64,000 bases of DNA, taken from positions 1,178,001 to 1,242,000 of the forward strand of contig CM034142.1 of the NCBI GenBank assembly GCA_019914995.1. The letters are read 5' to 3'. Source of the DNA: Acanthochlamys bracteata (taxonomy: Eukaryota > Streptophyta > Magnoliopsida > Pandanales > Velloziaceae). The position numbers and the translations under genes are program-made. The notes below the pieces were generated by a model, which saw only the letters and a program-made list of their open reading frames with translations, ran no database searches and was not told the DNA's origin. The first letter of the stretch is position 1, and each line of letters starts with the position of its first letter. Below, one piece after another: positions 1 through 64,000 of this stretch.

Positions 1-1659
1 ACATTGCCATTATCCTCCAATTTGAGCAGCTGGGGTTGGTAGAGCAATCCCATTGCAGTTCCCAGATTTTGGGACGTCCGCTGGTTGTTGTTGCTTTGGA
101 TGTTGTACTGGTGATGAAACACAGATGAGCCCGGGCTGTTCTCGCCGTCAAGAACAGCGCTTGAATCACTCTCTGATGACCCGATTTCTTTGTAAATCAA
201 GGTTCCGGCTGATGATCTTGTTCGATGGTTATTGCTTTGCATGTTGTACTGATGATGAAATGCGAATGAGCTGGGGCTGTTCTCGTTGTCGAGAACAGGG
301 CTTGAATCACACTCTGATGACCCAATTTCTTTGTAAATCAAAGTTCCGGCGGATGCCAGATCATCAAGTACAACTGATGCCTTGTTGTCTGACGCCGTTG
401 ATGCTCCAGGCTCTTCTTTAACGGAGACTGATATGCTTTCTTCTGCTCCATGCTTTACCTTCAATGCCTTGACCTACAATCACAAATGGTTTCAGCGAAG
501 CTCAAGAATTCTAGCCAACAAATTTATGTTCATCTTCATTGCATCACTGCTGCATGTTTATATATAAACGGAAACAAAGATGTATTTGGATCGATGCTTA
601 CTTCAGAGAGAAGGTTTTGCTTGTCAAGGTGAACTAAATCATAATCCTGCTTGAGTGAATCAAAATCCTGCTTGAGTGAATCATATAGGCTTCTCAGAGC
701 AGAGTAGTCACGCTCCAGCTGCTTCGTTTTCCACCGGGCACGACGGTTTTGGAACCAAACAGCAACCTGTCGCGGCTGCAGGCCGAGTTCTTCTGCAAGC
801 TTGGCTTTCCTCTCAGGTTCGAGCTTGTTTTCAACGTCGAAACTTTTCTCAAGAGCGCGAACCTGGTCAGAACTCAGTCGCCGTTTCTTCTCACCGACGA
901 ATGCTGAACTGTCACCTGAGATCATTCCGTCGACCATATCGTCTTCGTCAAAGAGAGCCGATTGGTGGTGACTGTGTACCTGCTTCTGATCTTCATCTGC
1001 TAGTATCATCATTTCACAAGGCAACCCTTATCAGATCCAAAGAGCATAGTGAAATAAACAAGAAAATTAATTGCCACTATTGATTTATGATTACAGCTTA
1101 TAAGAACATAACTGCTGGAGATGTTATCCCAATCAAAGTCGAGCAATGAGATTTAAAGAACACACAATGAAATAGATATCAGTTAATGGAGTAAATAATC
1201 TGCTCTGCTCAAGATAGATGTTGTCGAGAGACAAATGTTTTGCAGATTCCAAGAAGAAAAAAGAACAGAACTTTTGCAGAGAAGAAAAAAAGCTTTTCTG
1301 CAGCAGTCTGCTGAAGATTTGTCGAATCAAATATAAGGAAATATTGCAAAAGCTCAATAGAAGAAAAAGGAGAAATCAAGTTCTCAAGAAAACTGCTTTT
1401 TCTTTTAATTCTTTGTTTTTGTTTATAAATGATCTATGCAATATTATAGAAGAGATCTGGGTTTCTATCACAAGAATCAGAATAATGCTAACAGAAAAAA
1501 AAACTAATTTTCTTAAATAAAATTAACATTCACGCTATAATTCAACTAATTGAACAAAGCTAAGCTTAAAATCAGTGCTTTCTTATAGAAAACATGAGGA
1601 AAGAAGAAAATGTTAGTACCCTCTCCAAAGGAGTCTGTGTTGCTGGCTGATCTCTTCAT
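1..1659 (-). CDS. HD-Zip class I homeodomain-leucine zipper transcription factor, ATHB5/6/16-like (3' end outside window)
   Basis: A sequence-specific nuclear transcription factor; this clade is linked in Arabidopsis to ABA and growth responses. Spliced model on the minus strand: exon 1 1659-1620, exon 2 1026-602, exon 3 473 to beyond base 1, joined in phases 1 and 0 with GT-AG ends; 312 residues are visible. Exon 1 reads [13 protein letters not shown], close to the MKRxxSSDS start of ATHB5/6. The homeodomain spans about residues 59-115, with helix 3 [10 protein letters not shown] at 104-113. The zipper follows at once, with d positions L117, L124, L131, L138, V145, L152 and L159. The C-terminal part has the clade motif SDSSAVL..ENSP, here present twice, and ends near LLKLEDNGN, matching the FVKMEE region of ATHB5, so only about 30 residues should be missing. 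Exon 2 is also open back to a TTG at 1024, but the start is set by the exon 1 ATG and a good pyrimidine-rich acceptor at 1027. Confidence 0.9.
83..357 (-). repeat. 141-bp in-frame tandem duplication in HD-Zip exon 3
   Basis: Two copies lie exactly 141 bp apart (for example the anchors at 101/242, 161/302 and 201/342). They encode residues 196-242 and 243-289, each with [10 protein letters not shown], then DSS.VLD.ENSP and FHHQYN. The copies differ at scattered bases, so the event is not brand new, but the frame is intact. Confidence 0.93.
641..682 (-). repeat. 21-bp tandem duplication adding a leucine-zipper heptad
   Basis: Two 21-bp units (641-661 and 662-682) differ at one base. They encode SLKQDYD and SLKQDFD, consecutive heptads of the zipper, giving seven d positions where ATHB1 and ATHB6 have six. 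Confidence 0.9.
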
Positions 1660-1963
1660 ACTTGGAGAAAAACAACAACAATTAACCTCTTCAACTCCAC
1701 AAAATCAAGAACACCAACCAAAAAAGGATCTTGGCTAGAAAATTTACTCCAAAGAAAAAAAAAAACCAGTGGCCTTTTTCAAAGCAGAACAACTCTTCTG
1801 CACAGTGGTCTTGACACAAACGATGAAACATTACAAGAAGACGAGACTGAAGAAGAAGAGCGTCTATTGTTTCTCAAAAACCCTTCTTGTTTTCTCTCTT
1901 TGCTCTTTAAATCTTTATCTTCAAAGCCCATGATCAATATAATTCAAACTCTATTTATATATA
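1660..1963 (-). promoter_or_regulatory. HD-Zip 5' leader and TATA box
   Basis: A TATA motif reading TATATAAATAG on the minus strand lies at 1951-1963. Transcription should start near 1920, giving a leader of about 260 nt that is rich in GA and CT tracts. The position of the start is inferred. Confidence 0.5.
1691..1831 (-). promoter_or_regulatory. Upstream ORF in the HD-Zip leader (46 codons)
   Basis: The only ATG found in the predicted leader (1831-1829) opens a 46-codon frame that stops at 1693-1691, 32 nt before the main ATG. The peptide starts MFHRLCQDHCAEEL and ends with a very hydrophobic stretch (FLAKILFWLVFLILW). The related AtHB1 gene is known to have a peptide-conserving uORF; identity with that peptide is not claimed. 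Confidence 0.4.
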
Positions 1964-2517
1964 CAAACAAAGATACAAAGATCAAGAAACTAGCAGTAGC
2001 TACAAATTTGCTCTTGTTCTTGAATGACTACTGTGTATAGCACTGTTGTCAAAGTCCTAATGTACTACTACTGCAGCTACGTCTAACCTATCAAAGAAAG
2101 GGAAGCAAGAAAGATGAAGAGCAAACAAGAGAAGGATTGGTTCCTAAAAGAGTTTTTATAGAGAAGGAAGACAAAGAAACATAACTCGAGTTAGGTTAAA
2201 AAGAAGAGTGTGGTGACCATAGTGAACTAAAGAAACATGAATTGAAATGTGAATGAAATACAACTGAAATGAAGAGGAGATATGGTGTTCTTTCTTTCTT
2301 TCTTTTAATATTCAAACTAAAATTTCTTTTTAAAATTGGAGTATAATAGTTGTATTTGGTGTTTTCATAAGAGGGAAAAAAGTCTTTCTTGAGAAGATGA
2401 GAACAAAAAGTTTAGACTACATATTTAATTAAATAATACAATTATTTTCTTTAGAGAATCATATTAATTATATATTTTATGTTTTATTTATTTAAGTGTG
2501 TTGCACTAAGATATAAA

Positions 2518-2735
2518 AGGTGTATTTATTAACACTCCAAACTCACTTTTAATATAAAAATATACAAAAGTTAAAATAAAATTTTTTATTAATAAAATTT
2601 TTTAAAATTACTATAAATATTAAATTAATATATAATTTTATTTTTTATTAAATATTTTTAATTTTTAATTTTATTTTTTAAATTGAATTCCAAAAAATTC
2701 ACTTCATTCACTTTATCTACAAAATAAACACACCC
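2518..2735. mobile_element. MITE family B, diverged copy (Harbinger/Tourist-like)
   Basis: The ends AGGTGTATTTATT and, inverted, GGGTGTGTTTATT match those of the better copies at 12799 and 22545. The interior shares the 'aaactcactt' motif near both ends. It is flanked by AAA on both sides, a possible 3-bp target duplication. It lies upstream of the HD-Zip gene. Confidence 0.6.
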
Positions 2736-3840
2736 AAAATCTTGCTTAAGTCACTTTATATTAAGTTATTAACTATAATCTGCTACAGCGAGATTGATAC
2801 AAAAAAATTTACTATGTTATATGATTATTTTAATTATATGATTAATTTATATTGACATATTAACTTTTATATAATTCACAGATGAAAAAACTAATAATTA
2901 TAATAAAAAATAATAATAATTGTTTTTGCATGATCTGTTTCGTATTTAAATTACCTCTTCTTCAAGATAATTCCCCTAATTTCATATTTCGCTAGATTAG
3001 CCCTCTATAATCACAAAATCGACCTTAATGATAACTTGCAGATTTTACACATTCATTTTTGTATTATTCAAATTTGCAAAGCCAGTAATTACAGACAACA
3101 ACAAAAACAAAAGTTTGCATTACTTTGTTTATCTAGAGAGCAGCGAAGAGAAGAACAGAACAAAAAATTTTAACAGATAAATAACTCGTGATTAAGACGT
3201 TTAATTAAGTACTACTATTTCAAAAGTAGCTATGAATTTTATCAAGCAATGTAAAAACTTTGAAAGTAGCGTTGAAAATTTTGTACTTTCAAATATGTTG
3301 GACAACTTCTAAACCTTCATAAAAATTTATTATGTAATATATATTGTTATGATTAATGATATATGCACGTTTATATATGAAAAATTTTAAAAATATATTT
3401 TTTTAAAATTGAGTTATCAAATAGTGAGTTTGTGAAATAAATATGCCTATTTATTCTTTTTTTTATTCCTATTTTTAATTTATTTTCTAATAAATTTTTT
3501 AATAATATTTTTTAAATTTATTTTAAAATTTTAGAAAATACAAAAAAAATTCTATATCATAAAATTTTATAATTATTTATAATCATTATTTAAGTAAAAT
3601 AATAAAACTTAATTTTTAAAAAATTCTTAAATTTTTTTTTATTTTATAAATATATTTTTTGATAAATACTATCAAACTGTTCCTTTAATCATATAGTACT
3701 ACACTCTAGAACTTACATATATTTAATTAGTAAGTGTTGCTATTCATAACTACATTATAAGTACTATGAAATATCAAGGTTTGGTGTCCCATATATGAGT
3801 ACTTCACAACAACAAATATTATTAAGGTACAATTAATCTT

Positions 3841-3865
3841 AGATTAGATTAGATTAGATTAGATT
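3841..3865. repeat. (AGATT)5 microsatellite
   Basis: Five perfect AGATT units in a row, preceded by a partial unit. Confidence 0.9.
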
Positions 3866-3999
3866 AAGAAGGCAAGAACAAAGAGGAAAAGAAGTGAACT
3901 TAGGTGGTTGTTTTGATATTCAGGGCAAGGTAGGTTTGTCAACTTGATTCAAGAACAAACATCAATTTCAAGCTCTCATTTGAAAATTTTGATTGTATT

Positions 4000-4181
4000 C
4001 TCAATATACCCATTATACATACATACATATATATACAAAATATTTACGATCAATTTTTTCTGATCCTATATATATATATATATATATATACATACATATG
4101 CCTTAATTTTCAATATGCCTACATATACATACATACATGCATATAAAATATCTGGGACCAATTTCTTTTTGGTCCTACAAG
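4000..4181. repeat. Diverged ~110-bp tandem duplication with TA/CATA tracts
   Basis: The segments at 4000-4071 and 4107-4181 share the order: TCAATAT, repeated CATA, then ATAAAATAT-like and CAATTT..TT..T..TCCTA blocks, spaced about 110 bp apart. A (TA)n tract separates them. Confidence 0.6.
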
Positions 4182-4255
4182 ATTGGAATTAACTTACCAA
4201 AGTTTTATTAGACAGGTCTTGTGTTTTCCATATGGACATTCCTTTTGAAGTTTAA

Positions 4256-4549
4256 GTGCGTGTTTCAAATGTCCGTAATTTAGTTTCATAAAAATGAAAA
4301 GTAGAAAATAGAGTTTTTTGAAAAATAAAGTGAAGTGGAGCTCAGTATTTGTATTTCAATAGGTTTTGAAAATGTGTTAAAAATTGAAAGATATAGTTGT
4401 ATTTAAAAGCATGCAAATAAGAAGTTAGAACTGAAGTTCCGTATGTGGAAGTGAAGTTCTGAATTTCTTATGTAATTGAAACATATTAACTGTTCGGAAC
4501 TCAAAATCTGACGGAAGAAAGTAGAGTTACGGGCGTTTGACACACGCCC
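4256..4549 (-). mobile_element. MITE family C, copy 1 (Tourist/PIF-Harbinger-like)
   Basis: Inverted ends GTGCGTGTTT... and ...ACACACGCCC are flanked by TAA on both sides (4253-4255 and 4550-4552), the usual target duplication of PIF/Harbinger elements. It has no ORF. It is homologous, in opposite orientation, to 12450-12729. Confidence 0.8.
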
Positions 4550-6202
4550 TAAAAGTCTACCGAGAGCACTTAAAAAAATCATTTAAAAATTTTTAGAAAA
4601 TAATTTTTAAAAAAATTATTTTAAACAAATATAATTATAATCTATAGTTTTAAATTCTTTCAAACAATTATTTTAAAATACTGTAAAATCTTTATTAAAA
4701 AAAAATAAAACATTTCAACATCCAAGCGAGTCGATTTTTTGGTTTTGTTTTCGTTAGTATGATTGATAAAATATTTCGTATGCTAATGAAGATAGTTTGC
4801 AAAAATCGGACGATCTGTACCGTTGGATTGAAACGTGACAAAGAAATGTTAGCAATCACAAGCCGTACCTGTTGCTATTTTGCAACCATCTTCATTTTCA
4901 CTCCTAAAAGAAAGGAGACAAATTAGCTTCAAACAAAATGCTCTTGGTAATCCCTCTCAAGTTACATGTATATTAACAAAAAGAAAATTTTCCTCTTTTT
5001 TATTCATTTAATTTGGTTTCTACTTTCTAAATTTTATATATTAAACATATACGTTGTGTATCCGTTCTTTTCAAACTCACTTTTTTAACTAAAATATTAT
5101 TTTAAACTCATTTATAAATATATCAAATAAAAAAAATTGACTTTCAACCTTTTCCTCAAATAAAAAAATGAATTAATTTTTAAACCTATTTTAAATAACT
5201 TATTTTTAGAAACTTATTTTAATACAATTAAATGAACTCTAAACACTGATACAATTAGATAAACTTTTTATAAATGTATCAGATCAAGTAAAAGCGTATT
5301 TTAAATACATGTAACTTAATTTTATAAGATTGAATTTTATAAAAGTAAAATTATATAAGAAATGGGTTCAATAAAAGTAGAATTCAGAATGATATTCAAA
5401 TAAGTAAAATTTAAAATTAAATTTTGATAAAAATAAAATTTGATATAAAAATAGAAATAAAATTACGAATGATAATTGAAATATGTAAAATAGTTAAATT
5501 CAAAATCTGAAAAAAAAAAAGGTGAAATTTGGTATAATTTGAAACGAGCCTTACTTGAGACTTTAAGATATGAGAAATGCTTCATTTTCTTCAGGATGTG
5601 ATTGTTTTGGCTATAGACATATACAGCTGGTTAGATAAGCTCCCAAAAGTGATGTTACTTTCAAGCTATCAAAAGTTCAAGAGTCCAATATTTCAGCTGA
5701 TGAGAAAGATAATTTATCTACAAAACTAAAAGAATTGTATTCAATTTCAAATAGCAAACACTATTTTTAGTATATTTTCTTATTTCATTACTATTATTAA
5801 TAGGGCTGTGCAAGCTGATTGCTCTTTGATTGAGACTCACCATCTAATTCTTGCCAACATAAAATATCAATTCAGTTTAATTGCAAACACTTATGTTTGA
5901 GATTATAAAAAACTATTTTTTTAGAAAATAATTTTAAATATGTTTTTTATAATGTACAATTTATTATATTTTCTCAAGATCTAAAATTTTTTTTGGAATA
6001 GCGTACAAATATTTTTTGAGCCAAAAACATAAAAGAGTAACCCCAAACAATCCCTAGGAGTTTTTAACTTTTAAACTCTTTATCTTCCCAGCAAAAAAAA
6101 AAAACCTCACGTAAAAAGAAAATAATTCTTAAGATGTTGCAGACTTGCAGTAGCTCTACAATAACAACCCAAAGGGCTCTTTTACAGATTAAAAAGCTAA
6201 AT
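4550..6202. other. AT-rich intergenic DNA
   Basis: No gene is seen. Fragments resembling MITE ends occur around 5.05-5.25 kb, but none has two clear ends. Confidence 0.5.
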
Positions 6203-7247
6203 GGACGTTCGGAAGTATTTATAAAATAAAATTTTTTGAAATAAAAAATATTTTTATTTTTCTAAAATAAATTTTTATTTTTTTATTTTTAAAAAATAAT
6301 AAAAATATGTAATAAAAAGATCTCATTATGTAAAATTTTTCAATACTTTCTAAAATTTTAAATATATTTTTAAATACTTATAAAATATATATTAAAAAAT
6401 ATAAAATAAGAAAATATTGGTGAAACGTTTAGTCAAAAGCATAGTTGTCAGATCCGGACCGACCCGTCCGGGTCGACCCGAAAACCGTCGATCCGGACGG
6501 TAAATCAGTCCGAGTTTGCAAAAATACCGTTTATAAAATCGACCCGTTTCGACCCGATTTGATCCGTTCTAACCCACTTTAATCCGGTCGACCCGCCCGC
6601 TCGAGTCAAATCGGATTGAAAAAATTTTTAATTAATTAATTTAAAAATTTTAAATTAATGATATATTTAATACAAATATAATTATTAATAGTTCTATGTT
6701 AAAAAATGATATGTATTTTAGATTTAATATTTGGATGTGATAATGCAAAAAATATAATTGATTATTTTTTATTGTAAATATCAATTATTAGTGATTTTTA
6801 AATTTTTTATATTGTAAAATATTTAGAATCAAATATGTATACCTAAAAAAATTAGTTATATCTCTTTTATGATTTATCTATTTTATGGTTTTATTTGTTT
6901 CTAATCTCCTAATTGACTTAAAAATTTCTATTTATAAATTTTAGTTGTTATTATTATTATTGGTGGTGGCAATTATGGTGGCAATATTTCAATTTTTGCT
7001 GTGATTATTATTGTTGTTATTATTGATAGTAATAATATAATAAAAATACTCTAATTTTTTGTTATAATTGCTATAGTTATTATTATTGGTAGTGTTATTA
7101 ACAATAAATTTCTTACTATAATTATTATTATTAATTAAAAATGTTTTAATATTATTGATCCGACGGTTTAATTCCGAGAATCGTGATCCGAACAGTTTTT
7201 CGGTTCAATATCTGGTCCGGTTCTTACAACTATAGTCAAACGTACCC
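6203..7247. mobile_element. MITE family A copy split by a hAT-like insertion
   Basis: The left part (6203-6439) starts GGACGTTCGGAAGTATTTAT and runs through the typical family A AT-rich interior. The right part (7235-7247) ends GTCAAACGTACCC, the family A right end. The two parts are separated exactly by the hAT-like element with its target duplication, so this MITE is the older of the two. Confidence 0.7.
6440..7234. mobile_element. Non-autonomous hAT-like DNA transposon, copy 1
   Basis: A 795-bp element with inverted ends CATAGTTGTCAGATCCGGAC and (inverted) TATAGTTGTAAGAACCGGAC. It is flanked by 8-bp target duplications GTCAAAAG (6432-6439) and GTCAAACG (7235-7242), with one mismatch. The subterminal DNA is GC-rich with repeated GACCCG and TCCGG motifs, while the core is AT-rich with TTA runs. 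No transposase ORF is present. A second copy at 59438-60112 has the same structure. Confidence 0.82.
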
Positions 7248-8060
7248 TAAATTTATTGAAAAAACAACAAATTAGATTGAATATCATAAAGAAAAAAACT
7301 TGCTTGAACTTCTCTTTTCACAAATGAAAATGTTTTTTTTTTGACAAAAATATTAGTTCTAAATGGCTTCAATTAACTTTGCATATTTATTTACAGTGTT
7401 TTACAGTACTTATGACTTTTCTTATTACTCCAAAAAATATTTCTATATTTTAAAAGATTTTTTTACAGTATTTAAATTTTTAAAATTTAAAATAAAAAAT
7501 ATATAATGTATATATATATATTTTTAATATTTTTTAAAATAAATTATTTAAAATAAATTCAATTATAAATTGTTTGTTTAATCACTCTACAGCCTTTGTT
7601 GCATTCCTAGTGGTATTAGTTACGACAGCTATAAATAAGGTCAGTAATTCTGTAGGTAACAAAGATAATTTAATTCTATTTTAAAATCACTCTCAAATGT
7701 ACCTTAATATTGCAAACAAGCATTTGTTAAAGGCTTAAATTTAAAGCTGCAGTAAATTTGTTATATTGGTGACATTTAAGGTGCGTGCTTTAGGAGTTAG
7801 CTTAGATTAAAAAATAACTGAGCTAGTAGAATATGTGAGAGTTAAAAGAAACTTTTAATTTAGGGTTAGCTTAAAGTCTCAATAGAAGCCCTTCGAGTTT
7901 AATGCGTTGAAAAATTTGTAGAAAGAACCGTTCTTTTGAAATTTGATCGGAAAGTTCGATTGCATTTTTTGACAAAGCTATATGTTTAGCTGTGCTTTTT
8001 TCGAACTTTAAGTCTAAAAAAATCACAATGTAGGATATTGAGCATTTGAATATTACAGCT
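7248..8060. other. Intergenic DNA, possible old transposon remnants
   Basis: No gene is seen. The segment from about 7780 contains 'gtgcgtgctttaggagttag' and other short motifs that recur in altered form near 8.05 and 17.3 kb. This suggests decayed transposons, but I cannot define ends. Confidence 0.35.
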
Positions 8061-8785
8061 TTAAGCTAGAGTGTTTTCAACAGTATTTTTTGAAAAACAT
8101 TTCAGAGATACTTTTTAAAAAAAAGCATGTGGCTTTCACTGTAAGTTTATAAACTTACCACATTATATTAATTATTTAAATAATATAAAAAATTTAATAA
8201 TTATTTAAATATATTTCTCAAATTTGATATTATAATAATAATTATATAATTAATATTATTCAAATTAATTATTGATTGATATCAATAATATAATTTGTTA
8301 ATAAATTTATAAATATTGATACAAGTAATTATTTATATAATCTTAAATAATAAATTTATTAAATTTAAAAAATAAATAATATATAAAAAAGAATTAAAAA
8401 TTTAAAATATATTTTACAATATATTAATTATTATATATTCAAAGACTTCAAATTTAATATTATAATAATAATCATATAATTAATATTATTCAAATTAATT
8501 ATTGATTGATATCAATAATATAATTTATTAAAAATTTCATAATATATTAATTATTATATATTCAGGAGCATTTAAGTTATTTTATACTTTATACAGAAAT
8601 AAATATAAGTTTAGCCAAATACTTCATTCAACTTTTAGCATTAAAAAACACGATACAGTAACAATTTATGAAAACACTTTTCAACATAAAGCTGCTTTTA
8701 TAACAAAAGCTCTACAGTCGTTTACAGCACTCAAAAGCAGCTTTATTTTAAAAATATAAAAATTTTAGCACGTTCAAACGGACTC
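8061..8785. mobile_element. Possible decayed TIR element containing a direct repeat
   Basis: The outer parts are rich in AAAGC/GCTTT motifs in inverted order (GTGTTTTCA near 8072 and TGAAAACAC near 8669). The interior is almost pure AT with two direct repeats. No target duplication was found, so both ends and class are uncertain. Confidence 0.35.
8219..8540. repeat. Direct repeat pair, ~90 bp, 230 bp apart
   Basis: The segment from 8219 (caaatttgatattataataa) recurs from 8449 with only a few differences over about 90 bp, including the palindromic stretch around TTGATTGATATCAATAATAT. Confidence 0.85.
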
Positions 8786-9754
8786 AAAGCTGGCTAAGTA
8801 AGGATGTGTTTTTTTACAAATAGAATTGACTTTTTTCTAGTAAAATTATTTTTAACTCAATTTTTATTACAAAAAATATCAAAAATTACTTCCAACTTAC
8901 ATTCAAAAGCACTATTATTAACAACTCACTTTAAAAAAACTCATTTTTAAATAAAAAAAAAACGCACTCTAATTATATAAGGAAAAGGTTTCCTGAAATT
9001 CTTTGAATTGAAGAGGGCATAGTGACATTAAGTGTCCGTTATTTTCACCCTTACAATTCATTTTTTTTTCAGCTACACAAAAAATACAAAAAAAAATATT
9101 CACTTTCGACAAAGCTTCACATCGACAAGAAAATTGATTTGACACCCAGAACCTCTCGTTTCATACAAAAGAACATAAAATTTTACTTAATTTTAACAAC
9201 ACTATTTATAATAATCTATTTTCCAATAACTCAATTTTAGCTTAAAGACACACTAATATTGGTTAGGTTCATTGACTATATTATAGACAAGAAAAACTTT
9301 TAACTTACTTGAAGGCCCTCAACACTCACCCTGGCTACCAAAACTGTGTTCTTTATAGGGGAAGACGATTTAGTATTAAAACAAAAAAAAAAAAAAAAGA
9401 AACCCACCCTATCAATCTAATCTAAAATTGAAATTGATCTATAAAAATAGTGATATGGAAATTGCATTCAAGTATCCAATACACCTTTTCTTGTAAGGCC
9501 TTAAGAAAGCAATGTCTTGGTGTTTTTTCCAACATCTCTTTGGCTCCACTCTTCTTAGATAGAACCCATGTAGGGCGTGCTTCTTTGTTTGGAAGAAAAA
9601 ATTTATAGAAACTGAACTTTTAAAAAGTAAGTATAAATAAATAATAAAAAAATAAATATGTCATAGTATATTTATAAAAATAAGTATAAAAAATTAGAAA
9701 GAAGAGGCAAAACTCTTGAGAGAGAGAGGAACGAATAGCACTGTGTCATAGCAT
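8786..9754. other. Intergenic DNA with a possible family B-like MITE
   Basis: A weak family B-like unit may lie at about 8806-8975 (GGATGTGTTTTTTTAC on the left, AAAACGCACTCT on the right). The 72-codon frame at 9022 is low-complexity and not credible as a gene. Confidence 0.35.
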
Positions 9755-9975
9755 GGGCGTTTAGAAATATTTATGAAATAAAATTTTTTAAATTAAAGAT
9801 ATTTTTATTTTTTTTAAAAATAAGTTTTATTTTTTAACTTCAAAAAATTTATATATAATAAAAAATCTTTATTAAATAAATTTTTTTAAATATATTTTTT
9901 AAAATTTTAAATAAATTTTTATATATTTATAAAATATATATTTAAAAATATAAAATAAAAAAATAAGAATTTGCG
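9755..9975. mobile_element. MITE family A copy
   Basis: Starts GGGCGTTTAGAAATATTTAT and continues with the family A order: AAAATTTTTTAAA, TATTTTTATTTTTT, AATAAGTTTTATTTTTT, then TATATTTAAAAATATAAAAT. The right end is not clear. Confidence 0.55.
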
Positions 9976-10458
9976 ATCAATCCATCAGTGCTTGTTTATC
10001 TTAAAGAATTCCTAGACTAATTCGCGAATTCCACTTGTATAATCCACGATTCCTACTAAGATTTTATTTACTTTAACGTAACTAATTACGGAAGTGATTT
10101 TTCTATACCACAAGAATGAATATTTCAGAATGATTATATTTATTTTCATAAAACTTTTCATAGATTCCTATTTTCTTCCAAATAATTATTAACACAAGCA
10201 GCAACTATGGTATAAACAGTAAAATGAAAAGTGAAGTTGTGGTATTTGTGTTTTGAAGCACTAGTCATGGAACTTTTTTTTGGCTCTTGCATGGTGTCTG
10301 CCGTTGTGCGAAGGGAGAAATCCGTGAGGACACCGTAACAAAAGGTGATACGTATAAATTTGAAACTCATAGCATAGGTCATGATCGTCGCATAAAAAAA
10401 TTGCATGCCAAAGTTTTTCTTCTACCCCCTAAAAACCTTTTTGCTCCACACTGAGGAT
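9976..10458. other. Intergenic DNA, no feature seen
   Basis: Unique-looking sequence between two MITEs. The minus-strand 82-codon frame at 10158-10406 has no recognisable domain and is probably chance. Confidence 0.4.
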
Positions 10459-10657
10459 GCTTTTTCAAACGCTAATTTTTTTTTAAATATATTTTTTTAT
10501 AAATATATAAAAAATTTATTTAAAAATATAAAAAATTTATAATAATATTTAATTATTTATTATTATTATTTTTTTAAAATAAAAATAAAATTTATTTTTT
10601 AAAAAAAATATTTTTTATTTTAAAAAATTTTATTTTATAAATACTTTCAAACACTTC
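10459..10657 (-). mobile_element. MITE family A copy, inverted
   Basis: The right end, read inverted, is AGAAGTGTTTGAAAGTATTT followed by ATAAAATAAAATTTTTTA, the family A left end. The other end carries CAAACGC. Confidence 0.6.
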
Positions 10658-10841
10658 TGAAAATCCTTGGTCTCATGGAAAATTCGTAACATCATAAGGT
10701 AGATAATAGAAGACTACACTTTCGAATCAAAGATAAGTAGAGCGCATTAAGCTGGATATCTTTGAAAGTAATACCAAACCAATTCCATTTGAAAAGATTT
10801 ATTTATTATATCCTAAATTGTTAGATAACTCTATTTCACTT

Positions 10842-11057
10842 AGGGCACATTTGGAAGTACTTATGATAAAAAAATTTTAAAATGAGCTTAATTTTTTTTA
10901 CTATAAAAATTAATAAAATTATATACGTATAAAAATTATATAATCTAAACATTCATATGCACTTTCTAATTTAAAAATAATAATTTATAAAAACTTTATT
11001 GAAAAATATAAAAGTTTTTAGAAATAAAAAGCAATGCCATGCACTGTCAAACGTGGT
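10842..11057. mobile_element. MITE family A copy
   Basis: Left end AGGGCACATTTGGAAGTACT, right end CTGTCAAACGTGGTCTT, giving imperfect inverted ends; the AT-rich interior fits the family. Confidence 0.6.
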
Positions 11058-11081
11058 CTTGTATCATCTACCTTATTTTGA

Positions 11082-11354
11082 GGGCTTGTTTGATGGGCCA
11101 CTTTTAAGTTGGAGCTAGCAATTTTTTTTTTTTTTTTTGTATTTTTTAAGCGGGAGCTCTATAAAAGAAGGCGTTTGCTTTTAAAATAAAAATATTATTA
11201 TTTTTTTAAAAAATAATAAAAATATATAATAAAAAATTCACTATATAAATTTTTTTATTTTTAAAAATTTTTTAAAAAATTATAAAATATATATTAAAAA
11301 TATAAAATTAAAAATTAAAAAACTGTTTTTGATAAGTTAAGTCAAACGCAACCT
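11082..11354. mobile_element. MITE family A-like copy
   Basis: Left end GAGGGCTTGTTTGATGG, right end GATAAGTTAAGTCAAACGCA, with the usual AT-rich interior. A long T run interrupts the left part. Confidence 0.55.
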
Positions 11355-12177
11355 TATTTTTTATCTGAAAGTGCTAGTTATTAAGGCCATAACTTAAACC
11401 TAGTAAACGTTGGCATGGATATATTTTTTGATGGAAGTTAAAAAACTTTATGCACAAATGACAAACCTCCACTGAAATCAATTGACCTCCATCGTGAATT
11501 GCTCATAAAAGCCATGCAAGCACCCTTTCTTCTTGGACTATGTGACGATTGCTTTAAAGGCTATTCTTCGTCACTTTTGTGCCGCCACCTATTACCAGAA
11601 ATTTTAACTGTCAATACGATTTCAGGCATCCAGGCCTCACATTCGGGCCTCCTTAAGCCATTGCATCAATTGGGAAACATTAGCTTCTAATATACTACTT
11701 CTATATTCATTCTTGGTTATTAAATATTGAATATGATCTTGCTATCCACAGTCTAGTTGGACTTTTACTAAGAATCCTCTTACTGTAACAATAACTGGGG
11801 CTTTTGAATTAAGTCTAGTCCAGCAGTAAAGTCATTGATTGAAGTAATTCTCTAATCCCGTTTCCTACTTCCAAAAAATACCTTATCTCTTCTTTGTTCT
11901 CTAAGCTTTTGCAAGCAAATCTAAGAAGTGCCAAAAAGAAAGAGAATCAAAGACCAAAAACTCAACAACCTATATAGCCTTAAAATAAATTTGATCATGT
12001 TCATTACTCAATAATGCTGTGTGGGGGATTTAGTAAGTTAAATCACATAACAAGGATATTAGCACTCATCAACCCAGAAGTTCAACTCCATACCCGATGT
12101 GAACACCATAAGGAAGAAACAGGTTGAAATCCAACATAATAGGAAACAAGATCACATAATCAAACAAATATTGACAT
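11355..12177. other. Intergenic DNA, no feature seen
   Basis: Less AT-rich than its surroundings, but no reading frame with a recognisable domain, tRNA or repeat was found. A 63-codon frame at 11499-11690 has no support. Confidence 0.4.
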
Positions 12178-12292
12178 CATAAAATAATTAAATTTTTAAA
12201 TGAATTTTTTATATATTTATAAAATATATATTAAAAAATATGAAATAAAAAATTAAAAAAATTATTTTGAAGTAAGCAATGATAAACGCCCC
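12178..12292. mobile_element. MITE family A right-end fragment
   Basis: Contains the family A right half (TTTTTATATATTTATAAAAT, ATATATTAAAAAATATGAAA, then an AAACGCCCC end) without its left half. Confidence 0.45.
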
Positions 12293-12449
12293 TTTGTTGC
12301 ATATTCTACAAGTTCTTCGAATAAAAAAAAGTTATTCTGGAATTCCAACTTGACTACTCAAACCTGCTCCGAGTCTAATTGAACAAAACTAAATCCGATC
12401 CAATCTGCGTTGAATATTACCACTGCATATTGAAGCCAAAATGTATTAC

Positions 12450-12729
12450 GGGCGTGTTTTAAACGTTCGTAATTTTACTTTTTTTGGTCAGATTTTGAGT
12501 TTCGAATAATTTATATATTTTAATTACATAAAAAATTCAAAACTTTACTTCCACATACGTTATTTCAGTTCTAATCTTATTATTTGTATACTTCTTAATA
12601 CAGTTATATTTTTTAATTTTTAATATATTTTTAAAATTATTGAAACATAAATACTGAATTCTACTTTTACTTTATTTTTCAAAAATTTTATTTTTTATTT
12701 TTCACTGAAACTCACTTACGAAAACACCT
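12450..12729 (+). mobile_element. MITE family C, copy 2
   Basis: Starts GGGCGTGTTTTAAACG and ends ACGAAAACACCT. Most of its length aligns with the reverse complement of 4256-4549, including the blocks CAGATTTTGAGTTTCGAA, AATTACATAA and ACTTCCACATACG. No clean target duplication is visible. Confidence 0.75.
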
Positions 12730-12798
12730 ATAACGGTAGCGTGGCAATTCTGTAATTGGTACTTTTGTAAACTGAACGTGTTCATCGACAGATACTTT

Positions 12799-13047
12799 GG
12801 GCGTGTTTACCAACACCCAAAGTGAATTATTTTGAAACTCACTTCCAACATAAAATATATACAAAAATTTAAATAAAATTATTTTATTAATAAAATTTTT
12901 AAAATTTTTTTTTAATGCTTACTATAAATATTTTATTAATAAATAATTTTATTTTTTATTAAATATTTTTAATATTTTATTTGATTTTTTAATTTGGGTG
13001 AAGTGAGTTTCGAAAAAACTCACTTCACCCACGAGGTAAACACGCCC
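12799..13047. mobile_element. MITE family B, copy next to the CWC21-like gene
   Basis: Perfect 13-bp inverted ends GGGCGTGTTTACC, flanked by TTT on both sides. Just inside both ends is the motif AAACTCACTTC or its inverse. It sits about 190 bp before the CWC21-like start codon, so it probably lies in the promoter or leader. Confidence 0.85.
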
Positions 13048-13239
13048 TTTATTTCATAAGATTCGATAGGCACGGCGGAACCATCCCGATTTACAAACGG
13101 ATGAACAATCTTTCGCTCGACTTTTCAATCTAATTTCATTACTCTTGAAAACTTCCAATCGATCATTGTCCCTTCCGATTCAATCCCAGTTTTCAATTTC
13201 ACTTCCCGGTATTCTGCCAATCAATTTCAATCTCCCGCT

Positions 13240-16200
13240 ATGTACAACGGAATCGGTCTGCAAACGCCGCGGGGTTCCGGCACAAACGGTTACACTCAAA
13301 CAAACAAATTTTTTCTCAAACCGAAACAGTCATCAAACCCTTCTTCTTCGATCGCTGATGTTAATTCGAAGCTATCGATCTCTGATTCGGTTAGAAAACC
13401 TAACAAGGAGATTCTAGATCATGACCGGAGGAGACAGATTGAGGTGAAGCTTTTGGTGCTCAGGGAAACCCTAGCTGACCAGGGGTATACAGATGTTGAG
13501 ATTGAGGAGATGGTTGGAGAGAAAAGGAAAGAACTTGAAGCCGCTGAGCAGACTGAGGAGGGAGAGATAGTTGTCACTTCTACTGTTGTTAGGTATTGAG
13601 ATTGAAACGTTATGATGTTGTTAGTACTAATGTTATTCTTTGATTTTATTTTAAGTTAAAACTTCTAGTATGTTGAACTGCTAAGGTAGTTGGTTTAAAA
13701 TAGATGAGGATGAAGAGATTCTTGTTGCTTCAGCTGTTGTTAGGGTATTAAGAATGAGGTTGATGACATTGTTAGTACCTGATTGGTATTTGTTAGATTT
13801 AAGTTGAGTTAAACTTGTAGTTCTTAAAGTGCCGAGCTTGTAGAATTTGATTTTTTTTGGTTGGTTGGTTTGAGAGTGAGACTGATGGTCTTCTAGTACC
13901 TGATTGCTATTCTTTGATCTTAGCTGAAGTTAAACTTATTATGTTAAATTGCTGAGGTAGTTGGTTTAGCTTGCAAAATGAGATTTATGTTTTTGTGATT
14001 GTTCTTGTTATTATTACATGATTGTTATTCTTCAATTTCCCATTGGCGTTAGGGACTAGGGGTTTTCTGATTTATTGGTGGTTAACTTAATAGTTAATCG
14101 AAGTTGTGTTCAATATGTTAAATTGAGAAGGTGATTATGTTGGTCTAATTGATGTTTACTATTACCTGGTTAATATTGTTTGAATTTAGATAAAGTTGAA
14201 ACTTAGTATGTTAATTTGCTGAGGTAGTTGATTTAACTTGTAGAATGAGATTTCTGTTGGTTTGTTTACTGCTTGTTGTTGTTGCCTTATTGTCACACTT
14301 TGAATTTCAGTTAAACGCATAGTATGTTAGCACTAGTTTTCCTAGTTTGTGGAATGAGATTGATGTGGTTTGGTAGTTGATTCTCTCCCGGTTGGTATTC
14401 TTGAATTTCAGTTAAAGATGGACCTAGATTCTTTAATTGCTGAGGCAGTTGTTTTAGCGTGTAGAATGAGATCCTTTCAATTTGATTGCTCTTGTTCTCC
14501 ACACCTTATTGTTAGTCTTCAATTAGATTAAACCTTGTATGTCAAGTTACTGAGATAGTCATTTTAAACTGCAGAATGAGATTTTTGTTGATCTTATTAT
14601 CGTTTTGTTATCTCTTGCTATTATTCTTCAATGGCGGTTAGTGCTAGGAGTTTCTTGGTTGCTGATAACTGAATCATTTTGGTAAATTATTACTAGATTC
14701 ATAGGCCGCTGAGGCAGCTGGTTGAGCTTGCCGAATTAGGTTGCTTTTTGATGTGCTTACTGTTATTATTATCTGATTGTTACTTTGGTTAGCAGCTGGT
14801 GTTAGGGTTCTGCTATCACTACCTGCAGCATTTGTTGTAGCATAGTTGAGTGTACTGTGCGAAATTGTTAACATAGTTGTTTTAGCTTGTGTATTAAAAG
14901 AAAGGAAACGTTATAAGCAATATTACGATAGTTATAAGCTGTAATTATTACTGATCACATTGTGATTGCAGTATGGATTGTATAAAGCTACGAGTGGACT
15001 AGAAAAAATTAACTATAATCACGTCATTCTAGCTTAGTTTTACTATAGTTGTGTAATTCTGTTACAGCGTACAAATAAACAGCCCTTAAGTGTTCCATTT
15101 CATATGTCTGGAGTGACAATAAGGGTGGTAACACCTAATTGGGAAATTCATCAATTTGACGGCTTAGCGTTAGCATATATTGGTTACCACAGTGATTCGT
15201 CGAGTTAACTGGTGGAGTCGAGGATGGACTGTGTTTTCATGAATCATAGGCTTTTGCTAGTAAACCCCTTCATTAAAGTTTCTAGCACTTGAATGTTTTC
15301 TTGTAAACCATTAAATATCAGTTGTCTCACTCCGTCATGTTTGGGACACTCCTACAATGTAAGGTGAGATTTTGTGTTCCTTCTCTAAATATTAACATGA
15401 ATTCAAATATGGGTTATTGAAATAGTTAGGTAGTGGTACATTTATGTAGATCTATGAAATTTCAAATTCACTGGTCTGTTCAATTGGAGGGTACTCTGAA
15501 CTGAGTTCAAAGCTTTCTGTGTAATCAAAATTTCATTGGAGCATCTGCTGGATGGAAACAAAAGATGCTTATAAAAGTTAGTATCTTTTCTTTTTAGCTC
15601 GTCATTTTAATCAAGAGGGAGAGAATGTGTAGTGCTTCATTTGTGTCTCAGAGGCTTGCCAAAAGAACTCTATGCTTAGCTTCAACTTGTGTTGGTAGTT
15701 TGTTCAAGTCTGTTTTTGTTCCCATGTCTGCTTATTGAAAATCTGATGGTACTTAAGTAAGGTACTCATTATGTGCATGTGCTTCAACTAATCAGGAAAT
15801 CAGAGACGACACATCATGATGCTGCTAGGAAGGAGAAACAGATGGAGATGTTAAAGAATGCCTTTGCCGTGCTTGAAAGGAAGCCGGGCTGCAGAAGAGA
15901 AGAGCAGGAAAAGAAAGAAGATCAACCGAAAGCTGCAGAATTGGAAGACCCTGAAACTGAGCAGCAAAAGAATTTGAACGAGAAAGAACATGACTCAAAG
16001 AACCACAGGCAGTGCAAAGAAATTGATGAGAAACACAGACGCAGAAGAGAACAGCAAGAACTGAAAGAAGAACAACTAAGGGCTAGGGAACTTGAAGATT
16101 CAAAAACAGAGAAGAAAAGAAAACCAGATGAGAAGGAACATGACAAGAAGGGCCAAAGGGAACGGAAGAAAATTGATGAGTCAAAGAGCTATTTCAGAGA

Positions 16201-16717
16201 CATGGCGAAAAGAAAATATGATTCCAGTTCAGACAGTGAAAGTAGTGGCCGGTATCGTGGAGGAGTTGATAAGAAACATAAGAGAAGTCAGGCAGTGAAC
16301 TCAGAGAATGACTCTGATACTGCTGCACACAAGAATAGGAGGAGGATGCATGAGAAAGATGGAAAACATAAGAAAAGTCGGTATAGTGATGATTCTTCAG
16401 ACCATGATAGTGAGTCTAGAGTCAAGGTGAAGAGAAGATACCATCCCAGTTCAGACAGTGAGAGCAGTGGCTGGTATAGGGTAAGAGATAGTAAGAAGCA
16501 CAAGAGAAGCCGGGTAGCGCAATCAGAGACTGATTCTGAAGATGCTGTTCACAAGAACAGCAGTAAGAGGAAGCATGAAAAATATGCTAAACATAAGGGA
16601 AGTCGACACAGTTATGATTCTTCGGAGAATGACAGCGATTCTGTGAAGGAACACACCAAAAGGAAGCCTGTTAAATCTGCTAAGAAAAGCATGAGGCATG
16701 ATTCAGATTCTGATTAG
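13240..16717 (+). CDS. CWC21/SRRM2-like pre-mRNA splicing factor (cwf21 domain)
   Basis: A predicted nuclear spliceosome protein. In yeast and human the cwf21 domain (Cwc21, SRRM2) binds Prp8 near the catalytic centre. Exon 1 is 13240-13592 and exon 2 15796-16717; the AG|G codon across the 2.2-kb intron restores one frame of 424 residues. The start MYNGIGLQTPRGSGTNGY is the family's typical N-terminus. The cwf21 domain lies at about residues 54-100, with HDRRRQIEVKLLVLRETL and a Y.DVEIEEMV segment. Exon 2 encodes a charged K/E/R-rich region and then RS/SD-rich tracts with two SSDSESSG(R/W)YR units, as in plant homologues. Short extra exons in the intron cannot be excluded. Confidence 0.9.
13540..14880 (+). 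repeat. Degenerate tandem array in CWC21-like intron 1
   Basis: A diverged unit recurs at least seven times: TGCTGAGGTAGTTGGTTTAG, then CTTGTAGAATGAGATT, then TTATTATTACNTGATTGTTA and a TTC..AATTTCAGTTAAA part. Cores lie near 13680, 13950, 14120, 14218, 14440, 14548 and 14706, spaced about 100-270 bp. A segment near 13720-13750 also resembles the end of exon 1 together with its splice donor (GCTGTTGTTAGGGTATTAAG against ACTGTTGTTAGGTATTGAG). Confidence 0.7.
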
Positions 16718-17245
16718 CTGAACATCTGGAGCAATTTGAAAAATGAAGCTTGCAATGGATAAACTGATGCTTGCTTCTTTCTATTTCCAGGGACGAATCT
16801 TGATTTTATGCTTTCCGATAGGTCCCATTGTTGTAATCAATTTTGTGCCTGGAGGTGAGCTCTCTACAAGCAACTCAATTTTCGTATCTTAATTTTCGTG
16901 TCCCATAATGAGTTTTGTATGAATCTTGGCAGTTCTTTGTTCGATGACTTTGTAATATGATTTTTCCAAGTAAATGCTATCAACAATGTGGTGTGCATTT
17001 CCTTGTATTGAAACTTTTTGTCTTTTGCTCCTTTTCATCAGTTGTCTTGTAACCTCATACACTGCACTGTCATAGAGTTTACAATCCTAGCCTAAATTGT
17101 TATCTTTGGCCAAGTGCATTCATTTCCAGAGGAGATTGCATCCATGAAATGCTTAGGGTATTTATTTTTCAAATGAGAGGTTAAATATTTGACTCACAGC
17201 AGTACTGGTCTAAAAAATATATACATACAGTTCATAACTTTGAAG
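16718..17245 (+). other. CWC21-like 3' UTR and spacer
   Basis: Follows the stop codon; T-rich with several AATAAA-like words. The probable 3' end is near 16.95-17.0 kb (inferred). Nothing else is seen. Confidence 0.4.
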
Positions 17246-19498
17246 GGGTGTTTAACTGTGCTTTATTTGTGACTTGAGCTTAAAAAAAGCACAAAATAGT
17301 AATTGAAGTGTTGAGGTACAAATACTTTAAGCTGCTTATTCGGTTTTCAACGGTGTAAATTTATACTCGAAGGTTTTGGAGAAAAGCTCATCCGACGCGA
17401 AAAGATAATTCTAGGCTCTTTTTGACATTCTGAAATTTTTGTGCTTTTGAAATAAAGCTGCTTTAGAGTGTCGCAAATGCGGCTGTGAAGCTTTTGCAAA
17501 TTATTTACGATTGATTTCTAAAAGTAATTTTTTTGTATAAAAAATTACTTTAAAAGTTTTTAAAAAGATAATGTTAATTTTTTTAATTTTAAAATAATAA
17601 AAATAATTAATAATAAACTTTCTAAAAATTTATTATAAAACAGAAACAAAAAATTAAAATTAAAAATATTGTAAAGTTATTTCAAGCACACGCTTTTTTG
17701 TATCCATATTTTTCTAAGTTCATGATTGTTGACATTAAAAAACAAGTAGTTTAATTCCATAGCTCCGACAAACTAGCTTAGATCAATCCAGAGCTGTCAT
17801 CAGTACTGAAAATTCTCAAACTACTACTGTCACCATCTTCTTCAACCTTGAAAGAGCAACTAAGAATGAAGATTTCATCTTCAATGGTTTCCTTGGATCA
17901 AACTTGACCATCGACAGAGAAGCACTGGTTTCGCCTGCCGGTGTTTTAGTTCTAACAAACTCCTCAACACATCAGAAAGGCCACGCATTTTCTCTACTCC
18001 AGTTTATCTAACTCCTTCTTCCTCAATTTCCTGGTGGCGACTATATTACTGTTTCAAGTTTTTCGACAACTTTCGTATTTGCTTTAGTGCCCAAAGTCCT
18101 TGGCAGCAGCGGCAAGGGATTCACTTTCATTCTTTCTCCGACTAAAAAATTCTTGCAAGCTCTAGCAAACCAGTACCGGAGAAGCCGCTAATGTCGGTGA
18201 TCCTCAATCTCTCAGACATCGTGCTTGAAGCAATATACGTCGGTTTCTCTGCAGCCACCGAATTGATTGATTCGTACCATTGTGTACTCGGTTGGAGTTT
18301 TTCAGTAGGCAAGGGAGCCCGCTACTGAACATTCATGACTTGCCTGACCCGCCGAATATTTCGAAAACGTCGAGCGACCAAACTAAAACATTAGCAATAT
18401 GGCTTCCGTTAGTTGCAGCTATGTTAATACTCCTGCGTCGGCGTTACAGCATGGATCATAACAAGGAAGAAGAAGTTTGCTGAAGTGTTGAATGACTGGG
18501 AACTCGAGTTCGGTCCTCAGAGGATTTCCTACAATGACTTGTTCACGGCGACGAAAGGTTTCGACGACGAAGCACTGCTGCGTACCGGAGGATTCGGTAA
18601 AGTTTACAAAGTTGTCTTGCCTAGTTCAAAAATCGAAGTTGCCGTGAAGTGAGTTTCATATGAATCACGGCAAGGCGAGAAAAGCCTTCATCGTTGAAGT
18701 TGCTAGTTTAGGTAAACTCCGGCATCGCAATCTTGTCCAACTCCTCGGATACTGTCGTCGGCAAGGAGAGCTTCTCCTAGTCTACGATTTCATGCACAAC
18801 GGCAGTCTAGACAAATTTTTCTTGTTCAGAGGAAGTGAGCTGCTGGATTGGAACAAAAGGTTTCAAATAATCAAATTCAGTAGCTTCAGCTCTGTTCTAT
18901 CTGCACGAAGACTACGAGCAAGTGGTGATTCACAGGGACGTGAAAGCCGGAAACATCTTGTTTGACGAAAAATTCAATGCGAAACTTGAGGATTTCGGTC
19001 TCGCTAGATTATACGATCACAGCCTGATCCATAAACTACCCATGTTGTCAGAATAATGGGAACAATGGGTCTCGCTAGATTAATACTCCCCGACGTCGGT
19101 GTCGGAGACGAAGAAATGTTTGTCTTTTCAGCTGTATGAGACGGAGAAAATAAGCTCACTTTCGGAGATGAAAAGATCATCGGCGTCGAAGATCAAGATC
19201 GACCGAGAACTAGGGTTTGCAGAGTAGAGCGGCGCAGAACGAAGGAGAAAGAAATGAGAAGATGAGGTGAAATGGATGCGGTAAAATAGCTTATATAATG
19301 TGGTAATTTTACAAAGTTATTATGGACAGTATAGTCTTTTCCCAAAGGAGGCAGAAAAGCCACCGCGGTACTTTTCTTTGAAAGCATCTGTGAAATGCTT
19401 TCTTAAGTGCAACTATTGAAAGCACACTAAAATAGCTTAAAGCTGTAATATCCAAACACCTAATTTTTTAGGTTCTGCCACCGCCAAACAACGCCCTA
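17246..19498. mobile_element. Possible composite transposon carrying gene fragments
   Basis: The left edge GGGGTGTTTAACTGTGC and the inverted right edge AGGTGTTTGGATATTACAGC are loosely similar. The same AAAGC/GCTTT-rich subterminal motifs occur as in the element at 8.06-8.79 kb. Between them lies a decayed receptor kinase and, beyond 19.07 kb, an unrelated stretch. No target duplication was found, so two separate elements flanking a pseudogene is an equal alternative. Confidence 0.3.
17761..19075 (+). pseudogene. L-type lectin-domain receptor kinase (LecRK) pseudogene
   Basis: The parent family encodes plasma-membrane receptor kinases with an outer legume-lectin domain. Remnants appear in the right order but in changing frames: lectin start NGFLGSNLTIDREALVSP, then SSFSTTFVFALVP and GKGFTFILSPTKKF, lectin end GWSFSVGKGA, a short membrane stretch near 18.4 kb, and kinase parts [50 protein letters not shown] and [11 protein letters not shown]. 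The centre of the lectin domain is missing, stops interrupt it (for example after the AVK motif), and the kinase ends after the activation segment (MGTMG). Intact LecRK genes are usually intronless, so a retrocopy cannot be told from a DNA copy. It is clearly non-functional. Confidence 0.88.
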
Positions 19499-19664
19499 TA
19501 TTTGAGAGTATTTTAAAATAAATTTTTTTAAAATAAAAATGTTTTTATTTTTGAAAAATAAAATTTACATTTTATTTTAAAAATAAATAATAAAAATAAA
19601 TTATAAGAATTTTAAATTAAAAAATTAAAAAGTTGTTTTTTTAAAAAGTTTTGTAAAACGAGCC
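19496..19664. mobile_element. MITE family A-like copy
   Basis: Left end CCCTATATTTGAGAGTATTT, then TAAAATAAATTTTTTTAAAA; right end GTTTTGTAAAACGAGCCGTA. Short version of the family A interior. Confidence 0.45.
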
Positions 19665-21670
19665 GTAAGTTTGCCAAAATACAATCTCGATCTCCTTCTG
19701 TCTCCAACACCGATCTTGATCTTCCGTCTTCGTCCAACCTTCATCCATGAATCCTCCTCTTTCTCCCGACAGGATTTTTTATAAAATTAAGCCAGTTCCC
19801 GTCAAATCCCGCCGGAGGCTACGCACATAAGCTGTAATTCCTATTTCTTGTAGAGTGTACTTTCAGTTTAGGGTTTATCGTTCCTCCGTTGTTGTTTGTT
19901 AGCAAGAAAGGAAAATCCGCCTCCAATCATCTTCTACTATTCTCTCTCTTTATTATCTTATCTGCCTCTCCAACTAATGTCTGAATCTGAAAATTTTTTG
20001 AGAATTGCTGAGAACTTCTTCGAAGGTAAAAAAAAAGATTTGCTGAGAACTGATCTTCAAGGCATGCCTCAAAATCCTTTTTCTTCTTATTTATTTAAAT
20101 TTAGTGTAGTTTTATGTTTTGAATTAAATTTCTGTGGCATTTATGTTGAATTGTTTCTTAATCGTTTAATTTCGAATAGGTAGTTTTGTTATCAAATTTG
20201 TGCTGCTGTTTGATTTTTAAGAGATATAAGTCACTGAGGTTGACTGAAAATCATGAATATGTTCAATATCTGGAGCAGTTATTGTAAGAAGGATTAAATC
20301 CAGAAGATTTAATAGGAGGAGTTTAGGAAGATCGGAGAAACCTTGTAGTTGTTTTTAATTTAATGTGTTATTGTGAACTACTACCGTATAAGGGATAGGA
20401 ATTTGGGAGTTATGGTTGTGAGTGACGGACTTGGGAACTTTTATGCCAGATTATCGTCGAGGTTTGTACAAGTTTATGTCCTGCTTTTCTTTCACATGTG
20501 AATAATGAAGAGCTTTAAAGACTGGATTTTTTGCTGTAGTTTTTTCTTACTGTTTTCACATGTCATGTTTGCTCGTCTTCAACTCCTTGCTATTTGCACT
20601 CCAAGGAGTTTGAAATTGGTTTTTATATGCTTCATCACGACTCACTTTTGTTTTACCCACCAACTGATATCTATTAGTATATATACCATCATTCCGTTGC
20701 AAATTGCTAGTAGACATTGAATATAGGAGGAATTAATTTTATATGACTTGTATAGAAACTACTTCATTCTTCATATGTATTGTTTTTCTCTTCAAAAGCG
20801 TTAAATGACTTTTTTTCAAAGAATAAACTATTTGATATCATATGCTGAAATTCTTTCTTCCTGTGCTCCTCTTCTAAAAGTGTGAGAATTTTTCATGCTG
20901 TGATATCGTTTGTGGTCCGCTTCATAGATTTATAGTGATTGCCTGATTGAAGGCCTCACATATGAATTCTTTATTAAGGTTATGGCTGTTGTTTCTATAT
21001 TCGAGCATTTCAAGTAGTTTGTCCTTCTGGATTTGCATCCTCTAAAATTAACCAGGTGGTGATAAGTAGCCACCTGCGCAAGTAATCAGGTGGTTTTTAA
21101 CAATTTTGCTTTGTAGCTCAATTCATTTGTTAAAGTGGGTATTAATTGATCTGTGTTTCTAATTTTGTTTATTACATGTAATATGTGTAGTCAGTTTCTT
21201 AGTTTGACCTGAGTACAGCTCGATGATGTTGTGAACTTAATGCATCTTCAAACCATGATTTCTCTACTGGAAGAGGCTGAGGGGACTTAACTGCTGCTGA
21301 TTGGATGAATAACTGTTGGATTATTGATTGTTTATCTGGTTGTTGTAAATGTTTCTGATGTCTCATGTGATTGTAGAATTGCTTACTGTGCAATTGAGAA
21401 CAAGCTCTTGAAATAGAGTTGTAGGAACTACTTCCCTATGTATTGCTATTAAGCTCCTGACTTTGTTGTTGAACTAGTTCTAGACATTAAGATGCATGTA
21501 ATAAGTGAATGGTTTGTTTCAAGGGTTATATTTCATACATAGTTGGAAGGTTTTGCACCTAAAATTTAATTTGTCTTAAGAGCTTCTTAATATTAAGTTG
21601 TCCACTTTTGACTATGATGTTGTTGTTGTAGTTTACTTCTGATATATTTGTAATACATTTGTGGTGTTAT
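19665..21670 (+). other. Unidentified transcript-like region
   Basis: Base composition is more gene-like than the flanks, but no protein family is recognised. A short frame from 19747 reads MNPPLSPDRIFYKIKPVPVK and stops soon after. A second from 19977 starts MSESENFLRIAENFFEGKKK. Near 20.22-20.34 kb an interrupted frame reads RYKSLRLTENHEYVQYLEQL and continues with EGLNPEDLIGGV across stops. This could be a decayed gene, a non-coding RNA, or a gene whose exons I cannot join. Confidence 0.25.
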
Positions 21671-22003
21671 AGTAAATCACTCAATAACTTCTTATATAAG
21701 AAATATTTATAGTAAAAAATAATAATATTAATATTAATATATAAAATTATTATTATAATTAAGGATATTTGTTGTTATTATATTTTTTAGAAAGAAGCTT
21801 CAACTTTAAGCATCAAATATTATAATACAGTAAAAAATTATTCAAATATTTTTAGTAAAAAAGCTACACAGTTTATTAGAGTACTATAAAATAGTTTTAT
21901 CCAAAAGTTAAAATTTTTGGACCGAAGACTAGTATACGTTTTTTGGGATTGGTCTTTATTCACGTACTAGTTTCTGGAATGCCCATTCATCTTTCTGAAC
22001 TTT
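21671..22003. other. AT-rich spacer
   Basis: AT-rich, with short inverted TTA/TAA runs; no gene or clear element. Confidence 0.4.
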
Positions 22004-22261
22004 AGGACGTTTAAAATTACTTATAAAATAGATTTTTTTAAAATAAAATATTTTTATTTTTTTTTAAAAATAAGTTTTATTTTTTTTATTTTTAAAAAAA
22101 TAATAAAAATATATAATAAAAAAATTTCATCTCGTAAAAATTTTTACACTTTTTAAGATTTTAAATAAATTTTTTAAATACTTATATAAAATATATATTA
22201 AAAAATATAAAATAGAAAAAAATAAAAAAATAGTTTTTTATAAGCTGTGTCAAATACACCT
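22004..22261. mobile_element. MITE family A, well-preserved copy
   Basis: Left AGGACGTTTAAAATTACTTA and right (inverted) AGGTGTATTTGACACAGCTT, both followed by TAAAA and T-rich runs, giving imperfect inverted ends of about 40 bp. It has no ORF. Confidence 0.65.
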
Positions 22262-22544
22262 GAAATTGTTGTGCACGTATAATCTAAAATTATTTAAAAT
22301 AAAAACTTAAGAAAACTTATTTTAAATTTTAATATAATTATTTATTTAAAAATATAAATAATAATATACAATTTTATTAAGTATAATTTGTATAAATTTT
22401 AGAAAATTTAAACTATTTAAAAAATAATAATATAAAATTTAATAAAAATTTATAAGTAATGATAAGTATTTTCAAATAAGTTTTTCATAATTTAACCTTC
22501 ACACGAGGACTGTTGCGTTGGCGAACCAAACCACAGCGTATTAC

Positions 22545-22776
22545 GGGCGTGTTTACCAACACCTCAAAGTGATTTTTTTTGAAACTCACTTCCAACATAA
22601 AATATATACAAAAATTTAAATAAAATTTTTTAAAATTTTTTTAATATTTACTATAAATATTTTATTAATAAATAATTTTATTTTTTATTAAATATTTTTA
22701 ATATTTTATTTGATTTTTTAATTTGGATGAAGTAAGTTTCAAAAAAACTCACTTCATCCACAATGTAAACACGCCC
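22545..22776. mobile_element. MITE family B, copy upstream of the LETM1-like gene
   Basis: Ends GGGCGTGTTTAC and GTAAACACGCCC are perfect inverted repeats over 12 bp, flanked by TAC on both sides (22542-22544 and 22777-22779). The interior is very close to the copy at 12799, including CCAACATAAAATATATACAA. It lies about 240 bp before the upstream ORF of the LETM1-like gene. Confidence 0.87.
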
Positions 22777-23016
22777 TACGTGTCACTGGTATGCCATCAT
22801 TTCATTCCATTTCCCAGCACCAAACTGCTAAACAGCAGCTACCAACCACAAGTTCTCGACGGAAGGATTCGCGATATACTATTTGCATATCGATCGCTTT
22901 AAAAACATATTTCGCAAGTTCTAGCAATAGGATTGGATGGGTAAATGATTATGAATGTTTACTGAAGAGCCACAATTGGAAATAGATAACCATATGGTCT
23001 GACTTTGCAAAGCAGT

Positions 23017-23160
23017 ATGTCTCGAACCGTTCTCAATTCTCTTTCTTCGCTCTCTTATCCCGAGAGTTCAACTCCTCTCTCGGTGGAGTTATCTTCTGCT
23101 GCTGCTTCTTCCCCCGCACCACCTGCTCGACGTTTTTCCTCACCGAAAAGTGACTACTAG
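23017..23160 (+). promoter_or_regulatory. Upstream ORF in the LETM1-like leader (47 codons)
   Basis: A serine/proline-rich frame starting MSRTVLNSLSSLSYPESS ends 88 nt before the main ATG. It lies in CT-rich leader-like DNA, so it is probably a uORF. It does not join the main frame without an extra intron. Its composition resembles an organelle presequence, but this may be chance. Confidence 0.4.
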
Positions 23161-23248
23161 CAAGAGAAGCAATTAATCGTTTTTCAACAACTTCATTCGT
23201 CTGTGTTCAGCGAGCAGAATTATTACAGTTTTCTAACGGTTTACACTC

Positions 23249-26200
23249 ATGGAGGCAGTCAGCCGGATTTCATCGCCGCTCACAAGGTCTTCCATTGTTT
23301 TTCTTTTATCTTTTTTTGGTTTTTGTGATAGAGCCTATTTTAGAATAGTTTTGTTTGTTGAGAGTTTGCTTAATGTGAATAAGTATTTTCTTTTCTATTG
23401 CATAATTTCTCGGAATAATTTATCATAATTTCTCGGAATAATTTGCCTGTATAAACGTAATATAGCTCGCAACAACTAATTTCACCTGCAATCCGGACTT
23501 ATGTCTTAGCAAATATGTCGAAAACTGTTGTTACGTAAACTAGTTAAATTGGGTAATGCCAATATAAGCTACAGTTATCTTTTAAGCACTTGCTCTTATA
23601 AATGGTTATGAACACTGATAGAAGTATTACACATAATTTAGTTATTTGACGCTTTTGATAGAAATAGAAAATGGAGTGTGTGAAATTGAGAAGTCATGCG
23701 TGAAGATGATAACTAGTCTTTTCGCATTCACAATATGATGATCTCTTGAATTCATTTCTGATTTGGCTTTTGACTTATATGTAACATATTCTGTCAACTC
23801 TTGCATGTGTTTTGCATTAGAGTTCTAACTCTATATCTATGCTGCAGAATTTCCAGGGCATATAATCTCAGTAAAGCAGGTACTGGTGATTTCTCCTGCA
23901 AGGATATGTTTGATTTTAGTCAAGATCATGGGTGCTGTTTTTTCTCCAAAAAAAGTAATTTCTTGAGGCATTCATTATCAGAGTACAGTAAGCAGAACCT
24001 TAGTTGCAGGTGGCTTGAGTTCAAGAAGCATTATCGGCCATCTTATTACAAAACTAGAAAGCTTACACGTTTAACTACTTTGGCTTCTATGGATGAAAGT
24101 GTAACAGTTAATGGAAGTCCACAAGCAAGCTCTAGCAATGAAATTGAAGATATCAGGGTGAAACTTGACCAATCTCTGAAAGGAGAAGATGTTAGTCTAA
24201 GGCTTGTTCAGTCAATACATGATGCAGCTAGGTCTATCGAATTAGCCATTCTGGAACACAGCTCATCATCCAAAGTACCTTGGTTCTCAAAGGCATGGCT
24301 TGGATTTGACAAGAATGCATGGGTGAAGACACTATCTTATCAGGTTGGGCCTTCAACAACTTGTGCATCTATGTTTGAGCATGTGCTGCTAAAAAGGTTA
24401 CAGCAGTAGAAACTTAATGTTGGATCATGACTTACACAAACAACTTACACACTTTTCCTATAAGTAGTTGTATGGTGTTGTGGTCCTTGCCTGGTATTAC
24501 ATTTCATTGAATGATGTATTTTTGTTCATTGGACTGTTGAACTTTGCGATTCTGTTTCTAGCGTTGCTGCTCTTCAGTAATTTTTCTGCATTCTTTGTTC
24601 AGGCTAAATTTTAGTGGATGATATAATGGTGTCTTTCATTATCCGTTTTGCAAACATACTGTGCAACAGGACCTATTACTAAGTAAGGGTTTCTCCCAGC
24701 TATATCATCTAACCCTCGATTTATGTAAATGTTACAAATAGCCTAAAGGATTTCTAGTCAAGGTCTCGGATTTGGATCCTCAATCTTTAAGCCTTATCCA
24801 TACTGGCCCAAAGTGGGGCAGATCTCTGTGTCTAGTCTAGGACAGGAAAGAGCGAGATATAAGTGTGTTTCACTTATTTGTATTCATTTGCATTTTAGAT
24901 GCCATAGCTTTCCTCAAAACCTATACAATTGTGGGATATCCAGGATGCTTGGTTTGTTTACTGTCTAGTGTAGTTAGCCTTGTTTCCTCAGAAGAGTGAC
25001 AATTTTTCAGCTCCATGTAACTGGAATAAGAAACTTGGATTTCCTTACTGCTACTGAATTTATTGTCAGGCTGCTGTGTATTCTTTATTGCAAGCAGCAA
25101 TTGAGATCTCATCATGGGGAGATGGTCGTGATCGAGACATCAATATTTTTGTGCAAAGGAGGTAACTGGTTCTTTCATTTTTACACACAAAATTTGTAAG
25201 TAAAATGTCCTTTAGACTTGGCAGGTTATGGCTGTTAAAGAATATGTTTCATGTCTCTTATAGTGGAAAAAAGTCTGTATTCTTTTCTTATGGGTTGCTT
25301 GCATCTAGCAAAGTAATCTGTAGCCATGTCTGGATCATCAGCCTTTATTGAATTGAGATAAAAGATTAGGCTTGTCTTTGCCATGAATTTGTTTGGTTCA
25401 ACTTTGTGCTGGTAGGTTGAGAATCAATGTTCCTTTGCAGTTTATCACGGTTATGCGGTCCACTGGAGAGTGTTGTTCGAGATGAGTTGTCTTCCAAGCA
25501 AGCTGATGCTTATGATTGGTTTTGGTCACAACAATATCCAATTGTTGTAGCAAGTTTTGTAAATGTCTTCGAAAACGAAGCAAAGTTTAACGACGCTGCT
25601 ACGATGTATGTAGTATATTTCTGCTTTCTCTGAATAATTTGTGTAGATCAGACTTAAACTTTCTGATCTTGGAGCTCTATTTGTCTCTACTTCAGATGCT
25701 TGAATGGGCAGACATCAGGCTCCGGCATTGCAAGTGACCTCTCATTACTCATGCTTTCTCTGAGTTGCCTTGCAGCAATTACAAAACTTGGACCAACAAA
25801 AGTTTCATGTACACAATTCTTCTCCTTAATCCCTGAAGTTACAGGTAGATTAATGGACATGCTTGTTGATTTTGTCCCAATAAAGAAAGCCTACAGTTCC
25901 ATGAAAGATATACGTCTTCAGAGAGAATTTCTCTTCCATTTCGGCCCTCGTGCTGCTGCTTCTATAGCTAAAAGTGACCAGAGAGCTGAGGAGGTAGCAT
26001 TTTGGGTTGAACTTGTTCAAAAGCAGCTGCAGCGGGCTATTGCCAGGGAAAGAATATGGTCAAGACTTACAACATGTGAGAGCATCGAGGTCAGGAAGAA
26101 CTTTGTTTAAACATTCCTTTCCAATAGCATATTTGCATTTTGCACATATTAGGCTGTATGCAAATATCTGCTTTAGTAGGTTGTTGGTTATATGAGAGGT

Positions 26201-29200
26201 CCTTGTCATTCCAGTTCCTGATTTGAAGTAGAAGTATTTAGTTTGATTGAAACAACTAAACTGGAAAGCCTAAATTGTAGATGTGTATAATTTGTTGGTT
26301 AAGTCAAAATAATCAACTAACCTGTTAATGCATATCCATGTAACTCCGCAGCTGGTTTTTCATAATCTAAACTTAGACTGTTTTTCAGTTTCTTGCCTAT
26401 ACAGAGTTACTTTATCTCATGAATATGTATTTAAACTCTTAATAATGTATTCGTAAGTAGGAGAAGATGAATTTTAAAATGTTAACATTCGCCAAATAAG
26501 TGCCTGTCAAATTTGTTACATAGTATAGAGCACTTTATGCGGGATGCGCGGCTCCTTTACATTTGATGTTAGTAACTGCATCCTTGTTGTATATGGCAAT
26601 AATTCTTGCTAAGCAATCCTTGCGCAGCATCAGCATAAAAACTTTCAGTACAGATTAAGTACAAGGGGTGTTGTTGGAATGTATGATTCAATTATCATAG
26701 TTATACATCCTCACTTGCAAAATTTCCTGCTTATAACTTGAGCTGGGTAATCTTACATCGGTTGTTTCTCTTGTTATTTCTACAATATGATGCGTGGCAG
26801 GTAATAGAAAAGGATTTGGCTATATTTGGGTTTTTTATTGCCTTGGGAAAGAGTACACAGTCGTTTTTATCTTCAAAAGGTTTTTCAGTCACTGACCATC
26901 CAATCGAGGGTATCATAAGGTAGATTTAGATTTTCGACCTTTCATGTTGCATAAGCAACTTTTCTTGTGCTAATCGTTTCTCTACAAACTTTGTAATCAG
27001 GTATTTGATAGGCGGAAGTGTATTATATTATCCACAACTCTCATCTATTAGTTCGTATCAGTTATATCTGGAGGTCAGTTTGCAAATGAGATTGTAACTT
27101 AGTATTATTGTTATTATTATTATTGTTGTTGTTGTTAAGAATGCCATTGCAGTTAATTCTCTTTGACGCTTCACTTATTCGGCAGGTGGTTTGTGAAGAG
27201 TTGGAGTGGCTTCCTTTCTATCAAATCAAATCTGGAAGTCTGAAGCAAAATTATGACAATAGGGATGCTACAGCGGGCACTTCTAATGAAGCAGCAATTT
27301 CTGATGTAGTGGATGTGTGCTCCTTCTGGATGACGAGCTTTATCAAGTATAGCACGTGGCTTGCGTACCCGTCAAACATCAAAGCTGCCAGATTTCTTTC
27401 TAGAGGGTATTTTGACTCTTTCCTTTGATCTTCTTCAATCATTTCAGTTTTTCCCAGCACATATACCTTTGTATCTTTTATGATGATAAATGGTAATCCA
27501 TTTCGTATGTTCCAGGCATGAGAAATTGGTTCTATGCAAGAAAAGCCTAGGTATCAAGAAGTAAGTTGGATATCTTTGGATTACAGTGAACATTAATTTA
27601 CATTTCGTTATGCTGCTGAATCATAAATCAATGGACACATTTGAATGTGGAACAGGGATTCATCGGACATTTGGGATCAACAAAGTCAAAAGAGACATGC
27701 TCTTGATTCCACAATTTCAAACCTGGATTCATTTGATAAGGTATCTGACAATCTGTCAGTATTAAGGAAAATGTTTTTCCATACATCTTCCATTATTTGA
27801 AAAGAGTTCGTCAGAATTTTAAGTCAATTTGAGTGACAGACGAGCTGTTCTGGTTGCTCGTAAGTTCCATGTATGTTTATTGCAAATTCATCACAAATTA
27901 ATTGCTACTTAGGTAGCCTTTGTTAGGTAGTTTTTTATTATTTTAAAAATTTTTTTTAACTCCCTTTTGTAAGTTAGGGAATACTCCTTGAAAGATAGAA
28001 TGTTGGTATTGTCTTTTTAAATAAGGAAACTGTAATAGATTTTAAATACTCATCTTGGATCATACATTCCAGCCACATAAACTGGGTTTAGTTAGTCCTT
28101 TCTTGATGAGTTTAACGTCCACTATATTCTGTTTTTCTCTTGTTTCAAAAGAATCTATGCTGAAGTTTTGCAGTTATGCTAATTTCTTAAATGTAGCTGT
28201 TTTGAGAGCTGATTTGTTGAATTCATGAGAAACTTTTACTCCTTGCATTCTCTATGATCTCCTTCAATTCTCGTCTATTATCTTCTGCTGTAATTCCCCA
28301 AGGTTTGTGTCAATCTACCCCATCGATGGTGCCCCCTATGGTGACCACCATCCACTTGCAACACTCTCACATTCACCACTCCACCATCCATTCTCCTTTC
28401 GTGCTAATGTTTATTAAACAAAAATATATACTTGAATATCATAAAGTGCAACGTCTACAATTATTTCACGAGAAAGGACAATGCAGAATGGGCATTCAAT
28501 TTTGTCTAGCAGTATGCATAATTTGAAGGCGTCAAACGACCTCGGTTGAACCACACGTTTAACAACAATCTACTTGAGTTTCCTTTTGAAGCTACATTCT
28601 GGAAAGATATCAACTACCTCATATTGAGGTTGATGGGAAAGCTGTCAGACAAAACAGGGTAATGAGACTATGTTAAGATTAAATGGCTAAGCAATTCAGA
28701 GAATTTTCTTGATGGCAGTTGTTGACTCCGAGGAGATCATGTAGATCTGGCTGGTCATTCTATTTAAGCCAGCTAGATGGAGATATGCAATATATGAAGT
28801 TTGTCAAATATATGTTTTCCCTAGGCTTTCACTTAACATCTCCTTGAAACATGTGCTTTTTAATGATAACTGCAATTTAACATGGCTTTCTCACTTAATG
28901 CTTGCAGCTCATTGTTTTGAAATTCGAAAACCATTTTTGTTACCCGGTTGTTGCAGGCTCTTGAGAGCGTTGAACAAGCTGTAAAGAGATTAGAAGATTT
29001 ACTGCAAGAGCTACATCTTTCCAATTCAAACACTGGGAAAGAACAGTTGAAGGCTGCCTGCTCTGACCTAGAGAGGATACGGAAGCTCAAAAAGGAGGCT
29101 GAATTTCTTGAGGCATCATTTAGAGCAAAGGCTGAGTCATTGGAAGAGGTATTACTTTTGAGGCTTTTAAGAACCTAACACTACATGTAGGAAATTGTTT

Positions 29201-32200
29201 ATTCCTTTTATGCTTCTTTAGACAATAAGTTCATTTGGAAAGTGTTCTTAACAAATTTAGCCTCCTTCAACTTATTGTTGAACATCAATTGAATGTTGAA
29301 GTTATTTTGTACATAAATGGTGACTCCATCATGTACACTCTGCAAGGCTTCAGCATTTCTTTCTGTGCTTCCAGTCTTGAATTGGATTTCTCGTTTCAAG
29401 ATCAATAGAAAAACAAAGAAAAGAAAAAAGAGTTAATAACAAATGTTTAATTGTTACTGAAGAGGAACCAACTTCTTTTGGCATCCAGAGCAGTCATCAA
29501 GTCATCCTTGATACCACGCAATTTTTATTCAAAAATAGAGATTACTAGAAAAATCAAGCTTTCCTTTTATAACAGTCAATTTGAGGTCTTCTATATAACC
29601 CCTTTAGATGGTTCCCTAAATTTATGGTGCATCAGTTACAGTAGGTACCATAAAAGGATTAGATTATTATTTGCAACTGAATGGTATTGTTGGTGAAGGC
29701 TTGGCGGGGAAGCTTTAAAAAAATGTGAATGCACTGACTAAAAGTTTAGACCAGGTTAGGAACTCTCCGAGTGTGCTATTTGTCATTTGGATTTTCAATC
29801 TTGCTCACAGATACAGGCTGCTCAAAATTTAGGATGATAGTATACACTGATTACAAAATGTATGAGATAAAGAAAATTTGCATCAATAGGGACTTTAGTG
29901 CTATTGTCGATTGCAAGTATTGGTTTTGTGACTAAGCTACCTCGTAATTGTTGATCCTTCTCTTTTGGTAAAAACTTTGGTTCTCCTTTGAAATTGGAAA
30001 ACTTGTTTTCTCATATTGGAAAATGAAAAGGGAAAATGCAAGATAGCAATGCAGAAGTTCAATAAATACCAATTAAGCGAACTACATTGCTCCCTGATTC
30101 TGTTGAGCAATGCATTTACTCAGTTAGTTTGCAAACAAGTTTTTACTTCAAGTTAGGTATAAGACTGATTATCAATCCTTTTTATGTATCCTTTCTTTTC
30201 ATTGGTTTCATGTATTATGCCTTTTATTGTTATGAGTGCAGCTGTTCTGGTTTAGACTTTTGTTAATCAACTCTGTCTGTTATAGGAGGAATCCAACATC
30301 CTATCTTCTCCAACTAGTGAAAGTGAGCAGAATGCTAAAGAAAGGTCTGTTTCCTCCCATGGTCCTTTTAGCTATCTTAATCTCTTCTTGCAAAGGGTAT
30401 GAAAGCTAAAGGAATTAGCTATTGTTAGATCCAAGTTGAGCCTGGCTAAATGTTTAGTACATTAAACAAATATTAAGAAGCGAATATAATTGAGCCAGGT
30501 AGCTGAGGCTCTAGACAGAGTGTGACTTTTGACTGCTGAAGCTTGCCTGACAATTAAATATTTGTTAATTTGTAGCTTGGCTCAGCTCTTAAATCTTCAT
30601 TCTTGATAGTAAGCACATTATTAGAATCCTGGTTTTCTCAAAAGACAAAAGTAGCAGATATTTTTGGAGAGCATATTGTCTCTTCTAATTATTACAAATC
30701 GAATCTTTATAAATTCTTTAAAAGTAATTTTAAATAATCAAAATAATAATTAAAAACACGTTATAAAATCCTGACATAATGCAGCGGTAGTAGCAATGTC
30801 GATGATTTTGCCGGAGAAGGCAATCCTGATGGCAGGAGGGTTACTAGTGCCGCAGAGGAAGATGGAAAATATTTATGAATTAATTACAAAGAGTTTTTTC
30901 TTAATTCCTTGCTAGCATTAACTAATGCCACATTAACAGAGTGGTATATGTGAAAGTTGAGTGAAACTTGAGTGATACTTTACGTATTTGACAAAATATG
31001 TAGCTCTTGCTATCTCCACAGATCTGGAGGATTTTGGAGTTTCTTGGTAAGAAATTCAACCAGAAGGGCGGAGACCCAATCTGAACAATTGGAGAACAAG
31101 GTTTCACAGTGTTCCTTTCTTGCTACTTCATTTAAAATATGAGCTCTCTATTGTATTATGTATGATAACTTGCGCCACATAATTTCAGATCGATTATATG
31201 TTCAGGTGCTGTAATGACAATAGGCTTCACATTTTGTTTGTAACTATTTTTTCCTTATGAATGCTATAACTATATATTTATGCAGACTACTGTTATGATT
31301 CAACAATTGTCTTGATTCTGGAAGTGCAGATAATCTGCTGATACACTCTTTTGCATAAGCCATCTTCTGTCAAACTGAACTTTCTCTTTTATTATGATAC
31401 TTGTGTTTATGTATTTGTGGAGTTTATTTATTATTTTGGTTCTTATTAATCCACATATGTCTATTATGTTTACAGAAATGGAGTTGTACTTACATAATTC
31501 TAAATTCCAATGGCAATTAAGGGTTTCTTACAAGCAAAGAAATATGGAGAAATTATCTATACATTATTGTTTCCTTCAAAGAATGCCAATTTATAATTCC
31601 TAGGAATCTGTAACTGCGTCAAGATGGTGTTGATGCCAGAAATTCAACCTTTCGTTGATGGCTTTATACCACCATGCTTACTTGTATGTGAATACATCAT
31701 CTCAAAAAACCAAAAAAAATTCTGTGCAAATTGATATTCTCTTATTTCTAAGAATACTGAATGTTGTTCTTAAATAACGTTTCATAGCACTTTTGAATGG
31801 GAAGCTGATCTTCTAGTTGAGGATCTCTATTCTTTTTGGTCTTGCGGAAATGTTAGGTAGAAAGTACCAGTTCATGTAATATAAGAATATGAAAACCTTC
31901 AGGAGCATATAAGTAGGGGTAATTGTTGTTTAAGTGTTTTACATCTTCCTGATTATTCATTCCATTTATATCAGTAGTTCTCTTGCAGGTGTTTGCTACA
32001 GAAACAGAGAAGGGTGACTCAGAATCCGATGATATTTACCGTTTTGAACTTTTGAGGCGTGAGCTGATAGAACTTGAAAAGAGAGTCCAAAGAAGTACTG
32101 AAGAGGTACGAACAACAGAGGTAATTCATCCGAAGAGTGCTTATCTACGTCTCTTTTTTTTATATGTCAGCTGATGCCGAAATAATTGAGGAGACGGAGG

Positions 32201-32534
32201 GAGTACTCATGGTTGTCTACTATAGTGAAGTAGAGATGGCTGTTGGGAGTTTAACTCTCATCTCTCTTTTTCCCTTCAGCATTAGTTGGGATTATTCTGA
32301 ATAGATTTTGCCTTCCAGATTTAGCACAACTTTTTAGAAAGTTGCTCATTCATGAATTGCAGCAATTTCATATCTGTTTTGTGATCTTTTTTTTTTTGTG
32401 TGTGATTTTTTCTATGCTCTTGAATCCTTTTATGGATTAGTGGAAGGGCATAAATGCACTAAGAGTTATCTCTTAAAGTCATTTACGGGGGAGCTTTATA
32501 AGTTGGAGGAAGTATTAGTCACTAAATCTTAAAC

Positions 32535-32597
<63 letters not shown>

Positions 32598-35500
32598 GAT
32601 AAGGGCACATCGTTCTTTACCCGCAATTCAGTCTGATTCCACCGGTACAAAGCTTCAAATTATATATATATATATAGAAGATGGATAGGGGCACTCTCTT
32701 CTTATGGGCATTTTTGGGAACTTTGTCTCCAGTTTATGGCTGAGGTGACCTCCAAATTCAATATTCACCGTTGGATATGAAGAACTATGAGTTAGAAATC
32801 TATCCATAAAATTTCAGCTCAATCGAATCACGAATTCACCTCCATCCGATCACTTGATCAAGATGATAGAAATGATACAATATATATATATTTTTAAGTT
32901 TTCTTACTTTATATCATCATGATCAAGTGATCGGATGGAGGTGAATTCGTGATTCGATTGAGCTGAAATTTTATGGATAGATTTCTAACTCATAGTTCTT
33001 CATATCCAACGGTGAATAATGAATTTGGAGGTCACCCTAGCCATAAACCGGAGAGAGAGTGCCCATAAAAAAGAAGTGCCCCTATTCCTCCATATATATG
33101 GGATAGGATATAGGCACATGTAGGCCTTAAAGGCACATGTGTACACATGCCGGCCAAAAGTGGCCGGCGAGCTCTCCAAATCCAATCTCCACCGTTGGAT
33201 ATGAAGAACCATGAGTTGGGAACATGTTGATAAAATTTCAGCTCAATCGAAATACGAACCGACCTCCATCGGAACTCTTGATCAAAGTGACATAAAAATA
33301 AAATATATATCTTTTGTCAAATTTAAAAGTTTATGTCATTTTGATCAAGAGTTCCGACGGAGGTCGGTTCGTATTCCGATTGAGCTGAAATTTTACAACA
33401 TGTTCCCAACTCATGGTTCTTCATATCCAACGGTGGAAATTAGATTTGGAGAGCTCGCCGGCCACTTTTGGCCAGCATGTGTACACATGTGCCTTTAAGG
33501 CCTACATGTGCCTATATATATATCTATATAGGGGCACTCCCTCTCAAAAATGTGCGTAAAAAAGTTTAAATATAATATTCACCATTTGATACGAAAAATT
33601 ATGAATTATAAATATGGTGACAAAATTTTAGCTCAATTTAGGCACGAATCAATCTCCATCAAATCTCTTGAACAAAATGACATAAAAAAGAAAGAAAATT
33701 ATATTTTATTATTTATACATTTGATCAAGAGCCGAATAGAGGTTGATTCGTATTCTGATTAAGTTGAAATTTTATCAGCATATTTTTTACTAGTAGTTCG
33801 TCATATTAAACGGTAGATTGAATTTAGAACTTTAGATGGAAAATGGTACCCCTAAGGACGGGGTGCCCCCCTATCCTCATCTAATATGTATGCAATATAT
33901 ATATATATATATATATATGGATATTGCCATCTTAGGTGCACATTGGTACACATTACCAAACATAAGTGCGTAGGAAAGTTCAAAATTAAATCTCCACAGT
34001 TGAATATGAAGAATTAAAGTCGTGAATAAGCCGAAAAAATTTAGCTTAATCGTATCACAAAAGATCTCCATCTATCTTTTAATCAAGATGACAAAAAAGA
34101 GGAAAAAAAAAAAACATATGTTTGCAATTTTTGTCAACTTTTTTTTTCTGTCATCTTGATCAGAATGATGGATGGAGATCGATTTGTGATCGGATTAAAT
34201 TGAAATTTTGTCGGATTATTCATGACTCATAGCTTCATATATAATGGTTGAGATTAGATTTTGAGCTTTTAACGTATTTATGTGGGCTAATGTGTACCAA
34301 TGTGCATCTAAGATAGTAATGTGCACATATCTTGTTACCATATATATATATGAACTCCCATCCAGTTTATGGCAGAGAGATTTGCAAATTCAATTTTCAT
34401 AATTGAATATGAAGAATTATGAGTTATCACAAAATTTCAGCTCAATTTGATTATGAATCGACGACCTCTATTCGTCTACTTGGTCAAGACAAAAAGAAGG
34501 CAATATGTATAGCTTCGAGTTCTTTTTTAAAAATTTTATATTTCGGATATTTTGATCAACTGGACAAATGGAGGTCGATTCGTAATACGAGTGGGCTGAA
34601 GTTTTGTCAATTCATTTTTAACTCATAATTCTTCATATCTTTGGATTTGGAGATCTCTCTGGAGAGGAAGTGCTAAGTAGTGCTCATAAGGAGGAAGTGC
34701 CTATCACTCCCGGTGTATGTATCTATATATATATATATATATAGCTGATGCCACTGCTATTCTGGTTTTAGGAGAGAAAATGTCTGAATTTTTGGTATTT
34801 AAAGCAAGGTACTAGAAATTGAATTCCTAGATGATCCTGATCGTGTACCTGGAAAAAAACTATAATAATTATTGAAGACTAAATGATGAAGCATATTTGT
34901 TTTCATTTCTTCTGCAGGAACCAGATCTTATAGGTGATAATGATCAAGCAGCCATGAAGACAAGCATGCTGGTTAAGGCAGAGAAGAGACCTAACATATT
35001 CACCAAATCTATTAACAAGCTGAAGAATACTAGCACGGTATTCATAGTTTTATTTGTTCGAACAGTCAGTGGGTTCTTCTTTTGCATTCCCTCCATATTA
35101 TCGTTGTATTTTATGTTTGTAGTAAGGTTGGCAATGTCTATTACTATAATTTCTTATCCTGTTATTGCCTCTTAATCCCAACATATGGGCAGACATATAA
35201 CTAGTACACTTACTCATAAGGTTCTTAACTTCCGACCAAATTTTAAGAAGCACATCTAACCTATTAACAGAAGCGGCTGTTATTGGGTTAATCTAAACTC
35301 TTAGCATGTGCAAGTTCCTATTGGGTAAAAGGCATCTTAGGAACTGAACTTTAAATGTATGACCACATGAGTTAGGTCGAGTCTAGATGTGAGGACTATT
35401 AGACTAAACAGGTTTGGTTAAAAACCAGGTTTGTTTTTAATCACAAAGACAAACGTGATTCACATCTTCGGTCTATAGTAAATGAAATTGTCTCGTGGTT

Positions 35501-36922
35501 GTTTTTAGTTGCATTTGGTTTTTCTATCCAGATTAGCCAACATAATATAACATAGCCACGCCTTTCTATTTCACTTTTTGATAAAGACTTGACCACTGTT
35601 GTTATAAGATTTCTTTCTGTAAGAGTATGTATTTAATATAGTGATATACTGAAGACAAACCTGATTAACATTTCAATCTCTATTAAATGAAATTGTCTCA
35701 TGATTGTTTTTAGTTGCATTTGGTTTTGCTGTCAACAATAGCCTACAATATATAACACAGCTAGCCTGCTCCCTTTTTTTTACTTACTTTTTGATAAAGA
35801 GTTGTCCACTGTTGTTATAAGATTTTGTTACATAAAGAGTATGTATTTAATGTAATGATATACCGAAGACAAACATGATTCATATCTGCAACCTCTAGTA
35901 AATGAAATTGTCTCGTGATTGTTTTAGTTGCATTTGGTTTTGCTCTCCAGAATAGCCAACACAATATAACACAGCCGCCCCTTTTTTTCAACTCTTTGAC
36001 AAAGAGTTGCCCACTGTTGTTATAAGATTTATGTGCTTCATAGTTTTCATTCTTTCTAATTCAAAGCTTGCGTTGTTCATATATGTGTGAGAAGAACAAA
36101 AATCTGCTTGTCATTAAATGGTAATGCCTAGTAGCCAATATACTCTGACTGGACAAACTTCAGATGATAAAACCACATTCTTTTCAATTGACTTTGTATG
36201 TTGAATCATTTCTTCATTCATAATATCAATTTTTTGATAGCTAAGCAACCTAAAACGCAGGTTCTTTTTGTACATGTAATTTGCAGGATGTCTTGCAAGG
36301 AACTCAGTTGCTCGCAATTGATGTAGCTGCTGCTTCAGTTCTCCTTAGAAGATCTCTCACTGGGGATGAGCTCACAGAAAAGGAAAAGAAGGCTCTTCGA
36401 AGAACATTGACCGACATGGCATCAGTGCTTCCTATCGGGTTTCTCATGCTTCTTCCTGTCAGTAGAATTGTAGTAATTTTCTGCTAGTTAAAAGCCCTTA
36501 TACCACGATAAACGTCTTAGCATATGATTGCTTCTGTTTCCAGGTCACAGCTGTTGGCCATGCAGCTATGTTGGCTGCTATTCAGAGATATGTACCTGCT
36601 CTTGTATGCATCATACCATATAGCCTTTTACCTTTGGGCTCGCTTGAAAGAACTTTTCTTTTTTGTTTTTTGCCTATATGTTTGAGTAATTTTTGGGAGA
36701 AAAGGACAGTTGACAAAAAGTGTTTCCTGGAGGCCAATGTTTACATGGTATCTGATGCATATTCTTGCTTTGTGTTTTCAGATTCCATCTACTTATGGAC
36801 CAGAGAGGCTGGATCTCTTGAGGCAGCTTGAGAAAGTGAAGGAAGAAATGGAGAGTGCAGATGGTGGCCCTGATGAGTCTCCTTCAACAATTAGCTCAAG
36901 CAGTAGCACAGAAAACTTGTAA
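23249..36922 (+). CDS. LETM1-like protein, 18 exons, 893 residues
   Basis: Resembles the plant LETM1-like family (At3g11560/At5g06220 type as I recall it), predicted organelle-membrane proteins with a LETM1 ribosome-binding-type domain. Exons: 23249-23286, 23848-24343, 25070-25161, 25441-25605, 25696-26089, 26801-26919, 27001-27073, 27186-27406, 27516-27560, 27656-27740, 28957-29148, 30286-30344, 31022-31100, 31989-32120, 34918-35037, 36287-36457, 36544-36603, 36782-36922. All have GT-AG ends and every phase joins. The N-terminus (MEAVSRISSPLTRISRAYNL) is basic and acid-free, as in transit peptides. Residues around 577-640 are charged, likely coiled coil. The LETM1 domain lies at about 771-870, with GTQLLAIDVAAASVLLRRSL and a hydrophobic segment at 811-836 (SVLPIGFLMLLPVTAVGHAA). 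The C-terminus is acidic and serine-rich. A direct role in ion exchange is not shown by the sequence. Confidence 0.9.
30434..30592. mobile_element. Possible small MITE in LETM1-like intron 12
   Basis: The left part GAGCCTGGCTAAATGTTTAG...AACAAATATT is mirrored by the right part AATATTTGTTAATTTGTAGC then TTGGCTCAGCTC. Imperfect inverted ends, no target duplication found. Confidence 0.4.
30785..30839 (+). other. Cryptic exon-like segment in LETM1-like intron 12
   Basis: A GC-richer 55-bp segment with acceptor (AATGCAG) and donor (GGAGG|GTTACT). It would read SGSSNVDDFAGEGNPDGR in frame from exon 12, but inclusion shifts exon 13 out of frame. I left it out of the CDS. It may be a frame-breaking alternative exon or an inserted fragment. 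Confidence 0.35.
32534..32597. repeat. (TA)n(TG)n compound microsatellite in LETM1-like intron 14
   Basis: A run of TA dinucleotides followed by a long TG run, with a CG-containing interruption. Confidence 0.95.
32683..33091. mobile_element. Foldback element 1 in LETM1-like intron 14
   Basis: The left arm (about 32683-32875) and right arm (about 32905-33091) are inverted copies. The inner ~130 bp (CACCGTTGGATATGAAGAAC through GATCACTTGATCA) is almost identical. It is flanked by TA tracts. RNA from this intron could form a long hairpin. Confidence 0.88.
33109..33516. mobile_element. Foldback element 2 in LETM1-like intron 14
   Basis: Arms of about 185 bp (33109-33293 and 33331-33516) match at roughly 96% by eye. 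They start TATAGGCACATGTAGGCCTT and contain the palindrome GCCGGCCAAAAGTGGCCGGC and the block shared with element 1 (CCACCGTTGGATATGAAGAA). The loop is about 40 nt. Flanked by TA tracts. Confidence 0.9.
33524..33875. mobile_element. Foldback element 3 in LETM1-like intron 14 (older)
   Basis: Same layout (GGGGCAC end, ATTCACCATTTGATACGAAA, AATTTTAGCTCAATT, loop, then the inverse), but the arms have diverged much more than in elements 1 and 2. Confidence 0.75.
33919..34340. mobile_element. Foldback element 4 in LETM1-like intron 14
   Basis: The arms start GGATATTGCCATCTTAGGTG, CACATTGGTACACATTA, and return as TAATGTGTACCAATGTGCAT near 34290. The core blocks shared with element 1 are present in eroded form. 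Preceded and followed by (TA)n. Confidence 0.78.
34351..34720. mobile_element. Foldback element 5 in LETM1-like intron 14
   Basis: The left arm has CCAGTTTATGGCAGAGAGAT and AATTGAATATGAAGAATTAT; the right arm has the inverse (AACTCATAATTCTTCATATC). The arms are diverged. Followed by a TA tract to 34742. Confidence 0.72.
35448..36030 (+). repeat. Three tandem ~205-215-bp units in LETM1-like intron 15
   Basis: The block AATGAAATTGTCTC starts at 35481, 35686 and 35901. Each unit runs through GTTTTTAGTTGCATTTGGTT, a short spacer, CACTGTTGTTATAAGATTT and AGACAAAC.TGATT. The unit has no recognisable coding content. Confidence 0.9.
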
Positions 36923-37400
36923 TTCTTAAAATTACAAGTGACGGTCATTTGGTATGGTCCATGTTTTGCTTTTTTTGGCTCTAAAGATGCAAAGTGGTAG
37001 CTTAATTCCTTCCATTGTTTATGCAGCTGAGTTCAAGCTGTCAGATAGTGGAGGCGGCTCCTTGGATGCATGCTCTGATGCTTCACAAGACACTGATCAT
37101 CCATAACTCTTGGTTTTCTAAGTTCTGACATTTCGTTAACACCCTGTTTCCATTTGCTTTCTGTAATTATATACGAGGAATTACGTCTTTCACTCGTCTG
37201 TAAAGAAGATTCAATTCTCTGCTTTTATTTTTACGGTGTAACTAAAAGAAGCCCATTCTGTATCATACGAAAAGCGAACTATAGAAAGACCACCTATCAG
37301 ATATGTAAAATTTTTGTTCGTGGTACATTGATGATGAGATCTGCAAACCTTTGGAAGAGAAGTGTTCTCATTTACTGTCTGTTATTTGGTTAACTTCAAC
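36923..37400 (+). other. LETM1-like 3' UTR with a coding-like segment
   Basis: A donor-like site (ACTT|GTAATT) overlaps the stop codon, and an acceptor-like site lies at 37026 (TTTATGCAG). Using it would end the protein after ...STENF. The following 26 codons (EFKLSDSGGGSLDACSDASQ, then DTDHP) look coding-like but are out of phase with that junction. Confidence 0.35.
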
Positions 37401-37435
37401 TTCATATAAATTGGTTGACATGTAAAACCGGTTAA

Positions 37436-37692
37436 GGGGATGTTTGAAAGTGTTTAAAATAAAAAAGTTTTTTTAAATAGAATTTATTTTGTAGTTTTTT
37501 GAAAATGAAATGAAGTCAATTTTGTAGTCAGCAACTAGTTAGCTTAATAGCTTATTTATTTCATTTTGAGTGATCCGGTAGTAAAGTCTTTGTTTTTTTT
37601 ACAAAAACATTATTTTTATATAACTTTTTATATTTATTTAATAAATAACTTAATTTTTAAAATTTTATTTAAAAAAAATTTAGTTCTACGTA
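37436..37692. mobile_element. MITE family A-like copy
   Basis: Left end GGGGATGTTTGAAAGTGTTT followed by TTTTTTTAAATAG; the interior and the right T-rich part fit the family, but the right end is unclear. Confidence 0.4.
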
Positions 37693-38505
37693 AATAAAAT
37701 AATATGTAAAGTGTCACAATCAACTCATCCATGCAAGAGAGTTTGTGGGGTTAGATTCTACGTCTAAGGTGGTTCTTAGTTAAACTTCACATTTTATTTA
37801 TTTTACTATAAGAGACCCGAAAGTCAACCTCTTACTTAAACAATTACTTTCTAATAATTATTTAACAAATTTATTTTCTACTTATTTTAAATATTTATTT
37901 TGTCAGAATTTTCTTCCGAATAAGTAAAAGACACCCTAACCATCAAATACTATTATCATTTTTTTGGTCTGGACGAGGATAATTTTAACCGGCCACCGGA
38001 AAGCTCTTAAAGCAATTTTTGTTAGTTTAAGTATTGACTATGACCCATAATTTTAGTGCACCTAAAGGATTACTTTTAATTGTATGAACGAGAGTTTTAT
38101 GAAAATGAGTTTGGTTTTAAAAATAAAATTTCTTAAAAAATAGAATTCATATATGTTTTAAATACATAAATGAGTTTTGTGTAAATAAAAGATAAAAAGT
38201 AAAATCTTTGAAAAATAAATTAAAAATAAAGTTTAATTTTTATTTTTAATTGTTTTTTGAAGTGACTGAGAAATAAAGTACAATTTTTATTTTTTAAAGT
38301 GAGTTAGAGCCTAACTTTGAAGTGTAGTTCTTAATTCAGTTTATATTTAAAATATACAAATTGATTGGAATTCTAATATGGCTAAAATTAAATTTTGAAT
38401 ATTTAACACATGTTCTTATTAAAAATAAAATTTAAAATAATAATTAAAATATGTTAAGGAAATATTAAAGTTAAAATTTGAATAAGTGAAGTTTGGTGTG
38501 AACAA
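37693..38505. other. AT-rich spacer between the LETM1-like gene and ISA3
   Basis: No gene is seen. The part from about 38.08 kb has many AAATAAAATTT-type words also common near 5.3-5.5 kb, perhaps old MITE remnants. Confidence 0.4.
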
Positions 38506-39175
38506 GAAACATAAACAAATCAATAAATCAATTAAATAAGCAAGCAAGTTAGATCGATCGAGATCTCGAACAGAAATAAAATGTTTTCATTCGATAAGCT
38601 TAAACCGATCAATCAATCAATCGAGAAAGAGAGAAATTGCTATTTACGTTGTGAAGGAAGCCATTCTTGTTATCTCTCGTTGCGGAGGCACATGTGTGGA
38701 GGTGGATTCTTTCGATTCTAGTCGTAAATAACAATTTGATATCAGAACTTTGAATTAACTTATAATTTAAATTAATCAGTCTATATTATAATAAAAAGAA
38801 AAACTGAAAATTGCTCAAATACTTCTTTTTTTTTGTTTTTCTTTTTCTGGAAAACTGGTAGGGATTGTGAAGTTTCACATGATGTCCAATCTATAAAATA
38901 TAAAAAATCAGATGTCTCTTTCTCTCTCAACGTTTCAACAATTCACAGCAACCGTTCACGTGTACACTCACTTCCATAAATACAAACATAACAAAACCAA
39001 CGAAGAGTCTCGCGACAGTCTCTCACTCACTCACTGCTCTCGCTCTCTCTCTCTCTCTTGATTCATCGATCGGTTTCAGCTTATCGAATGAAAACATTTT
39101 TGGTTTTCTGTTCGAGATCTCGATCGATCTAGCTTGCTTGCTTGTTTAAATGATTGATTGATTTGTTTATGTTTC
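38506..39175. repeat. Inverted duplication of the ISA3 5' leader (arms 38506-38635 and 39043-39175)
   Basis: The left arm is a diverged reverse complement of the right arm: GAAACATAAACAAATCAAT, AGCAAGCAAG(T/C)TAGATCG, ATCGAGATCTCGAACAGAAA, ATGTTTTCATTCGATAAGCT and AAACCGATC occur in the same order when the right arm is inverted. The loop is about 400 bp and holds the likely core promoter. The right arm is the CT-rich leader just before the ISA3 ATG. Confidence 0.9.
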
Positions 39176-39187
39176 GTACTCTATGCA
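38636..39187 (+). promoter_or_regulatory. ISA3 core promoter and leader
   Basis: CCATAAATACAAAC near 38973 is a possible TATA region. The (CT)n tract at about 39040-39058 is typical of plant 5' leaders. ATG 39188-39190 is the first ATG in frame with the protein; an earlier ATG at 39150 lies in another frame. Confidence 0.45.
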
Positions 39188-42100
39188 ATGGATTCTGTTA
39201 TATCGCCGGGACAACAAGGATTGAATCTCGTGAAGATCAGCGCTCAACTCCGCTTTCTGCCTTCTAACTCCTTTTCGCTTCGTAGCATTAGGTGCTCTCG
39301 AATTTTTGAATTGATCTCTGTTTCTGATATATGTTTGTTGAATTTTTTTAATGATTTTGTTAGTATGAACAAGGACAACGATGCCAACGAATTTTGATTA
39401 GCTTGCGAAATCTGCATCGTTAAATCATTGCAACGAGTAGGTTTTGAAAATTGAGGAAGTACTTGTTCTGCTTAGTTACATAGTCATGAGAATGACAAAA
39501 GATAAGTTCAGAGGTTCTTAAAAAATAAATTTCTGATGATGCAAGACTATATGTAACGTTATCACTTATTTGTTACTTCTGATTCTTTGTTATTAATTTG
39601 TATAGGTTGAGATCAAGCAAAACTACAAGACGTTTCATGCATCGTGGGATATTCTGTGAGGTATTTATCCACCTTTTCATCAGTTGTTTAGGTATTCAAC
39701 TTTACTTATTCGTGTAACTAGTCAATTTGTCTCCGTATTAAATGTTTTGGATGTCGTGGCATAGGTCAGACAAAGCTATCAGTCTGAGAGGAAGTCTGGA
39801 AATGTTCTTATTGAGCAAATTGAGGAAACTGTTGTGCAGGTGTCTCCCCAATTTTGTGGTTATATCTCTTGAGAGTCAATTTTACCTTGCTACTTTTCGT
39901 CCTATTTTAGTAATATGTTGTTGTTTTTACAAATGAGAAAGTAACTTTAATGCACATTGACCATATATGATGTTGCTGCTTGTGTGCATGTCAATGCAGT
40001 GTGCCGATGTGCATATAGAGTTAGAGAGCATACGTAACACATACTTGGTACCCATCTAAATTATTGTAAATTATTTGCTAATAGCTTCAAATATTTAGGA
40101 AGCACTTTCACCAATGTTGGAGATTTGCCCTCCTTTGAAGTATTTTCCTGGTAAAGCATTTCCTCTTGGAGCATCAAAGATTGAAGATGGAATCAACTTT
40201 GCTGTTTTCTCACAACATGCTACGTCTGTGACACTTTGCTTCTCAATTCAGTCAAGGTAATCGCCTTTCTAGTCAAGGATTTACTGATTTGTTATGCTTT
40301 AGAGAGATGGCTTATGACAGATTGTTCATAGAAGTGTTCATCTTCTAAATTATTTTTCGATGTTGATGTTATTAGATGCAGATTTATCTGACAGCTAATG
40401 GTCCATGATAACTTATCTAGTGCATGGCTATATAATCTGTCAACTTCACCTATCTTGCTATGCTGGGAGGACAATACAGGAATAATTACTTAAAAAGTTT
40501 ATGATGCTTTATAAACTATAAAGGCATCACCATGTATTTAACTATTTGCATTTGAGAGATCATGTCAAGCTATTCTCATGTGATATTCAGCACACTTGTG
40601 TAGACTGCGTAGCACCAAATATTAAACAACTGCTAGCTGACTTGTACTTTGCACTGTAATCTCCTTTTTCCTAAATGTTTTACTTTTTTAGGAGTGATGA
40701 TGAACTAAATTCTGAAATGGTAGAGGTCACACTAGATCCGCAAGAAAACAAAACTGGAGACATCTGGCATGTGAGCATACAGGTAATCTCACTATTAGCC
40801 TACTTCTATTCATGCCACTCAAATGTTTGTGAAGCTTCTAAGGGCAAAGTGCATGTGATTGTATGAAGATATCTATTGTTATTAATATGGCATAATACAT
40901 AACACTTATCTCTTAAAGGATGTATCACATGATGGCATAAATAAGTAATATAAATTACGATTCTCTGAAAGGCCTTTATACCCATGCTTAAAGGGCTCGT
41001 ACGCCAGTATATACTTAAAAAGAATCATTTATAGACACCCAAGCCACCCACGCACGCACGCACGCACACGCCAAGCTTTATGGTTAAAGGTCTCCCTCTG
41101 AAGTGCTTATTAGAGATCTCCATCTGGTTCACACTTAAAACAACGTGCATGCACACTCCCATGAAGTTTTATGGTTAAAGATCTGCACCTGGAGTGCTTA
41201 TTATAGTGTTAAAATAAATCATTTGGTCCCTCTCTCCTGCCTAAACTCAGTTGATCTTTTTTCCTTGAACTTGCTCACACCAAGTTTTATGGTTAAAGAT
41301 CACCATCTGGAGTGTTTATAATAGTGTTAAAATAAATGATTTGGTTCTTCTGTCCCGCCTAAATGGTCTTTTTTCAACAAGGAAAGACTCTCGACAAAGG
41401 TTCAGTAGAAATATCCCTCATTTTCTGTTAATCTTCTCCTTCTACAAGAGTGTTTTACCTTGACATAGCTAGCCACAATGACATAGTAGAAATGTCCCTA
41501 ATTTTCTGAATAACACTATTTGTTTCCTTGAAACACAGGGGTTGCCAGATTATGGTGTTCTCTATGGATATCGTGTTGGTGGTCCAGAAAGCTGGGAGCA
41601 AGGACACCGTTTTGACAGGAGTACCATCCTTCTTGATCCCTATGCGAAACTTGTTAGTGGTAGGAGATTCTTTGGGGATGCCACCAACAAAATGTCCAAG
41701 TTCCTTGGAACATATGACTTAAATGCTTTACCTTTTGACTGGGGTCCTGATTACAAATTGCCAAATATACTGGAGGTATATTTAATTGATAGTGTCCATA
41801 GGGATAGAGTTGGTGTAGTAGATGAAAATCCCATTAACTATCTTGTGCCTTTTCATCCAGACTGATCTTGTGATATATGAAATGAATGTTCGCTCTTTTA
41901 CTGCTGATGAGTCAAGTGGCCTGGACCCCAGCAAACGTGGCAGCTACCTAGGTGTCATTGACAAGGTTCATGGATCTTTTCTCTCTTTTCTTATGACGTT
42001 TGTTTTTGTTTGGGCGTTTCTGGTTGACTAATAGGAGACGTGCAATTGGGAATTCTGAAGCACATAGTACTTTGTCTAAAAATGTTTGTGTGGATTCTTC

Positions 42101-45100
42101 ATGTAGATGGTTCCAATGTTGGGTAAAGGAGGAGTGTTGATGTTAGATGAGCAGTTACCCACCCGTAAATCTTGTGCTCTGGATCAGTAGCCTACCCCAC
42201 TTAGTGGGGTAAGGCTTTATTAAGAAGAGAATATGTTACCTAAAAGGATAAACCAATCTTTTTCTAAAGAAATGTGAATGAAATGGTTTCCATTTGTGTT
42301 TCAAAATTTATTTCATTCACTTAATGAGGAATCGAGCTTGTGATAATTAGTGCAGTTGTCTACTACTTTCAAGTGCTGAGAGAAATAGAACATTATTATA
42401 TCATACTAATGTAATGGTCCAAATTTGAGCTATTGCTCTCTCATTGGTAAGGTATCTTAACCTGAAATATGCTTCTGATGTTGTTACTTGCTAGTATAGT
42501 TCATACAATTACCTGGAGTTTCCACGTTAATTTTTCCTTTAATTGGAAAAGCTATAGTGATTTATCCACTTTCTGAATAATATCTATAAATTAAGCTCAT
42601 TATGTAAGTTGGATATTGAATCCGTTGATAATATCCATAAGCATCTTGAGATGATCAGTTTGTGTTTGTAAGTATCATGCTTGTGAAATATGAACAAGTG
42701 TATCTTTTTCAGTGTTCATATAATCTGCCTTGATTTAGTCACCGCGTAGCACCATTCTTTCCTTAAAGGGCCTTTTATGCCTTAGCTTGGTGCAGCGATG
42801 CTTTAGTACTGTAACATGGTGCAGCGACATTTAAGCACTGTCTGACTTTGTCATTGAGACCTCAAGTTATCTTGAAAACCAGTATGGATTTCTTTAATGT
42901 TTTTACATTTTTTTTTTTTTTCTCTTTGTTAGAGATTTCTCAGGCTAGCTGTTAATTTACTGCATTGACCAACCATATTTTTTGCTCTTGAAAACAAGTA
43001 CAGATTTCTTTAGTGTTTTTACATTTATTTTTTGCTCTTTGTTAGAGATTTCTTTGATGTTTTTACATTTATTTTTTGCTCTTTGTTAGAGATTTCTTTA
43101 ATGTTTTTACATTTATTTTTTGCTCTTTGTTAGAGATTTCTCAGGCTAGCTGTTAATTTACTGCATTAGCCAACCATACTTTTCAGGCAATTTCTGGTAG
43201 CATTAATTAAAAAGTTAAAAGAAAAACGTTTGGTAAGAGAAGCAGTATGCATGCAACTCATAGTTCTTCCTTTTGTGCAACGTAGATCCCTTATCTACGG
43301 GAGCTTGGAATTAATGCAGTGGAACTGTTGCCTGTTTTTGAGTTTGATGAGATGGAATTTCAAAGGCATCAAAACCCAAGAGATCACATGGTAAAGCATT
43401 TGCTTTTCTACTGTAACTAAATTTACCGAACTGATGAAAGCTCTGTTTAGATGCTGTGAAATCTGTAATTATAATACTATTCTGACATTAAGATGCCTTT
43501 ATTTTTCTTTGGCTAGATCAACACATGGGGTTATTCTACGGTAAATTTTTTTGCTCCCATGAGCAGATATGCTAGTGCTGGTGGAGGACCTGTGGCTGCT
43601 TCTCGAGAATTTAAGGAAATGGTCAAAGCTTTGCATAATGCTGGAATTGAGGTATAAGTCCAAATTTCTAAGTTACTCCATGTGTTTTCTACTCAAATTC
43701 TAATTCAAATCTCCTTCTCCAATCCAATGAGCATGTTAATTTCCCTAATTGTAGGTTATCTTGGATGTGGTTTACAACCATACCAATGAAGCTGATGATG
43801 TTTACCCCTACACAACTTCATTTCGTGGCATTGACAATAAGGTATTAATTCTAATTTTTTATTCTGGGTTTGGATGTTTAAGTACTTAACTCCCTTTACT
43901 TGTACTTCAAATGCAAAATTGCAGTTTCCAACTATTTTCTTAAATTAAAAGGGAGGTTCTTGTGACCCTTATTGGTGAAGTAAAAGTGACTACAGTTTTG
44001 GACATCATGACTTTTTGAACTTGTAAAATTGCATCACAAGTCCCTCATTTCCATCTGTTGTGAAACAGAAAAGGATTAAGGTGTGGTGAGAGATGAGTTG
44101 ATTGTGATGCATCCCAAGTTATTGGCATTCTGATGCTTAACATCCTAAAGGCTTTGATTCTTCTTGATGTTGGAAATTGGAAGAAAGTTTGATTATCTAA
44201 GAAACAACAAACTACTTGCGAGCTTTCAGATGCTATCATTGATGTGGACAAAACAACATAAGAAAATTATAGGTCTTTTCTCCTATTTTATGGCGCAAGT
44301 GCACGGTTATCTTCTAGCATATAGCAGTATATAAGTTTGTTCTATAAGAAATGTTGCTAAGTTTAATTTAAACTAATCTCACAAAATTTGTTAGTTTTGT
44401 TAGTACTTGACTAAAATTAAAAGATATATTAAACTTAACAATGACAAATAAGTTTTTGGGTTTGAAACACATTTGATATGACAGAAATTTTAGAGTCCAC
44501 CATATGCCTTTTATTTAAATCCTTGAATATATGTGATAACAATTGCTGATGATTATAAAGTTTTGAACCTAGTACTTTAGTCTAGTCCTTGAGTCAGATT
44601 TCAAATTATGATTTTAAATTTGGTTCAGTTAGAATTACCTATTTCTAATTTATTTTAAATTTGATCCAGTTTAGTATTAAATTAGAGATGCACTAAGACT
44701 TGCAATCAGAAATCATGTAATCGTATTCATTTTGATATAGTAAAATGTTAATTGCAGTTATTAATTCTAGGATTATTAATCATGCTTCGATTGGTTCTCA
44801 CGAACATAATTAAATCATATAATTCATATATTTAATTTAAAGTTGATCCATTGCTAATTAACCATTCAAATTGCAGTTGATGTAATGATTAATAACTCAC
44901 AATTAATTCACAATTTTTGTTCATTACACAATATTCAAGAATCCAATCAAATTAAATTAGAGTTTGATAAAAAATTTGAGCACTGAGGAATTAGCCTATG
45001 ATACTCAGATTACACATATTAATATCATGTAAAATAAATGTGAGTAAGGAGAAAGAAAGCAAATCTGGCTCGGTGATGAAATCCAGCGGCCCTCTAGAAA

Positions 45101-48100
45101 TTCTTTTCTTAGCGGCAGTGTGCAGTCAGATGTCTGCAACAGCTCCTCCTTTTTCTCTTTTAATCCTAGCTGCTTATATTAGTCAAATCACTTGATACAG
45201 TTCCACTTATAATGGATTCAAAACTCCAAATATTCTTAATGTGCTGAACAAGGCCTATGATCCTCATCTAATTTAATCTTCAAAATTGGTTCTTTTCTGC
45301 TCAAGTCTTATTAATTCTTTTCGTTTTCTAAGCATTCACAACAATAAAGTAATTTAGCTCGAAAAAATGAAAAAAACATCTAACCTATAGAGAGAATGCT
45401 AGCACTGCGTACAATTATGAACTTATCAATGATCTCAATTATGAAGCTTCCTAAATTTGAGTTTGTGCACACAGAAAAGGGACATGACCTTGGGCATATT
45501 GGATCAACAATGAGTGCAAAACCTATCGGAGACTGAGTTCACCTGGGGAAAGATGAGCTTTTTTGAGAGTTGAGATTTATTTCTGAGGATATTAAATTGA
45601 AAGAGCCCTAACTAGATGCTAAGGTTTTGCACTCAAGGTTCCGACCCACAAAATCGGAGAGCTCATTGAAACTAAATCTTATTCCAAAGGATAGAAGTGC
45701 TCTCTAGTATATAAACTGTCTAAATGTATTTGTTCGTTAGACCGATGTGGGCTAAACGAACTCATCTTTACTCCAATAATCTTCTCAAGGGTGAGTCACC
45801 CAAATTGTTCCCTTTCGCCCAAGCACCATACTCTCATCTGGAATCTTCTTGATATGAAGCCACCTGCAATATGCAACTCATGAGAGTCTATCTGCTCTTA
45901 AACCAGCTCATAAGACCATCCATGAGAGTTGACATCTGTGCAGGTTGGTCGATCCTAGTCGATGCAATGGCTCTTACACAACTTATTGGTGATATTCAAA
46001 AGTGAAAGGGCCCAAAACTGCTGATAGGGGGTTAAACTTGAGAGGCTGGACCATCTCCAGAGAGTCTAATCCAATAAAAAAGTTTAAGTAAATAGGTGAA
46101 AGCACTCTCTAGTATACAAGCTCTTTCCTTAGTTTTCTCTACCCAATGTGGACTAAACCAACTCATCCAACTCTGACTGTTTACTATGTCCTGTCCAATG
46201 TAATTAAAAGGTAACTAGCTTTATCATAATATTCTGATGCTTTATCAAATTCTAGCTATTAGGGTATTGGAGCATAGAGTTCTTCTTGTATTTATGGTCA
46301 GGATATTATTTAGAATAGAACATACACTAGTATTCAGCAGAAACTTTTAGTGGTTGAAAGTTGTTATTAATTTTAATGTCTGTTAAACTCTCTCCACCTT
46401 TTAATTGCAGGTCTATTATATGCTCGATCAAAATTCCAATCTGCTCAATTTCTCGGGCTGCGGTAATGTCATTCATGTTTCCTTAGTACTTCACTAGTCT
46501 AAGCATCCCATTTTAGGTATCAATCAATTTCGGTCCATGCATCTAAATGCGAACAAGTTATCTGGGTCAAACATTTGCAATCTGTTAAAATCTCGCTGTG
46601 GTCTATCATTCCAATATTTGTGGCTTTTCTTGTGGATTTGTAAGACCCATTCATCTATGCAATATATTTTAGAGCTTATATATGTTACTTTGTCAGGACA
46701 TGATGTGTAAGTCCCACATTCTCTCTGCTTTAATTTGTAACATATTATTAGGATGCTCTAGATATTTAAGAAGTAATAGTTAAGTTGTCACTCATTATGA
46801 CTATGTTAACCTTTATTGTATGTGGCAGCTTTCCATGAATATTATTGTATCTGCATTACTAGCCGAACTCCTTTTAATCAAGACACATTTGATACAAGTA
46901 CCTAGTGCCACTTCCATTGAACTGTAGTTTTTGATACTTCTCTCTAGGAGGCAAAACTTCAATTTTGGTTACTTCTGTACGTCTCAACATTGCAAGTCAT
47001 GCTTTAGATCCCCTGCTGTGTAGAATTAGAAAGTAACAAGCAAGATATTATATTTGGTAGACATTCCAATTGTACTTGAGGAGCACTCTTCCTTGAAGTC
47101 CTGCATTCTTACATCTTTGCTTAGTTGCAGGATTCAGCTTGAATATGTTCCCAGGGACAATGTATTAGTTAGTGAGAAAATTAATTGTTTTCTTAGGGCA
47201 CTTGCTTATATATGTTTCTGGTTTAGATTAGCTGCTGAGTGTACAAACCTTGAGTTATTAAGGTAGTTCTTGTCATGTGGCTTTATGAATACCCTTGTGG
47301 GCCTTTCATGAATACTGTTTCCCAGAATACCAGGCTACTAATGGTTGTTTCTCCAAAGAAAAAGGATAGCATAAGCTAGTAAAAGTTAGAAAGTTGTGTA
47401 AAACTTCGAAGTTGTATCCACTAGATTTTTTCCTTCTTCACAACAATTGGTTTTTCTGTTTTCATAGCTGGCTAATAAGATAGAGTGGGGTTTGCAATCT
47501 TAGTTCTCAGTAGTGTAATGTTTATCCACATGAAGGGCCATGCAATCATCACATGTTAAAGGACTAACGTAATTAGGCTTCATTCTGTACTATAGAGCCA
47601 TATTCATTGCATCTTAATTGTAAACATAAAAAGTCCATGCAGTGAAGTGACGGAAACATTAGAGGCCTTGCATTCATTACAATTCAGTTAAAACCACAGG
47701 AATCCAATTATAGGTGCTGAAATTTCTATTTGATGATATGCCTTGTAAATCTGAATTTATTATACAGTTTTTGAACGCGGAACACACTTCTGCGACAATT
47801 CTACTGTCTACAAAATCAACAACTTAGAAGTCTTCCTTAATTCTTCACAGAGATCTTGAACATATATGAATAAGTATTGACTAGGCTGGTGATAACTTCT
47901 ACTACTAGACTACTACAAAATTCTATTATATCTTTCCTACGTACAAGTCTTCTTAATACATCTTACAGGCTCAGCATTTGTATTCTACTGTTTTTGACTC
48001 CACGATGTTCCTTATATGTATCCAGGAAATACACTGAATTGCAATCATCCAGTGGTCATGGAGTTGATACTTGACAGTTTGAGACACTGGTAAGAAAGTA

Positions 48101-51100
48101 AAACAAAAATAACTGTTCCAATCAACAGAAGATGAAAAAGCTGTCATCTGATTCTTTAATGTTGAGTATTATTGATGTACAAATCCTTTAGTGTCTAGTG
48201 TGAAGGCTCAGCCTACTTCCGTTTTGAAACAACTAGAAAGATATCTTTAATAAAGGGGTTTACAGTGGATGGTATCTAGAGAGCCTTGATTAAAGGCAAG
48301 TGTCTTGTTGAATTCAGAAGAGAACATATCAGTGTGCTCTTCTGGCCTTCTATTTTCACCGACCTTGCTTCCTTTGATTTGGACAAATTTGCACCATTAC
48401 TGATAAATGATCGAGAAGACATTATAAATACACCCAATGAGTAAAATGGTCTCAGATATGTTTTACTTATGTAGATCACTCCATTAGTAGATACGATGTT
48501 TAAACTTAGTTTTCACATTTTTCTGTGTGAATTCGTATTTGCAAAATTTTGGTTCAGTGTTCTGATAGAGAAATTATGCTATCACTATGCATCCAGTTTT
48601 GACACTCAGTTTGTAGGGTCCATGAGTATCATGTTGATGGATTTCGCTTCGACCTGGCAAGTGTACTTTGTCGAGGGCCTGACGGAACTCCTCTTAATGC
48701 TCCTCCAGTTGTGAAGGTAAAATTCATAATTAGTACTTAATTTGAAGAATGAACTTTGTTTGCATGTTGATAGGATGGATAACATAAAGTAGATATACCA
48801 TGCTAAACATATATTACACGTTAAGCGCTCATATCTGTTGTATCATGTTCCTACTTGACACAATTTATGTTTATGCCAAGTAAGATCTAATCTAACCCAT
48901 TCCATGATATGTCCTATTGCAAAATCTTAAGATACACTCATTATTGATTTGAAATTTCTATTCACATGAACCAGCAATTGTTAATCCAGTTGTATCAGCA
49001 TGTTAAGAAGTATTATGTTAGATATACACAGCCAGTTTTCTGTAGGTCTGTATCCGCAAAGTTTCTTAATATGTCGCTGAAAATGAATCTGGCAACCTGT
49101 GGAAAAAGTGACTAACCAGCATCATTCCCTCCACAACAACAATTATTGAGCCTTTCCCAAGTAGGTGGAGTTAGCTAGCTAGAGATCACATAACAGGAGG
49201 TGGTTTTACCTGGTGAACTTTGACTTCGTTGCCAGAATTTGTTATTAAAAAATCCATGCAAAGAGCATGATTTAGGCCAACCTCTTGTTCTAGACGATTC
49301 CCCATTGTTATAAATCTAGCTTAGCATTTTACAGATCTATGACTATCTTAGCTGCTCCTCTTTATTTTATTGTCATTCTTGTTTTAGCTTTGCAGCATAT
49401 AATATCCTTTTCTGCAGTGCAAAGTATAAGGATTGCTGATTATTAACGCTTAGCATTTTCTTTAGGCTATTGCTAAGGATCCTGTGTTGTCAAGATGCAA
49501 ACTAATTGCTGAGCCTTGGGATTGTGGTGGACTTTATCTAGTAGGAAAATTCCCAAACTGGGATAGGTAATGGGTGCATTGCAGATCTGTTTGGTTTACC
49601 ATACTGGTTTAATCTTGTGAGCATTCCTTCATCTGTTTCATGTTAACGATGCTTTCAGTTTTTGTTTCTGTAATGACAGCTTTTATGGGTTTATTCAATC
49701 ACCATGTGTAGTGCTTAGCATTTTGTTACATGTACATCTTTTGTTGATTAATTGGATAGTTGTTCGGAATTTTTATAACACAATGATAAGCAGATGCATA
49801 AACCTAGAGCCCAATAATAGTGTTGGCGTTTATAAGTTTTTTTTTTTGGGGTAGTTTCTTCTTTTTTTTCCTGGTGACATATCAATGTTAGCTCAAACAT
49901 GTGCCGTGATCCAATTTTGGAGTCTAGTTTTCTGATAGATTGATGTCTTATTCTGGAAATCGCAGGAATGCTCTTGCAAGACATGTATGAACACAAATCT
50001 TAATGATCACATTGGCATGCATTAAAGTTGATTCCAGTGTTTATCGAAAATTCAGCAGGATTCTTTATTACAAAGATATCTTCTCAGAATTTTCCTTCAA
50101 TATTTTTGCTAATTCATTTTAGTTCTCTAGATTTAGTTGAAAATTTTTCATGATCAGGTTTCTGCAAAGTAATGTTTTCTCTTTTCCACGCCATCCAATT
50201 TAAAGTTAATGTTTGTGTTCCTGTAGAATGTTAAATCTAGTAGGAGTGCGTACTCAAGAACATTGTATGGTCTTACAATCTGCAGGTGGGCAGAATGGAA
50301 TGGGAAGTACCGGGATGATATTCGAATGTTTATCAAGGTGATATTCAAAAGGGCTTTCTAGGTCTATCTAATGAAAAAAAAAAAAAAAAAAACCCAAACC
50401 AAGCAACGCGCAGAACTTTGTACATGCATAGACCCTTAAAAAATGGTAAAAAGTGCAGATTAGGTACCTATCAATTGAGGAAAGTTCGTATTAACTTTAC
50501 TGCTAAACCATCTTCTCATCTCAAAAAAACTTGATTCTATTGTCTATCTTTGCATCTATCAGCTCTTGACTTCAGAGAATGGATAAGGATCATTCTGTAC
50601 CTTATGCTTACCATCTATTTGCATCTTAATTCTTCTAATTCTTGTCACTTAGAGGATGAAATCAGATATTTGGTCCTAGACTGGAAGTTAGCTTTCTCTT
50701 AATGTAAAGATTAGGTCATAAAGCAAATAAGTGATAAGTTCTTGGAATCTTGGCTGATAAGATCTGCTATGACTAGACACTGTATAATAACAACACCTTC
50801 GTTGCAGAAAGCCAGACCAAAATTAAGGAAGTCCTTAAAGACAATAGAGCTGTAATTCTTGAATAATTTTACTGTTTGCTCTGTAGAGAAATTATTATGA
50901 ACTACTATTATGTGTAGTATGTAGTCAAACAGTCATTTTTAGACAAATGTCACAATTGAGCTACTCTAAGTTACAAACTGCGCATGTCTCCACTTTGTCA
51001 GTCCCAAACTTGTGTAAAAGAGGAGGATTACAGTTATGTTGGCGAATAGTAAAATCTTGTAGAATCTTCTTATGAAATGAATTCTTTGCATGAGGTTCCA

Positions 51101-54100
51101 TTAATACCACTTAGTGGGCCAAGGCTTGGTAGAAGAAGAAGAATGAGCTACTTCAAATCCCAAGTGGATGACGTTGTTTGCATTTGGTAATCAAAATCTC
51201 TGTTGGTGATTAGTATATACATATATCTAATAGTTAGACTGAATTTTTGTGTTTTATGAACATTAATTGAGTGTAGACAGGTAAAATGGCTATAGTGTTA
51301 TAAATATGTCAATATTTGGATATAAGGAAGATACTTGATGCTTCAGTGACTAGATTTGAGCTTTTGGAGAGCATGGAGTTGGAGTTGACTAGATCAGTTT
51401 AGACCGAGAGCTGGTGTTCACTGGTTCATGTTAATTGAGATTCTTTCTTACTCTTTGGTCTTTTAGGATTGCTTTTAAGGAGTCTATTTTACCTATAACT
51501 TGCTTCAAGTCCTGCATGTACATACAGAGGATATTCAGGTTCCTATCAGTTAAATTCAGTGGATTGTAGGTTCTAAGCGGCTCAGTAATCATAGTATGAT
51601 TCTTTCTCTCTTTCATCATGCTTTAACACTTCTATCACTGCTTCCTATCTTTCCCTGTTTTCCTCTTGTATACCGTTCTTTCCCTCTGTATATAAAGCTC
51701 TATAAAATTTTAAATTTAATACATGCACAGTACATTTAAGTGGGGTATGTTCTGATACTTTCCAAGTTCTACAATTCTGCCATTTTTGTCTTACTAGGCT
51801 AGCACTTGATAAATTGTTTTTCCAGGGAGACTCTGGCATGAAGGGAGCATTTGCCACTCGTGTATCCGGTTCAGCTGATCTGTACCAGGTATAAGCCATA
51901 ACTGTCTATATTTTTCTTACCTGGCCCACTAGAAACCTTGTCCTGGACATATATTTTCTTATCAGATAACTGATAGATGAGTATCAATGAAGTAATCAGT
52001 TGGCAATTTCTAAGTGGACGTGCAGCTAGCATATTATAGTCAGTCATAGTAGGTCATTCTGTTTTGGTAAAAGCTACCAAACTGATATGGATGACTAGAT
52101 AGCTTAAGTAAGTTTCAAGTAAGTAGGACTAGCTATTGTACTGTAGGTCTTGATAAGCTCAGGTTCCTGTTTGCTCAAGACTGATCAAGAAACACAATGT
52201 TCTTTGGCTCTGGCATTAGTCACTGAAGTCGTCGTAATATGCAGTCTCATGTTTCGTTTGGGCCAAGTTATAGATTTATAGTACGAATTTGCTGTTGCAG
52301 GTTAAAGTCAGTCCTGTGTAATGCCCAAGATATACTGTGTAATGCCCACGATATAAGTGGATTTTATTTTCTTTCTCTTGGGTTATTAAATATTAAAGAA
52401 ATCACACAAATAGCTGACTGCTCATGTTCTTTTGTTGTACCATGTTGACACTTTGTTGCTCTGCTATCTTTCATGGTGCATTGCAGCATGCTTTTCTAGT
52501 TTTAATTGATTTTCTGTAACAGGTGAACAAGCGAAAGCCATGCCATAGCATCAATTTTGTCATTGCACATGATGGGTTTACACTATATGATCTTGTTTCC
52601 TACAATTTGAAGGTATTTAACTTTTAGTTGGAAAGTAATTTGAGAACTCTTAATCATATCATCATGGTTTCATCTTGGTATTGTTTATAGATAATTCTTT
52701 GTGCAGCATAATAATGCTAATGGAGAGGGCGGCAATGATGGATGCAATGACAATTTTAGCTGGAACTGTGGGTGCGAAGGTGAAGATATGTCTTATCTTT
52801 TGTTATTGTTATTATTATTTTTGTCATGAGCTTTTATCTGTGAAGCTTTTAATGTAAGACTACGACGGGATTAGCATGAATGCAAAATTTCTAGTTTCTT
52901 AAGAAGCAGGACATAATTTGTCTTTCTTGAGGTTCACCACATCCTGGAATGATGTTCACTGGGAGAATTATCTTTCAGAAATCATTAGACGACGAATATA
53001 TCTCTTAAAAATGGAAATGGAATAATAAGACAAACTTTTACCTCTAGCCTTTAATGCCACCTAGAAAGACTACTTTTGCTCTTCTAGTTTTCCCAACCGT
53101 CATTTTGTTTTTGACTTTAAGTATTCTGTTTTGTACTCTATAAATCCTTTTTTCTGCAACTACCTTGGTTAAAATCATGTGCCATGAGGCATAATTTTAA
53201 TTCTTTTGTTCTAAAGGTTATGCTATGGGGATTCATGCTGATACTTTCATTAGATAGCCTTAAATTTGGTTCGAAGAAAGCAAATCTGAAGAAACTTCAA
53301 GGTCAAAGTGACAATGAAGATTAATAATAAACTTCACAAACATAAGTGAGTAAAATAATTTTATTAAGTTGAAGGACTACAACACAATTGTCATTAGCTT
53401 TCCTACAAAAAACTAAGCGGTGTCCAAGAAAGTGAAAGTTATAAATTGTGCATAACTTGAATTTTATTGTGTGCTTATGCTAAATCATTCAAGAGCATGA
53501 TTGGGGAGTGTATTAGGTATTTAAAAATGAATGGATTACTACTTGATGGCATCTTGTAGAGTATGAATTAATTGAATTTATTTTTGGTATAATAATTTAT
53601 TTTAATTCCGATGACATTTTGGTAAATGTTGAAGTTGAACTAATTTGGACATGAATGAAGGGATAATATAAATATTGATTAAACATAGATATCTCGTAGT
53701 TTCTCAATCTACTATGAGTTGGTATACTTTATTGATGCATGCCCTCACACTACTAGTTTATGCTCAGAGTATAGTGATTTTTGTGGATCACAGGTGAAAC
53801 AGAAGATGCAAATGTCAGATCACTGCGCTCACGACAAATGAAGAATTTCCATTTGGCCTTGATGATTTCACAGGTATACATCTTTTCAGTTTTAAGTATT
53901 ATCGTTTTTTTGTAAAGCCATCTTCTAATAGATGGATTCATTTAAGTAGGAAGCAGCTATATAATTTATTAAACCAGCATATTGTTTAATTTTTCCCCCA
54001 TCAAAGCACCTTCTACTCGAGAACTGGAAAAGGACCATCCTCCGCTCTCTTGTATATGGTTCGCTACTAATGCCTTCGCTCAAATATTTCTTGCTTGATA

Positions 54101-56530
54101 GCAAATTCCTAGCTCATTCTTTTTTCCAACTGCCAAAAAATTTGGAGGTTCTTGTTCTAGCTTTATGGTTCATGTCATTTGCATTTGTAGGGTTCATAAG
54201 GTTCAAGGTATGCCAAGCACTCCTAGGTGGAGTGGCTAGGGATTCCCCCTCCAAGGGAGAGTTTGAGGGTTTCAAATCGACGTCAATGTTGGTTTATCTT
54301 AAAAAAGAAGGGTTCATGGTACATATAAGGGAGTAGTATTGTTCAGAATAACAATATTTTTGAGTTGCCTGATTTTCACGATCTCTTAGACATGAAAATG
54401 GCACAATCATTATACGACCTTAGAGCAAATGCACGTAGCCATCTTGGTTAGGATGGCATAGTGAGTTTTGATGAACCATAATCAAAGTCTTGCAGAGTGC
54501 AGTTGAGGGGTCTATATGCTCAAAAACATGTACCTTGAACATTGACAAACCAACTAATAGGATGAAAATAAAATTTTGAGAACGTCTCCCATAAAAAGTT
54601 TTACATTACAGTTAATCGTTTTCTGGGCAAGACGTTTTACAGCACTAGTAAGAAAGAAGCTTGATAATTCTTTCACTCCTGATGCAATTGCGATTGTGGT
54701 AGACATAAACTTCCCCTGCCACTTAAGATGATTGAATGCCATTTACATTCCATCCACTGGTGCATAACTATCAGAATCTTTTGCTTGTAGTCAATCTTAC
54801 TTCTTACGTTTTTATCTGAAGGTTCCTTGCTACTTGTTTCTACTGTTCTTCTCATTTGCTTATAGAGTTAATGCTTAGATATTCAAAACTTACCTGTTTG
54901 TTTGGTTACCACTATGGAAATTGAACTTCCGATCCTGTATAACATAGGGAACACCGATGATGTTGATGGGAGATGAGTATGGGCATACCCGCTATGGGAA
55001 TAACAACAGCTATGGGCACGACACAGATATTAATCATTTCCAGTGGAAACAGGTAAGTGGATCTCCTCTTTTTTCTCGTTCTCTTAGATTTTTTTTTTTT
55101 GAAATTACGATTGTGCTTTTTTTTTTAATAGTTGGAAGCAAGAAGAGATACACATTTCAGATTCTTCTCCCTATTGATAAAGTTCCGCCATAGCCATGCT
55201 TTACTCAGACGAGACAGATTTCTTGGCAAAGTATAGTCCTTCACTTCGTCAACTTGAATGAATAGCTACTTGAAATTTACTGTTTGCTAAGTATAGGGGA
55301 TAGTGTTTTTCCCCCCTTTATTTTAGTGATTTTACTGACAATCATAGGTGCTTCTTTATAAGCATGCTCTCAGAAATCTTAGTTTTTTTTGTGAGCATGT
55401 TTCATTATATTCCTAAGTATATATACATATGAGGTTATTGAACTCCAAATGAGGAATGGTACACAGCAAACCTTGTATTCCCTTATTGGAGCCTAAGCAA
55501 CTGAATGTGGTTTCTTCAACTTTTTTACAGAGTTGAGTTCTTATTTACTGAGAGGGCTATAACTTTAAGAGAAGGATAGTAAAACCCTATTTTTCTCATT
55601 TGAAGCTGAATGGTGCTCCCAGTTTGGTGACTCAAACTATACTTCCACTAACCGACAACAAACCTTCATGTTGATTATTAGCATTTTCTCCTCATTACCG
55701 TGTCTTGGGTAGTTGAACTTTATGACCATCATAGATTTTTAGTGAGCATGTTTACGAAGCATGATCTTGAGGCTCAGGATATCTACGCATGCTTGTCTTA
55801 TGAATCTTTTGATGTTTCTCTTGCAGAATGATGTTACATGGCATGAGGATAATTGGGACAATTTTGATAGCAGATTTCTAGCATTTACGTAAGAACTGAA
55901 TGCTTCAGTCTCATTTGTAGACTGAAATATCGTTAATCACTTGGCAAAATTTTAAGAACATCGACTTTTTCCTTTCTCTTGTAGGTTACACGATGATAAA
56001 CATGGGGAAGATATATACTTGGCATTCAATGCACATGACTACTTTGTGAATGTTGATATACCCTCACCTCCTCAGAACAGTCGGTGGCACCTAGTGGTAT
56101 GGCTCGTTTCTTTGTTTTAATGTGAGCTAGTAAGTTGCATCTAATTAAGTATAATCAGCATATTTCTTATTTGCTCAGTGATTTGATCTTCAGTCCTTAG
56201 CGTCACTTCCGTCCATCTAGTCATCTTTTTGTAGCATTTAGTTGATGTAAGTTATTCATCTAGCAGCTTGTGTCACTGGTGGTCAAGTTGTGTGTTGACC
56301 TGACCTTAGAAGCACATTTAAAACAAAGAAGGGATTCTGCAGGAAAATGCTCTTTTAAGAAAACATATCCCTACTTGCTTATCTTTAGCTGACAATTCAA
56401 TATTATCGAACTGCAGGTAGACACAAATCTTGAACCTCCTAATGACGTTAATCTGGAAGGTGTACCATACACCAAGGCCACCTACAGTATACCGCCCTAT
56501 TCGTCAATCCTTCTCAAAGCTAAACCATGA
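39188..56530 (+). CDS. ISA3: Isoamylase 3 (starch debranching enzyme), 24 exons, 772 residues
   Basis: A plastid enzyme that hydrolyses alpha-1,6 branch points of short-chain glucans during starch breakdown (EC 3.2.1.68). Exons: 39188-39291, 39606-39660, 39765-39839, 40099-40256, 40692-40782, 41539-41775, 41861-41965, 43286-43390, 43517-43651, 43755-43841, 46411-46462, 48026-48089, 48617-48716, 49466-49566, 50286-50337, 51826-51888, 52523-52612, 52707-52779, 53794-53873, 54948-55052, 55132-55230, 55827-55888, 55985-56096, 56417-56530; all phases join. Residues 1 to about 60 are S/R/K-rich and acid-poor, a likely transit peptide. A CBM48-like N-domain is followed by a GH13 barrel with DVVYNHTNE (359-367), nucleophile D435 in DGFRFDLA, acid/base E472 in IAEPWD, and the H544-D545 pair. 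Length agrees with Arabidopsis ISA3 (about 764). All catalytic residues are present, so it should be active. Confidence 0.96.
41070..41370 (+). repeat. Degenerate repeats in ISA3 intron 5
   Basis: The unit AAGTTTTATGGTTAAAGATC, then CATCTGGAGTGCTTATTATA and GTTAAAATAAAT.ATTTGGT, occurs three times (near 41075, 41164 and 41283), the first copy partial. A (GCAC)n-like tract precedes it. Confidence 0.75.
42888..43178 (+). repeat. 44-bp tandem repeats inside a ~90-bp duplication, ISA3 intron 7
   Basis: Units starting AGATTTCTTT at 43002, 43046 and 43090 are exactly 44 bp apart and nearly identical. The flanking block AGATTTCTCAGGCTAGCTG, TTAATTTACTGCATT occurs once before (about 42934) and once after (43134). 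Confidence 0.92.
43842..46410 (+). other. ISA3 intron 10 (2.6 kb) with a direct repeat pair
   Basis: No exon is recognised. Segments near 45690-45770 and 46103-46180 share the order CTCTCTAGTATA.AA, then GA/CCCAATGTGG.CTAAAC.AACTCATC. Similar words occur in short plant repeats, but I cannot name a family. Confidence 0.4.
46463..48025 (+). other. ISA3 intron 11 (1.6 kb)
   Basis: No exon, RNA or element is recognised in this intron. Confidence 0.4.
54215..54340 (+). mobile_element. Possible tRNA-derived SINE head in ISA3 intron 19
   Basis: GGAGTGGCTAGGGATT resembles a Pol III A box and GGGTTTCAAATC a B box, about 30 bp apart. No A-tail or target duplication was identified. Confidence 0.3.
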
Positions 56531-56800
56531 CTGTGAAGGTCTTAAACATTCTATTGGACCATTCTTCCCAAGAATCAGTGGCAGGGATAGCCAAAATATC
56601 TTTTGAGATCAATAAAGCCAAACTTTGGTGGCCCTTCGCAATTGATTCTTGATAGCTTTCTTTTAGAGAGTAGTAGTTAGCAATATGATCTTCTTTTTGT
56701 TCTCTAGAACTTGTATGAATGAAATGCACCTAAGGTTTGAAATCTTGCAGCTGCTAAGATTAGTTCTGGTGGCATCTCTTCCATCATGACTAGTATGATA
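56531..56800 (+). other. ISA3 3' UTR
   Basis: Sequence after the stop; a transcript end near 56.7-56.8 kb is inferred from T-rich words and falling complexity. The minus-strand 69-codon frame here is a shadow. Confidence 0.4.
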
Positions 56801-58189
56801 TTAAGATCAAGGTAAGATGCCTAACTGTTGGAGAATTGCTCATGCTATTGCGTCGAAGATGATAATGCCAGAATGGTAATGCCAAGTGTTGTTAGGCGGA
56901 CTAACATGTTGGTAGCATAAGCATCTAAAGTTTGGTGAGACAACAAACATGCTCAAATATGAAACCACTTGTGTTTGAGCAGTGTGTTTATATATTATTT
57001 AGCTGGGCCAACCTGGATGTTCTCTATTCTGCACAAGTCTGGTAGTGACTAGCACATACGTACTTCTGATTAGGGTACAACTAAAAAACCTAATCTTCCA
57101 GCTTGGCTTAGGCATTTACCAGAATGATTTTGGTTGGATTAGAAATTGTAGCTTCGTTGCAAAATGCTTTAATACTTTTGGGTCTTTCGAAAGTTCGTAA
57201 CGCATTTGGATCGATCCTATTTATTGGAATTTACTTTCAATTTTCATTGTTCAGTCAACAGCTTATAGCACCATTCTGTGTTTGTACTTCAAATGTAAAT
57301 CATAAATTCTACTTATCCTTAAACCTTGAGAAAGTGATGATTTTCATTATCATTAGATGAGTTGAACCATAATACATTCTTCTTATCCAACTTTAACGAA
57401 AAATGTTATAGAACTAAAGTCCAACTAAACTACCAATGTGCATTATGTTTTGCATTATTTGATCTATAGTATTAAGAAATTTGTCGCTCCAAAAGGTCTT
57501 GTTTCTGTTAGAAGTTTGGATCTTCAATTCAAAACTTTTAAGGCGAAAGTTGGTCTTGCTTAAGACTTGGAAAGATTCAAAAGGAACATTGGATTAAACT
57601 CACTATTCTAATATCTTTCTTCACTTGAAGCGTAAACGAATAGTCATACTGTTGCGTGTAAAGCCTCTGTGGGTCTGGATTCATGATCTCTGGTATTATG
57701 TTAGAAATTCGAATTTTCAATCCAAAATTTTTAAAGCAAAAGTAATCTTAGGCTGAAAAGTGGGATTAAACCAACCATTACAAGATGTTGAAATGCCAAA
57801 GCATGCATGTGGTGTGCATTTCTTGTAAGCTAGATAGAATTTTAGCTCTTGCTTTACTGTAAGTTACCATCAAGAACATGAGACATGTTACCAACTTCCC
57901 TTTAATTGTTATAAGTGTTTTTTGGTTCTTTCAGGGAAACATCAACAAGATGAAAGCAACTGGTGCAAGCTTTGCTGTCATTGTACTTTTTTATTATTAA
58001 CTAATAATAAGATCAAATAATTGCATGACATTTTGTTTCTTTATTTTCTTAAGTTAGATTATTAGAATAGTAGAAGAAGATTGAAGTGGAAACACTCGCA
58101 TGTGCTCTTCACGTTTTAAAACTGAACATAATATGTTTTATCGTAACTTCCGGTCCAACTATTCCTAGCAAATTTAACATAATCGTTAT
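56801..58189. other. Intergenic DNA, no gene seen
   Basis: Moderately AT-rich. The frame at 57124-57360 has no recognisable domain. A block around 57.49-57.55 kb (TTTCTGTTAGAAGTTTGGAT, ATTCAAAACTTTTAA) recurs loosely near 57.70-57.74 kb. Confidence 0.4.
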
Positions 58190-58395
58190 TCATTTAGAAA
58201 TATTTATAAATGCAAAATATTTTTTATTTTATGTTAAAAAACCGATTTTTATTTAAAAAATAATAATAGTATTTTAAAATGTAATATTTTTGACATTTTA
58301 ATTTAAATAATTTTATAAAATATTATAAAAATGTATTTAAAAATATAAAATAAAGGAAGTAAAAACTATATTCATAATTAATGCCAAACGATTCT
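58190..58395. mobile_element. MITE family A-like copy
   Basis: Left end CATTTAGAAATATTTATAAA, right end ATGCCAAACGATTCTTATA; AT-rich interior of the family type. Confidence 0.45.
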
Positions 58396-58499
58396 TATAA
58401 AGCTTCGCAAAAAGCGTGCACGCTTTTATTTTAAGAAAAAGTCAATATTATCAAACACATTTTACTGCTAAATGTTTTTATTTTAGGAAAAGCTTAAAA

Positions 58500-58745
58500 A
58501 TAGCGTTGGCAAATATGATATTACTTACCTCAAAAATAATTTTTTAATTTTTAATTTTATATTTTTAATATATTTTTTATAAATATTTAAAAAATTAATT
58601 TAAAAATAAATATATAAAAAGTCTATCTAACGAAATTTTTTATTGTATCTACATTTTTTAGTCAAAAAAATAAAGTTTTTCAAAAATAAAATATTTTTTA
58701 TTTCAAAAAGATTTTATTTTAAAAATATTTTAAAAAATCTTCTTA
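58500..58745 (-). mobile_element. MITE family A-like copy, inverted
   Basis: The interior matches family A read inverted (TTTTTTTATTGTATC..ATTTTTTAGT, AAAATATTTTTTATTTCAAA, AGATTTTATTTTAAAAATAT). Ends are eroded. Confidence 0.45.
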
Positions 58746-59437
58746 TTTTTGTAATACACTAGTTTTTTTTTTCACTTCTCCGAGATGATCGAGGGTTTGA
58801 TATTACGAAAAACGTACTGCGAAAATACAAGAACATGAATATTTTGATCACCTCATCGGTGACGATAGCAATTTGATTGGTTGGTTTGATACCTAGAAAC
58901 AATAATTCAGAGATTGGCTTTACATATAAAAGTTTTGATTCTTCCATCTGTCTTCCATTTAATATAGTAATAGTTTACAAACAATTTTGTTATCATAAAT
59001 TATTTTGCAAAACAGTTGTTTTTATTTTAAACTTAAATCGCTTTCGTTGACGTTAGTTTCGAACGTTGAAATGGGTAGTCAAGAATTTACAAAAATAAAA
59101 CTATTAAGGTTCTTGTTATTGGTGGGCATGGTAGTTATTATATACGTTGTTAAGCTATTAAAACTACAAGAACACTTCAAACGTGAATTCAGTTGTTTGA
59201 ACAAGGGCATATATATCTCTTATATAAATTCATTTTTTTTACAACAAAATTTTAGTTCCAATTCACTTTCAAAATAAAGTAACATAAAATATTAAATTCA
59301 AATTTAATATAATTTTAAAATTCAAAAATTACTTTTAATACAAAATAAATATAAAAGTTTATTCTTTTATATTTATATTAAATTTTAAATTTATTTTTTA
59401 TAAATTTGCTTTCAAAATAAATTTAATTTGATAAACA
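58746..59437. other. Intergenic DNA with possible MITE remnant
   Basis: No gene is seen. From about 59.2 kb the DNA resembles a MITE (AACTCACT-like word AATTCACTTTC, AT-rich core) whose right end TTGATAAACATGCTCT was split by the hAT-like insertion that follows. Confidence 0.35.
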
Positions 59438-60112
59438 CATAGTCGTAAAACTCGGAACGGTCCGTCCGGGTTGACTTGAAAACTGTCGACTGGAGCGTAA
59501 ACCGGTCCGGATTTATAATAAAATCGTATGCAATCGATCTGCTCTGACACGCTTCGATCTGTTCTGACTCGCTTCGACCCGTTCTTACCCGCTTCGACCT
59601 GGTCGACCCGCTCGTCCGGATCGAACCGGATTAAATTAAATTTTAAAAATTTTAAATTTGTAATATATTGATACAAAAGTAATTATTAGTAGTCTTATAT
59701 TGAAATATAATATGTAGTTTATATTTTATATTTGGATATGATAATGCAAAAAAATAAGTTTGTTATATTTTATTTGTAAATATTTATTATTAGTGATTTT
59801 TAAGTCTTTATATTATTAATTTTGTTAAATTGTAAGAAAAATAACAAAATTATTTTAAACAAAAAATTTCTTTTAAAATTTATTATTTAAAATATTTTTT
59901 ATTTTTCTATATTTTTTTGTTAGTTTATTTTTTCTTTTATGCCTTCTAATAAAAAAAAATTATTATATTTTTTTTAAAATAATAAGCGTTCGTACTACCG
60001 CCAACATTTTAGTATTTTTGACATGACGGTTCAACCCATTGATCCGACGGATCAATCCGTGATCCGTTGACTCTTTTCCAGTTTAATATTTGATCCGGTT
60101 TTTATAACTATG
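59438..60112. mobile_element. Non-autonomous hAT-like DNA transposon, copy 2
   Basis: A 675-bp element with ends CATAGTCGTAAAACTCGG and (inverted) CATAGTTATAAAAACCGG. It is flanked by perfect 8-bp duplications GATAAACA at 59430-59437 and 60113-60120. GC-rich subterminal GACCCG/TCCGG repeats enclose an AT-rich core alignable with copy 1 (for example ATATTTGGATATGATAATGC). No transposase ORF. Confidence 0.92.
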
Positions 60113-60120
60113 GATAAACA

Positions 60121-60654
60121 TGCTCTAAGGAGCATCACACCATTAGAGAAACCTTCAAAACTATTTAGTAATTTTCTTCTATCATTTTCATTCTGTAGAA
60201 AACTTGGAACTCAATTCAAACTTCTTCTATAGAACTTTGAATTAATGCTGTGCATGTTTTTATTAGAAAGAGACCAAACCAAAATATTGAATTGAATGTT
60301 TCAAGTTTCTAACAGTTTCTTTGAAAATTTCAATATGATTTTGGTTTTTGCTTCACACGTTTGTCTTCTTATATTTTTAGAAATGCTTCTGAAAAAAATT
60401 ACTAAAATAAAATTTTATTTTTTATTTAAAAAAATTATAAAAAGATTATTTTATAATTTAGAATTTTTTATAATTTGCAAATATTGAAAAAATTTATAAA
60501 ATAAAATAGAAAATTTATAAAATTATTAGATATAAATAAAAAAATTAGAATAAAAAGAATAGAAAGCAAAATCAAACGTGCTGACTAATAATAAGACTTT
60601 TACCAAAATTTTGCTGCTTATTTATTCGTTTTTTTCAAAAGTATTTTTATCATA
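60121..60654. other. AT-rich spacer
   Basis: No gene or clear element is seen. The 63-codon frame at 60296-60487 is AT-rich and unsupported. Confidence 0.4.
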
Positions 60655-60890
60655 GCGTTTGTTAGTGCATAACAAATACTATTTTTTAACTTTTCTTTAT
60701 TTCACATTTTTTAATATATATTTTATAAATATTTAAAATATTTATTTAAAAATTTAGATAATGTAAAAAAATTTTACATAATAAGATTTTTTATTATATA
60801 TTTTTATTATTTTTTTAAAATAAAAAAATATAACTTATTTTTTTAAAAAAATAAAAATATTTTTATTTCAAAAAAATTCTATTTTATAAT
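60655..60890 (-). mobile_element. MITE family A copy, inverted
   Basis: Read inverted it starts TTATAAAATAGAATTTTTTT, then GAAATAAAAATATTTTTATT, and ends with CACTAACAAACGC. It is close in order and words to the copy at 22004. Confidence 0.55.
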
Positions 60891-61635
60891 CAATTAAGTT
60901 GCTTATGAAATCACAATTCACATAAATCATTCAGAATCTTCTAAAATGGTAATTAAGTTGCCTACGAAAAATTATAACGGATTTAAATAGTTTGACGGAA
61001 TCTTTGATTGCCAAATTAGGTTAAACGTCAATCATTAATTGATCTATTAATGTAACGTGTTTTTCTTCAATAACAATTTGATAAATATAAAATTATACGA
61101 AATTATTAAAAAAATTTGAAGTTTTTTGGAATTTTCTTGTTTTAACTATTGTCCAAAAAAAGTTTATAATTCAACGAGAGATGTGTAAGGTGAAGAGAAG
61201 GTGACCTGACACGAAGGTAAACTCACCGCCCGCCGTACTACCACGTCGCATCGCATCTTCACACGCTACGCGGTATCTTGACCATCTTACTTTCACCTTG
61301 GTCACCGTACGCAAAGAACTCTCCACCGTCCATCTCAATCTACTAGATGTTATCTCCAAATCCAATGGGTCAAGTTAATCTTCTCACTAATTAAGTATAG
61401 ATTTGACTCATTAGTTACATAATATTCTCAATTTCAGTCCGTTTAGTTATACGTTTGCAGTTTAGTTACATAAAATTCCCACCGACTTCCATCACTGCTC
61501 CCTTTAAATACCTCAACACTACCAATTCATTTCATTTCAAACTCTGCAGAAAAACAGAAAATCTCAAAACCCTAATCTTACAAAGTCGAACCCTGACCTT
61601 AGATCTTTTCCTGCAACAACCCTAATTTCTTTACA
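60891..61635 (+). promoter_or_regulatory. Upstream region and leader of the arabinogalactan gene
   Basis: A GC-richer patch at about 61.2-61.34 kb contains CCACGTCGC, an ACGT-core word. TTTAAATA at 61503-61510 is a plausible TATA motif, about 130 bp before the ATG. Assignments rest on motif position only. Confidence 0.4.
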
Positions 61636-62010
61636 ATGGAGCGCGCCGGAATCATCGCCGCCGTGCTTGCAATCCTTGCCGTTGTTGCTACCGCACAAGG
61701 GCCCGCCGCCGCACCGAGACTTGCTCCACGAGTGTCTCCGGTTGTTCGTCCACCACCAGCTCGCGCACCAGCAGCAGCTACTCCTCCTCCTTCAGCAGCA
61801 CCAACTCCTTCAGCTAGTGAAGTTCCGGCGAGTTCTCCACCTTCACCGGTTGCTGCAGGTGGTGCTCTAACACCTTCTGGTCCTTCAGTTGCCTTACCAC
61901 CTGCTGGTGTGCCTAATGCTAGTGAACAGCCTACCGGTGCTGCTTCAATCAGATCTGTTAGTTGGATTGCGGTCGCCGGAACCCTAGCAGCAACTGTCTA
62001 CGCTTTCTGA
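61636..62010 (+). CDS. Classical arabinogalactan protein, GPI-anchored (124 residues)
   Basis: A cell-surface proteoglycan backbone. Residues 1-21 form a signal peptide (MERAGIIAAVLAILAVVATA, then Q). Residues 22 to about 95 are rich in Pro, Ala, Ser and Thr, with dispersed AP, SP and TP dipeptides (PAAAP, PPPARAPAAATPPPSAAP) that direct hydroxyproline arabinogalactosylation. The C-terminus is a hydrophobic GPI signal (SWIAVAGTLAATVYAF) after a small-residue region (GAAS). It is a single exon, as is usual for classical AGPs. The ATG is the first in a leader that follows a TATA-like motif. Which AGP number it matches cannot be said. Confidence 0.93.
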   Translation: MERAGIIAAVLAILAVVATAQGPAAAPRLAPRVSPVVRPPPARAPAAATPPPSAAPTPSASEVPASSPPSPVAAGGALTPSGPSVALPPAGVPNASEQPTGAASIRSVSWIAVAGTLAATVYAF

Positions 62011-62300
62011 GATCCCTCAACCTCTACTGTTCGTGATTTTATTGATGATCATTTCTGAACATTTATCGTTATTATTTATGTTGTTATTATTATTTTTTCT
62101 CTCTTTTTCTTTTTGTTGAGTCTTTTTTTTTGTTCTTATTCGGTTGTAGACATTTGTGAGTTCGTTTTTTTTAGAGCACTACTACTGTTCTGTATTTGAG
62201 ACATCTTTGTGGTTATTATTCTTGTAATATTTTCTAGACATTGCAGTGATGATTCATTCTTCTAGCATTTTAATTATTCTGTTTTGATTATCTAGAAAGT
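62011..62300 (+). other. AGP 3' UTR
   Basis: T-rich sequence after the stop with ATTATT runs; the end near 62.24 kb (TTGTAATATTTTC) is inferred. Confidence 0.4.
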
Positions 62301-64000
62301 TTAAAGTTTAGTAGTTACTACAACTTCATTGTTTAGAAATCTCCAGATCTAGAAAATTAAATGCGTTGTTATTTCCAACTATGCCCTCTAAGCTAGTGCA
62401 TCGTTTTAACTAAAACGAATTCAAAGTAGGGCAATGGTAAGAAAGGGAACTTTCTATTTGACTAGTTAGATCTATTGTAGTGCGCGCTCAATAGGAACCG
62501 TTTGGGCCCTTGTGTTGGATGTGAAACATAACGTGAGAAGGGTAACTTTGGAAATATTGAGGAAAGGGAGAGAGGGATACGCGGAGAAGTGGAGAACAGC
62601 TGGGGATGATAAGAGATGTAGATTTGGAAAGAAATGGAATTTTTTTTTTTTAAGATTAAAGATAAATAGAAGAAGATTTTGATTGATAGAAAGATTTGGG
62701 ATTTAGTGAGAAGAGAATCACGTGGGTATGACAGCTGGTGGGGAGAGACCGGGTTGTTGTTGTTGTTGTTTTGGTGGCCATGTGCTTCTTGCGTTTGGTT
62801 CCCTTTATTTCACATGGTTTCTGCTCTGTGTTTTCAACGGGAAACAAACTAGAAAGTAGTAAAACTTATATTTGTTTAGTACTGTTGTTTTGTTCGTGAA
62901 GGACATGACTGTGTTGATCTAGTCTAATTGGTCCGGTATGATCTTTTAATATAACATATACTTTAAAAACATTAGAATTTTTAAAACAAAATTTTAGAAT
63001 ATTATAACAGATTTTTTAAAAAGTAAAAATTGAAGTGAAGAGATCATTCATGGTAGTCTTGTTTATCATACATATTTTTTTTTCTCTAGAGATGGTAATA
63101 TAATATTCGATCTGAAATTTAACTCATAAAATTGATCTATTTAATTTGGGTAAGAAGTGATAATTTAGTTCCTATGTATTAGGATCGAAAGAATTTGATC
63201 TTATAATTAAATCTCAATTTGAAATCTGAATTATTATCTTTTACAAATAATTTTTTTTTCTAATCATATAATAAAATATATAAAAATTAATAGTAATATT
63301 TTATGAATTATTATGGTTATTTGTATTTATAGTTAATTTTATTTTATGTCTTACTAAATAATTATTTTTTTTGAGAATTATACTCTCAAATTATTACTAT
63401 ATATGTATTTTTAATATCAAATTTGAATTTTATAAAAATTTTATTAAAATTTTGTAAGCTAAATATATTTACTAAAATTTTTATTAAAAATAGTATTATG
63501 GAATTATAATAATTATATTGTTATTATATATTTCTAAAAATAAAAGAAAATCTTTTTGGAGTACTTTGAAGATCAATAAAGATATATATAAATATAAATT
63601 TTGACGAACATTTATTAAATTATTTTATCAAGAATATCGTATAATATTTCTTTCACTAATCATAAAATTTAATTCAAATTTAAAAATATAGAAATAAAAA
63701 TTAATAATTTTAAGTATTAAATAAGTCGATTTGAACTTATTCAACAGTAAGAATAGAATTTGAAGATCTCTTCGGCTAAATATGGCTGAAAAAACTAATA
63801 GAATACTAATAGCATATAGATTGACTATATTCTATCCCTATATCTATATATATAATATAAGTTGTTTAAAAAATTATATTGTTTAAAATAAATTCCTTTT
63901 TCAGAAAAACTTTTTTTTAACCAAAATATGCTCTTATTCATGTCCATCAATCAAATATTAAAACTTGACAAAATATATATATTTTTAGTGTGTGTTATTT
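62301..64000. other. Intergenic DNA to the window end
   Basis: No gene is seen. A (TTG)n tract lies at about 62755-62772. From 62.94 kb the sequence becomes extremely AT-rich with no definable element. Confidence 0.5.

Follow-up and report, generated by a model that had tools for sequence, protein, structure and literature searches.

Five related foldback elements, bordered by TA tracts, lie end to end in a predicted intron of a likely LETM1-like gene

The window analyzed here is a 64-kb stretch of DNA from Acanthochlamys bracteata (contig CM034142.1). Near its middle, two exon-like ORFs, at 31989-32120 (followed by the donor GTAATT at 32121) and at 34918-35037 (preceded by the acceptor TTCTGCAG, ending at 34917), flank a predicted intron. 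Joined translations of the downstream exons gave a partial match to the LETM1 RBD domain (PF07766; E 3.1e-4) that scores 20.8 bits and stays below the cut-off (25.3), and the label LETM1-like is for this reason likely rather than proven. We take the C-terminus of the host gene to resemble plant LETM1-like C-termini; a PDB search with it returned nothing significant (best E 0.34). Elsewhere in the window, an ORF at 539-1027 (- strand) has the Homeodomain and HALZ Pfam matches of an HD-ZIP type gene.

The intron holds five related foldback elements (E1-E5) that run consecutively from 32676 to 34724, and 74% of its length is taken up by the array. The features are:

32121-34917, + strand: predicted host intron, 2797 nt, between the flanking exon-like ORFs
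32661-32676, unstranded: left-border (TA)n tract of the array
32676-33092, unstranded: foldback E1
33092-33099, unstranded: 8-nt TA run at the E1/E2 junction
33097-33512, unstranded: foldback E2
33513-33530, unstranded: TA tract at the E2/E3 junction, interrupted once
33529-33895, unstranded: foldback E3
33895-33918, unstranded: TA tract at the E3/E4 junction
33917-34341, unstranded: foldback E4
34340-34351, unstranded: TA tract at the E4/E5 junction
34350-34724, unstranded: foldback E5
34724-34743, unstranded: right-border TA tract of the array

Element size in the array is about 370-430 bp; each foldback is unbroken, and none is inserted into another. (Several of our scripts ran E2 through 33530, with the TA spacer included.) We aligned each unit to its own reverse complement and compared the score with those of 200 dinucleotide-preserving shuffles. 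All five units beat 200 of 200 shuffles, with observed scores (shuffle maximum in brackets) of 294 (46) for E1, 347 (32) for E2, 94 (40) for E3, 200 (44) for E4, and 70 (38) for E5. The five foldbacks that a first-pass annotation had placed here are thus borne out. It had also called them head to tail: the units do lie end to end, but a wording about orientation says little for near-palindromes.

As RNA, E1 to E5 have predicted folding energies of -290.9, -348.2, -96.7, -195.6, and -130.8 kcal/mol, with z-scores of -35.4, -45.3, -7.1, -22.0, and -8.4, respectively (100 shuffles each). The predicted hairpins of E1, E2, and E4 are very stable, as might be expected if the array were maintained for a function as a cluster of intronic hairpins, either a small-RNA source or a splicing modulator. 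We consider this most improbable, given that the arms of E3-E5 have decayed, that the 64-kb window contains no match at the gathering score of any Rfam family, and that microsatellite-inserted MITE copies in pineapple yield fewer 24-nt siRNAs than non-microsatellite ones (PMC8449440). A known RNA family as the identity of the array was rejected on the same Rfam result. Most likely, the array is a passenger that is spliced out with the intron.

Every border of the array (six of six) has an alternating TA run no shorter than 8 nt, a count that is descriptive and no independent test, since the tracts guided our placing of the borders. The window contains 28 such runs, and 2.2% of its positions are no more than 20 nt away from one. 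Eight of the runs start within 32640-34760, six at the borders and two in the loops of E1 (32880-32891) and E2 (33303-33310), which are the youngest-looking elements and have TA outside too; a ninth lies just upstream of the array (32535-32554). TA microsatellites had been described between the elements, and they are present at all junctions, but the E1/E2 spacer is an 8-nt TA run only. Tandem Repeats Finder (default score of 50) listed a TG tract at 32554-32597 and nothing else, neither the TA tracts nor a tandem array of units. Members of the Mutator-like (MULE) superfamily make 8-11 bp target-site duplications and have autonomous relatives with a mudrA-type transposase. With A/T-only words excluded, no target-site duplication of at least 8 nt was found at the borders of E1-E5, where the TA tracts would mask one; on the same basis, single duplicated border words of 7 nt, element-end or TA-like, occur at E1, E2, and E4, and none at E3 and E5.

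These tracts need not have been the target of insertion. They might instead be part of the elements, or have been made by them through post-insertion expansion, a reading consistent with the occurrence of TA runs in two of the loops (E1 and E2). Occupied sites in Medicago likewise have more repeats than empty sites (PMC4486113), and PMC5907723 describes strong expansion at TA-flanked elements of maize. However, sites without an insertion in rice and Medicago are already TA microsatellites (PMC5907723, PMC4486113), and we hold it unlikely that TA is the product rather than the target. Targeting and expansion may both be true.

Across the window, an arm profile matched only the ten arms of E1-E5 and, at E 6.1, a stretch inside E4, so that no further family member was detected. 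BLAST gave three matches outside the array (27, 28, and 32 nt), all to the loop or mostly to the loop. Exact core patterns, which fit E1/E2-like copies only, had no match in viral_contigs or in the prokaryotic genome_contigs, where plant DNA is not expected, and six core strings occurred in none of the papers of an open-access collection. Pfam found no transposase domain in the 10 ORFs scanned out of 110 (at least 70 aa), and the read-through frames of the + strand from 19.0 to 36.9 kb gave no match, a weak negative given that the same scan missed the LETM1 domain. A separate inverted repeat lies at 38506-39175, with arms of ~130 bp (94% identity over 71 nt and 89% over 57 nt) whose inner ends are ~410 nt apart; no direct repeat of more than 6 nt was found at its borders.

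We aligned the ten arms with MAFFT, right arms reversed, and defined as the core the 132 alignment columns adjoining the loop. Core arm identity is 97.6, 95.1, 66.7, 80.5, and 76.8% for E1 to E5 (K2P 0.025, 0.051, 0.463, 0.229, and 0.284). Whole-arm identity within elements is 90.8, 93.0, 62.8, 79.3, and 75.4%, where the right arm of E2 was counted through the TA spacer; the outermost left end of E3 is badly placed in the alignment, which makes the outer figures for E3 weak. Between elements, identity is 57-69% over whole arms and 66-81% in the core. The graded erosion that the first-pass annotation had read from the letters, strongest in the third element, is thus confirmed, E3 being the most eroded at 66.7% in the core; its figure of ~96% for the arms of E2 was inaccurate, as we measured 93.0% whole-arm and 95.1% in the core, and the best core belongs to E1. 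A common core is shared as it had proposed, but the blocks CCGTTGGATATGAAGAA and AAATTTCAGCTCAATCG are exact in E1 and E2 only and have diverged in E3-E5.

How the ten arms group was assessed with trees. A tree that splits left from right arms was rejected (AU p 8.5e-48 for full arms, 4.5e-70 for the core), and a tree constrained by element was not rejected (p 0.16 and 0.51, respectively). Arms pair by element with full-arm support of 98-99 in E1, 99 in E2, and 99 in E4 (92, 90, and 94 in the core tree). The arms of E3 and E5 pair by element weakly or not: those of E5 pair at a support of 54-56 with full arms, and both elements are unpaired in the core tree. The two arms of E3 resemble each other no more than they resemble the arms of other elements, as expected if both have decayed longest from a common form.

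The zones outside the core are more varied. We compared them by local alignment, scored against 200 shuffles of one partner. For each of E1-E5, E1-E3, and E2-E4, all four arm pairs score above 198 or more of the 200 shuffles. Meanwhile, the scores of the four E1-E2 pairs were reached by 14, 137, 47, and 115 of 200 shuffles, i.e., these zones are unrelated by this measure, in agreement with the differing outer ends noted earlier. The remaining pairs are mixed (for example, 0 of 200 shuffles reach the score of E3-left with E4-left, and 60 of 200 that of E3-left with E5-left). Because E1-E2 fails where E1-E5, E1-E3, and E2-E4 pass, the family has at least two kinds of outer end, E1-like and E2-like, around a common core. 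The outer ends of E2 are of the GGCACATG...GCCGGCC type, and those of E4 are related to them. The outer ends of E5 are related to E1, its left outer zone being 32 nt vs 72 nt on the right (~40 shorter).

Allowing up to 2 mismatches, we found the motif GGATAGGGGCACT four times in the window, where 0.35 would be expected: at the left and right ends of E1, at the left end of E3, where alone it directly adjoins TA, and outside the array at 32597-32609. It is absent, at that tolerance, from E2, E4, and E5. At the outside site, a (TA)n(TG)n tract (32535-32597) is followed by GGATAAGGGCACA, which resembles the terminal motif of E1 and E3 (2 mismatches); ~50 nt further on, the next TA tract begins. 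The stretch 32597-32660 may be what is left of a sixth element, and the arm profile had no match there.

The two arms of E1 have not diverged evenly. They differ at 14 of 62 outer sites vs 3 of 123 core sites (Fisher p 2.1e-5, one among five such tests), and transitions make up 12 of the 14 outer differences and none of the 3 core differences. The contrast is weaker in E3 (p 0.021, over 15 badly aligned sites), and none was seen in E2 (p 0.16), E4 (p 0.7), or E5 (p 0.59). This pattern is at odds with simple clock-like decay and may reflect conversion between the arms within the inner palindrome. At substitution rates used for dating of 7e-9 to 1.3e-8, core K2P values translate into ages of ~1-4 My for E1 and E2 and ~9-33 My for E3-E5, figures that are unreliable because E1 diverges unevenly. 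We can imagine, as a doubtful reading that we put forward tentatively, that members of one foldback family repeatedly returned to a single TA site of the intron for millions of years, and that the inner palindrome of at least one copy, E1, was homogenized by arm-to-arm gene conversion. If so, dates taken from arm divergence would be wrong for such elements, and the array would preserve, layer by layer, the subfamily turnover of one family.

Conversion between arms also enters a different account of the whole array, in which one ancestral foldback was locally duplicated in tandem and gene conversion then held the two arms of each copy similar. The core common to all five units and their end-to-end placement are what tandem duplication would leave, the unclear pairing of the arms in E3 and E5 is compatible with it, and the E1 core arms, far more alike than the outer ones, look as conversion of an inner palindrome would make them. 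However, duplication of whole units would not yield the unrelated outer ends of E1 and E2, and conversion would be needed separately in several units; the authors who described similar clusters in pineapple read them as independent adjacent insertions, not as tandem duplication (PMC8449440). After the tree-topology test and the outer-zone comparison we do not favor this account and think it quite improbable. Separate insertion of members of one family into TA repeats fits better, given the pairing of arms in E1, E2, and E4, the rejection of the left/right tree, and the differing outer ends.

We have good confidence that five non-autonomous foldback DNA transposons of one divergent family make up this microsatellite-linked array and that each was inserted separately into or beside TA. 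From our analysis, E1-E5 are probably microsatellite-targeted MITEs of the Mutator-like kind. We suggest the following course, modeled on published relatives. A MULE transposase supplied in trans would move the non-autonomous foldbacks, and each copy would land separately, its arms still alike, in or beside an intronic TA tract, the presumed target. TA kept or expanded at both sides of the insertion would offer a fresh landing site for the next, such that elements would pile up end to end with none interrupting another. After insertion, the two arms of each copy would drift apart, and the array would record insertions of family members at different times. Repeated insertion over time, as the first-pass annotation had proposed, agrees with the grouping of arms in E1, E2, and E4, the graded divergence, the outer ends, the non-nested order, and the TA borders. 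On the other side stand the poorly paired arms of E3 and E5, the uneven divergence of E1, and the negative searches, within their scope, for target-site duplications, further copies in the window, and a transposase domain.

Arrays of this kind have been reported before, contrary to the earlier remark that none was described (PMC5907723, PMC8449440). Guayule, rice, sorghum (a cluster of eight), and citrus all have non-nested arrays in which small MULE-derived elements are joined by TA (PMC5907723). These SaTar elements span about 230-1900 bp, belong to families most of which are defined by TIRs, have microsatellite (often TA) borders, and are never nested (PMC5907723). The array described here is like theirs in end-to-end joining, microsatellite borders, and non-nested order. 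Guayule arrays mix different families and rice also has single-type clusters (PMC5907723); here all five elements share one core.

In pineapple, Ac-mMITE/mt-MITE elements form 4024 clusters that include 46.1% of full-length copies; they measure 210-570 bp, have TIRs of 40-180 bp, and lie in (TA)n, with 18.0% of microsatellite-inserted copies in introns (PMC8449440). Pineapple genes with copies upstream or downstream showed no significant difference in expression, the intronic group not being part of that comparison (PMC8449440). Compared by description, these too are clustered, non-nested MITEs in (TA)n; by their stated sizes, however, they are not full foldbacks, and the pineapple copies are recent, whereas E1-E5 range from young to old.

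MuTAnT of Medicago truncatula is a 292-bp foldback with near-identical 144-bp arms that lies in (TA)n, has ends of GGGG/CCCC of variable length, and is found in introns or UTRs in 36 of 218 copies; Medicago also has a putative autonomous MULE (PMC4486113). In E1 and E3, TAGGGG(GG)CAC lies close to the ends and may be a counterpart of these terminal G runs; the elements of our array are longer, and the Results and Discussion of PMC4486113 report no MuTAnT arrays. The comparison with Micron made in the first-pass annotation was apt. Micron of rice, equated with rSaTar2 in PMC5907723, is a small element targeted to (TA)n; Micron-type MITEs occur mainly in Poaceae and Rosaceae according to PMC12550479, and PMC8227079 gives 15 carrot families of MITEs in microsatellites (MiMs). 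Micron and MiMs resemble E1-E5, by description, as small elements in (TA)n.

Of the features of a microsatellite-targeted MITE array, TA flanks, long inverted repeats, and non-nested joining are found here, and the size, long arms, TA borders, and non-nested order of E1-E5 match the descriptions of SaTar, Ac-mMITE, and MuTAnT (for arrays, the first two only). The array is a clear example of an already described kind, not a new architecture. It adds a single-family, age-graded example to TA-linked MITE arrays, and could serve to test whether repeated targeting, each round accompanied by TA expansion, is how such arrays grow.
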